In this document: one piece after another, positions 1 to 38,248 of the stretch
How the letters are laid out: every line of letters starts with the position of its first letter
Position numbering within the stretch: the first letter of the stretch is position 1
From: a virus
Direction: 5' to 3' (one strand)
Length of the DNA stretch: 38,248 nt
IMG/VR virus record: IMGVR_UViG_3300046543_000143
Span: 1 to 38,248 of that record
The notes under the pieces: generated by a model
Databases searched by the model: none
Seen by the model: the letters and a program-made list of their open reading frames with translations, nothing else
Told to the model about the DNA's origin: nothing
Program-made: the position numbers and the translations under genes

Positions 1-1612
1 GCAGCACGATGGTCGATGCCTTGCGGTAGACGTCCTGCGGGAGTTCCGAGGGCAGCAGGTTCACGTAGGAACCGCCTTCCGGGTCACGGAGGAGCGCCGA
101 GAAGTGCTGCAGGCCCGAGCACGAACCATCGACGGCCACAGGGATGCGGCAGACGTAGCCCGTGGGGTCCTGGAAATACGACTCCAGGGCGAGACACCCC
201 GCCAGGAAGCAGAAGGGCGAGTCAGCGCCTCTCCAGAGTTCCAGGGACGCGATGGGATCCTCAGCGACTGCGCGGACGAGCCACAGGTTCGCATCGGTCC
301 ACTTAACGCGCTCGTCGTGGGGCATCTTGTCGACTGCCACACCCTCGACCTTGAATGCGCCCGTGGTCGCGATGTGCCACTTGAGCCAGTAGACGCCGCC
401 CTCGTTCAACACTTCGCCGTTGGCCAGTTCATACAGGCCCTTGCAGAAGTCCGAGCGCTGGTGATTGAAGCCCGGCTTCGCGTAGACGCGGCCCCGCCAG
501 TCCAGAACGTGCGGCTGAAAGAAGGGAGCGCCCACGTAGTTCTTCGCTTCCGCGATGGCCGACCGGATCGAGTTGCGCGTCGCACGCGTCGCATCGTTGT
601 CCTTGCGCTTCTTCGCTGCTTCCTTCGGATCCAGGCCCTTCGGGACAACCACAGGGTTCCCTGGGACCTTGCCCACCGCGAGGCCGTTGGAGAAGCAGTG
701 GTCAAGCACCGCAAGCACCTTGGCGTTAATGGTCAGCGGGACGTCCTGCACCGAGTTCAGGGCACGAACGAACGGGGCATTGGCCTTGATGGCGGCGTCG
801 ACCAGCTTGCGCTGGCGTCCGTTGGGGGTGACCATCAGCTTGACCGTCTTGGCCACTCGCGGGTCGTTATAGGCTCCCGTGTTGAAGTCCGTCCACGGGT
901 TCGGGCGGGTGACCATCGGCTGATAGATCGGGTGCATCCACTGCTGGATCTCGGTCATATCGTCCATCTCCGTCTGGGCCTCCTCGGTGAACTTGAGGAC
1001 CGCCGCACCGACCACACTGTTGCCGTCCGTTGTGTCGAACATGTCGAGCACCGGCAGCACGATGTTGATCAGGCCCATGCCGAGCTTGATCTGGTCTTCG
1101 GGGTTCTCGGAGAATCCCCAAGCCTCAAGCAGTTCTTCGCCCTTCTTCTGGCCGGCACGGGCCGAGGTTACCTTGCGGTTGACCAGCTTCTTCAGGCCCT
1201 TGTCGTTTGTCACCTTGGCTTGCTCGGCCAGGGCTGCAACGGCCATCTCGGTCTCGCTGTGGAAACCGATGAGTTGCGCCGTGAACGTGATCGACTGGTC
1301 CGTGGAGGCGCTGTTGAACAGGCTCCGGAGCACAATGGCCGTGAGCATGTCAGTGTCGATGGACTTCAGCGCCTTAGCGTGCGGGGCAGGGCGACCACGG
1401 CCCTTGGCAGCTTCCGTGAGCGCCGCCGCTCCGATGGCTACCGCTGCCTTCTGGAATGCCTGGGCGAAGAGCTTGCCCTGGGGGCGGCTGATGTCGCCAT
1501 CACGCAGAGCACGCTCGTTCTGGTCGGCGTAGCGTTGGGCACCACGCTCGATCATCGACGCTTCGAGATCAGCTTGGCGGGCGTAGTTCAGGTCGAGATC
1601 ATTCAGGTTCAT
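1..1612 (-). CDS. T7-like single-subunit DNA-directed RNA polymerase (C-terminus beyond window)
   Basis: Transcribes phage genes from phage-specific promoters. Starting at the ATG at 1612, 537 residues are visible and the frame is still open at the window edge. Two hallmark blocks of the T7 RNA polymerase family are present. DWRGRVYA lies at about residues 371-378. The palm motif DGSCSGLQHFSALLRD begins at about D495, the equivalent of the first catalytic aspartate (T7 D537). T7 RNAP has 883 residues, so roughly the last third, including the second catalytic aspartate, should lie left of the window. The gene is preceded by a host-type promoter at 1648-1676, as expected for a polymerase that must first be made by the host enzyme. 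Family assignment is secure; promoter specificity is not known. Confidence 0.97.
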   Translation of the reverse strand, partial: MNLNDLDLNYARQADLEASMIERGAQRYADQNERALRDGDISRPQGKLFAQAFQKAAVAIGAAALTEAAKGRGRPAPHAKALKSIDTDMLTAIVLRSLFNSASTDQSITFTAQLIGFHSETEMAVAALAEQAKVTNDKGLKKLVNRKVTSARAGQKKGEELLEAWGFSENPEDQIKLGMGLINIVLPVLDMFDTTDGNSVVGAAVLKFTEEAQTEMDDMTEIQQWMHPIYQPMVTRPNPWTDFNTGAYNDPRVAKTVKLMVTPNGRQRKLVDAAIKANAPFVRALNSVQDVPLTINAKVLAVLDHCFSNGLAVGKVPGNPVVVPKGLDPKEAAKKRKDNDATRATRNSIRSAIAEAKNYVGAPFFQPHVLDWRGRVYAKPGFNHQRSDFCKGLYELANGEVLNEGGVYWLKWHIATTGAFKVEGVAVDKMPHDERVKWTDANLWLVRAVAEDPIASLELWRGADSPFCFLAGCLALESYFQDPTGYVCRIPVAVDGSCSGLQHFSALLRDPEGGSYVNLLPSELPQDVYRKASTIVL

Positions 1613-1647
1613 GCGATGCTCCGGGAGATGTGCGATAAAGAGATGAC

Positions 1648-1676
1648 AATATAGCGTATCGGTATGATCTATGCAA
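1648..1676 (-). promoter_or_regulatory. host sigma70-type promoter of the phage RNA polymerase gene
   Basis: Read on the minus strand, -35 TTGCAT (1671-1676) and -10 TATATT (1648-1653) are separated by exactly 17 bases. The -10 lies 36 bases upstream of the RNAP start codon. A TTGTACAG element (1684-1691) sits just upstream of the -35 and may be an operator. Confidence 0.65.
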
Positions 1677-1683
1677 CACCATG

Positions 1684-1691
1684 TTGTACAG
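1684..1691. promoter_or_regulatory. TTGTACA-type operator candidate upstream of the RNAP promoter
   Basis: TTGTACAG matches 7 of 8 bases of the palindrome TTGTACAA found at 5169, 5661, 6167 and 32127. It lies 7 bases upstream of the -35 of the RNAP promoter. Its regulatory role is inferred from recurrence at promoters. Confidence 0.4.
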
Positions 1692-1714
1692 AAAAGCACT
1701 GATGCCTATGTTCA

Positions 1715-1732
1715 ACACCGGTGTCGACTAAA
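1715..1732 (-). promoter_or_regulatory. probable phage-RNAP promoter, leftward copy
   Basis: On the minus strand this reads TTTAGTCGACACCGGTGT, the 17-base core TTAGTCGACACCGGTGT shared with the two rightward copies at 1779 and 1892. It points into the RNA polymerase gene and so would give autogenous transcription of the replication operon. The downstream bases differ from the other two copies (TTGAACA instead of AGAGAAGA). Confidence 0.5.
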
Positions 1733-1778
1733 TACACCCCCTTGATTCACCAGGGGTTTCCTTGGAAATTCTTCCAGA

Positions 1779-1812
1779 TTGAATTAGTCGACACCGGTGT
1801 AGAGAAGACCCC
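1779..1812 (+). promoter_or_regulatory. probable phage-RNAP promoter, rightward copy 1 (34-bp repeat)
   Basis: This is a 34-base element identical to 1892-1925. Its core is AATTAGTCGACAC followed by CGGTG and TAGAGAAGA. The layout (AT-rich start, GACAC block, then a purine-rich initiation stretch TAGAGAAGA) resembles SP6-class promoters (ATTTAGGTGACACTATAGAAG), although the spacing is about 3 bases longer. It faces the late genes. The function is inferred from this resemblance, the repetition and its position next to the RNAP gene. Confidence 0.55.
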
Positions 1813-1891
1813 CTATGAACCCGCCGATACCCCCCTGGGTGGCGACCAGGAACGAGACCAGCACCATGAAATAAGACCATCCAGACCAGAT

Positions 1892-1925
1892 TTGAATTAG
1901 TCGACACCGGTGTAGAGAAGACCCC
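1892..1925 (+). promoter_or_regulatory. probable phage-RNAP promoter, rightward copy 2 (34-bp repeat)
   Basis: Perfect second copy of the 34-base element at 1779-1812, 113 bases downstream and in the same orientation. Both end in AGAGAAGACCCC and then diverge. Tandem late promoters are common in phages that carry their own polymerase. Confidence 0.55.
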
Positions 1926-2234
1926 AAGCCAGTTTCTCACGGGGGTAGGGGGTCCTTAGAGACCCCAAGGATCCTAGGGTTATCCTAGGACCTTAGAGAA
2001 CCTAAGATATATCTTTCATGATTGTAATAATGGTGTTTTACTAGGGACTCCTAGGGACACCTGATGTACCTTTGATTCACTTGGATCACCACGAGAGTCC
2101 CCAGGACCCTATACACACCGAGGCGACACAGCGCCAACAGCAACCATAACTATGGTCGCCCTCGGGAATACTAGGGACTCCCGTGATGGTCCTTTTTCCT
2201 GTACAACACCGAACAATACAACACAGTACACAAA
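1926..2234. other. gene-free leader with repeated CCTAGG-type hairpins
   Basis: I see no credible gene here. The stretch holds several short hairpins: GGGGTC...GACCCC near 1947-1964, GGATCCTAGG...CCTAGGACC at about 1968-1990, and CTTAG...CTAAG just after. CTAGGGAC is repeated near 2042, 2052 and 2170. At 2198-2230 TACAACAC occurs twice, beside a GTACAA half-site. These may be RNA-processing sites, attenuators or terminators for transcripts starting at 1800 and 1912; which of these is unknown. Confidence 0.35.
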
Positions 2235-2306
2235 GGGTGGTAGCAGAGGCTGCCAGTCGGATTCCAAATCCGCACCGAGGAGGTTCGATTCCTTCGCTGC
2301 CCGCCA
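2235..2306 (+). tRNA. tRNA-Trp (anticodon CCA), short D-arm
   Basis: The 72 bases fold as a tRNA. The acceptor is GGGTGGT/GCTGCCC with three G-T wobbles. The anticodon loop TTCCAAA (2262-2268) reads CCA (Trp). A 5-base variable loop follows, then the T-arm GGAGG-TTCGATT-CCTTC, discriminator G and an encoded CCA. The segment between acceptor and anticodon stem is only 15 bases, against the usual 19-20, so the D-arm is reduced (GCAG-AGG-CTGC). The anticodon stem has four clear pairs plus one mismatch. It could supply tryptophan tRNA during infection, or be the remnant or attachment-site copy of a host tRNA gene. Confidence 0.75.
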
Positions 2307-2473
2307 GAGCAAACAGGACCCCTAACGGGTGTGTCCTCAACGGTTGTCAGTGACGATGGGTGCTATCGGAACTGTCGCACACATTCCCCTCCAGTTCCCT
2401 CTACATAATCTTCAGCAGATACCGTAAACTCCTTGGTAAACCACGGTACACCACGGTCACTGGGGAGACCAAC

Positions 2474-2605
2474 ATGCACTTCATCATCGGCTTCGTTCTA
2501 CTCGTCCTGGCCTTCGGGTTGTTCCCGAGGGTAGCCCTGGCCTTCACGGTCCTTGGGGCCTTGGGGGTCGCAGGGTTCTTCGCTGTGCTCCACTTTCTAC
2601 CCTAG
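2474..2605 (+). CDS. small hydrophobic membrane protein (43 aa)
   Basis: The 43-residue product is almost wholly hydrophobic, with two likely membrane segments (about residues 2-18 and 21-40) separated by a short FPR turn. An upstream in-frame extension to 2360 exists, but the ATG at 2474 is favoured because GGGGAG lies 6 bases before it. It stands alone between the tRNA and a structured noncoding stretch. No family was recognised. A holin-like, superinfection-exclusion or host-membrane-targeting role is possible but not shown by sequence. Confidence 0.5.
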   Translation: MHFIIGFVLLVLAFGLFPRVALAFTVLGALGVAGFFAVLHFLP

Positions 2606-2679
2606 CCCTCCCATACCAGCCGGGAGGGTCCCCCAAGACCATGGTGCAACGCCATGGCCTCGTCTACCCGCAATAGGTA

Positions 2680-2762
2680 GGCTCGAGCGTGCCCTTTCGA
2701 TTGTTCGGCAATCCACCGTAATCGGATACTCTCTCTCGCTCCCGAGAGGGCACACTCGAGCC
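2680..2762. repeat. long imperfect inverted repeat (20-bp arms)
   Basis: The arm GGCTCGAGCGTGCCCTTTCG (2680-2699) pairs with 2743-2762 with only two mismatches, enclosing a 43-base loop. The loop holds a small hairpin, GATTG-TTCGG-CAATC. No T-run follows, so it is not a simple terminator. It could be a structured RNA, an RNase III site or a recombination/protein-binding site. Confidence 0.55.
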
Positions 2763-3373
2763 AATTTTCCAGCAACGTGAAAATGGTCTTTTCCCAAAGG
2801 GCCAAAGAATTTTTACGGGGGCCTACTTTCGTAGCCCTAAATTTCTGGATTTTCCCCTACGGCCTCACGCTCTGCCCTCAGGGGCACCGTGGGGTTATCC
2901 TTCCAGTTCTCAGCCCGCCTCGGGCACACCCCCCCCCCCCCTCAGATCACCGGATTTCACCCCTCGTCGTGCGTCACCGAGCCTCACGGCAGACGTCAGC
3001 CCCCCTCCGAAGCACGGATAGGGTTTGCAAGGCCTCCAATGGCCCGCCATGCCTCCGCTAGGGGTCGGTTGGTAGGGTAGTAGCCAAACCATCGGCAGGC
3101 CCTCAAAAGGGCTGTAAGAACTCCTGTGAAGCTTAATCGCCATTCGCTTCCTCGCTTGTCTACAGGCCCGTAGAGCGGCCCGCAGTGTGCCAAGCTATGT
3201 CGGCACCTCCAGACCCTCACGAACCCGTTAAACGGCCCTGTAGATACCCTGCATCACGTATGCACGGACGAACGCCTACAGCCCTGAGGGTTCCCAAGGG
3301 AGCTGATGGAATGCCTACAGGCGTGCGCATACAGGCACGCAAGGTGCCGCTCTTTCTAAACCGTCGACAAATA
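2763..3373. other. gene-free region with C13 run and small hairpins
   Basis: No open frame here looks like a real gene: the candidates lack ribosome sites and have low-complexity, arginine/proline-rich products typical of shadows. Visible items are a hairpin CTAC-TTTC-GTAG flanked by GGG/CCC near 2817-2840, a run of 13 C at 2929-2941, and several scattered CTACAGG-like words between 3160 and 3345. It may be untranslated leader or decayed sequence. Confidence 0.4.
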
Positions 3374-3404
3374 GCAAAAGCTCCCCAGGGTCACTGAGGA
3401 GCTT
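3374..3404 (-). terminator. intrinsic terminator of the early small-gene operon
   Basis: On the minus strand the stem AAGCTCC/GGAGCTT, extended by CAG/CTG, is followed by TTTTGC. It starts 20 bases after the stop of the last early gene (3424). Confidence 0.8.
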
Positions 3405-3423
3405 CACTATGTGCCGTCATGTG

Positions 3424-3669
3424 TCACTCTGCCGCTTCGATAAGCTCGTCGCGAACGTACCCGATAAGCTCTTCTACGGTCCCGATGTCCGTGTGGAACC
3501 CAATGCGCTGCGCCTTTTCATTGTTCGCTTTGATGTACAGGGACAGGCGCCCGGTACGGCACTCGCCTGGGGTTTGCTTCGCGAAAACAGCGAACGTGTC
3601 GGAACCTTGCGATAACTCGAAGAGGTCAACCCTCCCGTTACCTGCGATCAATGCTGTAGCGATGTTCAT
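3424..3669 (-). CDS. hypothetical early protein (81 aa)
   Basis: Last gene of the minus-strand early cluster. Its ATG at 3669 shares one base with the TAA of the gene before it (TAATG), a sign of translational coupling. The product is a soluble protein of mixed composition with an acidic C-terminus (ELIGYVRDELIEAAE). No domain was recognised. By position, before the RNA polymerase gene and behind host promoters, it corresponds to the T7 class I genes that act on the host; its function is unknown. Confidence 0.75.
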   Translation of the reverse strand: MNIATALIAGNGRVDLFELSQGSDTFAVFAKQTPGECRTGRLSLYIKANNEKAQRIGFHTDIGTVEELIGYVRDELIEAAE

Positions 3670-3857
3670 TATGTACCCCTAGTGATCCGGACGTTACCCG
3701 GGAGAGTGATCGTTACCTGTCCACCCATTGTGGCGGATAGCTCCAATGCTAACGCCTGGGTCAGCGCGTGGACTAACTCAGGCGTGGGTTTGATGGCCCT
3801 CGCGTACGCTTCAAGGGCCTGCGATACTGGCTTAACGGACGGGCGCATTGTTGGCAC
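3669..3857 (-). CDS. hypothetical early protein (62 aa)
   Basis: A 62-residue basic, alanine-rich protein with a predicted helix (residues about 10-45) and a short beta-like tail (QVTITLPGNVRITRG). It starts one base after the upstream gene ends and its stop overlaps the next start. No family was recognised; it is supported mainly by tight coupling with both neighbours. Confidence 0.7.
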   Translation of the reverse strand: MPTMRPSVKPVSQALEAYARAIKPTPELVHALTQALALELSATMGGQVTITLPGNVRITRGT

Positions 3858-3858
3858 T

Positions 3859-4101
3859 TCAGTAGTGGATTACCTGTCCGTCGAGCTTGTCACACGCAGC
3901 GCCGAAGTTTGATGCGCTGCCGCTAAGTTTATCGACCACAAGCATTACCTTGTCTTCTGACACACTGCGACGCAAATCAACAATGGTCGCGCAAATGCCC
4001 CCTTCGTCATAGAGCTTGTACGAATTCCCGTGGTAGGGCGTTACTTTAAACCCGGCCTTACGGATGAATTTCTCAGCGGCTGTATTTGCGGGGTTTTTCA
4101 T
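3859..4101 (-). CDS. hypothetical early protein (80 aa)
   Basis: An 80-residue protein starting MKNPANTAAEKFIRKAGFKV. Its ATG at 4101 overlaps the TGA of the 39-codon gene upstream (ATGA). It appears to be a compact alpha/beta protein with several beta-like stretches (ICATIVDL, KVMLVVDKL). No conserved domain was recognised. It belongs to the early cluster. Confidence 0.75.
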   Translation of the reverse strand: MKNPANTAAEKFIRKAGFKVTPYHGNSYKLYDEGGICATIVDLRRSVSEDKVMLVVDKLSGSASNFGAACDKLDGQVIHY

Positions 4102-4217
4102 GCGGACACCTTAGCGGGTTGATACGTGGCGAACGTACCGTTAGAGTAGCTCGCGCCATTGAGACCGGACGTTACCCGCAACACCTGCAGGGCGTGGATG
4201 ATTTGATCTAGGGTCAT
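4098..4217 (-). CDS. hypothetical early miniprotein (39 aa)
   Basis: This short frame starts MTLDQIIHALQVLRVTSG and is supported by its junctions: its ATG (4217) overlaps the stop of the upstream gene and its TGA overlaps the start of the downstream gene, both as ATGA. Such double interlocking is unlikely by chance. The N-terminal half looks helical. Function unknown. Confidence 0.65.
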   Translation of the reverse strand: MTLDQIIHALQVLRVTSGLNGASYSNGTFATYQPAKVSA

Positions 4218-4450
4218 TGCTTTGCTCCCTTGGTTGCCGCGCGGGTCGCTACGAGTTTCAGGAGATCCAGGAAGCCCCCCTGGGACGCCGAAGCGGATGC
4301 AATGGGAGCGTCATCGGAAACACGGCGCGAAGACTCAAAGAGCTTTTCTAGCTTGTGATTGCACGCGGTGATCTTGCGTACGCCAATTTTGATAGATGCT
4401 ACGCCTGTAATGTCTTCGATGTTTCTGGGGGCTACGAGGAGTGTTTGCAT
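4214..4450 (-). CDS. hypothetical early protein (78 aa)
   Basis: Read from the ATG at 4450 (MQTLLVAPRNIEDITGVASI), which lies six bases after the stop of the upstream membrane peptide. A longer frame to 4489 would overlap that gene and is disfavoured. The C-terminal part is rich in Ala, Ser and Lys and predicted helical. Its stop overlaps the next start. No family was recognised. Confidence 0.7.
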   Translation of the reverse strand: MQTLLVAPRNIEDITGVASIKIGVRKITACNHKLEKLFESSRRVSDDAPIASASASQGGFLDLLKLVATRAATKGAKQ

Positions 4451-4455
4451 GATGG

Positions 4456-4557
4456 TCAAAGATAGATAGACAACACAAGCCCCGCGCATCCCGCAAGGCA
4501 GAGAAAGACAGCCGCACCGAAAAGGAGCGCGGCAGGGTCGATTCGATTAGTGATCAC
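4456..4557 (-). CDS. small single-pass membrane peptide (33 aa)
   Basis: A 33-residue frame beginning at a GTG whose last base pairs with the upstream stop (GTGA overlap at 4554-4557). It encodes MITNRID followed by a strongly hydrophobic stretch of about 23 residues (FGAAVFLCLAGCAGLVLSIY). Coupling to both neighbours and a clean transmembrane segment support it. It may target the inner membrane of the host or act in exclusion; nothing in the sequence decides. Confidence 0.6.
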   Translation of the reverse strand: MITNRIDPAALLFGAAVFLCLAGCAGLVLSIYL

Positions 4558-4799
4558 GCGTTAGCCTTGCTAGCTGCCTTCAATTGGTTGGCCCAGAAGT
4601 CACGCTCACCGCGCAGCATTTGACCCACGGACGTGTTAGCGGCGAATCCAATGATCGTTCGCTTGATGTTGTCCAATTCTTCCTGGGCGATTGACACGCC
4701 GTGCTTTTCAAACATTGCGCGGCCTTCTTTGATGCCCATCAGGTATTCATTCGTCACGGTCTGCATATCAATCCCCAGTGTGTTGGTCTCATCAGTCAC
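4554..4799 (-). CDS. hypothetical early protein (81 aa)
   Basis: An 81-residue, mostly helical protein read from GTG at 4799. An ATG at 4766, preceded by GGGG at six bases, is an alternative start and would give 70 residues. A GC-rich hairpin (ACCCC-GCAA-GGGGT) lies immediately upstream of the GTG and could mask or position its ribosome site. No family was recognised. Confidence 0.7.
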   Translation of the reverse strand: MTDETNTLGIDMQTVTNEYLMGIKEGRAMFEKHGVSIAQEELDNIKRTIIGFAANTSVGQMLRGERDFWANQLKAASKANA

Positions 4800-4811
4800 G
4801 GCGTTACCGTG

Positions 4812-4830
4812 AGACCCCTTGCGGGGTTTC
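4812..4830. promoter_or_regulatory. short stable hairpin before the 4799 start
   Basis: On the minus strand ACCCC-GCAA-GGGGT forms a five-pair stem closed by a GNRA tetraloop, between the stop at 4836 and the start at 4799. Read on the plus strand it ends in GGGGTTTC and could be a weak terminator. The most natural role is translational control or mRNA processing. Confidence 0.4.
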
Positions 4831-4835
4831 GACCT

Positions 4836-5036
4836 TCAATACATAACGGGACGTCGACCAGTTGCTTGCATATCCCGAAGACAGGCCCTCGCCTTACTGA
4901 TACTCATGTCTGCAGCCTGCTCCGCTTTAGGGCTGTATCCCCAGTCGCCGCAAGCACCTTTGTTAAGAAGACTGGGCTTTACGTCAGAAACGTACAGGGG
5001 GCACTTGGTAATTGGGCACGTCGTTACTACTCGCAT
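4836..5036 (-). CDS. hypothetical early protein (66 aa, Cys-containing)
   Basis: A 66-residue frame on the minus strand that fills the gap in the early operon. It starts MRVVTTCPITKCPLYVSD, is basic, and has cysteines at 7, 12, 29 and 52; the first pair (CPITKC) might bind metal with C29. The ribosome site is weak (TTGAGA). Overlapping plus-strand frames lack starts with ribosome sites and are judged shadows. No family was recognised. Confidence 0.5.
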   Translation of the reverse strand: MRVVTTCPITKCPLYVSDVKPSLLNKGACGDWGYSPKAEQAADMSISKARACLRDMQATGRRPVMY

Positions 5037-5168
5037 GGTGTTATCTCAAAGTGTTTAGTGATTACAGCAACTGACTACTACCTTGGTTCCCTTAGCCGAT
5101 CACCGATGCACTAGTGACCGGCGGATGACTCTTCTGGACATTTTGATCCTGTATGACAGTGTGGTGTG

Positions 5169-5176
5169 TTGTACAA
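5169..5176. promoter_or_regulatory. TTGTACAA operator candidate
   Basis: Perfect 8-base palindrome in the gap between the genes at 5178 and 5036. On the minus strand it could also supply a poor -35 (TTGTAC) with TACAGG 17 bases on, so an internal promoter for the distal early genes is possible but weak. Confidence 0.4.
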
Positions 5177-5177
5177 G

Positions 5178-5426
5178 TCACATGCGGACCATTGCGGCCT
5201 TTATGCTCGAGACAGAGTAGGGTGCGCCGTCAGGGGTCTTCGTGATCCCTGCCGCATGCAGTTCGCGCAGCATGGCTTTTGCGCACTCTTCCTTACTGTA
5301 CGAACGCTGTTTGAAGATCACGTAGTTGCGGGCCATGTTATACAGCGTCTCGTCATTGTTGATCCACACCGACACATTCCAGTGATTCCAGTTTCTGTGG
5401 CCGTTGTACCCGCTGCTCTTTGCCAT
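5178..5426 (-). CDS. conserved small phage protein (82 aa, NWNxWNVSVWINNDE motif)
   Basis: The N-terminal motif GHRNWNHWNVSVWINNDE, followed by a helical C-terminal half, is typical of a small protein seen in many unrelated phages (I believe the DUF7249 group, but cannot check). The start ATG at 5426 is preceded by GGGGAA. The leader just upstream has three AACGAA words about ten bases apart (5440-5465). The molecular function of the family is not known to me. Confidence 0.8.
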   Translation of the reverse strand: MAKSSGYNGHRNWNHWNVSVWINNDETLYNMARNYVIFKQRSYSKEECAKAMLRELHAAGITKTPDGAPYSVSSIKAAMVRM

Positions 5427-5473
5427 TTTGTTTCCCCGTGGATTCGTTGAGATTCGTTAGTGTTCGTTACTGT

Positions 5474-5602
5474 TTAGAAGTACATGCCACTGAAGATTCG
5501 GGCTGCGAGGAGGCGCAGGGTTGACCACTGGATCACTTCGCACAGTTCATTAGCTGCGTGGCGACTGCGGACTTCGTTAAGCTTCGTTGCGGTCTTGCTC
5601 AT
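5474..5602 (-). CDS. hypothetical early miniprotein (42 aa), first gene of the early operon
   Basis: A 42-residue helical, basic protein (MSKTATKLNEVRSRHAANEL...) with an excellent ribosome site, AAGGAG seven bases before the ATG at 5602. It is the first gene after the host-type promoter at 5640-5668. The ribosome site and promoter make it convincing despite its size. Function unknown. Confidence 0.75.
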   Translation of the reverse strand: MSKTATKLNEVRSRHAANELCEVIQWSTLRLLAARIFSGMYF

Positions 5603-5639
5603 CTCGTTACTCCTTTGTGTTCATTGCTGCGATGGATGA

Positions 5640-5668
5640 ACTATAGCAAAGCGTTTTGAGTTGTACAA
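5640..5668 (-). promoter_or_regulatory. host-type promoter of the early operon
   Basis: On the minus strand the -10 TATAGT (5640-5645) matches five of six consensus bases, and TTGTAC (5663-5668) stands 17 bases upstream as the -35. The -35 lies inside the TTGTACAA palindrome, so a protein bound there would block RNA polymerase. Confidence 0.6.
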
Positions 5669-5678
5669 GTAGGTACAG
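5661..5678. promoter_or_regulatory. operator candidate TTGTACAAGTAGGTACAG
   Basis: These 18 bases match 32117-32134 (opposite strand) at 17 of 18 positions. TGTAC occurs within TTGTACAA and GTAC again 11 bases later. The site covers the -35 of the early promoter. A repressor site is inferred. Confidence 0.5.
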
Positions 5679-6163
5679 CAAAAAGATTCGTCTGCCTGTC
5701 GAAAACACGTCACGGTCATTCCCAGGCAACCATTTTTAACCCTCGGTGCCCCCTGTATCCCCCACGCCACGCACGCACCACTAGAGGATCACCACAGGCA
5801 CCAATACCCCTTGGGATCACCACAGGTCCCAGGCACGCACCACAGACCCCTAAACGCCTGCAGATCACGCCTGATTCCATGTCCATCAGATAGCCCATCT
5901 GATCGAATCCGTTAAGAATCAATGGGTTGCAAGGGCAAGGCACACGGCGCGGATCGAATCCCCCGCCAGACAGTACCCCCCATGCGCCTTTTGGAGGCCT
6001 TTCCAAAACTCCGGTAAAGCCTCAGCCGTTGTTGTTGTTGTTGAGGATTGCTGAGTGGTGGCTTCCGCCCAAAACACAGACCCCCCTGGGGTCCCCGCCG
6101 GGTCCTCAAGTGACCCCGTCCCCAATTTCCCCAAGTACCCCCGGTACCCCCGGGGTGCCCCCA
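5679..6163. other. gene-free region before the late genes
   Basis: No supported gene. The stretch is C-rich with repeated CACCACAGG and CGCACCAC words (5775-5850). GATCGAATCC occurs twice (about 5901 and 5953). There is a (GTT)5 run at 6028-6043 inside a possible stem CTCAGC/GCTGAG (6021-6055), and a string of CCCC-GGTACC-like words at 6130-6160. Plus-strand frames through it are proline-rich and lack ribosome sites. It is presumably untranslated leader of the late transcript. Confidence 0.4.
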
Positions 6164-6177
6164 AAGTTGTACAACTT
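6164..6177. promoter_or_regulatory. 14-bp perfect palindrome AAGTTGTACAACTT
   Basis: Contains the TTGTACAA core in its longest symmetric form and ends six bases before the ATG of the first late gene (6184). It could be an operator, or act on the mRNA by hiding the start. Confidence 0.5.
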
Positions 6178-6183
6178 AGCCCC

Positions 6184-6528
6184 ATGAAGAACGTCCTCAA
6201 GTACCAGGCCCACCCCTGGGGCCGCGAGGTGTGGTTCACACAGGACGACACGGCCCTCAAGGCCCTTGGGAAGAAGTTCGATCTCAACCTCGACCTCGAG
6301 GGGTCCCTCGGCCTCTGCTGGGGTACCTCGACCCGGGTGATCGTCATCTGGGTGCGGCCTGGGTCCGATGTGTCCGTGCTTGTCCATGAGTGCTGCCACG
6401 CGGCCCTGGACATCCTGGACTACGCAGGCATGAACCCGGCCCACGCCAATGGCGAACCCATGTGCTACACGCTCCAGCGAATGATTGAACAGTTCGCTCC
6501 CCACCTCATCCCCCCACAGAACTCCTAA
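6184..6528 (+). CDS. putative zinc metallopeptidase-like phage protein (114 aa)
   Basis: Contains an HExxH zinc-binding motif (HECCH, residues 68-72) and a downstream acidic residue (E91 in GEPMCYTLQRM) in the position of the third ligand, as in small gluzincin/SprT-like phage proteins. The flanking helices fit this. The usual role would be peptide hydrolysis, but such small phage members are biochemically uncharacterised. The start at 6184 is chosen because upstream in-frame residues are proline-rich leader; its ribosome site is poor. First gene of the late strand. Confidence 0.65.
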   Translation: MKNVLKYQAHPWGREVWFTQDDTALKALGKKFDLNLDLEGSLGLCWGTSTRVIVIWVRPGSDVSVLVHECCHAALDILDYAGMNPAHANGEPMCYTLQRMIEQFAPHLIPPQNS

Positions 6529-6552
6529 CGTGCCCCTGGGGCACATACCCCC

Positions 6553-7272
6553 ATGGCACTCGAAACTGGCACTTACATCTCGGACCTGGTAGCCACCAAC
6601 CCGGTTGGCTCCGATCCCATTGCGTACGCTGACGATCACATCCGTCTGTTGAAGTCGACCCTGAAGAACACCTTCGCGAACGTGAAGGGCGTGGTCTCCG
6701 CTACGCACGAAAATCTCTCCAACGGGACCCCGGTGGGTCTCATCGCAATGTGGTCGGGCGCTACGGTCCCCACGGGCTGGGCACTCTGCAACGGGCAGAC
6801 GGTAGCCCGGGCTGACGGTACCGGCAATATCACGACCCCCGATCTAAGGGACCGGTTCGTGGTCGGTTCTGGCGGGTCGTACGCGGTTGGCAATACCGGT
6901 GGTGCTGCGTTCGTAGGACTCACGGTCGACCAACTTCCCTCCCACGGTCACGCGGCCTCCTCGGATACCCAAGGGATCCACTCTCACACCGGGAGTACCG
7001 GGTCGGTGGGGGATCACCAGCACACGCTACCGAACCTCGGCTCCGTGCAGGCAGGTTCCGATAATGGTGGTGCCAGCGTACCGGTCAGCACTGGGTATGG
7101 CACCAGCCGCTACATGTCCCCCACGGACCCCGCAGGTGGTCACAATCACCCCTTCAATACGGACTGGGGCGGTAACCACCAGCACAACATCACCGTCTAT
7201 CCCACGGGGAGCGGAGCGGGCCATGAGAATAGGCCTCCTTACTACGCGCTCGCACTGATCATGAAGGTCTAA
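6553..7272 (+). CDS. tail collar-domain fibre protein 1 (239 aa)
   Basis: The N-terminal 50 residues form an attachment region shared with the next gene (TNPVGSDPIAYADDHIRLLK). A phage tail collar domain follows from about residue 60 (PVGLIAMWSGATVPTGWALC, then TPDLRDRFVVG). The C-terminal half is Gly/Ser-rich with several HxH pairs (HSH, HQH, HNH, HQH), as in metal-threaded trimeric fibre tips such as T4 gp12, and ends PPYYALALIMKV. Likely a host-binding tail fibre. Paralogue of the following gene. Confidence 0.88.
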   Translation: MALETGTYISDLVATNPVGSDPIAYADDHIRLLKSTLKNTFANVKGVVSATHENLSNGTPVGLIAMWSGATVPTGWALCNGQTVARADGTGNITTPDLRDRFVVGSGGSYAVGNTGGAAFVGLTVDQLPSHGHAASSDTQGIHSHTGSTGSVGDHQHTLPNLGSVQAGSDNGGASVPVSTGYGTSRYMSPTDPAGGHNHPFNTDWGGNHQHNITVYPTGSGAGHENRPPYYALALIMKV

Positions 7273-7275
7273 CCC

Positions 7276-7821
7276 ATGGCTATCGAATCCGCGCAGTACA
7301 TCACGCAACTGGTCTCCACCAACCCGCTGTCGACCGACTCGGTATCCCAGGCCGACGATCACCTCCGAATGTTGAAGGTGGTTCTCCAGAATACCTTCCC
7401 GAACCTGGATTCCCAGGTCACCGCCACCCCGACCCAACTGAACAACCCGATCCCGAAAGGGGCCGTGATCATGTGGTCGGGCGCACTAACAGCGATCCCC
7501 ACGGGCTACGCGCTGTGCGATGGGACCCAAGGGACCCCGGATCTCCGGAACAAGTTCGTCATCGGGGCAGGGGACCAGTACGCGGTCTCCGCAATCGGTG
7601 GAGATGTTTCTACGGGCTTCAGTGGTGCTCACACGCACACTGAGAACCAGTCCACGGCAAACCTGCAGGTCTCCTCTCTCGCAGTCGCTGCGGGTGCTGG
7701 TCAGTCTGTGGTCTCGTCCGTGGTGTCCCAAGGTCACGTCCACACGATCAACCAGGTGGGCGATCACACGCACTCCTGCCTTCCTCCGTACCTGGCTCTC
7801 GCCTACATCATGAAACTGTAA
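7276..7821 (+). CDS. tail collar-domain fibre protein 2 (181 aa)
   Basis: Shares the N-terminal attachment segment (STNPLSTDSVSQADDHLRMLK), the collar motif (GAVIMWSGALTAIPTGYALC, TPDLRNKFVIG) and the terminal PPYLALAYIMKL with the preceding gene, but has a shorter and different HxH tip (HTH, HVH, HTH). It probably arose by tandem duplication and provides an alternative or second receptor-binding tip. Its stop overlaps the next start (TAATG). Confidence 0.87.
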   Translation: MAIESAQYITQLVSTNPLSTDSVSQADDHLRMLKVVLQNTFPNLDSQVTATPTQLNNPIPKGAVIMWSGALTAIPTGYALCDGTQGTPDLRNKFVIGAGDQYAVSAIGGDVSTGFSGAHTHTENQSTANLQVSSLAVAAGAGQSVVSSVVSQGHVHTINQVGDHTHSCLPPYLALAYIMKL

Positions 7822-9530
7822 TGGCCAACCTCCCGCTTCGCCAATTGGGGGGCGTGGGGGTAATCACCGACGCCAGCCCGTATGACCTTCCGCCCAGTGC
7901 TTACTCGGCGGCGAACAACGTCATCTTCTCCGAAGGCCGCGTGCAGCGTGCCCCGGTCTTCAAGCAACTCTTCACCCCGATCCGCTCGACGCTCTCGTAC
8001 GATGCGGCAGCAGGGACCTACGATGCAAACACAGCCGTCTACAACTCTGCGGAGGGCGGTAGCTCTAACGCTTCTCGCTTTGTCGGTAGCTACACCGACC
8101 CCACTGCTGGTGAGACGGTATTCGTTGCCGACAACGATGGAACAATCCGTGCCTACCCTGGCAACGTGATGTCCTTCCAGACCCCCACCTCGGGGACTGT
8201 GACGAACGACAATGCATGGAGCCACGCCCAGGTCGCTGGTCTCTCGTTCCTAGCCCGCAAGGGCATGGTGCCCTACGCTCGGAACATCAAGCACGATTCC
8301 AACTACTCCCTCATGGGAGGCGATTGGGTCGCAGGGGACCAGGCGAGCATCGTTCGGGGCTTCAAGGGATACTGCATCTGCCTCGGTATGAACAAGGCAG
8401 GCGTGGACTACCCGACCATGGTCAAGTGGTCGAATCCGCTCCAGTACTCGACCGCAGTCTCCGGTCTCCAGTGGGACCCGAGCAATACGAACTACGTGGC
8501 AGGTGAGAATGTCATCGGTGACATGAAGAACCCGATCCGTGATGGTCTCTCCCTTGGCGAGGCCTTCATCATCTACTCCCAGAACCAGTTGTGGCTAATG
8601 GAGTACTCGGGCGACCTGAACGTATTCAACTTCCGCAGGCTCCCCTTCGAGGGCGGCATCATCAACACGAACTGTGCGGTCGAGGTCGAAAGCAAGCACT
8701 TTGTATTTGGCGACAATGACATCTACGTCCATGATGGCATCAGCCGCCAGTCGATTGCAGATGGCCGCGTCCGTCGCCGCATCTTCAGCACACTGGACCG
8801 CAACAAGCAGCAGTTCTGCTTCGTGGCCCACGACTCCGTGTCGAAGCTACTGCACTTCTGCTACGCGACCTTGCAGGACGAAGCGCCCTTCGCAGGCACC
8901 CAATTCTGCAACCAAGCAGCCACGTACAACTACAAGTCGGACACCTGGTCGTTCATGGACCTGCCGAACATCGTCGGTGGGGCAGAGGCCAATGCTTCGC
9001 TCGTTAAGAACTCGTTCCCGGACGTCACGAACAGCTACACCCTGTTCAACACAGCCTATTCGAGCTTCTCGGGCGGTGGAACGCCGAAGCTGTCGATCAT
9101 GCTCGGGGTATACGACCAGTCCAAGGGCCTCTCGGATTCCTGCGTATATGCCGTCGACCTGCCTACAGTCGGCCTGGTCAATCTCCCTGCCAACACCGAG
9201 ACGCTCAAGCCCGCCTACGTGGAACGCGTGGGGATCTCCTTGGATACCCAGGGCCTCCCGCTGCGTTCTTACAAGACGGTCCAGTGCGCGGTCCCGGAGT
9301 CGTTCTTCGACGACAGCACAGGGACGTTCACGTTCGAATTCGGCTCCTCGGACCTCCCGGAGCAGACGCCGAACTATCGGTACAAAGCAACCTTCAACCC
9401 GGCGACGGATTACAAGCTGGACATGATGGTCTCAGGGCGCTACCTGTCCTACAAGGTCAGCACCGCCTCGATCTCTAACTTCCAGCTATCCGGCATGGAC
9501 GTTGAGGTCAAGTCCCTCTCCAGGAGGTAA
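7821..9530 (+). CDS. tail protein, probable nozzle/hub (569 aa)
   Basis: A long beta-rich protein without membrane segments. The opening MANLPLRQLGGVGVITDASPYDL followed by SAANNVIFSEGRVQRAP is typical of podophage tail proteins that form the distal tail tube or a propeller-like nozzle (functional counterpart of T7 gp12). Repeating aromatic beta stretches (DTWSFMDLPN, LWLMEYSGDLNVF) fit a propeller. It lies directly between the fibre genes and a small tail gene. The structural role is well supported by context; the precise position in the tail is inferred. Confidence 0.7.
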   Translation: MANLPLRQLGGVGVITDASPYDLPPSAYSAANNVIFSEGRVQRAPVFKQLFTPIRSTLSYDAAAGTYDANTAVYNSAEGGSSNASRFVGSYTDPTAGETVFVADNDGTIRAYPGNVMSFQTPTSGTVTNDNAWSHAQVAGLSFLARKGMVPYARNIKHDSNYSLMGGDWVAGDQASIVRGFKGYCICLGMNKAGVDYPTMVKWSNPLQYSTAVSGLQWDPSNTNYVAGENVIGDMKNPIRDGLSLGEAFIIYSQNQLWLMEYSGDLNVFNFRRLPFEGGIINTNCAVEVESKHFVFGDNDIYVHDGISRQSIADGRVRRRIFSTLDRNKQQFCFVAHDSVSKLLHFCYATLQDEAPFAGTQFCNQAATYNYKSDTWSFMDLPNIVGGAEANASLVKNSFPDVTNSYTLFNTAYSSFSGGGTPKLSIMLGVYDQSKGLSDSCVYAVDLPTVGLVNLPANTETLKPAYVERVGISLDTQGLPLRSYKTVQCAVPESFFDDSTGTFTFEFGSSDLPEQTPNYRYKATFNPATDYKLDMMVSGRYLSYKVSTASISNFQLSGMDVEVKSLSRR

Positions 9531-9532
9531 CC

Positions 9533-9697
9533 ATGGCCATCACGTACACCACGCCACTTCAGAACTACGTCCGCGCAGCACAGCCCCCATTAAAGGGATC
9601 CGAGGCCCAGTGGCTTCAGGAAGAGCTAAAGAAGCTCGAGCGTTCGGTCGCCGCTATCAACGCGGCACTGACGCAACTTGCTGCGCGGGTCACGTAA
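9533..9697 (+). CDS. small virion-associated protein (54 aa)
   Basis: A 54-residue frame with a strong ribosome site (AGGAGG) inside the end of the tail gene, seven bases before the ATG at 9533. It has an extended N-terminus (MAITYTTPLQNYVRAAQPPL) and a coiled-coil-like helix (residues 25-52). Small coiled-coil proteins at this place in podophage tail modules are often minor tail components or chaperones. No family was identified. Confidence 0.7.
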   Translation: MAITYTTPLQNYVRAAQPPLKGSEAQWLQEELKKLERSVAAINAALTQLAARVT

Positions 9698-9718
9698 CCC
9701 TTTTAAATCGAGAGAGCA

Positions 9719-10291
9719 ATGAAAAACTTCATGCGAATCGGAGTAGGCCTGGACACAGTGCCGCTCAACCTCGCAATCCAACGCCGTCCGGAGATCTGGA
9801 AGGCCGACACGTACCTGCGCGACTACCCCCAGGGGCCGTTCGGGCAGATCGAGTCGATCATCCTGCGCTTCCCTCCGCGCTCCGTGCATGAAACCGAAGA
9901 AGCCCTCAAGAAGCACCTCGAGAACTTCGACCAGCACGAGTGCGTTGACCAGGAGGCCTACAAGGCCCTCCCGGAAGCCCGTCCCATCGTCATGGGCCTC
10001 ATGGCCCGCGTGGGCGGCGAACGCCTAGGGCGCGTGATCGTCAACAAGATCGCCCCTGGTGGTCGCATCTTCCCGCACGCGGATACTCCGGAACATGCCC
10101 AATACTGGGATCGCTTCCATGTGGTGCTCCAAAGCGCCCCGGGAGTGTACTTCCGCACGGGCGACGAGGACGTCTACATGGCCCCAGGCGAGACCTGGTG
10201 GTTCCAGAACGCCGAAGAGCATGAAGTGATCAACAACTCCCCCTGCGACCGCATCCACATGGTCGTTGACATTCGGACATCCAAGCCGTGA
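9719..10291 (+). CDS. aspartyl/asparaginyl beta-hydroxylase-like Fe(II)/2-oxoglutarate dioxygenase (190 aa)
   Basis: The cupin-like core from about residue 110 carries the HxD...H iron site: H120 and D122 (GGRIFPHADTPEH) and H168 (AEEHEV). R178 and H180 are candidates for 2-oxoglutarate binding. This matches the aspartyl/asparaginyl hydroxylase group, which hydroxylates side chains in proteins. The gene sits inside the tail module and is coupled by a GTGA overlap to an acetyltransferase, suggesting that the pair modifies a virion or host protein. The substrate is unknown. Confidence 0.75.
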   Translation: MKNFMRIGVGLDTVPLNLAIQRRPEIWKADTYLRDYPQGPFGQIESIILRFPPRSVHETEEALKKHLENFDQHECVDQEAYKALPEARPIVMGLMARVGGERLGRVIVNKIAPGGRIFPHADTPEHAQYWDRFHVVLQSAPGVYFRTGDEDVYMAPGETWWFQNAEEHEVINNSPCDRIHMVVDIRTSKP

Positions 10292-10737
10292 TTACCTATT
10301 CAGTAGAGAAGTGGCGGGACATCGTGTCTGAAATGGAGGCCCTGTGGCCCGCTCATTGGCAAGAGGTCGCAATCGACCACGACACCATTAAGCTGGCCCC
10401 CGACTATCGGCAGTACGAAGCATTTTGTGATTCTGGGGCGCTACACATCGTCACGGCCCGCGAGGCCGGAAAGATCGTTGGCTACCACATCAGCATCGTC
10501 CGTCCGCACCTCCATTACAAGAACGACCTCCACGGCTTTACTGACGTCTATTACATCTCCCCGGAGCATCGGCAGGGGTGGACAGGCGTAAAGCTCTTCA
10601 AGTACGTGGAGAAGACCCTCAAGGCCCGTGGGGTCAAGAAGGTATTCTCCGGGACCAAGTTGCACCTCGACATGGGACCGATCTTTGAGCGGATGGGTTG
10701 GCGGGAAACCGAGCGCCTCTTTTCCAAGGTCCTATGA
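10288..10737 (+). CDS. GNAT-family N-acetyltransferase (149 aa)
   Basis: Starts at GTG (10288), overlapping the stop of the hydroxylase gene. Residues about 55-149 fit a GNAT fold: beta strands (KIVGYHISIVRP, FTDVYYISPEHR), the acetyl-CoA loop region RQGWTGVKLFKYVEKTLK, and a C-terminal part with FERMGWRETERLFSK. Close relatives occur as single genes among phage virion genes. It transfers acetyl groups from acetyl-CoA; the target is unknown. Next gene overlaps by ATGA. Confidence 0.8.
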   Translation: MITYSVEKWRDIVSEMEALWPAHWQEVAIDHDTIKLAPDYRQYEAFCDSGALHIVTAREAGKIVGYHISIVRPHLHYKNDLHGFTDVYYISPEHRQGWTGVKLFKYVEKTLKARGVKKVFSGTKLHLDMGPIFERMGWRETERLFSKVL

Positions 10738-11942
10738 TCAAGTCAATCCTCAAGCTCCTCGCCCCCGCGATCTTCATGCGCTCGCATGTGGCCGCAGCGG
10801 CAGTAGGGGCAGCAGCAGTCGGCGCGGTCGGTAGCGGTATCGCCTCGAGCAATGCCGCCGATGCCCAAAAGTCCGCAGCCCAGGCTGCCAATTCCCCCTG
10901 GTCCGCAGCGCAGCCGTATATCAGCGGCGAGTTCCAAGGGTCCCAAGACGCGCTCCACAATGCCCTGGGCATGGGAACGTACAGCGGACCCCGCGTAGCT
11001 GGCCTGAATCCCTACCAGACCCAAGGAGCCGACCAGACCGCATCCTACGCGAACGGTAACGGCATCAACACGGCAAACCAGTTCTACAACACTGGTATGG
11101 GCCTCACGCAGACGGGTTCGCAGTATGGCACCAACGCCCAAGGACTCCTAGCGCAGGCACAGCAGGACCCGACCCAAGGGTTCATGAACTACGCAAACGG
11201 ACTGGCGAACAGTGATATGGCCACGCAGATGGTCAACGCAGCCAACCGCGATGCCTCACGGAACCTGAACGAGTCGCAGCTTCCCTCGCTGGCTGTAACG
11301 GCTGCAGGAAACGGTAACACAGACTCCACACGTACCGGGGTGACCCAAGCGATCCTCCAGCGCAACGCTTCGGAGCAGATGGCCGACACAGCGGCACAGA
11401 TCCGAGGCCAGCTTTTCAACACGGGCCTCCAGACGGCGCAGTCGCAGTACAACGCCAACTCGGATCGTGCGCTCACGGCGAACAACCAACTCGGCAACGC
11501 GTATCAGATGGGGTCCTCGGGTCTCCTCAACGGCCAACAGGCGAACGGCAACAACTTCGACCAACTCAACGCTGCAGGCGGCCTCTACCAGGGACAGGAG
11601 CAGGCGCAGAACAACGCCGCGATGCAGCAGTTCCAAGAGCAGCAGTCCACCCCGCTGAACCTCTACGGTCAGTACATGAACGTGATTAACGGGAAATGGG
11701 GCGGTCAGCCGGTGTCGTCGGTCGGCCCTTCGACGGCTGCGGGTGCGATCCAAGGCGCTGCCGGTGGTGGTCTCATGGGTTACGGCATCGCGGACAAGCT
11801 CGGTGGATACAGCAACACAGGTGGCACCAACTTCAACAACAGCGGCTTCACGATGCCTGGCGGCAATGACTACACCACACAGGCCACCACGGCCATGAAC
11901 GCATCACAGGCCCCCGCGGGCCTCAGCGCGTTCGGCTACTAA
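10734..11942 (+). CDS. probable internal virion/DNA-ejection protein (402 aa)
   Basis: Starts at the ATG overlapping the GNAT stop, with AAGG in front; an internal ATG at 10779 is possible. An N-terminal alanine/glycine-rich hydrophobic stretch (about residues 16-40) is followed by a long Gln/Asn/Ala/Gly-rich helical body and a glycine-rich tail. This composition, and its place before a second Gln/Ala-rich protein and a giant transglycosylase protein, fit the first of three ejection proteins (functional counterparts of T7 gp14-gp16). No enzymatic motif is visible. Confidence 0.65.
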   Translation: MIKSILKLLAPAIFMRSHVAAAAVGAAAVGAVGSGIASSNAADAQKSAAQAANSPWSAAQPYISGEFQGSQDALHNALGMGTYSGPRVAGLNPYQTQGADQTASYANGNGINTANQFYNTGMGLTQTGSQYGTNAQGLLAQAQQDPTQGFMNYANGLANSDMATQMVNAANRDASRNLNESQLPSLAVTAAGNGNTDSTRTGVTQAILQRNASEQMADTAAQIRGQLFNTGLQTAQSQYNANSDRALTANNQLGNAYQMGSSGLLNGQQANGNNFDQLNAAGGLYQGQEQAQNNAAMQQFQEQQSTPLNLYGQYMNVINGKWGGQPVSSVGPSTAAGAIQGAAGGGLMGYGIADKLGGYSNTGGTNFNNSGFTMPGGNDYTTQATTAMNASQAPAGLSAFGY

Positions 11943-11952
11943 GGAGGCCCCA

Positions 11953-13284
11953 ATGGCTTACTCGTTTGACATGCCTCCGGGCATTGACCCGCGCGATGAT
12001 GGGTCCCACAGTCTCCCGGCGTACCTGGGGCAGGCACTGCAGTTCTACGGGACCGACAAGTCCACGGACCTGCCGTATTCCTACAGCTACCCGATGAACA
12101 ACCAGGCCGGACAGTCGATGTTCGGCGGTGGTGCTCCCATGCAGTCCCCCGTGGCGCAGGCCATGGCTCCGCAGCAGGCCCCGCAGACTCCTGTGGCGCA
12201 AGCCATGGATCCGCAGGCCCCGCAGACGCCGATCACCCAGGCCATGGGCGGCTACCCTAACTCCGATGCCATCCAGGCGATGTTCGCAAACCAGGCGACG
12301 AACCCGTCCCTGTCGATGGACAACGGCCTAATTGCAGCAGGTTCCGCGATGATGGGTGGCAAGGACTTCAAGACGGGCATGGCTGACGCAGGTAAGGCGT
12401 TCAATGACAACTTCGACTCGACGCTCAACCAGCAACGCGAACTGAACACGCCCAGGGTCACCCCGGTGGGCCAGGACGGCGCGTTCTCGATGGTCCAGAT
12501 GCCTGGCCAGCAGCCGCAGGTTCTGCCGAACAGCCAGGTCCAAGACTACGTCCTGGGCAAGGTCAGAGCGCAGAAGATGCTCGAGATGAACAACAAGATC
12601 GGTGAGAACACCATGGAGGCGCAACGGGCCGCCATGAAGCAAGACCAGACGAACGGTAATGCTGCGATCCCGGTGCTCACGAACCTCCAGCAGTCTCAGG
12701 CGGGAATGGACGCTGCGCGGAACCTCACGGAGACGCTCAAGACCGACTCGAGCCGCGCTGGGTACCTCAAGGCTTACTCAGCGCTCCCTTCGATGGCCCA
12801 GCGTGCTGCAGCGGCGGTGGGTGGAGGCTCGATGGCGCAAGCGGCTGCGGACTACAACACTCTGAATAACGCCAAGATTGACGGCGCGAAGATGGAAGTT
12901 GCAGGCCTCAACGGCTCACTCAGTAATGACGAGTGGACCCGCGCAGTTGGATCGGTCCCGAGTCCCTCGGATTCCCCGGCTGTCTGGGATGCGTATTACG
13001 AGCGTGCCAACCCGATCCTCAAGAGCCGCATGGACTTCTACACAGGAGTCGTCAAGCGGGGTAGTGAAGCGGCAAACCGCCCCATCAACCCGTACGGCTC
13101 TAACGGTCGTCAGGACCTCGGTGTCCCGCAGGCCCCTGCAGCGCCCCAAGCAACTCCTCCTACCAGGTCGTCCACCGGCGCTGGCTACCAACCAGTGCAG
13201 GTATCGAGCTTCGCGGAAGCAAGCAAGCTCCCGAGCGGCACGATCTTCACTGACCCCAACGGTAAACAAAGAAAGGTTCCTTAA
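11953..13284 (+). CDS. probable internal virion/DNA-ejection protein (443 aa)
   Basis: Begins after a good ribosome site (AAGGAGG). Residues about 55-95 contain three tandem QAM-centred repeats (PVAQAMAPQQAPQTP, PVAQAMDPQAPQTP, PITQAMGGYPNSD). The middle is helical and Gln/Ala/Met-rich; the C-terminus is proline-rich, then FAEASKLPSGTIFTDPNGK, a motif common in phage ejection proteins. It lies between two other presumed ejection proteins. Assignment is by context and composition. Confidence 0.65.
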   Translation: MAYSFDMPPGIDPRDDGSHSLPAYLGQALQFYGTDKSTDLPYSYSYPMNNQAGQSMFGGGAPMQSPVAQAMAPQQAPQTPVAQAMDPQAPQTPITQAMGGYPNSDAIQAMFANQATNPSLSMDNGLIAAGSAMMGGKDFKTGMADAGKAFNDNFDSTLNQQRELNTPRVTPVGQDGAFSMVQMPGQQPQVLPNSQVQDYVLGKVRAQKMLEMNNKIGENTMEAQRAAMKQDQTNGNAAIPVLTNLQQSQAGMDAARNLTETLKTDSSRAGYLKAYSALPSMAQRAAAAVGGGSMAQAAADYNTLNNAKIDGAKMEVAGLNGSLSNDEWTRAVGSVPSPSDSPAVWDAYYERANPILKSRMDFYTGVVKRGSEAANRPINPYGSNGRQDLGVPQAPAAPQATPPTRSSTGAGYQPVQVSSFAEASKLPSGTIFTDPNGKQRKVP

Positions 13285-13287
13285 ACC

Positions 13288-16200
13288 ATGGCAGATTCCT
13301 GGGACTCGTTCCCTATCGCAAGCCCGATGGACATTGCATTGGACGCAGAGGGTGCGAGTCCCCAGGACGCCGCAGTTGCCCGCAGCATCTATCAGCAAGA
13401 GTCCGGAAGCGGAAAGAACACGAAGACGTCCAACGCGGACGCCCACGGCGGGATGCAGATTATCCCCGCGACGTTTCACTCCGTGGCCGACAAAGGATGG
13501 GACATCAATGACCCCGTCGACAATGCTCGAGCAGGTGTCCGGTACATCAAGCAGTTGTCGGAGAAGGCCGGGGGTGACCCCGCGCTGACAGCCGCAGGCT
13601 ACTACGGTGGCCCTGGTGCAATCGACAAAGCACAGAAGGGCATCGCAGTTAGCGATCCCCGCAACCCCAACGCCCCGACGACCCTCCAGTATGGCCAGCA
13701 GGTCGCTGGTCGGATCGAGAAGGGGAACTGGTGGGACAACTTCCCGCTAGCTGATGCTTCTTCCGGTGCGTCCACAGCGCCTCAGCAGGCCCCGCAAGAC
13801 GCAGGCAATGCCCAGGTAGCCTCAGGTGCAGTACAGGCCCAAGGAGCGCCCTCTGGACAGCCTGCGCAAGCTGCTTCCGCCCCCGCGAACCCGGACCCTA
13901 ACGGATACGGCGCACCGCCCCCGAGCGACAACACCCAGTTCGCTCTCCCAGGCCAGAAGTCACCGGCGCAGATCGCAGCCGAGCAAGCAGCCCAACAGCC
14001 GCAGAAGGGCTGGTTCCAACGCGCTGCGGACGAGGCCACCGACTCCCCCATCGAAGCCCTCGGTAACGCGGCTCACGGTGTGGTTGATGGCCTCACGTTT
14101 GGTATGGCCGACAAGGCCGGTGCAGCCCTCAACGCGGCGGTCAACTACCAAGATGGCGGCTCGTTCTCGGATCGCTACCATAACGTCCTTGGCCAAGTGC
14201 AGGACTACGAGGACAAGTCTCCGGCGTTCCTAACTGGCCAGATCGGCTCGGCCTTCGTGCCTGGTGCGGGTGACATCTCCTTGGTCAACAAGGCCATCGA
14301 AGCCGTTCCCACGGCCTCCCGTGCTGCCCGAGTGATGGCCGGTGGTGCCGCAGGGATGACCGAGGGTGCCGCACAGGTCCTCGGCCACGCAAACTACCTC
14401 GACGACGTCACCCCAGGGCAGCTTGCAACTGGCATGGGCCTCGGAGCGGTCGGAGGCGGGCTTGGTGGTGCCTTCACGAAGGCTACCGACAACCAACTCT
14501 CAAACTCGTTCCTGCTGAAGGCAGGCAGCGTCGAGGGGGGGCAGCGTGACGCCCAGATCCTCTCTGATCTCCAGGCGATGAACAGTCGCGCGACGCAGGA
14601 GGGCGCGAAGCTAGGCCCAGCCGATGCCAACGCACTTGCTCGCCGCTACACTCAGGAAGCTGCCGACCAGCTTCGCCAGATGCCGAAGACGGAGGACCGA
14701 CAGACTCTCCTGAGCGCCCTCAACCGTGCCCGAGGTCTCAGCGACGACCAGATCAGCGCCCTGCGCCAACTCCCTAACGGTGATGCGGTGGCAGATGCGA
14801 TCCAGATGCACCAGCGGACCCTTGCGCTGACTGCACCGACCCCAGCGAACCTGGGGAAGGTGGCCAGCCTCGCCCGCACGTTGGTCGACAACGGTGCTCT
14901 GCACGCGGTCTCCCATGTGGTCCCTGGTGGGAGCCTTCTCACGCTCGCCCCGGTGCGTCACTACGTGATGGGCGCGCTGCTCGGTGGTCGTGCAAACCGC
15001 ACGGCGAACATCGAGTCGGCTCTGCAGCAAGGCCCCATGGCCCAGGCGTTCCTCAAGCGCTTCGGGCAGGGCACCGCTAACCAGAGCGCCCAGGACCTCG
15101 CCCAAGCCGCGCAAGCGGCCCAAGCGGCCCGTGCAGCAGCCCAGACGGCAGGCCAGGACGCCCGAGGATTCAAGCAGGGCGACAGCGCTTTCCAACGTGC
15201 CCAAGCAGCGGCCCAGCAGGCACGCCAGCAAGCCCAAGCCGCAAACCCGTTCACCCCAGAGGCCCAAGCGGCAGCAAGGGACTACATGTTCCGCGCTCAA
15301 CAATCTGGACAGGCGAACCGTGCTGGTATGGCTCAACAGTCCCAGCAAGCCGCGCAAGCAGAGGCGTCCGTGGGTCCGCAGATGAACGCAACCCAGGCCA
15401 AGGCAGCACAGGCTTACGCCAAGCAGCAGGCCGAGCAGCTTGCGGCCCAGATCGGCCCTCAGGTCACCCCCGCTCAGCGTGCGGCGCTCCAAGCCCAAGA
15501 GGCAGCGAACGCAGCCGCGTCGAAGGAGTCCCTGAAGACCCAACTGGCGCAGAAGCAGGCCCTCGCGGACCAGTTCCACAGTGATCCGACCAACTTGCTT
15601 GGTATGTCGAACCAGTTCGGCCCTCCACGCAATGCGGATCAGATGTCCGAGTTCTCGAAGGTCATGCGGAGCCAGGCCGAAGCTGCCGCCATGGGTCCCC
15701 AGGCCCCAGCGTCCCCGGCTCTCCAAGCGGCCCAAAAGGCCCAAGCGAAGGCTGAGGTGGCTACTCCAGGCAACGTCGCGGTGTGGCGCAATTCCGATAC
15801 GGACATCCCGGTCACGGTAAAGCACGTCGAGCCGCAGCCAGGCCCAGATGGGCGCACGTACGTCCGAGTCGATCACAACGGCCAGGAGACGTTCGTCCCC
15901 GCAGACGAGCTTCAGCCCGCAACGAAGGCCGCACAGGCTCACGTTAAGGCGCAGGCTGCGGAGCGTCGTCTCACCAGCGTAATGGACGGCAGCTTCAACG
16001 CTCCCGGCCTGGACACTGGCCACGGACGACTCACGGAACTGATGTCTCACGTCGGTACTCCCGAAGGTCCCATCAGCAACGCCACGGGTCTCCCGACCCT
16101 GCAGCGGATCGCCAACGATCATCCCACGCTGGCCCCGAAGATCACCCAACTGATGACCTCAGGAGCCAAGGAGATCGACCGTGCATCGTTCTACGAGATC

Positions 16201-16578
16201 CAGCGCCTCCTCAAGGCGGAGCATGGTGATCGCACGCCGCAAGCGCTCGCTGAACGGGACGCACGGAGGGCCGCTCAAGCTGCTCCTGCAGGCCCGTCGC
16301 CCATCGCACAGGCCACTGGGGACATCCAGAGCGTTCCCGCGTGGAACTCGGCCAAGGAAAGCCGCCAGATCATCCAGAAGCAGGCCCTGGCGCAAGCCCA
16401 GGACCCTGAAGTTCAGAAGCTGGTGGCCAAACTGATCGACACGAAGAACGTGAAGACTGCTAAGGACCCCAACGAGGCCCGCCAAAAGGCATTCGATGAC
16501 TTCATGAAGGGTGCGTCTACCGACCAGCAGATTGAAGCGAAGCGCGTTGCCGAAACTTTAATCCGCTACGGAAAATAA
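13288..16578 (+). CDS. ejection protein with N-terminal lytic transglycosylase (1096 aa)
   Basis: Residues about 20-150 form a soluble lytic transglycosylase domain: catalytic E38 in YQQESGSG, GGMQIIP (54-60) and YYGGPGA (105-111). It would cleave peptidoglycan during DNA entry, as T7 gp16 does. After a proline/alanine linker there is a hydrophobic, glycine-rich stretch (about residues 255-390) and then a very long Gln/Ala-rich helical region (about 590-880), likely to build a trans-periplasmic channel. Largest gene in the window and the third of the ejection set. Confidence 0.85.
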   Translation: MADSWDSFPIASPMDIALDAEGASPQDAAVARSIYQQESGSGKNTKTSNADAHGGMQIIPATFHSVADKGWDINDPVDNARAGVRYIKQLSEKAGGDPALTAAGYYGGPGAIDKAQKGIAVSDPRNPNAPTTLQYGQQVAGRIEKGNWWDNFPLADASSGASTAPQQAPQDAGNAQVASGAVQAQGAPSGQPAQAASAPANPDPNGYGAPPPSDNTQFALPGQKSPAQIAAEQAAQQPQKGWFQRAADEATDSPIEALGNAAHGVVDGLTFGMADKAGAALNAAVNYQDGGSFSDRYHNVLGQVQDYEDKSPAFLTGQIGSAFVPGAGDISLVNKAIEAVPTASRAARVMAGGAAGMTEGAAQVLGHANYLDDVTPGQLATGMGLGAVGGGLGGAFTKATDNQLSNSFLLKAGSVEGGQRDAQILSDLQAMNSRATQEGAKLGPADANALARRYTQEAADQLRQMPKTEDRQTLLSALNRARGLSDDQISALRQLPNGDAVADAIQMHQRTLALTAPTPANLGKVASLARTLVDNGALHAVSHVVPGGSLLTLAPVRHYVMGALLGGRANRTANIESALQQGPMAQAFLKRFGQGTANQSAQDLAQAAQAAQAARAAAQTAGQDARGFKQGDSAFQRAQAAAQQARQQAQAANPFTPEAQAAARDYMFRAQQSGQANRAGMAQQSQQAAQAEASVGPQMNATQAKAAQAYAKQQAEQLAAQIGPQVTPAQRAALQAQEAANAAASKESLKTQLAQKQALADQFHSDPTNLLGMSNQFGPPRNADQMSEFSKVMRSQAEAAAMGPQAPASPALQAAQKAQAKAEVATPGNVAVWRNSDTDIPVTVKHVEPQPGPDGRTYVRVDHNGQETFVPADELQPATKAAQAHVKAQAAERRLTSVMDGSFNAPGLDTGHGRLTELMSHVGTPEGPISNATGLPTLQRIANDHPTLAPKITQLMTSGAKEIDRASFYEIQRLLKAEHGDRTPQALAERDARRAAQAAPAGPSPIAQATGDIQSVPAWNSAKESRQIIQKQALAQAQDPEVQKLVAKLIDTKNVKTAKDPNEARQKAFDDFMKGASTDQQIEAKRVAETLIRYGK

Positions 16579-16581
16579 CCC

Positions 16582-16869
16582 TTGAAACTCATCGACATTA
16601 TCCACTTGCTGCGTGCCTTCGACCGTGTATGGGAAGACGCAGCGCTCACCAACGAGGAAAAAATGGCATGTGGGGAGGAGGTCCTCTTCCAACTCCCCCA
16701 TTCCCACCTCGTCCCAACCACCCAGGCGACCCTTTTGGCCGCTCAGAAGTCCATACGGACTCGCCTGGACACCATCGAGAAACCCAGTGTCGCAAGCACC
16801 GAAACCGGACGCTCGAAAGGGCCGAAAAAACCCGGGAAGCCACTTCGCGAAGCTGAATCAGACGCCTGA
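16582..16869 (+). CDS. hypothetical protein before the terminase (95 aa, TTG start)
   Basis: Starts at TTG (16582), with GGA about ten bases upstream. The first 80 residues look like a natural helical protein (IIHLLRAFDRVWEDAALTNE), the end is basic (GRSKGPKKPGKPL). Its last 83 bases overlap, in another frame, the start of the presumed small terminase gene. It may be a separate head-assembly protein or, if a +1 shift occurs near the A6 run at 16824-16829, the N-terminal part of the small terminase. Confidence 0.6.
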   Translation: MKLIDIIHLLRAFDRVWEDAALTNEEKMACGEEVLFQLPHSHLVPTTQATLLAAQKSIRTRLDTIEKPSVASTETGRSKGPKKPGKPLREAESDA

Positions 16870-17245
16870 GGGGCGTGCCCAGCTAGCCGAGTGGCGCTCC
16901 CGGAGAAAGACTACCCCCAAACGGCCCTTCGGGGCCAAGGCGGGGTGGACCAAACACATGCGCCAGAAGGTGTGGGCCTACGCCCATACCCAGGGCTTAA
17001 AACTACTGAAAACCATGGAAGAAAAAGGATACGTCCTCCCGAAGGATCAGTATGCCCGCGAGGCCATCGAAACCGTAGCTGCGGTGATGCACCTCGAGGA
17101 CATCAGTCCGAAGGACAAACTCGCAGCAGCACGAACGCTGCTCGATTTCACACTGGCGAAGCCCGCCAACGAAACCAACCTGAACGTCAAGCGTGCGGAA
17201 GACTTCCTGCTCGATTTGGCGAACGAAGTTAAGGACAACGAATGA
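16787..17245 (+). CDS. probable terminase small subunit (152 aa)
   Basis: Read from the GTG at 16787; an earlier GTG at 16613 would put implausible Arg/Ser/Pro-rich sequence in front. The protein is basic at the N-terminus (KPDARKGRKNPGSHFAKLNQ) and then helical (MRQKVWAYAHTQGLKLLKTM... DKLAAARTLLDFTLAKP), ending in a short tail (AEDFLLDLANEVKDNE). This and its place ahead of the large subunit fit a TerS that recognises packaging DNA. The sequence alone would not prove it. It overlaps the upstream gene out of frame and is followed by an HNH gene. Confidence 0.6.
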   Translation: MSQAPKPDARKGRKNPGSHFAKLNQTPEGRAQLAEWRSRRKTTPKRPFGAKAGWTKHMRQKVWAYAHTQGLKLLKTMEEKGYVLPKDQYAREAIETVAAVMHLEDISPKDKLAAARTLLDFTLAKPANETNLNVKRAEDFLLDLANEVKDNE

Positions 17246-17682
17246 GTGAGAAGGCCTGCACTCGATGCGGGCATTCAAAGCCACTCTTCGAGTTTGGAAA
17301 AGACGCAAGAAACAAGAACGGTTTAAAAGCCGAGTGTAAGGCATGTGCGAGGGCGTATGCCAACTCCCGCCCTCGCGAGAACATCAACCGAATAGCTATG
17401 GAAGGGCACTTCAGGCGGTCTTACGGACTCACGCAAGAAGCTCTGCGTGGAATGAAGGAAGCCGTTCGGCACTGCTGTGAGATATGCGGGGAAAGGGTCT
17501 CGAGACTAGTTGTAGACCACAACCACGCCACCGGAGAAGTCCGGGGAATGCTCTGCACCAGTTGCAATAGCGGAATTGGACAACTCAAAGACTCGCCCTC
17601 TGTTCTGGAGGCGGCACTCGCCTACTTAACATCGAGGGGATTCTATGGAAACTGCAGCACAGGTGCGTCAGCGCCTCTATGA
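17242..17682 (+). CDS. HNH / endonuclease VII-like free-standing nuclease (146 aa)
   Basis: N-terminal zinc-ribbon-like cysteines (CTRCGHSKP... CKAC, residues 6-37) are followed by a nuclease core: CEICGE (about 78-83), VVDHNHATGEVRGMLC and SCNSGIGQLKDS (about 90-117). The core matches the recombination endonuclease VII/HNH group (His-Me finger). It starts on the ATGA of the preceding gene and runs 38 bases into the terminase gene. Base composition is less GC-rich than that of the neighbours. Probably a homing endonuclease that invaded the terminase locus. Confidence 0.85.
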   Translation: MSEKACTRCGHSKPLFEFGKDARNKNGLKAECKACARAYANSRPRENINRIAMEGHFRRSYGLTQEALRGMKEAVRHCCEICGERVSRLVVDHNHATGEVRGMLCTSCNSGIGQLKDSPSVLEAALAYLTSRGFYGNCSTGASAPL

Positions 17683-19213
17683 GGACTTCACGTTTTATGC
17701 CAAGCACTGCGTAAAGATCCGGACGAAAGAAGGGACCGTAGTCCCGCTGGTCCTCAACGAGGCCCAGACCATATTCATGAAGACTGTCGTCAGACAGCTT
17801 CAGACAACCGGGAAGGTCCGTGTGGTGATCCTTAAAGGACGCCAGCAAGGCCTATCCACGGTAATCCAGGCGATTCTCTACTGGTACACCTCACAACACC
17901 GGGCAGTCAAAGCCATTGTCATGACGCATTTGGGAGAGAGTACTAAGGCTCTCTTCGACATGACGAAGCGCATCCACGAGCACTGCCCCGAGATCCTCAA
18001 GCCCCACACCAAGTACTCCTCCCGCCGCGAACTCTCGTTCGACATCTTGGATAGCTCCTATATGGTCGCTACCGCAGGCGGTGAGGGCGTTGGGCGCGGG
18101 GAGACGATCCAGTTGGCCCACATGTCGGAAGCTGCCTTTTACCCTGCCGCCACAGCCAAAGACAACATCAACGGCCTTACGCAGGCAATCCCAAATTCTC
18201 CGGGAACCTTCGTGTTCGTCGAATCAACGGCCAACGGTATAGGAAATCCCTACCATAACATCTGGACCCAGGCAGTCGAGGGTAAGTCGGACTACGAAGC
18301 GGTGTTTATCCCATGGTTCGTCCAGAGGGAGTATCGCGCCCCAGTTCCCCAAGGGTTCGAAAGGACCCCAAAGGAGCAGGAACTGGTCGACAAATTCGGT
18401 CTGGATGATGAGCAGCTCATGTTCAGGCGGCACAAGATCGCCATGAACGGGGAGGAGCTTTTCCAGCAGGAGTACCCCTGCCACGCCGATGAAGCGTTCC
18501 TGACCTCGGGCCGTCCGGTCTTCCACACCCAACAGATCCATGGATACCTCCAGACCGCTCCGGACATAAAGAGCCGCATGGAGTTGATCGGGGAGTCCTT
18601 CGAGGAGGCCCAACGCGGCGACCTCATCCTCTACCGCCTACACGACCCCGGTGAGCAGTATTACATCGGCGCGGACGTGGCAATGGGCGTCAAAGGAGGG
18701 GACTGGTCCGTCGCACAGATCCTCGACTCACAGAAGCGCCAAGTGGGCCTCTACCGGTCCCAGGTGCATCCAGACTATTTCGCAACAGTGCTCGAGAAGC
18801 TCGGCTACTTCTTCAATACCGCCAAGCTCGCTGTGGAAAACAACAACCACGGCATTCTCACAGTCACCCGCCTCGGCAAAGACCTGGCGTACCCTGCACT
18901 CTATTTCGAGACTCACGTCGACAAAGAGACAGAGCAGGAGACCCAAGTCTACGGATTCCGCACGACTTCCAAGACCAAGCCTCTCATCATCGACAAGCTC
19001 CGCGCGTCGCTCCGTGAGAAGGATATTGAGGTCGTCGACAAGACTACCCTCCGCGAACTCATCACTTACGTGGTGACCGACGAGGGCAAGATGGAAGCGG
19101 AACCGGGTTGTCACGATGACTGTGTGATGTCCCTCGCACTAGCGAATTTCATCCACGAAGGTCGCTTTACTCCCGTTGAGAGTACAGATGACTTCTACAT
19201 CGAAATGATTTAA
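17645..19213 (+). CDS. terminase large subunit (522 aa)
   Basis: DNA-packaging motor ATPase and nuclease. Visible motifs: Walker A-like LKGRQQGLST (63-72), Walker B-like IQLAHMSEAAF (155-165, with SE in place of DE), the coupling motif FVESTANG (191-198). The RNase H-like nuclease has D344 (YIGADVAMGVKGGDW), E398 (LAVENNNHG) and D491/D492 (GCHDDCVMSLALA). Length is normal. The start overlaps the end of the HNH gene. The portal gene begins at its stop codon. Confidence 0.93.
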   Translation: METAAQVRQRLYEDFTFYAKHCVKIRTKEGTVVPLVLNEAQTIFMKTVVRQLQTTGKVRVVILKGRQQGLSTVIQAILYWYTSQHRAVKAIVMTHLGESTKALFDMTKRIHEHCPEILKPHTKYSSRRELSFDILDSSYMVATAGGEGVGRGETIQLAHMSEAAFYPAATAKDNINGLTQAIPNSPGTFVFVESTANGIGNPYHNIWTQAVEGKSDYEAVFIPWFVQREYRAPVPQGFERTPKEQELVDKFGLDDEQLMFRRHKIAMNGEELFQQEYPCHADEAFLTSGRPVFHTQQIHGYLQTAPDIKSRMELIGESFEEAQRGDLILYRLHDPGEQYYIGADVAMGVKGGDWSVAQILDSQKRQVGLYRSQVHPDYFATVLEKLGYFFNTAKLAVENNNHGILTVTRLGKDLAYPALYFETHVDKETEQETQVYGFRTTSKTKPLIIDKLRASLREKDIEVVDKTTLRELITYVVTDEGKMEAEPGCHDDCVMSLALANFIHEGRFTPVESTDDFYIEMI

Positions 19214-21267
19214 TGGCTAAGGCTTCCAAGAAGTTCAAGCCTGTGTCGGAATCGGAACTCAAGGCTCTCGTCGAGAAGTACTCCACCTCCAGTGTCGAGT
19301 ACTACTCATCGAAGCTGTCCGACGAGCGCAAGAAGGTCATGGAGTACTACCATGGCGAAAAGCCCGCTCCTTCCCACGCAGGTAATTCGAAGTACGTCTC
19401 AATGGACGTGTTCGATGCGGTGGAGTCCCTCAAGGCTGTGCTCTTGGAGACCTTCAGCGCAGGCAACAAAATCGTATCGTTCGACCCGCAAACCGACGAT
19501 GACGTCGAACCCATGCGGATCGCTACAGAGTATGCGGACTACGTGATCCACCGGCAGAACGACAGCTACGGCACGTTCGCCTCGGTGATCCAAGACGGCC
19601 TGATGGCCCGCACGGGCATCGTCAAGGTGTTCTGGGACAAGCGTGAGGAAGAGCAGGAAGAGGAGTTCAGTGACGTTGACGTCGACTCTCTCGAGATGCT
19701 CCAGTCCCAGGAAGACGTGAAGGAAGTGAAGGCCGAGCACGACCCGGAGACGGGCCTGTTCAGCGGCACCATCACACGCCTGATCGACAAGTCCCAGGTC
19801 CGCTACGTCCCCATAGCACCCGAGGAATTCCTCATCACCTCGACGGCCCCCAGCATCGAGGAGGCCCACTTCGTGGCCCACCGGACCCGCAAGACGAAGT
19901 CCGAGTTGATCTCCATGGGCTACGACAAGGATCTGGTCTACAGCGTCGGAACGAACGATGACGACGAGTTGTCCATGTCCCCAGAGCGGCTCGCCCGCTT
20001 CGAAGACATCGGCACCGGAGTTACCAACCTCGAGGAGGACCAGGACCAAGAGCAGACTGAACACGTGCTCATCACCGAAGCCTACATGCCTATCGACATG
20101 GACGGCACGGGTCAGGCGAAGCTGTGGAAGATCACGCTGGCCGGTACGGACGTCCTGCTCGACAAGGAGCAAGTCGACCGCAAGCCGTTCATCTGCTTCA
20201 CGCCGCTGCCGCTCCCCCATGCCTTCTATGGTGGCAACTATGCGGCCCGCGTCATCCCGACGCAGAACGCGCGCACGGTGCTCGTCCGAGGCATCCTGGA
20301 TCACACGGTCATCACCAACAACCCACGCCTCATGGTGGTCAAGGGTGCCGTGCAGAACCCCAAGGAACTCCTCGAGAACCGAGTCGGTGGCCTGGTCAAC
20401 GTGTCGCGCCCCGATGGCATCCTCCCGATGCCGCAGTCAGGCCTGAATCCCTTCGTATTCCAAACGATCCAGATGTTGGACGAGGACAAGGAAGAGGTGA
20501 CAGGTGTGTCGCGGCTGTCCCAAGGGTTGAACAAGGACGCCATCTCGAAGCAGAACTCGCAGGCATCCCTGAACGACATGGTCAGCCTGTCGCAGCAGCG
20601 CGAGAAGATCATCGCTCGGAACTTCGCGAACCACTTCGTCAAGGAGTTGTACCTCGAGGTGTACCGCCTGGTCCTTCTTAACGAGAAGCAGACGAAGGTG
20701 GTCCGCATCGCTGGCAACTTCGTGCAGGTCGATCCGACGGAATGGTCGGAAGAGGTGACATGTACCGTCGAACTGAAGCTCGGGTACAACGAGCAACAGC
20801 AAGAGGCGATGAAGTTCCTCACGATCCACTCGACGCTTGCCGCTGACCCGGGTAACGCACGCCTCTACACCGAAGCCAACCGATACGCCGTGTTCAAGAC
20901 TGCCCTCGAGAAGACAGGCATCAAACAAGTCAACCAGTTCCTCACCGATCCGAAGACCCTGCCGCCCCCGCAGCCTGACCCGTTCAAGGTCCAAGAGATG
21001 CAGTTGGAGCAGCGCAAGGTCCAAGTCCAGGAGTCTGTTGCTCAAACCTCCGCGAAGAAGACCGACCAACACGCTCAAATCGAGATGCTCAAGCTCCAAC
21101 TGGAGAAGATGCAGATGCAGATGGAGCAGGTCATCAAGGGTCGCGAGGTGGATGTCAAGCAGTTCGTGGCCGAGTCCACGGCAGCGCTGCACACGCAAGA
21201 GCTTCACCTGGCCGAGAAGGAGATGGAGAAGAACCCACCGCAAACCCAAGCGGTTCTCAGGACCTAA
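19213..21267 (+). CDS. portal protein (684 aa)
   Basis: Forms the dodecameric DNA gate at the capsid vertex. Position directly after the large terminase (start overlaps its stop) and size fit P22-type podophage portals. The N-terminal clip-like region has YYHGEKP and a VSMDVFDAVESLKAVLLETF segment. The middle has PFICFTPLPLPHAFYG and RVIPTQNARTVLVRGILDH, typical of portal wing/stem regions. The C-terminal 100 residues are a long Gln/Glu/Lys-rich coiled coil (barrel). Confidence 0.9.
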   Translation: MAKASKKFKPVSESELKALVEKYSTSSVEYYSSKLSDERKKVMEYYHGEKPAPSHAGNSKYVSMDVFDAVESLKAVLLETFSAGNKIVSFDPQTDDDVEPMRIATEYADYVIHRQNDSYGTFASVIQDGLMARTGIVKVFWDKREEEQEEEFSDVDVDSLEMLQSQEDVKEVKAEHDPETGLFSGTITRLIDKSQVRYVPIAPEEFLITSTAPSIEEAHFVAHRTRKTKSELISMGYDKDLVYSVGTNDDDELSMSPERLARFEDIGTGVTNLEEDQDQEQTEHVLITEAYMPIDMDGTGQAKLWKITLAGTDVLLDKEQVDRKPFICFTPLPLPHAFYGGNYAARVIPTQNARTVLVRGILDHTVITNNPRLMVVKGAVQNPKELLENRVGGLVNVSRPDGILPMPQSGLNPFVFQTIQMLDEDKEEVTGVSRLSQGLNKDAISKQNSQASLNDMVSLSQQREKIIARNFANHFVKELYLEVYRLVLLNEKQTKVVRIAGNFVQVDPTEWSEEVTCTVELKLGYNEQQQEAMKFLTIHSTLAADPGNARLYTEANRYAVFKTALEKTGIKQVNQFLTDPKTLPPPQPDPFKVQEMQLEQRKVQVQESVAQTSAKKTDQHAQIEMLKLQLEKMQMQMEQVIKGREVDVKQFVAESTAALHTQELHLAEKEMEKNPPQTQAVLRT

Positions 21268-21516
21268 ATGGACCAAACCCTAATGCTCCAACGCGGCACT
21301 GCTGCCGAGGAGCTTCTAGCAAACGAGGCGTTCATCACTTCGGTGAACGAACTCTACAACCAATATTTCGCCGAGATCACTGCAAGCGACCTGAACGCCA
21401 AGGAGTTGCGGGAGAACCGCTTCTTCCAGCTTCGGGCGCTGCAGGACATCACGAACGAACTTCGGAGTTGGGTCACGCAAAAAGACTCGCTCCTTTCCCC
21501 CACTGAAGAAGAGTAA
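21268..21516 (+). CDS. small head-module protein (82 aa)
   Basis: An acidic, helical protein starting right after the portal stop. It ends SLLSPTEEE. Small acidic helical proteins between portal and scaffold are common in podophages, sometimes as head-assembly factors. No family was recognised. Confidence 0.75.
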   Translation: MDQTLMLQRGTAAEELLANEAFITSVNELYNQYFAEITASDLNAKELRENRFFQLRALQDITNELRSWVTQKDSLLSPTEEE

Positions 21517-21521
21517 AACAC

Positions 21522-22559
21522 ATGACGACCACCACCCAATCGGGCGTGGCTGATGCTGCGCCGTCATTCGAAGCATTAGACGAAGCTGACGCAGCAAATG
21601 AATTTCTGAACCGATGGAGTGAAGAGGACCCGGCAACGGCATCCGAAGACCCTGAGGACGAAGACCCGAGCGACGAGGATGATGAACCAGTCGAGCGGGA
21701 GGAAGCCGAAGAAGACCCCGAAGAAGCAGAGGAAGCCGAAGAGGACCCTCAAGAGGCCGAGGAGTCGGACGAAGAGCAAGACGAAGGCGAAGAAGCCGAG
21801 GAAACCAAGCCCAAGAAGGGCAAGGTTCTCGACGACGATGCTGTGGTCAAGCTCAAGGTCGACGACAAGGACCTCGAGGTATCCGTGAAGGATCTGAAGC
21901 GCCTTTATGGTCAAGAGGCGGCACTGACGCAGAAGTCGCAGCAAGTCGCGGCCCAGCGCAAGGCAGTGGAAGAAGCAAACCAGAAAGCGGCAGCGCAGCT
22001 TGATCGCCTGCACCAGAAGGCACTGGCCCGATGGGAGCCGTACGCGAAGATCGACATGCTCGTCGCATCGAAGCAACTGGACGCTGATTCTTTCGCAGCC
22101 CTTCGCGCTGAGGCCCAGGCAGCCTACGAGGAAGTGCGTTTCATCACCCAGGAAGTTGACCAGTTCGTTGCAACTGCGAACGATCAACGCCAGAAGCAAG
22201 TCAAGGAAGCGGCGACCAAGGCCGTCGAGTACCTCTCGAAGAACGTCAATGGGTGGAACCCGAAGACGTATGAAGAGGTGCGGTCGTATGCGGTCTCCAA
22301 GGGAATGCCCGAGCATGTAGTCAACGGAGTGGTCGATCAGTTCGCTCTCGAGATGATGTACAAGGCAATGAAGTTTGACCAGGCCAAGTCGGTCGTGACC
22401 AAGAAGGTCAACAAGACTCCCGCCAAGGTCCTCAAGCCCAACAAGGTTGTCTCCTCGTCGGCCAACAAGGTCGACACCACCACGAAGCTCAAGCAGCGCC
22501 TGGCGAAGTCGGGATCCACCGAGGACGCTGCGGACTTGTTGATGGCTCGCTGGTCTTAA
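21522..22559 (+). CDS. scaffolding protein (345 aa)
   Basis: Directs capsid assembly and leaves or is degraded before maturation. An extremely acidic segment (residues about 34-95, Glu/Asp runs) is followed by VVKLKVDDKDLEVSVKDLKRLYGQEAAL, a motif shared by many phage scaffold proteins. A long coiled coil (about 140-235) and a basic C-terminus (residues about 285-335) for coat binding come next. Position immediately before the coat gene supports this. Confidence 0.85.
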   Translation: MTTTTQSGVADAAPSFEALDEADAANEFLNRWSEEDPATASEDPEDEDPSDEDDEPVEREEAEEDPEEAEEAEEDPQEAEESDEEQDEGEEAEETKPKKGKVLDDDAVVKLKVDDKDLEVSVKDLKRLYGQEAALTQKSQQVAAQRKAVEEANQKAAAQLDRLHQKALARWEPYAKIDMLVASKQLDADSFAALRAEAQAAYEEVRFITQEVDQFVATANDQRQKQVKEAATKAVEYLSKNVNGWNPKTYEEVRSYAVSKGMPEHVVNGVVDQFALEMMYKAMKFDQAKSVVTKKVNKTPAKVLKPNKVVSSSANKVDTTTKLKQRLAKSGSTEDAADLLMARWS

Positions 22560-22581
22560 CCCAACACTCTCAAGTACCCCA

Positions 22582-22609
22582 AGGGCCGCACACACATCCT
22601 CGCGGCCCT
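22582..22609 (+). terminator. hairpin between scaffold and coat genes
   Basis: Stem AGGGCCGC/GCGGCCCT (8 pairs) with a 12-base loop. It is followed by CACTCCATCTTT, not a run of T, so it may act as a partial terminator or mRNA-stabilising element for the coat message. Confidence 0.45.
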
Positions 22610-22634
22610 CACTCCATCTTTAGGAATACACACA

Positions 22635-23579
22635 ATGAGCAGCACTGCATTCAAGACGTACGATATGGTCGGCGTGAAGGAAGATATTTCGGACGTGATC
22701 TCGAACATCAGCCCGACGAATACCCCCTTCCAGACGTTGGTGAAGACCGAATCGGTCCACAACACGTTGTTCCAGTGGCAAGAAGACAGCCTCGCGGCAG
22801 TCGGTTCGAACGCTGCAGTTGAAGGCGCAGATGCTTCGGATAGCGCAATGAACGCTACCACGATGCTGTCGAACTACACGCAGATCCTCACGAAGACGGT
22901 CCGCGTGTCCAACACGGCTGACAAGATCAGCACCTACGGCCGAGCCAAGGAAACGGCTCTTCAGTTGTCCAAAAAGTCGGCAGAACTGAAGCGTGAACTC
23001 GAGTACGCACTCATCGGTACGGCGCAGAACGCTGCGGTCGGTAACGAGACCACGGCACGCAAGTTCGGCAACGTGTTCGGCACGGGTGCCACGGGTGCAG
23101 CGCTGATCGACGCGGGCAACGTGATCGACCACACGGCAACCCCGGTTGCTCTGTCGGAAAACGACATCCTGACCGCGAACCAGAAGCTGTATGAAGGCGG
23201 CGGCGAAGCGAAGATCATGATGATCAAGCCGGGTGACTCGCTCACCGTGGCAGGCTTCACGGCTGCTGCTGGCCGTACGCGCTTCTTCGATGGCTCGGCA
23301 GACAAGACGGTCGTCAACGTGGTCGATCTGTACGTCTCGCCGTTCGGTGAGCAGAAGGTCGTGCTGAATCGCTTCATGAAGGCCGACTCGGCACTCCTGT
23401 TCGCTCCGGAGTACTGGAAGATCGCTGTGCTGCGTCCGTGGACCCGTATCCCGCTCGCAGTGACCGGCGATGCGAACCGCACGCAGTTGATTGGCGAGTT
23501 CTCGCTGAAGCACCTGAACCAGAAGGCGTCGGCTGCAATCCGTGGCCTGACGGGTTCGAACGTCACCATCGGCCAGTAA
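22635..23579 (+). CDS. major capsid (coat) protein (314 aa)
   Basis: Directly after the scaffold gene, preceded by AGGAA. The N-terminus (TYDMVGVKEDISDVISNISPTNTPFQTLV) and the segment KKSAELKRELEYALIGT are characteristic of a HK97-fold phage coat group (I believe DUF5309/SU10-like). The C-terminal half has VVDLYVSPFGEQKVVLNRFM and FAPEYWKIAVLRPW, typical of the same group. It builds the icosahedral head. Confidence 0.9.
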   Translation: MSSTAFKTYDMVGVKEDISDVISNISPTNTPFQTLVKTESVHNTLFQWQEDSLAAVGSNAAVEGADASDSAMNATTMLSNYTQILTKTVRVSNTADKISTYGRAKETALQLSKKSAELKRELEYALIGTAQNAAVGNETTARKFGNVFGTGATGAALIDAGNVIDHTATPVALSENDILTANQKLYEGGGEAKIMMIKPGDSLTVAGFTAAAGRTRFFDGSADKTVVNVVDLYVSPFGEQKVVLNRFMKADSALLFAPEYWKIAVLRPWTRIPLAVTGDANRTQLIGEFSLKHLNQKASAAIRGLTGSNVTIGQ

Positions 23580-23654
23580 TGGCCCTGGGGTCCGTCCGTG
23601 ACGGGTAAGAGGGGAGAGGACGTGTGCCTCCTTCCGCCCCTGTAGTTCCCTTCT

Positions 23655-23673
23655 GAGGCCCACTCGCGGCCTC
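23655..23673 (+). terminator. hairpin after the coat gene
   Basis: GAGGCC-CACTCGC-GGCCTC forms a six-pair stem 76 bases after the coat stop, followed by TCCAAATTCCTTT. It is a modest terminator candidate that would set the coat message apart from distal genes. Confidence 0.45.
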
Positions 23674-23735
23674 TCCAAATTCCTTTACAGCCGGTGCCGG
23701 TCCACTCTCGCCGCGCATCGGCCTTTTTCTTCCCC

Positions 23736-24032
23736 ATGATCCAACTCGACAATGGCGTCAACGTGTCGGTCCAGTCCAACGTGGACGGCCACATCATCGA
23801 GACGCATCAAGTAATCCCCGACTCCCTCCTGCAATCACTGGCCGACAAGCGCCTTGCCTCCCACAACGTGCGGGAGCGCGAAATGATGCACGTAGCCTCC
23901 ATCCCTGCGGCCCTCGTAGACAAGTGGTACCGCGATGGATATGACGTGTTCCAGGAGCCGATCAAGAAGACCGTGGCGAAGCTCAAGAACGAGAACCTCG
24001 AGTACTTCCTCGCCACCGAAAAGGCTATCTAA
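23736..24032 (+). CDS. hypothetical head-tail module protein (98 aa)
   Basis: Read from the ATG at 23736 (MIQLDNGVNVSVQSNVDGHI); the upstream extension to 23694 is noncoding-like. It is a mixed alpha/beta protein ending KNENLEYFLATEKAI. Located between coat and adaptor genes, it is probably a minor head or assembly protein. No domain was recognised. Confidence 0.75.
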   Translation: MIQLDNGVNVSVQSNVDGHIIETHQVIPDSLLQSLADKRLASHNVREREMMHVASIPAALVDKWYRDGYDVFQEPIKKTVAKLKNENLEYFLATEKAI

Positions 24033-24035
24033 GAC

Positions 24036-24647
24036 ATGAACCTTCTACAACTCCGCACGAAGCTCGCAGCGATCCTGAACCGAAACGACGCAACCACGGA
24101 GTTGCTGAACGAGTTCCTCGGAATGGCCCAGACGCGTATCGAGCGCACGCTCCGCATTCCTGGCATGGAGAAGATGATGATCACCCAGGGGACCCAAGAC
24201 GTTCCCTCGGACCAGATTGTCCTCCCTCCCGATTTCCTCAGCATCAAGTACCTCTACAGTGACTGCGGTCTCATGGAGACCAGGGACCTCGGGCACTTCC
24301 TGAGGCTCCAAATGGCCCCCGGGGACCCAAGGTACTACGTGCGTGTGGGCGGCTCCCTCCTCATCAAGCCGACTCTCCCTGCGGGCCACCAGACCACGAT
24401 GGTCTACCACGCAGCGCAGCCTCCCATGGTTGCGGACACGGACGAGAACCTCTTCGGCCAGATCGCTGCCGACCTCCTTATCTACGGTGCCCTTAGCTAC
24501 GCGACGGACTACTTCGTCGACGACCGCACGGCCACGTTCGAAGGACGCTTCAACCAACTCTATGACGACCTGGACGAGCAGGCCCGCATGACTGACATGG
24601 AGCAGTCGGCAATGGCCGTCTCTCCTGCCTACAACACGGACTACTGA
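24036..24647 (+). CDS. head-tail adaptor/neck protein (203 aa)
   Basis: N-terminal helices (LLQLRTKLAAILNR... LLNEFLGMAQTRIERTLRIPGMEKM) followed by a beta segment (DQIVLPPDFLSIKYLYSD) and a C-terminal helical part (DRTATFEGRFNQLYDDLDEQ). This is the pattern of podophage adaptor proteins (P22 gp4/phage adaptor type) that bind below the portal. Position after the coat gene agrees. Confidence 0.8.
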   Translation: MNLLQLRTKLAAILNRNDATTELLNEFLGMAQTRIERTLRIPGMEKMMITQGTQDVPSDQIVLPPDFLSIKYLYSDCGLMETRDLGHFLRLQMAPGDPRYYVRVGGSLLIKPTLPAGHQTTMVYHAAQPPMVADTDENLFGQIAADLLIYGALSYATDYFVDDRTATFEGRFNQLYDDLDEQARMTDMEQSAMAVSPAYNTDY

Positions 24648-24654
24648 TCAACAG

Positions 24655-26097
24655 ATGACCACCTCCTTCTTTTCGGGCACCAACGTGGCCCCGGAGGCTG
24701 ACTCGACCAACGCACTGATCGACAACCTCACGTCTCAGGTCGCCACGGTTACCGCAGCGAACTCCCAAGCCCAAGCGGCAGCCGTGCAAGCCGAAGCCTC
24801 CGCGAGCAACGCCGCGATCTCCGAGACCAACGTGTCGTCCCTGGCCCAGCAGGCAACCACCACGCTGAACCAGGCCCAGGCTGCTATCGCTACGGCGAAC
24901 ACCGCAGTGGCCTCGACGAACGCTGCGGTAACTGCCTCGGCAACGAACGCCAACACGGCAACGACCCAGGCAGGCATCGCGACGACTCAGGCCACAGCCG
25001 CCTCGACGAGCGCGACCAACGCGGCCACCTCGGAATCCAATAGTGCCGCCAGTGCAGCAGCGGCACTTGCAAGCCAGAACGCTGCGAAGACGTCTGAGAA
25101 CAACAGCGCCTCGAGCGCCTCGTCTGCTTCCGCTTCGGCATCCTCAGCATCGACCAGTGCCACCACGGCAACCAATCAGGCATCCTCAGCATCTACAAGT
25201 GCAGGGGCTGCTTCGTCTAGCGCCGCAGCGGCCTCGACCAGCGCCTCAAGCTCGGCCACTCAGGCGACCAATAGTTCGAACAGTGCCTCAGCTTCGGCCA
25301 CTTCGGCGTCCCAAGCCGCTACCAGCGCGACCAATGCTGCTAACTCGGCTACCGCAGCCGCCACTTCGGCAACGAACGCCCAGAGCATCCTTTCGTCGGT
25401 TGTCGGCAAGAACCGGATCATCAACGGAGACTTCCGAGTCAACCAACGGGCCTACGCAAGTGGGGCCGCAACGACCGGAGCCAATCAGTACACTTTCGAC
25501 CGTTGGCGCGTGGTCGTGAGTGGGCAGTCCTTAACCTTCGCAGCGTCTGCCAACGGTAACTTGGTCACGGCCCCCGCAGGGGGCATGGAGCAGGTTATCG
25601 AGGGCAACAACATCGAAGGGGGGACGTTCACGCTCTCATGGACCGGCACGGCTGCCGCTACGGTCAACGGGTCTGCTGTAGCGAAGAACGGGCAGGTGAC
25701 TCTAACGGCGAACACCAATGCAACCGTGAGGTTCTCTGGGGGCACCGTGGGCCTCGTTCAACTCGAAGCAGGTTCCGTAGCGACCCCCTTCGAACGCCGT
25801 CCGTATGGCCTTGAGCTTGCCCTGTGCCAACGGTATTACGCGACAGGGATAACTCCGTCGATTCTTTCAACGGGCGCGGGTTCTTTTGGCGGGAACATTT
25901 CCAAGGGGTACTTCCCTGTGTTTATGCGAGTAACACCTACGTTGACCGTAGCGACTCCGACAGGCGGCGGGGGTTCTGTAGGAACATTCGGGTTTACAAC
26001 GTCTGGTGTTGATGGGTACTTAGTCTACTTCGCTTCCTCCAACCCTTCAGGCGCTTACCTTAACGGCGCTACCTACACGGCTTCAGCGGAACTCTAA
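24655..26097 (+). CDS. tail fibre with Ala/Ser/Thr/Asn repeat shaft and C-terminal binding domain (480 aa)
   Basis: Residues about 30-255 are low-complexity repeats of Ala, Ser, Thr and Asn (SATNAATSESNSAASAAAAL-like units), the typical trimeric coiled shaft of phage side fibres. From about 260 a globular beta domain begins, KNRIINGDFRVNQRAY, with FDRWRV and QLEAGSVATPFERRPYGLEL, a module widespread in fibres and carbohydrate-binding tips. It would determine host range. It is followed by its likely chaperone gene. Confidence 0.88.
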   Translation: MTTSFFSGTNVAPEADSTNALIDNLTSQVATVTAANSQAQAAAVQAEASASNAAISETNVSSLAQQATTTLNQAQAAIATANTAVASTNAAVTASATNANTATTQAGIATTQATAASTSATNAATSESNSAASAAAALASQNAAKTSENNSASSASSASASASSASTSATTATNQASSASTSAGAASSSAAAASTSASSSATQATNSSNSASASATSASQAATSATNAANSATAAATSATNAQSILSSVVGKNRIINGDFRVNQRAYASGAATTGANQYTFDRWRVVVSGQSLTFAASANGNLVTAPAGGMEQVIEGNNIEGGTFTLSWTGTAAATVNGSAVAKNGQVTLTANTNATVRFSGGTVGLVQLEAGSVATPFERRPYGLELALCQRYYATGITPSILSTGAGSFGGNISKGYFPVFMRVTPTLTVATPTGGGGSVGTFGFTTSGVDGYLVYFASSNPSGAYLNGATYTASAEL

Positions 26098-26100
26098 ACG

Positions 26101-26523
26101 ATGACCTACACACTCAACACTACTGGGGGTGTCGTTAGGGACTCCGATGGATCCTTCATCCCCCAGGACCCCCTGAACACCGACTATGTTGCCTACCTCC
26201 AGTGGGCAGCCGCCGGTAACGCGCCCTCGGTCCCCCCAGGTCCCACCCCGGCACAACTCCAAAGATCCCTCACGGACACCGTGCAGTCCCTCATGGACTC
26301 CAAGGCCCAAGCCTATCACTACGACAACCTAACAACGGCTGTTACGTACGCTGATGAACCCTCGGTCCCTAAGTTCCAACAGGAAGGCCAAGCGTTCCGT
26401 GCGTGGCGATCTCAGGTATGGAACACAGCCTACAGCATCTTGGCTGATGTCCAGGCAGGGACGCGAGGGTTCCCCACGGTCTCTGAGGTCCCTGGGCTTC
26501 TCCCTCCGTTCCCGCTGGATTAA
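26101..26523 (+). CDS. probable tail fibre assembly chaperone (140 aa)
   Basis: Starts four bases after the fibre stop. The N-terminal part has FIPQDPLNTDYVAYLQW; the C-terminal part (LTDTVQSLMDSKAQAYHYDN, YADEPSVPKFQQEGQAFRAW, VWNTAYSILADV) matches the helical DUF4376-like tail of fibre-assembly proteins. It likely folds or trimerises the adjacent fibre and is not itself a fibre. Confidence 0.75.
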   Translation: MTYTLNTTGGVVRDSDGSFIPQDPLNTDYVAYLQWAAAGNAPSVPPGPTPAQLQRSLTDTVQSLMDSKAQAYHYDNLTTAVTYADEPSVPKFQQEGQAFRAWRSQVWNTAYSILADVQAGTRGFPTVSEVPGLLPPFPLD

Positions 26524-26538
26524 CCCTCGACTAACGCC

Positions 26539-26760
26539 ATGCAATACCTATGGAACCTCCTGGTCTCTCTGGACCAGTTCGTGAACACCGTGGCGGGTGG
26601 AGACCCCGACGAAACCATCTCGAGTCGCGCAGCGAAAGCTGATGCCGAGGGGAAGCGTTGGGGCTGCATCCTCTGCGGTCTCCTCGACAAGATCCAGAAG
26701 GACCACTGCCAGAGATCCCTGGAACCCGACGAGGGCGCAAGGGCCATCATCCCCGATTAA
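26539..26760 (+). CDS. conserved small phage protein of unknown function (73 aa)
   Basis: Carries a pattern I have seen in many phage and prophage proteins: LDQFVNTVAGGDPDETISSRAAKAD near the N-terminus, and a C-terminal Cys/His part (WGCILCGLLDKIQKDHC, about residues 42-58) that may bind a metal. It is usually found near lysis genes, as here. Function not known. Confidence 0.75.
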   Translation: MQYLWNLLVSLDQFVNTVAGGDPDETISSRAAKADAEGKRWGCILCGLLDKIQKDHCQRSLEPDEGARAIIPD

Positions 26761-26780
26761 GCCTCACAAAGGATTTAAAC

Positions 26781-27239
26781 ATGACGTGGTGCGACGAAGC
26801 ACTGAAACTTATTAAGGAGTTCGAAGGATGCCGTCTCAAGGCATACCCCGACCCCGCGACCGGTGCCGCACCATGGACCATTGGCTACGGCGCAACGGGA
26901 CCCAAGATCGGCCCAGCAACGGTATGGACCCAAGTCCAAGCTGACCAGGATCTCCTGGATCGCGTGGAGGCCCTTGGTGCCCATATCGACTCCGTGGTGA
27001 AGATCGAACTGTCAGACGAAGAGAAGGCCGCGCTGTGCAGCTTCACCTACAACGTGGGCACAGGCAACTTCGATCACTCGACGATGCTCTCCCTGTTGAA
27101 CGAGGGCAGGGTCGAAGAGGCAGGCCACGAGTTCCCGAAGTGGAACAAGGCGGCAGGCAAGGTCCTCGCGGGCCTAGTCAACCGGCGTTCTGGCGAGATG
27201 GCTGAGTTTTTTCTCGGACTCAAGGAGGTAGCAGCATGA
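26781..27239 (+). CDS. endolysin, T4-lysozyme-like muramidase (152 aa)
   Basis: Cuts peptidoglycan at the end of infection (glycoside hydrolase family 24). The catalytic triad appears as E15 (KEFEG), D24 (YPDP) and T33 (WTIGYG). Further family motifs are ALCSFTYNVGTGNF and GLVNRRSGEMAEFF. The ATG at 26781 is preceded by AAAGGA; the longer frame upstream belongs to the previous gene's shadow. No signal-anchor is present, so it needs a holin for release. Overlaps the holin gene by ATGA. Confidence 0.92.
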   Translation: MTWCDEALKLIKEFEGCRLKAYPDPATGAAPWTIGYGATGPKIGPATVWTQVQADQDLLDRVEALGAHIDSVVKIELSDEEKAALCSFTYNVGTGNFDHSTMLSLLNEGRVEEAGHEFPKWNKAAGKVLAGLVNRRSGEMAEFFLGLKEVAA

Positions 27240-27790
27240 GTTGGTCAGCTATCGCAGGTGCCGTAACTAGCCTCGCCCCGACTATCGCATCGGCCATCGG
27301 TGGCCCCTTGGCAGGTACGGCGGTCACAGCCCTGGAGAAGGTCTTCGGCCTCACTCCGGGTTCCAACGACCCCGTGGAGCAGCGCCAGGACGCCGTGGCG
27401 CAGGCGATCTCTGGGGCCACCCCGGAGCAGCTTGCAGCCGTGCGAAAGGCCGACCAGGACTTCCAAGTGGCCATGGCCACGCTGGGGTTCAAGGATGCCG
27501 AGGCGCTCGCAGCACTGAAGGTCCAGGACGTCGAAGGGGCACGCACCATGCAGTCCACGACGCGCTCCTGGGTCCCTCCGATCCTCACCCTGGTCATCAC
27601 GCTCGGCTTCTTCGGCCTGGTGGCGGGGATGATGTTCCTCAACACTCCGGACGCCAACAAGGCGATCCTGTACAGCCTAATCGGCTCGCTAGGCACCGCC
27701 TGGCTGGCCACCATTCACTTCTGGTTCGGTGACACGAACTCGAGCAACGACAAGACCACGCTGCTCGCGAAAGCGCAGCCGATTGAGTAA
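27236..27790 (+). CDS. holin, three-TM superfamily type (184 aa)
   Basis: An N-terminal hydrophobic stretch (residues about 4-33), a central amphipathic/helical part, and two clear membrane segments (PPILTLVITLGFFGLVAGMM at about 113-132, and about 143-162) ending in a soluble tail. This pattern corresponds to the GTA/3TM holins of proteobacterial phages. It would permeabilise the inner membrane to free the endolysin. It is coupled to the endolysin gene by ATGA. Confidence 0.8.
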   Translation: MSWSAIAGAVTSLAPTIASAIGGPLAGTAVTALEKVFGLTPGSNDPVEQRQDAVAQAISGATPEQLAAVRKADQDFQVAMATLGFKDAEALAALKVQDVEGARTMQSTTRSWVPPILTLVITLGFFGLVAGMMFLNTPDANKAILYSLIGSLGTAWLATIHFWFGDTNSSNDKTTLLAKAQPIE

Positions 27791-27795
27791 CGAAA

Positions 27796-28023
27796 ATGGA
27801 AGACAACATCGACAGCCGAGTAGCGAAGCTGGAGTTCAGGATGGACGCACAGGAAGAGAAGCTCGAGGACCTCGAGGACTCACAGGAGGACTTTGGGACA
27901 TCCCTGAAGGCCATCGAGAAGGTCCTGCTGCAGATCAAGTGGGCACTGTACGGCGGTGGCATGGTGTTCGCTGTGAACGTCTTGGGCCTCAAGGAAGTGG
28001 TGACGAAGCTCGTCCTCCACTGA
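27796..28023 (+). CDS. XhlA-like coiled-coil/TM protein, lysis accessory (75 aa)
   Basis: Residues 1-42 form an acidic coiled coil (heptads in RVAKLEFRMDAQEEKLEDLE) and about 45-70 a membrane helix (LLQIKWALYGGGMVFAVNVL). This architecture resembles haemolysin XhlA-type proteins found in lysis cassettes, where they act as holin partners or antiholins. Last gene of the plus-strand late module. Confidence 0.7.
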   Translation: MEDNIDSRVAKLEFRMDAQEEKLEDLEDSQEDFGTSLKAIEKVLLQIKWALYGGGMVFAVNVLGLKEVVTKLVLH

Positions 28024-28055
28024 TACGACTTGACGTAATAGAATTTATCGAAGTG

Positions 28056-28107
28056 AAAAAAAGACCCCCTCGGGAACCCATTACGGGAACCTTGAGGGGG
28101 TCTTTTT
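28056..28107. terminator. strong bidirectional intrinsic terminator
   Basis: AAAAAGACCCCCTC (left) and GAGGGGGTCTTTTT (right) are perfect complements with a 22-base loop containing GGGAACCC. It has a T-run in both directions, and ends both the plus-strand late module and the minus-strand lipoprotein gene. Confidence 0.9.
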
Positions 28108-28111
28108 GACT

Positions 28112-28336
28112 TCAATTGTTGACGAGTGTGGCTCCGCAGGTCGTCGCGCAGAGCTTCAGGGACGAGTTGCACTGGAGCTTCTGGATCCCTGGGGTCAGAG
28201 GATTGGACGACAGGCACTCGTTGTAGGCGTCCGAGCAGTGCATGGAGCACGAGCGGTCGGCGTAGCGCCAGTCGAAGTCAGGGGTGCTGCAGCCTGCCAA
28301 GGTGACGGCGGCGATAAGTGTGAGGATTGTTTTCAT
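28112..28336 (-). CDS. cysteine-rich outer lipoprotein (74 aa)
   Basis: A classic lipoprotein signal peptide (MKTILTLIAAVTLAGC) with lipobox LAGC, C16 being the lipidated residue. The mature part has six further cysteines at 30, 34, 41, 56, 63 and 67, arranged symmetrically (C-x3-C-x6-C ... C-x6-C-x3-C), so three disulfides and a helical hairpin are likely. No domain was recognised. It stands between the plasmid-like origin and the terminator, in lysogen-type territory. A surface or exclusion function is plausible; an o-spanin role is less likely since no partner is seen. Confidence 0.75.
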   Translation of the reverse strand: MKTILTLIAAVTLAGCSTPDFDWRYADRSCSMHCSDAYNECLSSNPLTPGIQKLQCNSSLKLCATTCGATLVNN

Positions 28337-28378
28337 TTGTCTGAAGGTGCTGTTTTCTGAACACCTCGGAGGCCCAAA

Positions 28379-28398
28379 GTGTTCACTGGGATGAACAC
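28379..28398. repeat. 20-bp dyad of the iteron motif
   Basis: GTGTTCACTGGGATGAACAC: 7-base arms with a 6-base spacer. An inverted pair of an iteron is typical of the site where a Rep dimer binds. Confidence 0.7.
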
Positions 28399-28405
28399 CC
28401 CCGCC

Positions 28406-28414
28406 TGTGGATAA
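28406..28414 (-). promoter_or_regulatory. DnaA box 1
   Basis: TGTGGATAA, exact complement of the high-affinity consensus TTATCCACA. Confidence 0.75.
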
Positions 28415-28432
28415 GTAAACATCCGACGATTG

Positions 28433-28478
28433 GAAGTGTTCATTTTTTTGTGGATAACTACCCCGAAGTGTTCATTTT
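28433..28478. repeat. direct iterons GAAGTGTTCATTTT (two copies)
   Basis: Identical 14-base words at 28433-28446 and 28465-28478, 32 bases apart (about three helical turns), with a DnaA box between them. Confidence 0.75.
28449..28457 (-). promoter_or_regulatory. DnaA box 2
   Basis: Second exact TGTGGATAA, 43 bases from the first and lying between two direct iterons. Confidence 0.75.
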
Positions 28479-28515
28479 CGCGAAACACACTGTATACAAG
28501 AACTATCTATGTTAA

Positions 28516-29106
28516 CTATAAGAGCCGAGGCTGTTCGCCGTCGCTCGGTGGCGGCTGCTGGCTGTCCAAGAATCCCCGCTTCGGCACGTCGCTCGACGGG
28601 ATCTCGGCACGCAGCGTTCCGGCCTCCGCGTCCCAGGAGAATCCCGAGCCGGGGATGATCTCGCATTCGACGAAGGCCTTCGGGTCCGTCTTGCCGTTCA
28701 CCGCCTTCTCGATGGCCTGGATCTGCTCGGGCAGCTTGTCGGGCACGTAGTCGATGACGATGGTGCAGAGCACGCGAGACCCCAGACGGACGTCCATGCG
28801 CTCTCGTGCCACGTAGGCGTTCCCACGGCCCTTCTCGCCCCTGGTGACCCGCAGCAGCTTCTTGGCCTCGAGGACCTCGATGTACTTGCTGATGGCCCCT
28901 AGGGACGCCCCGGTCATCTCAGCGAGCCGACGGACGCCAGGCCAGCAGATGCCAGTCTCTCGGTCTGCGTGGGTCTTGATGGCGTTCCAGAGCATGAAGG
29001 CGTTGCCCCCGATCTCCGCAGCCAGCCCGGATTCGAACAGGTCCTGCTGCATCGTGTTGTACGAGGCGTCCAGCAGCTTCGGCTTCTTCGGTTCCTTGGC
29101 CATCAC
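28516..29106 (-). CDS. winged-helix plasmid replication-initiator-like protein (196 aa)
   Basis: Residues about 30-100 form a winged helix-turn-helix (NAFMLWNAIKTHADRETGIC, VRRLAEMTGASLGAISKYIE, VLEAKKLLRVTRG). This type is seen in plasmid replication or copy-control proteins of Gram-negative bacteria, often beside ParA. The C-terminal 50 residues are disordered and proline-rich. It is the last gene of a four-gene operon (parA, RHH, small gene, rep) and abuts an iteron/DnaA-box origin. It is shorter than most two-domain Rep proteins. A pure transcription regulator is the alternative. Confidence 0.65.
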   Translation of the reverse strand: MMAKEPKKPKLLDASYNTMQQDLFESGLAAEIGGNAFMLWNAIKTHADRETGICWPGVRRLAEMTGASLGAISKYIEVLEAKKLLRVTRGEKGRGNAYVARERMDVRLGSRVLCTIVIDYVPDKLPEQIQAIEKAVNGKTDPKAFVECEIIPGSGFSWDAEAGTLRAEIPSSDVPKRGFLDSQQPPPSDGEQPRLL

Positions 29107-29297
29107 CAGGCCCCCATGAGGCCACCAAGGACCTCCAGCTCCTCTCCGATCCAGTCCCGGTAGGAAGCGGCGTATCCCAGGGCCTTCTTCCGGTGGAACA
29201 GGCGGATCTCCTCGAGCAGGTTCTCCCGGGTCATCTCGATCAACTCCCGGTCGGCCAGCAGCCCTTCGTGCTCCCAGTGCGCAGCGTGTTCCATCAC
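29103..29297 (-). CDS. small hypothetical protein of the partition operon (64 aa)
   Basis: A 64-residue, strongly charged helical protein (RELIEMTRENLLEEIRLFHR). Its start overlaps the stop of the RHH gene and its stop overlaps the start of the rep-like gene. It has a His-rich N-terminus (MMEHAAHWEHEG). Unknown; possibly a copy-number or partition accessory factor. Confidence 0.7.
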   Translation of the reverse strand: MMEHAAHWEHEGLLADRELIEMTRENLLEEIRLFHRKKALGYAASYRDWIGEELEVLGGLMGAW

Positions 29298-29668
29298 ACC
29301 CTCCCCTTGTTGATCCGTGCGACCCGGCGGTCCACCTCAGGCCCCAGGCAGTCGACGATGATCTCGGTCATGGTCACGCCCTGCAGCCCCGCGAGGATCT
29401 TGAGCCGCCGATGGAGCTCCGTGGGGATCCTCAGATTCATCGGTTTCGTGTCGGCCTTTTTCGGGACGATCTCGACGATGGTGTCAAAGTAGTTCTGCAG
29501 TACCCCGTGCGGCTTGTCTACAGCCCCGCCAGCGGCCTCGTGAGGCTCCGGAGGCACTTGGGTAGCGGGTACGCCCTTCGTGACCTCCTGGCGCATCCTG
29601 GTGACCGCGGAATCGTCTGCGCTCCGTTCAGGCAGCGCGGGGCCTTTGATGTTGGGCCTTTCAGACAT
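29294..29668 (-). CDS. ribbon-helix-helix centromere-binding-like protein, ParB/ParG role (124 aa)
   Basis: A disordered N-terminal 70 residues precedes a ribbon-helix-helix domain (about 76-118: KPMNLRIPTELHRRLKILAG, VTMTEIIVDCLGPEV). Such proteins, encoded just after a short ParA as here, bind the centromere and repress the operon (ParG/Omega type) in type Ib partition systems. The start lies inside parA, with GAGGAG before it. The likely operator is the TGTAAAGA repeat upstream of parA. Confidence 0.75.
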   Translation of the reverse strand: MSERPNIKGPALPERSADDSAVTRMRQEVTKGVPATQVPPEPHEAAGGAVDKPHGVLQNYFDTIVEIVPKKADTKPMNLRIPTELHRRLKILAGLQGVTMTEIIVDCLGPEVDRRVARINKGRV

Positions 29669-30314
29669 TGAAAATCTCCTCGTAGAGGTTCGTCAGTTCC
29701 TCGGTGGCCCGCGGGTCCTTGCGCTTCAACTCCGTTACCGCCCTGCCCGTCTTCGACGAGTCCCGGAATGCCTGGCGGTTGAAGATTGTCTTCGAGACAG
29801 GCTTGAAGTAGTCCTTGAGGCCCTCGAGCATCTCCCTGGAGTCTTGGAGGTCCCTCTTCGCATTAGGAGGGACGCTGTTCAGGACCACAAGGATCCGCGT
29901 CTCCGGTCGCTCGGTCTTCAGTCGGTTGGCAATCAGGAGCATCGGCTCTAGGCCTGAGGTGTCGAACTGACCGATGCCCACGGGGATGACGATGACGTCC
30001 GCAGCCAGGCAAGCGTCCACCATCTCCACTCCCCTCCCTGCGGGCACGTCCACGATCACGACTTCGTATGCCTCTCGATGTGCGACCAGGTCGGCGTACA
30101 CCTTACCTTGGCCCATGGCTAGACTTACGTGCGGGAGGCTCTCCTCACTGCGCCGTGTGGTCCCCCACGCGTAGCTGTAGCGCCCCTTTTGGTTGTCGAT
30201 GTCGGTATCTACCAGCAGCACGCGATGTCCCTTCGAAGCGATCAGCCCCGCTAGGTTCGTCGACAGCGTGCTTTTTCCAACTCCCCCTTTCTCCGTTGCA
30301 ACCGCGATCAGCAT
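29661..30314 (-). CDS. parA: ParA-family partition ATPase (217 aa)
   Basis: A deviant Walker A motif EKGGVGKST (8-16) with the signature lysine, a switch DTDIDNQ (36-42) and Walker B-like VVIVDVPAG (85-93) identify a ParA/MinD ATPase. It is short and lacks an N-terminal helix-turn-helix, as in type Ib plasmid partition, where a separate small DNA-binding protein serves as partner. The start at 30314 is preceded by a perfect AAGGAGG; the longer frame is rejected. It would segregate the extrachromosomal prophage on the nucleoid. First gene of the par-rep operon. Confidence 0.92.
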   Translation of the reverse strand: MLIAVATEKGGVGKSTLSTNLAGLIASKGHRVLLVDTDIDNQKGRYSYAWGTTRRSEESLPHVSLAMGQGKVYADLVAHREAYEVVIVDVPAGRGVEMVDACLAADVIVIPVGIGQFDTSGLEPMLLIANRLKTERPETRILVVLNSVPPNAKRDLQDSREMLEGLKDYFKPVSKTIFNRQAFRDSSKTGRAVTELKRKDPRATEELTNLYEEIFNV

Positions 30315-30340
30315 GTGTCCTCCTTCCTTGGTGTCCAAAA

Positions 30341-30369
30341 ATCTTAGGTGATCACGTTCCGTGTGTAAA
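30341..30369 (-). promoter_or_regulatory. promoter of the par-rep operon
   Basis: Minus-strand -35 TTTACA (30364-30369, five of six bases) and -10 TAAGAT (30341-30346) with a 17-base spacer. The -35 lies inside the operator repeats, so the promoter is probably autoregulated. Confidence 0.7.
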
Positions 30370-30393
30370 GACATGTTTCTTTACATCTTTACA
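30364..30393. promoter_or_regulatory. TGTAAAGA operator/centromere candidate (three repeats)
   Basis: TGTAAAGA at 30364-30371 and its complement TCTTTACA at 30378-30385 and 30386-30393. The last two are directly adjacent, the first two are inverted with a 6-base gap. Clustered 8-base repeats are how ribbon-helix-helix partition proteins bind their operator and centromere. Confidence 0.65.
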
Positions 30394-30403
30394 GACAGGT
30401 AGG

Positions 30404-30426
30404 AAAAAGCCCCGACAGAGCGGGGC
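30404..30426 (-). terminator. intrinsic terminator after the second RHH gene
   Basis: Minus strand: stem GCCCCG/CGGGGC with a 6-base loop, followed by TTTTT, six bases after the stop at 30432. It isolates the par-rep promoter from upstream transcription. Confidence 0.85.
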
Positions 30427-30431
30427 ACTGA

Positions 30432-30788
30432 TCACTTCACCTTGGTGAACCTATCGATCACCGCATCGGCCATCTCGTTTGCCGCACGGTCCAGAAACAC
30501 CTGCATCGACTTCATCCCACCCACGTTCTCAACGATCCACTTGACCTTGAGGTACAACTCCGGTTCCATCTTGAAGTTGTACCCCATGCGCGGCTGCGCT
30601 TGGATTATGTCTGGGTTTTCCCAAGGGAAGCGGGCCGACTTGGTCGCCTCCTCACGGGCTAACTCCTGCAATCGGGCGATCTCCGCTTGTGCCGCCCTCA
30701 ACTGCTCCTCAACACTCATCGCCGCTTTGTCTGCTGCCTTTGAATCTGCCTTAGCAGGAGCTACACTCTTGCCCGATACTGCGTTCAT
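30432..30788 (-). CDS. coiled-coil/ribbon-helix-helix-like DNA-binding protein (118 aa)
   Basis: Read from ATG at 30788 (MNAVSGKSVAPAK); a longer frame overlaps the upstream gene further. An N-terminal basic linker and coiled coil (about 25-50) precede a region that looks like an RHH unit: MGYNFKMEPELYLKVKWIVE, a turn and KSMQVFLDRAANEMADAVID. The gap before it has TGTACAGTACAAG, similar to the TTGTACAA operator. It is therefore the best candidate in the window for the lysogeny repressor, though this is unproven. Confidence 0.6.
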   Translation of the reverse strand: MNAVSGKSVAPAKADSKAADKAAMSVEEQLRAAQAEIARLQELAREEATKSARFPWENPDIIQAQPRMGYNFKMEPELYLKVKWIVENVGGMKSMQVFLDRAANEMADAVIDRFTKVK

Positions 30789-31050
30789 TTGGCTGGTCCT
30801 CGTTTGTGTTTTCAGTGCTTGTACTGTACAGGTTCGTGCAGTCCCTAGCAACCTTTACCACTTCTGTTAGTGTGGTACATCTAACACAGAGGCCAAACTC
30901 TTCCCAAGCGTGGTCCCAGGTGCTATAGGAGCACTCGAGATTCCCGTCGATCAGCAGGTGGTGCTGGTGCGACTCGGGGTCTTCCTCGGTGCCTTCGGAG
31001 ACCAAGGACACCGTAGTATTATCAGACAAATAGACAGAGATCAGTTGCAT
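30751..31050 (-). CDS. hypothetical protein (99 aa)
   Basis: Read from the ATG at 31050 (MQLISVYLSDNTTVSLV); the in-frame start further up (31164) has leader-like sequence. A beta-rich N-terminus, histidines in the middle (HQHHLLIDG) and cysteines later (LCVRC, ARDC, QECSSC). It overlaps the RHH-like gene by 38 bases in another frame. No family was recognised. Confidence 0.55.
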   Translation of the reverse strand: MQLISVYLSDNTTVSLVSEGTEEDPESHQHHLLIDGNLECSYSTWDHAWEEFGLCVRCTTLTEVVKVARDCTNLYSTSTENTNEDQPNERSIGQECSSC

Positions 31051-31190
31051 GTTCTTTGAGGGGTCAAGATTCGTTACAACTTGTTGCAAACGCTTTCGCG
31101 GCGGCATTAAATGTAGCATTTGAAGGAAAGGTTTACAAGTAGGATGAATGTGACAAAAACCCAACAGTAAACTTTCCCTAAGTTAGAGGA
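31051..31190. promoter_or_regulatory. short gap with dyad TTACAACTTGTTGCAA
   Basis: The 16-base dyad at 31074-31089 has one mismatched pair and lies 24 bases before the start at 31050. A poor host-type promoter (TTGTAA - 17 bases - TACATT) can be drawn just upstream on the minus strand. A regulator site is likely; nothing else is seen. Confidence 0.4.
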
Positions 31191-32000
31191 TTACCGCACA
31201 GCCGCCAGCAGGTCCTCGTCCGAGATGTGGGCGTAGCGCATCGTCGTCTGTATCTTACGGTGTCCGAGGAGCTTCTGGACTACCGCGATGTTCCCAGTCC
31301 TCGACAGCGTCCGGGTTGCGGCGGTATGTCGCAGGGCGTGAAGGACGAAGTCGTCGTCCCCCTCGAGGCCCATAGCCACCTTCAGGCGCAGCCATACAGC
31401 CCGCAGTTTCCCCTCGTCCAGGGCGAAGGGCAGACCCTGGGCAATCGCATCCTGAGCGCGGACGCTGAGGGGCACCGAGCGGGGCTTCTTCGTCTTGTTG
31501 ACCCACAGCCGAACCCACGGTCCATCCACGTTCTTCTCCTCGAGGTTCAGGATCTCCGAGCGGCGCATTCCGGTGTCGATGGAGACCGTAAGGAACCTAG
31601 CGACCTCGGCCTCTCCCCAGGTGTCCAAGAGGGCGAACAGCTGAATTTCTTCGACTTCTGTCAACCAGCGGGTGCGTCCCTCCGTTTCTTCCTTCCATTC
31701 GAACTTCGGCATCTTGGCGATCCACTCGCGCTCGAAGCCGTACTTGAGGACCGTGTGGATGTTGGCCAGCTTGCGGTTGACCGTGGCGTCCGCGATGGTC
31801 CCTTGGACCTCCAGGATGAAGTCGTCGATGGTCGTAGTCCGGACGTCCTCGAGGGCCAGGTTGCCGACCACCTTGATGAACTGCTCGACGTTGCGGTAAG
31901 CGGTGAGTTCGTAGGCCTTTCCGCGCCACAGGGCCTTAGCGGCGATCCGAAGGAGTTCGTGGAGGTTCGTCGGTGCCTTCTGTTTGGCTGCGGTCTTCAT
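31191..32000 (-). CDS. tyrosine recombinase, integrase/Xer-like (269 aa)
   Basis: Catalyses site-specific DNA strand exchange. The C-terminal catalytic domain has R146 (TGMRRSEIL), a probable beta-lysine near K172, H221 and R224 (HALRHTAATR), H247 (GHRKIQTTMRYAH) and nucleophile Y256. The N-terminal core-binding domain is about 100 residues. It lacks the extra arm-binding domain of lambda-type integrases, so it is closer in size to Xer or plasmid resolvases. With par and rep genes nearby it may resolve multimers, integrate the phage, or both. Confidence 0.92.
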   Translation of the reverse strand: MKTAAKQKAPTNLHELLRIAAKALWRGKAYELTAYRNVEQFIKVVGNLALEDVRTTTIDDFILEVQGTIADATVNRKLANIHTVLKYGFEREWIAKMPKFEWKEETEGRTRWLTEVEEIQLFALLDTWGEAEVARFLTVSIDTGMRRSEILNLEEKNVDGPWVRLWVNKTKKPRSVPLSVRAQDAIAQGLPFALDEGKLRAVWLRLKVAMGLEGDDDFVLHALRHTAATRTLSRTGNIAVVQKLLGHRKIQTTMRYAHISDEDLLAAVR

Positions 32001-32115
32001 CGTTGGTCTCTCGCTTTGGTATGAGGGAAGTATCAGGCCCTACTGGGACACTACACGTCTCAATCGTTTTCCCGATGTGCGTTGTCGAACACAGAGTCGA
32101 CTTGCCATGGATGTG

Positions 32116-32144
32116 ACTGTACCTATTTGTACAACATAATGCAA
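32116..32144 (-). promoter_or_regulatory. host-type promoter of the recombinase with TTGTACAA in its spacer
   Basis: Minus strand: -35 TTGCAT (32139-32144), 17-base spacer, -10 TACAGT (32116-32121). TTGTACAA occupies the spacer (32127-32134) and belongs to the 18-base element shared with 5661-5678. The -35 is the same hexamer as at the RNAP promoter. Confidence 0.55.
32117..32134 (-). promoter_or_regulatory. operator candidate TTGTACAAATAGGTACAG
   Basis: On the minus strand 17 of 18 bases match 5661-5678. It covers the -10 and spacer of the recombinase promoter, where a bound protein would repress. Confidence 0.5.
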
Positions 32145-32155
32145 CCCATCAGACG

Positions 32156-32187
32156 AAAAAAATTCCCCCGACCTGAGTCAGGGGAAT
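32156..32187 (-). terminator. intrinsic terminator of the replication operon
   Basis: Minus strand: ATTCCCC/GGGGAAT stem (with an inner CCTGA/TCAGG alternative) followed by seven T. It lies 16 bases after the last gene of the replication operon (32203). Confidence 0.88.
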
Positions 32188-32202
32188 ACTTACGCGCTTG
32201 CA

Positions 32203-32514
32203 TCATCCGGCGTGGGGTGGGTGAATAGCGGCGTCCGCACGCTCATTACTCGCGGGAGTGGCGTAGAGAGGTTCGATTTCGTAGATGCTTCGGCTCTCGA
32301 ACTTCTCCGGATAGATTGTGTATTCCCACGGACCCGGACCCCACTGCTTTCCGTTGATTTCCGCAGTCAGTCGCCAGCGCCACGCCACCGGCTTCGCCAC
32401 CGCTGTGTCGGCGATGCTCGCGGAGAGAATGTCGAGAGCCACGCGTTTGAAGTCTCTAAACGTATCGGCATTTCTCGCCGTGTGATAAATCTGCCCAATC
32501 TGTTCGTCAGTCAT
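32203..32514 (-). CDS. hypothetical protein (103 aa)
   Basis: Helical N-terminus (MTDEQIGQIYHTARNADTF), then PVAWRWRLTAEINGKQWGPGPWEYT and IYEIEPLYATP. The VAWR...EPLYA pattern is common in small phage proteins of unknown role. Last gene of the replication operon, 3 bases after the preceding stop. Confidence 0.75.
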   Translation of the reverse strand: MTDEQIGQIYHTARNADTFRDFKRVALDILSASIADTAVAKPVAWRWRLTAEINGKQWGPGPWEYTIYPEKFESRSIYEIEPLYATPASNERADAAIHPPHAG

Positions 32515-32517
32515 TCC

Positions 32518-32742
32518 TCACTCCGCCAAACTCGCAGCCAGGCTGCGAAGGTTCGCCATAATCACGTGGCTATCGATCATGCCAGCCGCGCCCGCGATGC
32601 GCTGAATCTCGCCGCGCTCCACGCGCATGGACATATTGCCCGCCTGGATCATAACGGACCCATCGAACGCTGAAACGCCCATGATGGTGATTTGCACCGG
32701 CTGCGAGTTGTCAGGCTCCTCGATAGGGCGCGGGGAGGTCAT
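32518..32742 (-). CDS. hypothetical protein (74 aa)
   Basis: A beta-rich first half (PVQITIMGVSAFDGSVMIQA) and helical end (MIDSHVIMANLRSLAASLAE). Its start overlaps the stop of the preceding gene (ATGA). No domain was recognised. Confidence 0.7.
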   Translation of the reverse strand: MTSPRPIEEPDNSQPVQITIMGVSAFDGSVMIQAGNMSMRVERGEIQRIAGAAGMIDSHVIMANLRSLAASLAE

Positions 32743-32909
32743 TCGTACACCACCGCGTCGATGCCATAGTCACAGCCATCGTAGATGTAGCCACCACCGT
32801 AGTAGGCTGCGTTAGCCGGTGTCGAGAACAGGCCGATGAAGGTGATGATCGCGAGGAAGCCCAGGAAGAGAGCTGCGTACGGCTTGCGGAACTTGGGTGC
32901 AGGGATCAT
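32739..32909 (-). CDS. small secreted or membrane protein with signal-like N-terminus (56 aa)
   Basis: Read from the ATG at 32909, with AAGGAG in perfect position; the longer frame is a shadow of the zinc-finger gene. A hydrophobic helix (ALFLGFLAIITFIGLFS) ends in a signal-peptidase-like PANAA, followed by a short Tyr/Gly/Asp-rich tail (AYYGGGYIYDGCDYG). Possibly a periplasmic or membrane-anchored peptide; function unknown. Confidence 0.65.
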   Translation of the reverse strand: MIPAPKFRKPYAALFLGFLAIITFIGLFSTPANAAYYGGGYIYDGCDYGIDAVVYE

Positions 32910-33115
32910 GCGAAGCTCCTTGTGTTGAGTTTGGTCACCCAGAAGCCATCGGCGTTCTTCGCCATACCCTGGGCAGTCATTTGCATCGGTGTGAGGCAGC
33001 GGCGGGGGTTCTCTTCGTTCCCGAAGTCCCCACGGCGGTGCTTCTCGAAAGCCACGGTCGAGTTGAAGTACTCGGCGCAGCACGGGCACTGGTTGCGGTC
33101 GCCAGTCAGTTTCAT
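32906..33115 (-). CDS. small C2H2-type zinc-finger-like protein (69 aa)
   Basis: Starts MKLTGDRNQCPCCAEYFNST; cysteines CPCC (10-13), a following His (AFEKHRRGDF) and Cys (RRCL) suggest a zinc finger. The pattern CPxC-x-x-x-F...AFxxHRxGxF...RRCLT is common in small phage proteins, where it may bind nucleic acid. Its start overlaps the preceding stop by ATGA. Confidence 0.75.
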   Translation of the reverse strand: MKLTGDRNQCPCCAEYFNSTVAFEKHRRGDFGNEENPRRCLTPMQMTAQGMAKNADGFWVTKLNTRSFA

Positions 33116-33315
33116 GCGTCCCCCAGATAGAGAGTCCCAGGGACAACCTCGGTGCCCATGATGTACTCGACGTTCCCCTCGTAAGGGTGCAGGTCCATGT
33201 CGCGCCACTCGGTCCCGTTGTAGTGGTAGCTACCGGAGTATTGGCACGCCACGGCCACCTCGGTGTCCTCGGGGATGGTCTCGAGGTACGCCTTGAGTTC
33301 TTTCACTGTTGTCAT
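33112..33315 (-). CDS. hypothetical protein (67 aa)
   Basis: Read from the ATG at 33315, which overlaps the stop of the gene before (ATGA). MTTVKELKAYLETIPEDTEV is a common opening of phage proteins of unknown function. The rest is beta-rich (TEVAVACQYS, VVPGTLYLG). Confidence 0.72.
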   Translation of the reverse strand: MTTVKELKAYLETIPEDTEVAVACQYSGSYHYNGTEWRDMDLHPYEGNVEYIMGTEVVPGTLYLGDA

Positions 33316-33527
33316 TTGGTCATCTCGTAGTGCAGGGTCCACCGGAGCCGCGTGGAGAGAATCTGGATCTCCTTGGCAAGCTGGTAGATGTCGTGGGTCA
33401 CTTGGTTAGACCGCGTCATCTCGTCGAGCTTGGTGATTCGCTTGGTCAGTTCGATCTGGAGTTCCACCGAGAGCACCTCGGACCCGATGGCCAGTTCTTC
33501 GTAGATTTCGTGGATGTCCTTGATCAT
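33312..33527 (-). CDS. hypothetical helical protein (71 aa)
   Basis: Read from the ATG at 33527, with AGGAGG seven bases in front. Almost entirely helical with repeated Ile/Leu/Glu (EEIYEEL-like, LAKEIQILSTRLRW), probably a coiled coil. No domain was recognised. Confidence 0.72.
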   Translation of the reverse strand: MIKDIHEIYEELAIGSEVLSVELQIELTKRITKLDEMTRSNQVTHDIYQLAKEIQILSTRLRWTLHYEMTK

Positions 33528-33838
33528 TCGACCTCCTGAAGCATGTGGCACCCGTAGTTCTGGCCGCGCTTCACGAACGCGAACGTCCCGGTCAGCTTAC
33601 CGTCCCGCAGGAGCAGGACAATAGCGTCAAAGTCCGTCATGAAGAACTCAACCCCTGTCCCGTCCGAGCGCTCGAAGTGAAGCGTCGCGGCGCTACGGCC
33701 CCTGCTGAACCCTACGTAAGTAAGTGTGTCGATGAAGGGCGTGTTATCCCGCCACTCGATCTCATGCCACCTCGCCGCATAGCCCATCTGGTTGCCGTCC
33801 TTGTCGAACGGTATTTGGTAACTACCTTTCTTGGGCAT
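33524..33838 (-). CDS. hypothetical protein (104 aa)
   Basis: Read from the ATG at 33838, which shares its base with the TAA of the upstream gene (TAATG). Beta-rich, aromatic protein (IEWRDNTPFIDTLTYVGFSR, ATLHFERSDGTGVEFFMTDF). No recognised domain. Confidence 0.72.
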   Translation of the reverse strand: MPKKGSYQIPFDKDGNQMGYAARWHEIEWRDNTPFIDTLTYVGFSRGRSAATLHFERSDGTGVEFFMTDFDAIVLLLRDGKLTGTFAFVKRGQNYGCHMLQEVE

Positions 33839-34059
33839 TATTCGACGATCTCCAGGCGCACCTTGGCCACCTGCCACTGCCCCCCGTTACCAGCACGGGC
33901 CTTGGCCTTCGCTTCGCTGCGGTACAGGTGCGGGGCCGACGAGGTGCCCGAGGGGCCACCCATGAAGGTTCCAAGGGCTGCCTCGTAGCGCGAGTAAGGC
34001 CCGCTCGGGACCGTGGTCTTGACCAGCGCCCAATAGAACTCTTGGTTCTCGAGCTTCAT
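33838..34059 (-). CDS. hypothetical protein (73 aa)
   Basis: Read from the ATG at 34059, which overlaps the stop of the upstream 51-aa gene. Extended/beta N-terminus (MKLENQEFYWALVKTTVPSG), glycine-rich middle, basic stretch (YRSEAKAKARAGNGG). No domain recognised. Confidence 0.7.
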   Translation of the reverse strand: MKLENQEFYWALVKTTVPSGPYSRYEAALGTFMGGPSGTSSAPHLYRSEAKAKARAGNGGQWQVAKVRLEIVE

Positions 34060-34211
34060 TGCGTGAGTTCCTTGAAGAACAGGTCGAAGAAGTCCGCAGG
34101 GACCCACGACTCATGGTTGTTGTACGAAGGGATCACGACCTTGTATCCCTGTACGTTGTTGCGAACTTCGGGGGTCGCTTGGCAGAAGTAGCCGCCGTAG
34201 TACGTCTTCAT
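34056..34211 (-). CDS. hypothetical miniprotein (51 aa)
   Basis: A 51-residue frame (MKTYYGGYFCQATPEVRNNV...) that begins one base inside the stop of the previous gene (TAATG at 34211) and ends overlapping the next start (ATGA). Aromatic and beta-like with an FFDLFFKELTQ C-terminus. The junctions make it convincing. No family recognised. Confidence 0.68.
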   Translation of the reverse strand: MKTYYGGYFCQATPEVRNNVQGYKVVIPSYNNHESWVPADFFDLFFKELTQ

Positions 34212-34447
34212 TACAGGACCTCGGACTTCGTGTTCGGGAGGCTGTCGATGGCTGCGAGGAGGTCCAGGTAGACCTCGTCCAGCGGACGATCCAGGATTGC
34301 TCCCGTGGCCTCGAGGACCATGAGTTCCTCGTTGAAGCTGTCGACCACGATGCGCTCTTCTTGGGTTGGCACGCGGCGCTGCTGTTGCACTACCTGCATG
34401 AGGGCCGTAAGGACCACGGCCTTCAGCATTACTTTCGTTGCGTTCAT
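34211..34447 (-). CDS. hypothetical protein (78 aa)
   Basis: Starts MNATKVMLKAVVLTALMQVV, a possible signal-anchor-like helix, then acidic and helical. The leader carries AAGCGAGAGA before the start codon, shared with the genes starting at 36284 and 32000. Function unknown. Confidence 0.72.
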   Translation of the reverse strand: MNATKVMLKAVVLTALMQVVQQQRRVPTQEERIVVDSFNEELMVLEATGAILDRPLDEVYLDLLAAIDSLPNTKSEVL

Positions 34448-34469
34448 TTCTCTCTCGCTTACTTGTTGG

Positions 34470-34796
34470 TTACGTCTTGAACCGGTCGTCCAGTTCAGGT
34501 TTGTGTTGGATCAGCCACGATGCGAACATCAGGCAGCACGATGCGTGGTACAGGTGCCCCTCGCCGCTCTCAGGGTCCACGTCCTCGCCCTTTAGGAACG
34601 CGAAGGTGTGCCGCAGAGACGCGCCGATAAGGCGGGTGATCGCCATGCCCTTGCGCCAGTTGTGTGCAGCGTACTTCTTGGCACCGAATCCGAGGACTCG
34701 GGAGACTCCCTCGAGCCACTCGGGTTCCAAGAGGGCCATGGGAGGCTTGTCGGAGTCGAACTTGAGGCCCACCAGCGATTGACTTACGGGGTCCAA
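34470..34796 (-). CDS. dATP/dGTP diphosphohydrolase domain protein (DUF5664-like, 108 aa)
   Basis: The pattern (F)DSDKPPMALLEPEWLEGVSR, FGAKKYAAHNWRKGM, SLRHTFAFLKGEDVDPESGE and HLYHASCCLMFASWLI matches the DUF5664 group, annotated as dATP/dGTP diphosphohydrolase and carried by many phages. It presumably shapes the nucleotide pool. The start is a TTG at 34796, with GAGG seven bases before, inside the end of the exonuclease gene; a GTG at 34772 is an alternative. Confidence 0.8.
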   Translation of the reverse strand: MDPVSQSLVGLKFDSDKPPMALLEPEWLEGVSRVLGFGAKKYAAHNWRKGMAITRLIGASLRHTFAFLKGEDVDPESGEGHLYHASCCLMFASWLIQHKPELDDRFKT

Positions 34797-35506
34797 AGTT
34801 TCACCTCGTTGTTTTCGAAGTCCCAGTCCTCAGCGCGGAGGATGCGGGCCATCCGTGCGTTCATGATTGCGTCCTCCTCAGTGAGTCCAGCCTTGAGGTA
34901 CGCGTCGACCACGGTCTTCCAAACTGCACCGTGCTTGTCCAGGAGCTTCTCGGCGGTCTTGGGGCCGATACCCGGGCAACCGCCGTACCCATCCGTCGCA
35001 TCGCCCATAAGGGCCTGCAGGAGGAACTGTCGATTGCCGTCCTTCTCGTTCGATTCGACCCATTTGCCTTCGAGTTTCTGGTTGAGGTGGAACATGCGTC
35101 CAGGGATCGTCAAGAGATCCTTGTCCATGGTTGCGGGGAACGCCTTGCCGGGGAACTTGGTCGCCAGGATGCCCATGCAGTCGTCAGCCTCGAGCTGGTC
35201 CTTCTCGAAGTAGGGGAAGTTTTCCTTCGCCCATTCCTTGAGTGCCCCATAGCCGACCGGCTTCGGGCCGCGTTTCGACTTGTAGAGCGGGTTCAGCGCC
35301 TTGCGGTAGTTGTTGCGCCCGGTGAAGCAGAGCTTGAATTCCGAGATGCCCGCCTGGTCGATGACCTTGTCGAGCCACTCCTGGAAGCGCTGCTTGCCCT
35401 TGGCGAAGTCGAAGTAGTAGCTCCACGTATCGGAGTCCCACTCGATCTCTTCCTGGGCACTGGCGCACGACGAGAAGCATGTGATGTCGGCGTCGATCAG
35501 GAGCAT
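34784..35506 (-). CDS. 5'-3' exonuclease / flap nuclease, T7 gp6-like (240 aa)
   Basis: Degrades DNA and removes RNA primers in T7-type replication. Acidic metal ligands are visible: D5 and D7 (LLIDADI), E106, D108 and D109 (QLEADDC), D128 and D130 (TMDKD), D169 and D172 (MGDATDG), followed by a helix-hairpin-helix (GIGPKTAEKLL, 179-189). These define the FEN/5'-3' exonuclease family. It lies downstream of DNA polymerase as in T7. Confidence 0.93.
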   Translation of the reverse strand: MLLIDADITCFSSCASAQEEIEWDSDTWSYYFDFAKGKQRFQEWLDKVIDQAGISEFKLCFTGRNNYRKALNPLYKSKRGPKPVGYGALKEWAKENFPYFEKDQLEADDCMGILATKFPGKAFPATMDKDLLTIPGRMFHLNQKLEGKWVESNEKDGNRQFLLQALMGDATDGYGGCPGIGPKTAEKLLDKHGAVWKTVVDAYLKAGLTEEDAIMNARMARILRAEDWDFENNEVKLWTP

Positions 35507-35709
35507 TTGTGGATCTTCCCGTCGACGATGTAGCGAACCGGACGGCTCGAGACGTGGCCGAATACCTCTTCGATCACTTCGAATTCCTTGCCCGAGTTGT
35601 ATCCGTACTTGGCCGCGTTCTTCGCGAAGGATGTCGCCGGGGCCTGGGCCTTGAAGGAGGCGAGCAGGTTCCCCCGCACATACACGTTGTAGAGAGTTAC
35701 GCTGTCCAT
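35497..35709 (-). CDS. hypothetical protein (70 aa)
   Basis: Pattern VTLYNVYVRGNLLASFKAQA, AAKYGYNSGKEFEVIEEVF, YIVDGKIHKCS. It resembles the C-terminal part of the next upstream gene product (35709-36284: VTYRICVDGKIGTTEYPSQA, GKDGEEFSIWETV), suggesting that both share a small domain. Overlaps the exonuclease start. Function unknown. Confidence 0.7.
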   Translation of the reverse strand: MDSVTLYNVYVRGNLLASFKAQAPATSFAKNAAKYGYNSGKEFEVIEEVFGHVSSRPVRYIVDGKIHKCS

Positions 35710-36284
35710 CAGACGGTCTCCAGGCTCTTCGAAACCTTCACGCGGTAGTCGGCAACCATCACCGTCTCCCAGATGGAGAACTCCTCGCCGTCCTTGCCAT
35801 GCAGGAGCGCTGCCTGCTCTGCTGCTGCCTGGCTCGGGTATTCCGTGGTGCCGATCTTGCCGTCCACGCAGATGCGGTAGGTGACCGGCTGCGGTTCGGC
35901 TTCCTGCTCGACTACCTCGACCACTTCCTCGACGTGCTTCACGCGCCTGGAGAAGCAGCTACCCAGGGTGCCGTTATCTGCCGACACATAGAGGATGTCG
36001 TCGTCGCCCAAACGCGTCACAGTCGCCTTAACGCCCATGGTCAGCGTGCTACTGTAGTCCTCGACGAACTCCACGCGGTCACCCACGCGGAAACCATCGG
36101 CCTCGAGTTCGCTCGGGTAGAAGTCACCCGGGGCACCATTCGGAGCCTCTACGCCCACGCGGCCATCATGGGTGTAGCCGTCGGTGTCGACCACCAGGCG
36201 GTCATGGAAGGCGCTCGGGTGAATGCCCTTGACTTCGGCCTTCAGGCGCAGCTTGTCGCCGATTTTGAATTGCTTTGCGTTCAT
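35709..36284 (-). CDS. hypothetical protein with two SH3/KOW-like repeats (191 aa)
   Basis: Two N-terminal repeats, FKIGDKLRLKAEVKG and FRVGDRVEFVEDY, resemble SH3-like barrels of nucleic-acid or ribosome-associated proteins. A Glu/Val-rich linker (VEEVVEVVEQEAEPQ) and a C-terminal domain related to the neighbouring 35497 product follow. The ribosome leader AAGCGAGAGAGAA stands at 36286-36298. Not assigned to a known family. Confidence 0.75.
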   Translation of the reverse strand: MNAKQFKIGDKLRLKAEVKGIHPSAFHDRLVVDTDGYTHDGRVGVEAPNGAPGDFYPSELEADGFRVGDRVEFVEDYSSTLTMGVKATVTRLGDDDILYVSADNGTLGSCFSRRVKHVEEVVEVVEQEAEPQPVTYRICVDGKIGTTEYPSQAAAEQAALLHGKDGEEFSIWETVMVADYRVKVSKSLETV

Positions 36285-36517
36285 TTTCTCTCTCGCTTGA
36301 AGTTGCGGCTCTTGGACTCAGCGTTGAGTACCTCGAGGCCCTTGGTCGTGAGGTGCCACCGGTTGGTGAACTCCCCCCACTCGACCATTGTTGTGATGAA
36401 GCCAAGGCTTGCGGCCATGGCGATGTCTATTGCGGAAGCTCGGGCGAAGTTGCCCTTCACGTACACGGGAGCGTTTCGGCACTCCCGCAGAACGTGCATG
36501 AGGTCTGTGTGTTGCAT
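36281..36517 (-). CDS. hypothetical small winged-helix-like protein (78 aa)
   Basis: Read from the ATG at 36517 that overlaps the HNH stop (TGATG); a GTG 15 bases upstream is an alternative. The end (ITTMVEWGEFTNRWHLTTKG, LEVLNAES) looks like a winged-helix wing. No domain recognised. The HNH gene is inserted directly in front. Confidence 0.65.
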   Translation of the reverse strand: MQHTDLMHVLRECRNAPVYVKGNFARASAIDIAMAASLGFITTMVEWGEFTNRWHLTTKGLEVLNAESKSRNFKRERK

Positions 36518-36936
36518 CAGGCTTTGCCCCACTCACGTATCCAACGGCAAGCAGAGCTAACCGTCCGACCGTACAAGGACGCCAGATGGGTCCCCGTGCA
36601 TCGGGTCTCTTCCCAGTACTTCCTGGCGGACTCGCGAAGCTCCGAGTACCTCTCTAGGTTCGTAAGGATCGCGTGGTCTTTACCCGAGATGCACTCAAGG
36701 TGTTCAACGTTCTGGCACGCCCTGTTTCCGCACTTGTGGTTGATCTCATGGCCTTCTGGGATTGGGCCGTTGTGTGCCCTCCAGATAAAGCGGTGAAACA
36801 TCTCCGCCTCCCCCGTACCCCGCTTACTCCATGCCTTTCTAAAATAACCGTCAGCATTCAAGCGGTGCGAGAGGGGGACGAGACAGCCGCTGTCCAACTC
36901 AATGAACCGCAGTGCAGTTGCTCGTTTATCCATCAA
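36517..36936 (-). CDS. HNH homing endonuclease (139 aa)
   Basis: An HNH nuclease core of the NUMOD/HNH_3 kind: FHRFIWRAHNGPIPEGHEIN, HKCGNRACQNVEHLECIS, with the His-Asn-His residues (GHEINH, NVEHLE). The C-terminus (residues about 100-139) is helical and basic and could bind DNA. It is located at the 3' end of DNA polymerase, a frequent homing target, and overlaps the polymerase stop by ATGA. It carries no splicing intron visible here. Confidence 0.88.
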   Translation of the reverse strand: MMDKRATALRFIELDSGCLVPLSHRLNADGYFRKAWSKRGTGEAEMFHRFIWRAHNGPIPEGHEINHKCGNRACQNVEHLECISGKDHAILTNLERYSELRESARKYWEETRCTGTHLASLYGRTVSSACRWIREWGKA

Positions 36937-38248
36937 TGTGTTTCCGCCCAGTTATTTCCTATCTTGTACTCAGCATCGACAGGACACCTAAAAGAAAAGA
37001 ACTCGCCAGCACGCCGTGCGCACTCGACCACCATCTTCCCGAACTCCCCCTCTAAACCTTCTCGGACACCAAGGGCTAGCTCGTCGTGAATGAATCCCAT
37101 CAGCGTCCAGTCGCCCTCCCAGCCATACTTCAGGCCGCGACGCTCTGCTTCCTCGAAGACCTCAATGACCCAGCGCTTCGCAATGGCCGCACCGGCTCCC
37201 TGAAGGAGGGTGTTGAGGGCAGCGTGGGCCGAACGAACCGACAGGCGTCGACCGTCCAGGCCGATGAGATAACCTTCCTTCTTGGCCTTGGCTTCGACAG
37301 CAGTCTTCAGTTTCCCGAGTGCCGGGAGAGATGCAAGGAACTGTGCCTTGAGCTTCTTACCGATAGAGGCCTGTGCGGTTGCTGACTTCTCTGCCGCAAC
37401 AATGGAACCTATCTTCGCGTCCCCGGCCCCATACAAGAAGGCATAACAAAACGTCTTCGCGTTGTCACGTGTCGGGAGTCCAGCGGCCTGCTGGTTCACC
37501 GTGTGTATGTCCCCGTTGAGGATGACGTCCACGTAGGCCCCTTGGTCCCAACGAGCCATGTAATGCGCCAGGCAGCGGAGTTCAATACCCGAGAGATCCG
37601 CACCGACCTGCTTGAACCCTGGCCGCACTGTGAACAGCGCCCGACACCCCTTACCATGCAGTGCGCGGATCGACGGCACTTGGGCCACGTTGGGGGCCGA
37701 GTGGGTGCAGCGTCCGGTCACCGCGCCGTTCGTGTTGATCGAATGGTGGATGTGGCCGTCCCGCTCGAGCTTGAGCCACGCCTGGTCGCCTTCCGCGATC
37801 TGTCCGACACGCTTCTCGAGCAAGAAGAAGTCCGCGAGGATCTGTGCTTCCTCGTAGGGGAGCTTCTTCAGGATGTCTTCGTCCACCTTGGGCTTTCCGC
37901 CCTCGGTGAACTCCTTGGGCTTCCAGCCGTACTTCGCGATCAGGCGCTGGGCGATCTGGTCTCGGCTGGCCGGGTTGAACTCGACCACCTTGTCCTTCAG
38001 GCGCTTGCCGGTCTTCTCCGAGGTGCGCTCGATGACCAGGGGAGGGAATGTTGCCATCATGCGAGCACGAATGACGTCCCGCTCCTGGGCCAGCTTCGCG
38101 TACAAGGCCACTGCGGCCTCGACGTTGAACGGCCAGCCCGACCGCTCCATCATGCTGCAGTAGTGACGGGCCTTGTGCTCCATCTCGACGGCCAGGTCCG
38201 AGTACTCCAGCTTCATCAGGTGGTCGTACAGGGCCTCAGTGACCTCGA
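36933..38248 (-). CDS. T7-like family A DNA polymerase (N-terminus beyond window)
   Basis: Replicates the phage genome. From the internal Met at 38216 the visible residues give motif A with D207 (GADLSGIELRCLAHY), motif B (R250...K254, Y258; RDNAKTFCYAFLYGAG) and motif C H377-D378-E379 (IHDELALG). All three match T7 gp5 closely. The frame is still open to the right edge, and the 3'-5' exonuclease domain should be there. The conserved tyrosine of the O-helix is kept as in T7. About 438 of roughly 700 residues are visible. Confidence 0.96.
   Translation of the reverse strand, partial: EVTEALYDHLMKLEYSDLAVEMEHKARHYCSMMERSGWPFNVEAAVALYAKLAQERDVIRARMMATFPPLVIERTSEKTGKRLKDKVVEFNPASRDQIAQRLIAKYGWKPKEFTEGGKPKVDEDILKKLPYEEAQILADFFLLEKRVGQIAEGDQAWLKLERDGHIHHSINTNGAVTGRCTHSAPNVAQVPSIRALHGKGCRALFTVRPGFKQVGADLSGIELRCLAHYMARWDQGAYVDVILNGDIHTVNQQAAGLPTRDNAKTFCYAFLYGAGDAKIGSIVAAEKSATAQASIGKKLKAQFLASLPALGKLKTAVEAKAKKEGYLIGLDGRRLSVRSAHAALNTLLQGAGAAIAKRWVIEVFEEAERRGLKYGWEGDWTLMGFIHDELALGVREGLEGEFGKMVVECARRAGEFFSFRCPVDAEYKIGNNWAETH

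Follow-up and report, generated by a model that had tools for sequence, protein, structure and literature searches.

Two promoters of one virus, an early promoter and a recombinase promoter, share a nearly identical stretch of 18 bp on opposite strands. This raises the question of whether a single protein reads both places, and which protein that might be. The DNA analysed here, called the window below, is a 38,248-base IMG/VR virus record. The pair reported in a preliminary description was confirmed: TTGTACAAGTAGGTACAG lies at 5661-5678 on the plus strand and TTGTACAAATAGGTACAG at 32117-32134 on the minus strand, with one mismatch over 18 bp. A scan of the window revealed these copies as the sole places with at most three mismatches to the 18-bp pattern. 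A flanking G common to both extends the match to 19 bp, and the two GTAC boxes within the 18-mer are 10 bp apart from centre to centre. The distance between the copies, given before as more than 11 kb on the circle, is only a lower bound since the window is probably incomplete, because no overlap was found between its ends, the RNA polymerase gene runs off position 2 and relatives of 44-47 kb exist. The following features of the window are needed for the argument.

1 to 1612, minus strand: gene of a single-subunit RNA polymerase, truncated at the window end (PHROG 414, 1.6e-109)
28516 to 29106, minus strand: HTH_36/replication-initiation-like protein (Pfam/PHROG family matches)
29294 to 29668, minus strand: HicB/ribbon-helix-helix-like protein, adjoining parA
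29661 to 30374, minus strand: ParA-like partition ATPase (Pfam/PHROG family matches)
30409 to 30426, minus strand: terminator-like hairpin directly after o30432
30432 to 30788, minus strand: o30432, 118 aa, the proposed repressor, downstream of the recombinase
30751 to 31050, minus strand: o30751, small acidic protein between the recombinase and o30432
31191 to 32000, minus strand: tyrosine recombinase (Pfam Phage_integrase, 2.1e-21; PHROG integrase), downstream of the O_int promoter

The window also encodes a family A DNA polymerase. All matches of the RNA polymerase in the phage collection were below 60% identity, with 29-31% among the matches listed.

The 18-bp repeat alone is weak evidence and proves little, because chance alone would yield, in a random genome as large as this one, about 1.4 pairs of 18-mers that differ at one base or none (mean of 20 random first-order Markov sequences; the window holds 11 such pairs). 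An expectation of 0.01 can be calculated for the 18-bp match, which applies to that chosen pattern and not to any pair. It is the comparison with relatives that supplies the evidence.

The core palindrome and its copies

The two 18-mers are probably members of an operator family with the core TTGTACAA, and we regard them as candidate repressor sites. Four copies of TTGTACAA are present in the window against 0.24 expected. Among 8-bp palindromes it was first or joint first in 9 of 12 records, with 4-9 copies against 0.2-0.4 expected; ranking and expectation are based on base composition only. In the window and in the related record G010 it was tied with TTCATGAA, in G017 it came second, and G013 and G016 had zero copies and one copy, respectively. 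The sites in the window are placed as follows.

1684 to 1691, minus strand: CTGTACAA, directly upstream of a putative RNA polymerase gene promoter (TTGCAT 1676-1671, 17 bp, TATATT 1653-1648, by eye)
5169 to 5176, minus strand: TTGTACAA, at what may be a second leftward early promoter (TTGTAC-17-TACAGG, 5176-5148, by eye)
5661 to 5678, plus strand: O_early, candidate operator at the leftward early promoter (on the minus strand TTGTAC 5668-5663 as a possible -35, 17 bp, -10 TATAGT 5645-5640)
6167 to 6174, plus strand: TTGTACAA, shortly 5' of the first rightward gene (likely ATG at 6184); several relatives have it there too
30819 to 30831, minus strand: CTGTACAGTACAA, candidate operator at the putative o30432 promoter (-35 TTGCTA 30851-30846, 17 bp, -10 TACAGT 30828-30823, by eye)
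32117 to 32134, minus strand: O_int, candidate operator within the putative recombinase promoter (-35 TTGCAT 32144-32139, 17 bp, -10 TACAGT 32121-32116, by eye)

A consensus promoter scan called only one of the proposed promoters, the leftward early one at the 5661 site, in the register TGTACA-16-TATAGT. The recombinase promoter, in which the second box is also the -10 hexamer, is weak and was uncalled by the scan, which called a promoter on the other strand at 32113-32140. Likewise uncalled were the promoters of o30432 and of the RNA polymerase gene and the possible second leftward early promoter at 5169. As far as can be read from sequence, operators lie over an early promoter and over the own promoter of o30432, the latter placed by eye and by conservation, which is the arrangement looked for in an immunity repressor.

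Other repeated elements were seen in the same regions. Three TTAGTCGACACCGGTGT-like palindromic copies lie upstream of the RNA polymerase gene (1712-1731, 1784-1803 and 1897-1916) and perhaps form a second family of regulatory sites. At about 6005-6050, upstream of the rightward genes, we found an element GGTAAAGC...GTTGTTGTTGTTG, which is also present in the distant relatives G025 and G020 (in G020 as GCTAAAGC) and is possibly a phage polymerase promoter or a packaging signal. The early region of G020 contains two TAGGAC-centred palindromes, TAGGACAGACCTA and TAGGACAGTCCTA, maybe the sites of another repressor.

The exact 18-mer was found in 17 other contigs. Eleven of these are relatives that carry it at the early promoter, and their agreement says little beyond kinship because the flanks are near-identical. 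L004, L006, L007, L009, L013 and L018 were set aside as chance occurrences: their flanks differ, and none of the 26 window proteins used has a match in them. At the recombinase promoter the footprint is kept in 14 of 15 aligned upstream regions (six distinct versions with the site; L031 is without it, and L032, whose recombinase match is partial, is outside the alignment). These 14 regions keep GTACAA and the following TACAGT or TACATT, and the bases between them vary. The site shifts relative to the promoter elements, TTGTAC being the -35 in G023 and part of the spacer in the window, and yet it stays in the promoter. A promoter with TTGC, 17-bp spacing and TACAGT is found about 35 bp 5' of the o30432 start codon. 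Here TGTACAGTACAA is present in seven of eight aligned records, four of which are near-identical, and is missing from G020; L078 and L091 also have the site, as TTGTACAGTACAG. The sites 3' of the RNA polymerase gene stand directly before terminator-like sequence and off promoters.

Distant relatives define the unit of the site. At their early promoters G017 and G018 have one box and G019 has two boxes 14 bp apart, and therefore the 10-bp spacing is not general. The half-sites had been described as one helical turn apart, which fits the 10 bp of the window and does not extend to a rule. For the same reason the 18 bp were ruled out as the recognition unit: the core is TTGTACAA, and the second GTAC box is absent or respaced in these relatives. 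Co-regulation of the early and recombinase promoters was supported by the comparison, the site being kept in relatives at both. Both promoters would belong to the regulon, which appears wider than these two.

We considered whether only host sigma-70 elements recur, TTGTAC as -35 and TACAGT as -10, with no operator at all. The motif does coincide with a promoter hexamer in several cases, but TTGTAC is a poor match to the -35 consensus, and the palindrome is longer than a hexamer, stands also in spacers and off promoters, and gives way to a different spelling in one phage group. We judge this explanation very unlikely. The LexA box, CTGT-N8-ACAG, was discarded because its spacing does not fit the sites. 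Literature matches for TTGTACAA concerned unrelated topics, judged by title among the matches listed.

Operator spelling and residue 69 of o30432

A wider pattern search gave 74 matching stretches, leading to 33 loci with o30432 relatives. Residue 69 of o30432 is Gly in 19 of these loci, Ser in nine, Thr in two and Lys in three. The 14 whole records with Gly69 contain 64 copies of TTGTACAA (3.6 expected) and one of TTGTGCAA (9.9 expected), and the five whole records with Ser69 or Thr69 contain one copy of TTGTACAA (1.5 expected) and 25 of TTGTGCAA (3.7 expected); several of these records are near-copies, so that the counts are not independent. The Lys69 records G026, G027 and G041, counted apart, have no TTGTACAA and two TTGTGCAA. 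The class tally leaves aside G001, in which only the o30432 end is present, and G028, G029, G031-G034, G037 and G040 were counted separately from its 19 records. In pattern counts over whole records, all nine Ser69 records showed 3-8 copies of TTGTGCAA and none of TTGTACAA, and G030 and G039, both Gly69, showed three TTGTACAA and no TTGTGCAA.

There are exceptions among the Gly69 records. G028 has no TTGTACAA and one TTGTGCAA, as TTGCACAA at the recombinase promoter, G029 has neither spelling, and G030 carries TTGTACACTGCAC at the o30432 promoter. The o30432-promoter site is absent in G039, as it is in G020. With these few exceptions, residue 69 and the operator spelling change jointly; like the sites, their positions and their conservation, this can be taken directly from the DNA and the translations. 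As a separate observation, the single TTGTGCAA in the 14 Gly69 records is a depletion relative to base composition, which could reflect avoidance or codon usage.

The site 3' of the RNA polymerase gene is homologous in G030, G039 and G038, and reads TTGTACAAC in the first two and CTGCACAAC in G038, which has Ser69. This bears on the reading of the sites as promoters that the phage-encoded RNA polymerase would use; the position of some sites directly 5' and 3' of the polymerase gene would speak for that reading. However, the polymerases of these three phages are 79-81% identical to each other in all pairings, and G038 is nevertheless spelled otherwise. Several sites moreover overlap host-type -35 and -10 elements. 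On the polymerase tree the operator class needs four changes, no fewer than in shuffles, although the places of G025, G035 and G036 on this tree are unsure owing to long branches. The shuffles and the spelling of G038 led us to reject this highly improbable reading.

For the same class label the recombinase tree requires two changes and the o30432 tree one; in the latter the split behind the change is weakly supported (70/95). In these two trees and in the column test described below, G013 and G029, which have no exact copy, were labelled TTGTACAA by kinship and near-matches; G028 and G041 were assigned to no group there. Because the o30432 split is weak, we say only that the spelling change may have been a single event. 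Over residues 25-111 of o30432, columns 69 and 103 alone divide the two groups without exception. The control proteins have such columns too (recombinase 5, polA 21, exo 2), so the column test by itself cannot single out o30432. Residue 72 was rejected as the cause of the spelling change: G030 and G039 have Leu72 like the Ser/Thr group, and yet Gly69 and TTGTACAA.

Strictly, the sequences show the o30751-o30432 cassette tracking the operator, and not o30432 alone, because o30751 diverges in step with o30432. Another phage protein, o30751 or a further early protein, could accordingly read the sites. The forms of o30751 differ between Gly69 and Ser69 records, and our scan of small open reading frames covered part of them. 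However, o30751 is acidic, unlike a typical DNA binder: the 99-aa window protein has a net charge of -14, and the relatives shown range from -4 to -7. For most other small window proteins, one record or more gave no match. We consider a reader other than o30432 unlikely; o30751 is perhaps an antirepressor.

Since the spelling of the sites changes with one residue of o30432, this protein is likely the repressor that keeps the virus dormant. We infer, with some confidence, that o30432 binds the sites, represses the promoters and confers lysogenic immunity. The strict recognition once deduced from the long identity thus has some backing from the conservation of the site at both places and from the spelling change with a phage protein; the repeat itself contributes little.

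The candidate repressor and its exchangeable neighbours

In the set searched for window proteins, o30432 was present in all ten fetched records that hold the recombinase. AlphaFold2 predicts an N-terminal helix, an extended segment at 65-75 (RMGYNFKMEP) and helices at 76-88 and 95-117, with a mean pLDDT of 75; this is a monomer model, in which strand pairing between subunits cannot form. The predicted extended segment followed by two helices resembles a ribbon-helix-helix, the fold of F55 of SSV1. By the general pattern of such proteins, residues 69, 71 and 73 are the predicted DNA-facing ones.

Sequence searches with o30432 gave no significant match in Pfam, NCBIfam, PHROG or the PDB sequences, and tblastn gave none in phage and plasmid collections at E 0.01. 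The sole ribbon-helix-helix name in the family searches was CcdA, for 1 of 17 members at E 0.39. Foldseek gave no match under E 0.001, and structure comparison with VIA gave none among the seven chains given. In an hhalign comparison with the neighbouring ribbon-helix-helix-like family, the strand and the first helix line up, at a probability of 0.2%. That neighbour, encoded at 29294-29668, was rejected as the reader of the sites: it has no match in G002, G006, G007, G010 and G019, which keep the operators.

The hairpin at 30409-30426 probably closes a unit of recombinase, o30751 and o30432. Beyond it, between 28336 and 28520 and beside the HTH_36 gene, lie TGAACACTT repeats and two TTATCCACA boxes, presumably DnaA boxes by their consensus. 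This region is likely a plasmid origin, and its repeats and boxes would suit a phage-plasmid. A replication initiator, partition genes (ParA and the ribbon-helix-helix-like protein) and origin-like repeats are thus all found in the window, as looked for in a phage-plasmid. Rfam reported nothing in the window at gathering scores.

The module 3' of o30432 differs between the records compared (L036, L078, L093, L101 and L056). It consists of parA and a replication gene in the window, G013, G016-G018, G035 and G036, and of a large tyrosine integrase with Pfam DUF6538 and integrase domains in L078/G023 and L101/G038; proteins resembling the large integrase follow o30432 in L093/G030 and G019. Whichever module follows, o30432 is kept, also in an integrated prophage. 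These exchanges bear on the idea that the sites are dispersed, centromere-like partition sites and o30432 the DNA-binding partner of ParA. In G020 o30432 directly follows parA, and in L104 it is divergent from a parA. However, o30432 and the sites persist where the large integrase replaces parA and where the ParA is very different, and many sites stand singly on promoters. A role in partition therefore appears quite unlikely to us.

The prophage is that of G019, a contig of Caballeronia temeraria (NZ_FCOI02000046.1) with a transporter gene on one side and two tRNA-Leu genes on the other. One shared 15-bp sequence, TGGTGCCCAGGAGAG, lies near both ends (L054 2338-2352 and L056 7030-7044), at tRNA-Leu, which suggests that it is the attachment core of a prophage integrated there. 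It is extremely improbable that the tyrosine recombinase uses the TTGTACAA sites themselves for recombination or attachment. One copy does adjoin the recombinase gene, with two imperfect inverted arms, but these arms measure 5 bp, nine of the 12 records hold several copies, as counted above, and the recombinase tree is not matched by the spelling. The attachment core of the integrated relative is a different sequence and lies in tRNA-Leu.

Proposed mechanism and known systems

The best reading, which we think probable from the sequence comparisons, is that o30432 serves the phage as its lysogeny repressor and controls its own gene, the recombinase and entry into the lytic cycle. It would bind TTGTACAA-type boxes as an autoregulated repressor. 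When bound, o30432 would mask the -35 at the leftward early promoters; at the recombinase promoter it would mask the spacer and the -10, and at its own promoter the -10, thereby limiting its own level. It would also sit beside the RNA polymerase gene promoter. In this way it could limit the recombinase and hold the lytic programme off, giving the dormant state. The sites 3' of the polymerase gene might act as roadblocks, which is a guess. A wider proposal is more tentative, and we would not yet bet on it: o30432 may be the founder of a so far undescribed repressor family that maintains lysogeny in phages encoding their own RNA polymerase, one strand residue setting the reading of TTGTACAA or TTGTGCAA and so creating two immunity groups, with the same cassette serving plasmid-type and chromosome-integrating dormancy and some 3'-polymerase sites being roadblocks.

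Phage repressors of strand-helix-helix shape that read short boxes are known, namely Arc and Mnt of P22. The shape predicted for o30432 and its short boxes are alike, although the family and PDB searches brought up no sequence relation. F55 of SSV1, according to the available part of its description (PMC9608457), recognises short sites at several early promoters as well as at its own, and maintains the carrier state. As in our proposal, a small regulator acts through short sites on early promoters and its own. F55 differs in that it belongs to an archaeal virus, has an 11-nt site of unrelated sequence and comprises 55 residues, whereas o30432 has 118 with an added N-terminal helix and a predicted fold; the two are likened by layout only. 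The repressor of Cluster A mycobacteriophages, as presented in the accessible parts of PMC9283540 and PMC6550527, is monomeric, reads an asymmetric site and has stoperators genome-wide. One repressor with many sites over the genome, some of them off promoters (here 3' of the polymerase gene), is a common trait, but the core described here is palindromic, and the systems are set apart by these site descriptions and not by their proteins.

The tests made did not establish membership in the F55, stoperator or LUZ100 systems; the likeness to F55 would be one of layout and that to stoperators partial. In the literature on Autographiviridae phage-plasmids, ribbon-helix-helix immunity repressors and podovirus or ParA phage-plasmids, judged by title and by an excerpt of PMC12860723, the present system was not described, which is no proof of absence.

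The dormancy of phages with their own RNA polymerase is an open point. In the part of the AMP1 paper available (PMC8917201), it is called unclear how a T7-related genome organisation fits prophage maintenance, and the authors of LUZ100 state in the accessible text (PMC10134795) that no stable lysogens were obtained. A candidate protein, its operator and a natural two-state spelling make the point testable. A constant repressor cassette beside exchangeable plasmid and integrase modules would suggest that the dormant state can change without a change of immunity.

The nearest comparison in gene content is with LUZ100 and related temperate T7-like phages. According to the same excerpt (PMC10134795), the integrase of these phages is cotranscribed with a MarR-like regulator encoded immediately upstream of it. 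Among the 27 window proteins scanned in Pfam none matched MarR, and o30432 lies downstream of the recombinase, unlike the upstream regulator of LUZ100. As there, a single-subunit RNA polymerase and a tyrosine integrase occur together, the regulator stands with the integrase, and control of a polymerase promoter is proposed. It may be that o30432 serves the need which the MarR-like regulator meets in LUZ100.

Follow-up and report, generated by a model that had tools for sequence, protein, structure and literature searches.

In the 38,248-base IMG/VR virus record IMGVR_UViG_3300046543_000143 (positions 1 to 38,248, the whole stretch being hereafter called the window), the segment 28358-28523 is very probably a DnaA- and Rep-dependent theta origin, most likely serving the maintenance of a low-copy plasmid prophage. 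In the light of a comparison with 29 related viral contigs, a replication origin appears by far the best reading of the repeat array found there and, once an origin is granted, its use in plasmid-like lysogeny is likely, judging from the neighbouring partition (par) genes. In the mechanism proposed, (i) the winged-helix protein Rep (28516-29106) would bind five iteron-like GTGTTCA sites, (ii) DnaA would bind two boxes between the iterons, (iii) the AT-rich DNA at the stop codon of rep would melt and a replicative helicase would load, (iv) parA, the gene of a ribbon-helix-helix (RHH) protein, rep and the origin would form one maintenance cassette preserving the genome of the phage as a plasmid prophage of low copy number, and (v) in lytic growth, the T7-type polymerase, the primase-helicase and phage promoters would take over. 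That Rep reads the repeats is strongly supported by their co-exchange and by the type-specificity of the repeats, while the binding of DnaA is suggested by perfect boxes of conserved orientation, melting and helicase loading are modelled on plasmids and oriC, and we infer the lytic takeover by the T7-type machinery as well as a switch between the two modes. The features concerned are gathered in Table 1.

Table 1. Features of the putative origin, of the par-rep operon and of their surroundings in the window.
Feature	Position	Strand	Basis
Iteron-like repeat 1, GTGTTCA	28358..28364	-	sequence match
Iteron-like repeat 2, GTGTTCA	28379..28385	+	sequence match
Iteron-like repeat 3, GTGTTCA	28392..28398	-	sequence match
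Perfect DnaA box TTATCCACA	28406..28414	-	sequence match; conserved boxes in relatives
Iteron-like repeat 4, core of 14-bp direct repeat	28436..28442	+	repeat analysis
Perfect DnaA box TTATCCACA	28449..28457	-	sequence match; conserved boxes in relatives
Iteron-like repeat 5, 32 bp from repeat 4	28468..28474	+	repeat analysis
Candidate DNA-unwinding element, AT-rich, at rep stop codon	28484..28523	.	composition; AT-rich equivalents in relatives
rep, predicted winged-helix initiator, 195-196 aa (GTG 29106 or ATG 29103)	28516..29106	-	PHROG, Pfam, AF2 model
64-aa ORF, in exchanged cassette in some relatives	29103..29297	-	sequence comparison
Ribbon-helix-helix protein, candidate centromere-binding partner of ParA	29294..29668	-	profile matches
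parA, type Ib-like partition ATPase; likely true start Met about 30314	29661..30374	-	profile matches, relatives
Sigma70-like promoter, par-rep operon	30341..30369	-	consensus match only
TCTTTACA/TGTAAAGA octamers, three copies (30364, 30378, 30386), candidate RHH operator/centromere	30364..30393	.	repeat conservation
Tyrosine recombinase (integrase or dimer resolvase)	31191..32000	-	profile matches
74-aa lipoprotein-like gene, adjoins origin	28112..28336	-	weak LPAM_1 lipobox match
Bidirectional terminator-like 14-bp inverted repeat	28058..28107	.	repeat search; terminator-like site on minus strand

The repeat array

Five GTGTTCA heptamers (three on the plus and two on the minus strand) and two perfect DnaA boxes all lie inside 28358-28474, between the 3' end of the rep-like gene (stop 28516) and a small lipoprotein-like gene, which bears out the earlier note, where copies of GTGTTCA in both directions had been described as interleaved with two DnaA boxes. 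These two boxes are the only perfect ones in the whole 38-kb window, and both read TTATCCACA in the direction leading from rep to the lipoprotein gene. As was also first noticed there, the direct copies at 28436 and 28468 are 32 bp apart; they have 14 bp in common (GAAGTGTTCATTTT), and repeats 1 and 2 form a divergent pair, i.e., TGAACAC-N14-GTGTTCA. GTGTTCA is the only 7-mer reaching at least five copies per 158 bp anywhere in the window; in 200 first-order Markov simulations of the whole window, its largest cluster per 158 bp held two copies as against the five observed, and in 1000 simulations of the segment alone the maximum for any 7-mer was three copies. Simulated windows contained on average 0.1 DnaA boxes each, two together being present in none.

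The interval from the last iteron to the stop codon of rep is occupied by the most AT-rich 40-mer of the vicinity (at 28484, 72.5% AT), a value equalled by only 0.06% of the 40-mers of the window. An analysis of GC skew, which had been put forward as a check on the origin, proved uninformative, neither a minimum nor a maximum being consistently seen at the origin in five contigs, and gene direction acting as a confounder. No phage RNA polymerase (RNAP) promoter was found near the origin, the sole long repeat family being located at 1711-1917, upstream of the RNAP gene. Since the head-to-tail iterons of 17-22 bp typical of the classic form are absent, the repeats being 7-bp cores in both orientations with one 14-bp direct pair, the array would work like an iteron/DnaA-box theta origin without being a classic member of that class.

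The rep gene and its product

As rep is encoded on the minus strand and reads towards the array, the latter lies downstream of rep. This position, singled out in the earlier note as an uncommon order, is constant (29 of 29 relatives) and is not unique, the ori being downstream of rep in R1/IncFII and ColE2-type plasmids as well. Rep matches PHROG profiles for replication initiation, O-like and DnaD-like proteins as well as HTH_36 of Pfam, where nothing else scored above the cut-off, neither Rep_3 (PF01051) nor RepA_N (PF06970). The AlphaFold2 model, computed from a 14-sequence alignment, is composed of a winged helix, then a beta hairpin and then a less certain C-terminal domain, with a pLDDT of about 90 across residues 30-80. 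Upon comparison with the PDB using VIA-align, two of the three best scores went to 4pql (Z 9.1) and 4pt7 (Z 9.0), the annotations of which read 'DNA binding protein' and 'initiator', and 5kbj ('Rep-DNA complex') scored Z 8.1. Because unrelated winged helices reach Z 7-8, a Z of about 9 is only modestly higher, and the likeness of the modelled fold to 4pql, 4pt7 and 5kbj is a lead, not proof. Viral fold matches of the model include RepL, 'replication initiator' and lambda-O-like proteins. At the sequence level, Rep had no match in named phages (INPHARED; 50,697 phage records), nothing significant among solved structures and, among plasmids, weak matches confined to the HTH half; two profile scans of 84,980 bacterial genomes returned no relatives and thereby no host or lysogen.

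Conservation of boxes and repeats in relatives

Relatives L002-L006 were obtained from searches with Rep and ParA, and scans of viral contigs with a Rep-alignment profile then gave 23 and subsequently 29 loci; together with the window, the 260 bp downstream of rep were thus compared in 30 loci. These regions contain 41 perfect DnaA boxes, every one in the same orientation relative to rep, as against one in 243 kb of surrounding sequence from the same loci. At least one DnaA box is present in 28 of the 30 loci, a number to be read bearing in mind that near-identity is frequent among the loci and that the independent observations are hence nearer the number of types than 30. L027/L071 carry a one-mismatch box (TTATCAACA), and L028/L072, which are of E type and the most distant, have no strict box in the rep-downstream region. 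In most relatives, an AT-rich 30-mer is found near the rep stop.

The Rep types each go with a repeat of their own, namely (A) GTGTTCA in the window and L007-L010, (B) TAGCGTTAC/CGTTCGCTA, with two DnaA boxes, in L005, L006, L011-L017, and L029, (C) AACGCTA in L018-L021, (D) ACAGGTACGCTA in L022-L027, (E) GTAGTGA in L028, and (F) GCGTTCA in L049-L054. The TGAACAC-N14-GTGTTCA end pair, either lipoprotein-proximal or distal, occurs in all three distinct type A origins with unrelated N14 sequences; L009 and L010 keep the repeat 1-2 pair of the window with a different N14, and 16 aligned sites yield the pattern rAGTGTTCAw. The presence of host DnaA and a phage Rep side by side at an origin, as pictured in the earlier note, is strongly supported by evidence of this comparative kind.

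Exchange of rep together with its repeats

Loci L004, L005, and L006 have the backbone of the window, with nucleotide identities of 100, 86, and 83% for parA, 97, 90, and 81% for the RHH gene and 91, 90, and 91% for the lipoprotein gene, respectively, as against 59-68% for rep and 55, 35, and 35% for the iteron/DnaA region. In the replaced region of these loci, DnaA boxes and repeats are present again. The BLAST breakpoints, at 28343-28364 (L004, L006) and 29290-29292, coincide with the far ends of the repeat array, on one side, and of the block made of rep and the 64-aa ORF, on the other. Since identity falls jointly over rep and the repeat/DnaA region, with breakpoints at their edges, both were swapped as one cassette, the incoming one carrying its own repeats and DnaA boxes. 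In L002/L003, it is parA that has been replaced, along with the N-terminal portion of the RHH gene, the rep and origin region being 98.5% identical to the window. The iteron/DnaA region belongs with rep and not with parA, because the two are exchanged together and stay together when parA is swapped.

The replacement in L002/L003 concerns ParA together with the N-terminal tail of the RHH protein, the DNA-binding domain of which is unchanged, in what is apparently a domain-level exchange within the partition system. Of note, L006 bears between the RHH gene and rep an extra small ORF (1209-1433; 74 aa) unrelated to the 64-aa ORF.

Partition genes

The module is ordered as parA, the RHH gene, rep, the AT-rich stretch, then the iterons and DnaA boxes. 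The ParA of the window is small, devoid of an N-terminal HTH and followed by the RHH gene, as in type Ib systems, and the RHH protein has RHH/HicB-like profile matches. ParA is present in nearly all relative contigs long enough to show par genes, and that of the window is 26-31% identical to ParA of several phage-plasmids among P1, N15, SSU5, VP882, phiHAP-1, and KS14. Three TCTTTACA octamers, the only ones in the window, lie upstream of the likely parA start and overlap the sigma70-like promoter. Their layout, i.e., two in tandem and then one inverted, recurs in all examined loci that encode this RHH domain (L002-L006, L015-L017) and stays even where parA has been swapped; the other examined loci, which have other ParA types, are devoid of this triple repeat. 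As such, it is likely the RHH operator/centromere expected for a type Ib partition system.

Phage context

The right part of the window encodes on the minus strand PolA, a 5'-3' exonuclease, an HNH protein, the tyrosine recombinase, ParA, the RHH protein, the 64-aa ORF and the HTH_36 Rep; tail, portal, scaffold, terminase, and lysis genes are on the plus strand, and a T7-type RNAP gene of the minus strand extends past the left end. Phage structural genes hence co-occur with rep and par genes, as in phage-plasmids. The RNAP is a single-subunit enzyme of the T7 type (31-33% identity), as in Autographiviridae; the label of T7-like phage initially given to this DNA is apt for the RNAP and the replication genes, but the best matches of the portal, at about 30% identity, are Rembedalsseter/JB8 and 77-kb coliphages outside the T7 group. 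In the 43-kb contig behind L005/L029, a T7-type RNAP, a gp2.5-like SSB, an endonuclease, a gp4-like primase/helicase, PolA and an exonuclease are followed by the recombinase, ParA, RHH, Rep, origin, and lipoprotein. As a phage of this kind has its own lytic replication route, the presence of a DnaA origin next to par genes points above all to maintenance in plasmid mode. The ParA-Rep-origin module is also found in other phage types, e.g., in a contig whose portal is of the P22 type and which has a DnaB-like helicase.

The tyrosine recombinase of the window makes chromosomal integration possible. PF00589 recombinases occur in window-type phages, G002, and G004 and in none of the examined type C-F contigs, which are possibly incomplete. 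No lysogeny repressor was identified in the window.

Several other elements are worth recording. The lipoprotein-like protein is 94-97% identical in relatives with a swapped rep/origin. Beside the origin-lipoprotein unit, 28058-28107 is a perfect 14-bp inverted repeat flanked by A and T runs, located between the convergent late and replication operons and conserved in relatives. Upstream of the RNAP gene, TTAGTCGACACCGGTGTAGAG (palindromic core ACACCGGTGT) is present in three copies, two direct and one inverted, at 1711-1731, 1784-1804, and 1897-1917; at the same place in L034 (15318-15532) are three copies of AATTAGTCGACACGTACG, the left half of which is the same as in TTAGTCGACACCGGTGTAGAG and the right half different. 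This family could correspond to lysogeny-repressor operators or phage promoters. A tRNA-Trp gene (window 2235-2306) and a tRNA-Asn gene (L034 14935-15010), both upstream of the RNAP gene, are possible former attachment sites or translation helpers.

Alternative readings

The same site might be an origin for early lytic infection, in the manner of lambda O/ori, rather than for plasmid maintenance, parA and the RHH gene being otherwise employed. Such a role would fit the lambda-O-like profile matches of Rep, the location of the module at the end of the early/replication operon and the tyrosine recombinase, which suggests integrative lysogeny. It is nonetheless unlikely, considering that a phage such as the relative G021, in which a primase-helicase, a polymerase and an SSB of the T7 type are all encoded, would not need DnaA, that a par gene is coupled to the origin in nearly all sufficiently long contigs and that most non-window-type contigs are without a PF00589 recombinase. 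Chance clustering or functionless sequence decay, contradicted by the Markov simulations and by conservation in 29 related loci, is scarcely conceivable.

Considering its location in the par operon region and the ability of RHH proteins to bind short repeats in both orientations, the GTGTTCA array could be viewed as a partition centromere bound by the RHH protein, but this is highly improbable: L005/L006 keep the RHH gene (81-90% DNA identity) yet GTGTTCA is gone, and the DnaA boxes would be left unexplained. Moreover, because the RHH domain tracks TCTTTACA upstream of parA, even where parA is swapped, GTGTTCA was rejected as the RHH site. A role of the repeats in transcription, be it as an operator of the lipoprotein gene or in the autoregulation of rep, is very doubtful too, even though the array lies within 22-140 bp ahead of the start codon of the lipoprotein gene and winged-helix proteins are often repressors. 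In L009, L011, L018, L022, and L049, the array and DnaA boxes persist with no lipoprotein gene downstream, which argues against an operator of that gene; the array is not the rep promoter either, since rep is transcribed towards it, and a DnaA box of the same orientation in 28 of 30 loci would remain without explanation.

Comparison with known systems

Viewed as a DnaA- and Rep-dependent origin, the locus can be set beside several known replicons. The staphylococcal RepA_N initiators (pSK41/pTZ2162 RepA) and RepA of the Vibrio cholerae PLE satellite are winged-helix initiators binding repeats at their cognate ori. Presumably, 4pql and 5kbj belong to the same RepA_N family as 4PT7. The latter corresponds to the RepA of a staphylococcal plasmid and falls within the RepA_N family, and V. 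cholerae PLE RepA constitutes a precedent for such an initiator in a phage satellite (PMC7145576). Unlike the RepA_N systems, the window has repeats with 7-bp cores that run in either direction, are interspersed with DnaA boxes and come after rep. The theta origins of P1, F, pSC101, and R6K have in common with the window a near-helical repeat spacing, DnaA boxes, an AT-rich element and an adjacent initiator gene, but the initiator of the window is not of the Rep_3 type by Pfam, its repeats are short and not head-to-tail, and rep precedes ori. Like alphaproteobacterial repABC replicons, the window presents in a single operon a ParA-like, a centromere-binder-like and an initiator gene, then the origin; unlike them, it has an RHH protein for RepB and an HTH_36 initiator for RepC, and its origin is downstream of rep, whereas the repABC origin is inside the initiator gene.

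The association of phage structural genes, ParA and a replication module is shared with the phage-plasmids P1, N15, SSU5, VP882, phiHAP-1, and KS14, none of which, to our knowledge, has a T7-type RNAP; as far as we know, phage-plasmids with ParA relatives are all of other types than this phage. Like it, the temperate T7-like phages LUZ100, Pasto, and HTVC019P combine an RNAP and replication genes of the T7 type with a tyrosine recombinase and tRNA genes. These phages integrate or are suspected to (PMC10134795), and neither partition nor maintenance as a plasmid or episome is mentioned in the LUZ100 paper. In the open-access literature, no paper was found on a T7-type phage with ParA/iteron plasmid maintenance. 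Each part corresponds to a known kind of device, and the novelty resides in how they are combined, in a Rep family that is unlisted and in the turnover of rep and iterons as pairs.

Significance

Since parA and the RHH gene adjoin it, what was an origin in a phage becomes a plasmid maintenance module in a phage and, being also found in phages with other head genes, this module looks like a portable maintenance cassette. As a tentative generalisation, with an appreciable though not prevailing chance of being right, phages with a complete T7-type replisome would switch between plasmid lysogeny relying on DnaA/Rep and ParA/RHH and lytic replication relying on RNAP and primase-helicase, with Rep and iterons diversifying and being swapped as pairs, thereby creating incompatibility types in otherwise near-identical phages. 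The paired rep/iteron exchange constitutes a natural experiment on initiator/iteron specificity, where a single-base difference in the repeat core (GTGTTCA vs GCGTTCA) goes with defined changes in a winged helix of roughly 90 aa. A phage combining T7-type lytic replication genes with a plasmid-type origin and partition would represent a new lifestyle for that type of replication, and the module suggests that this phage may persist in its host as a plasmid besides being able to kill it.
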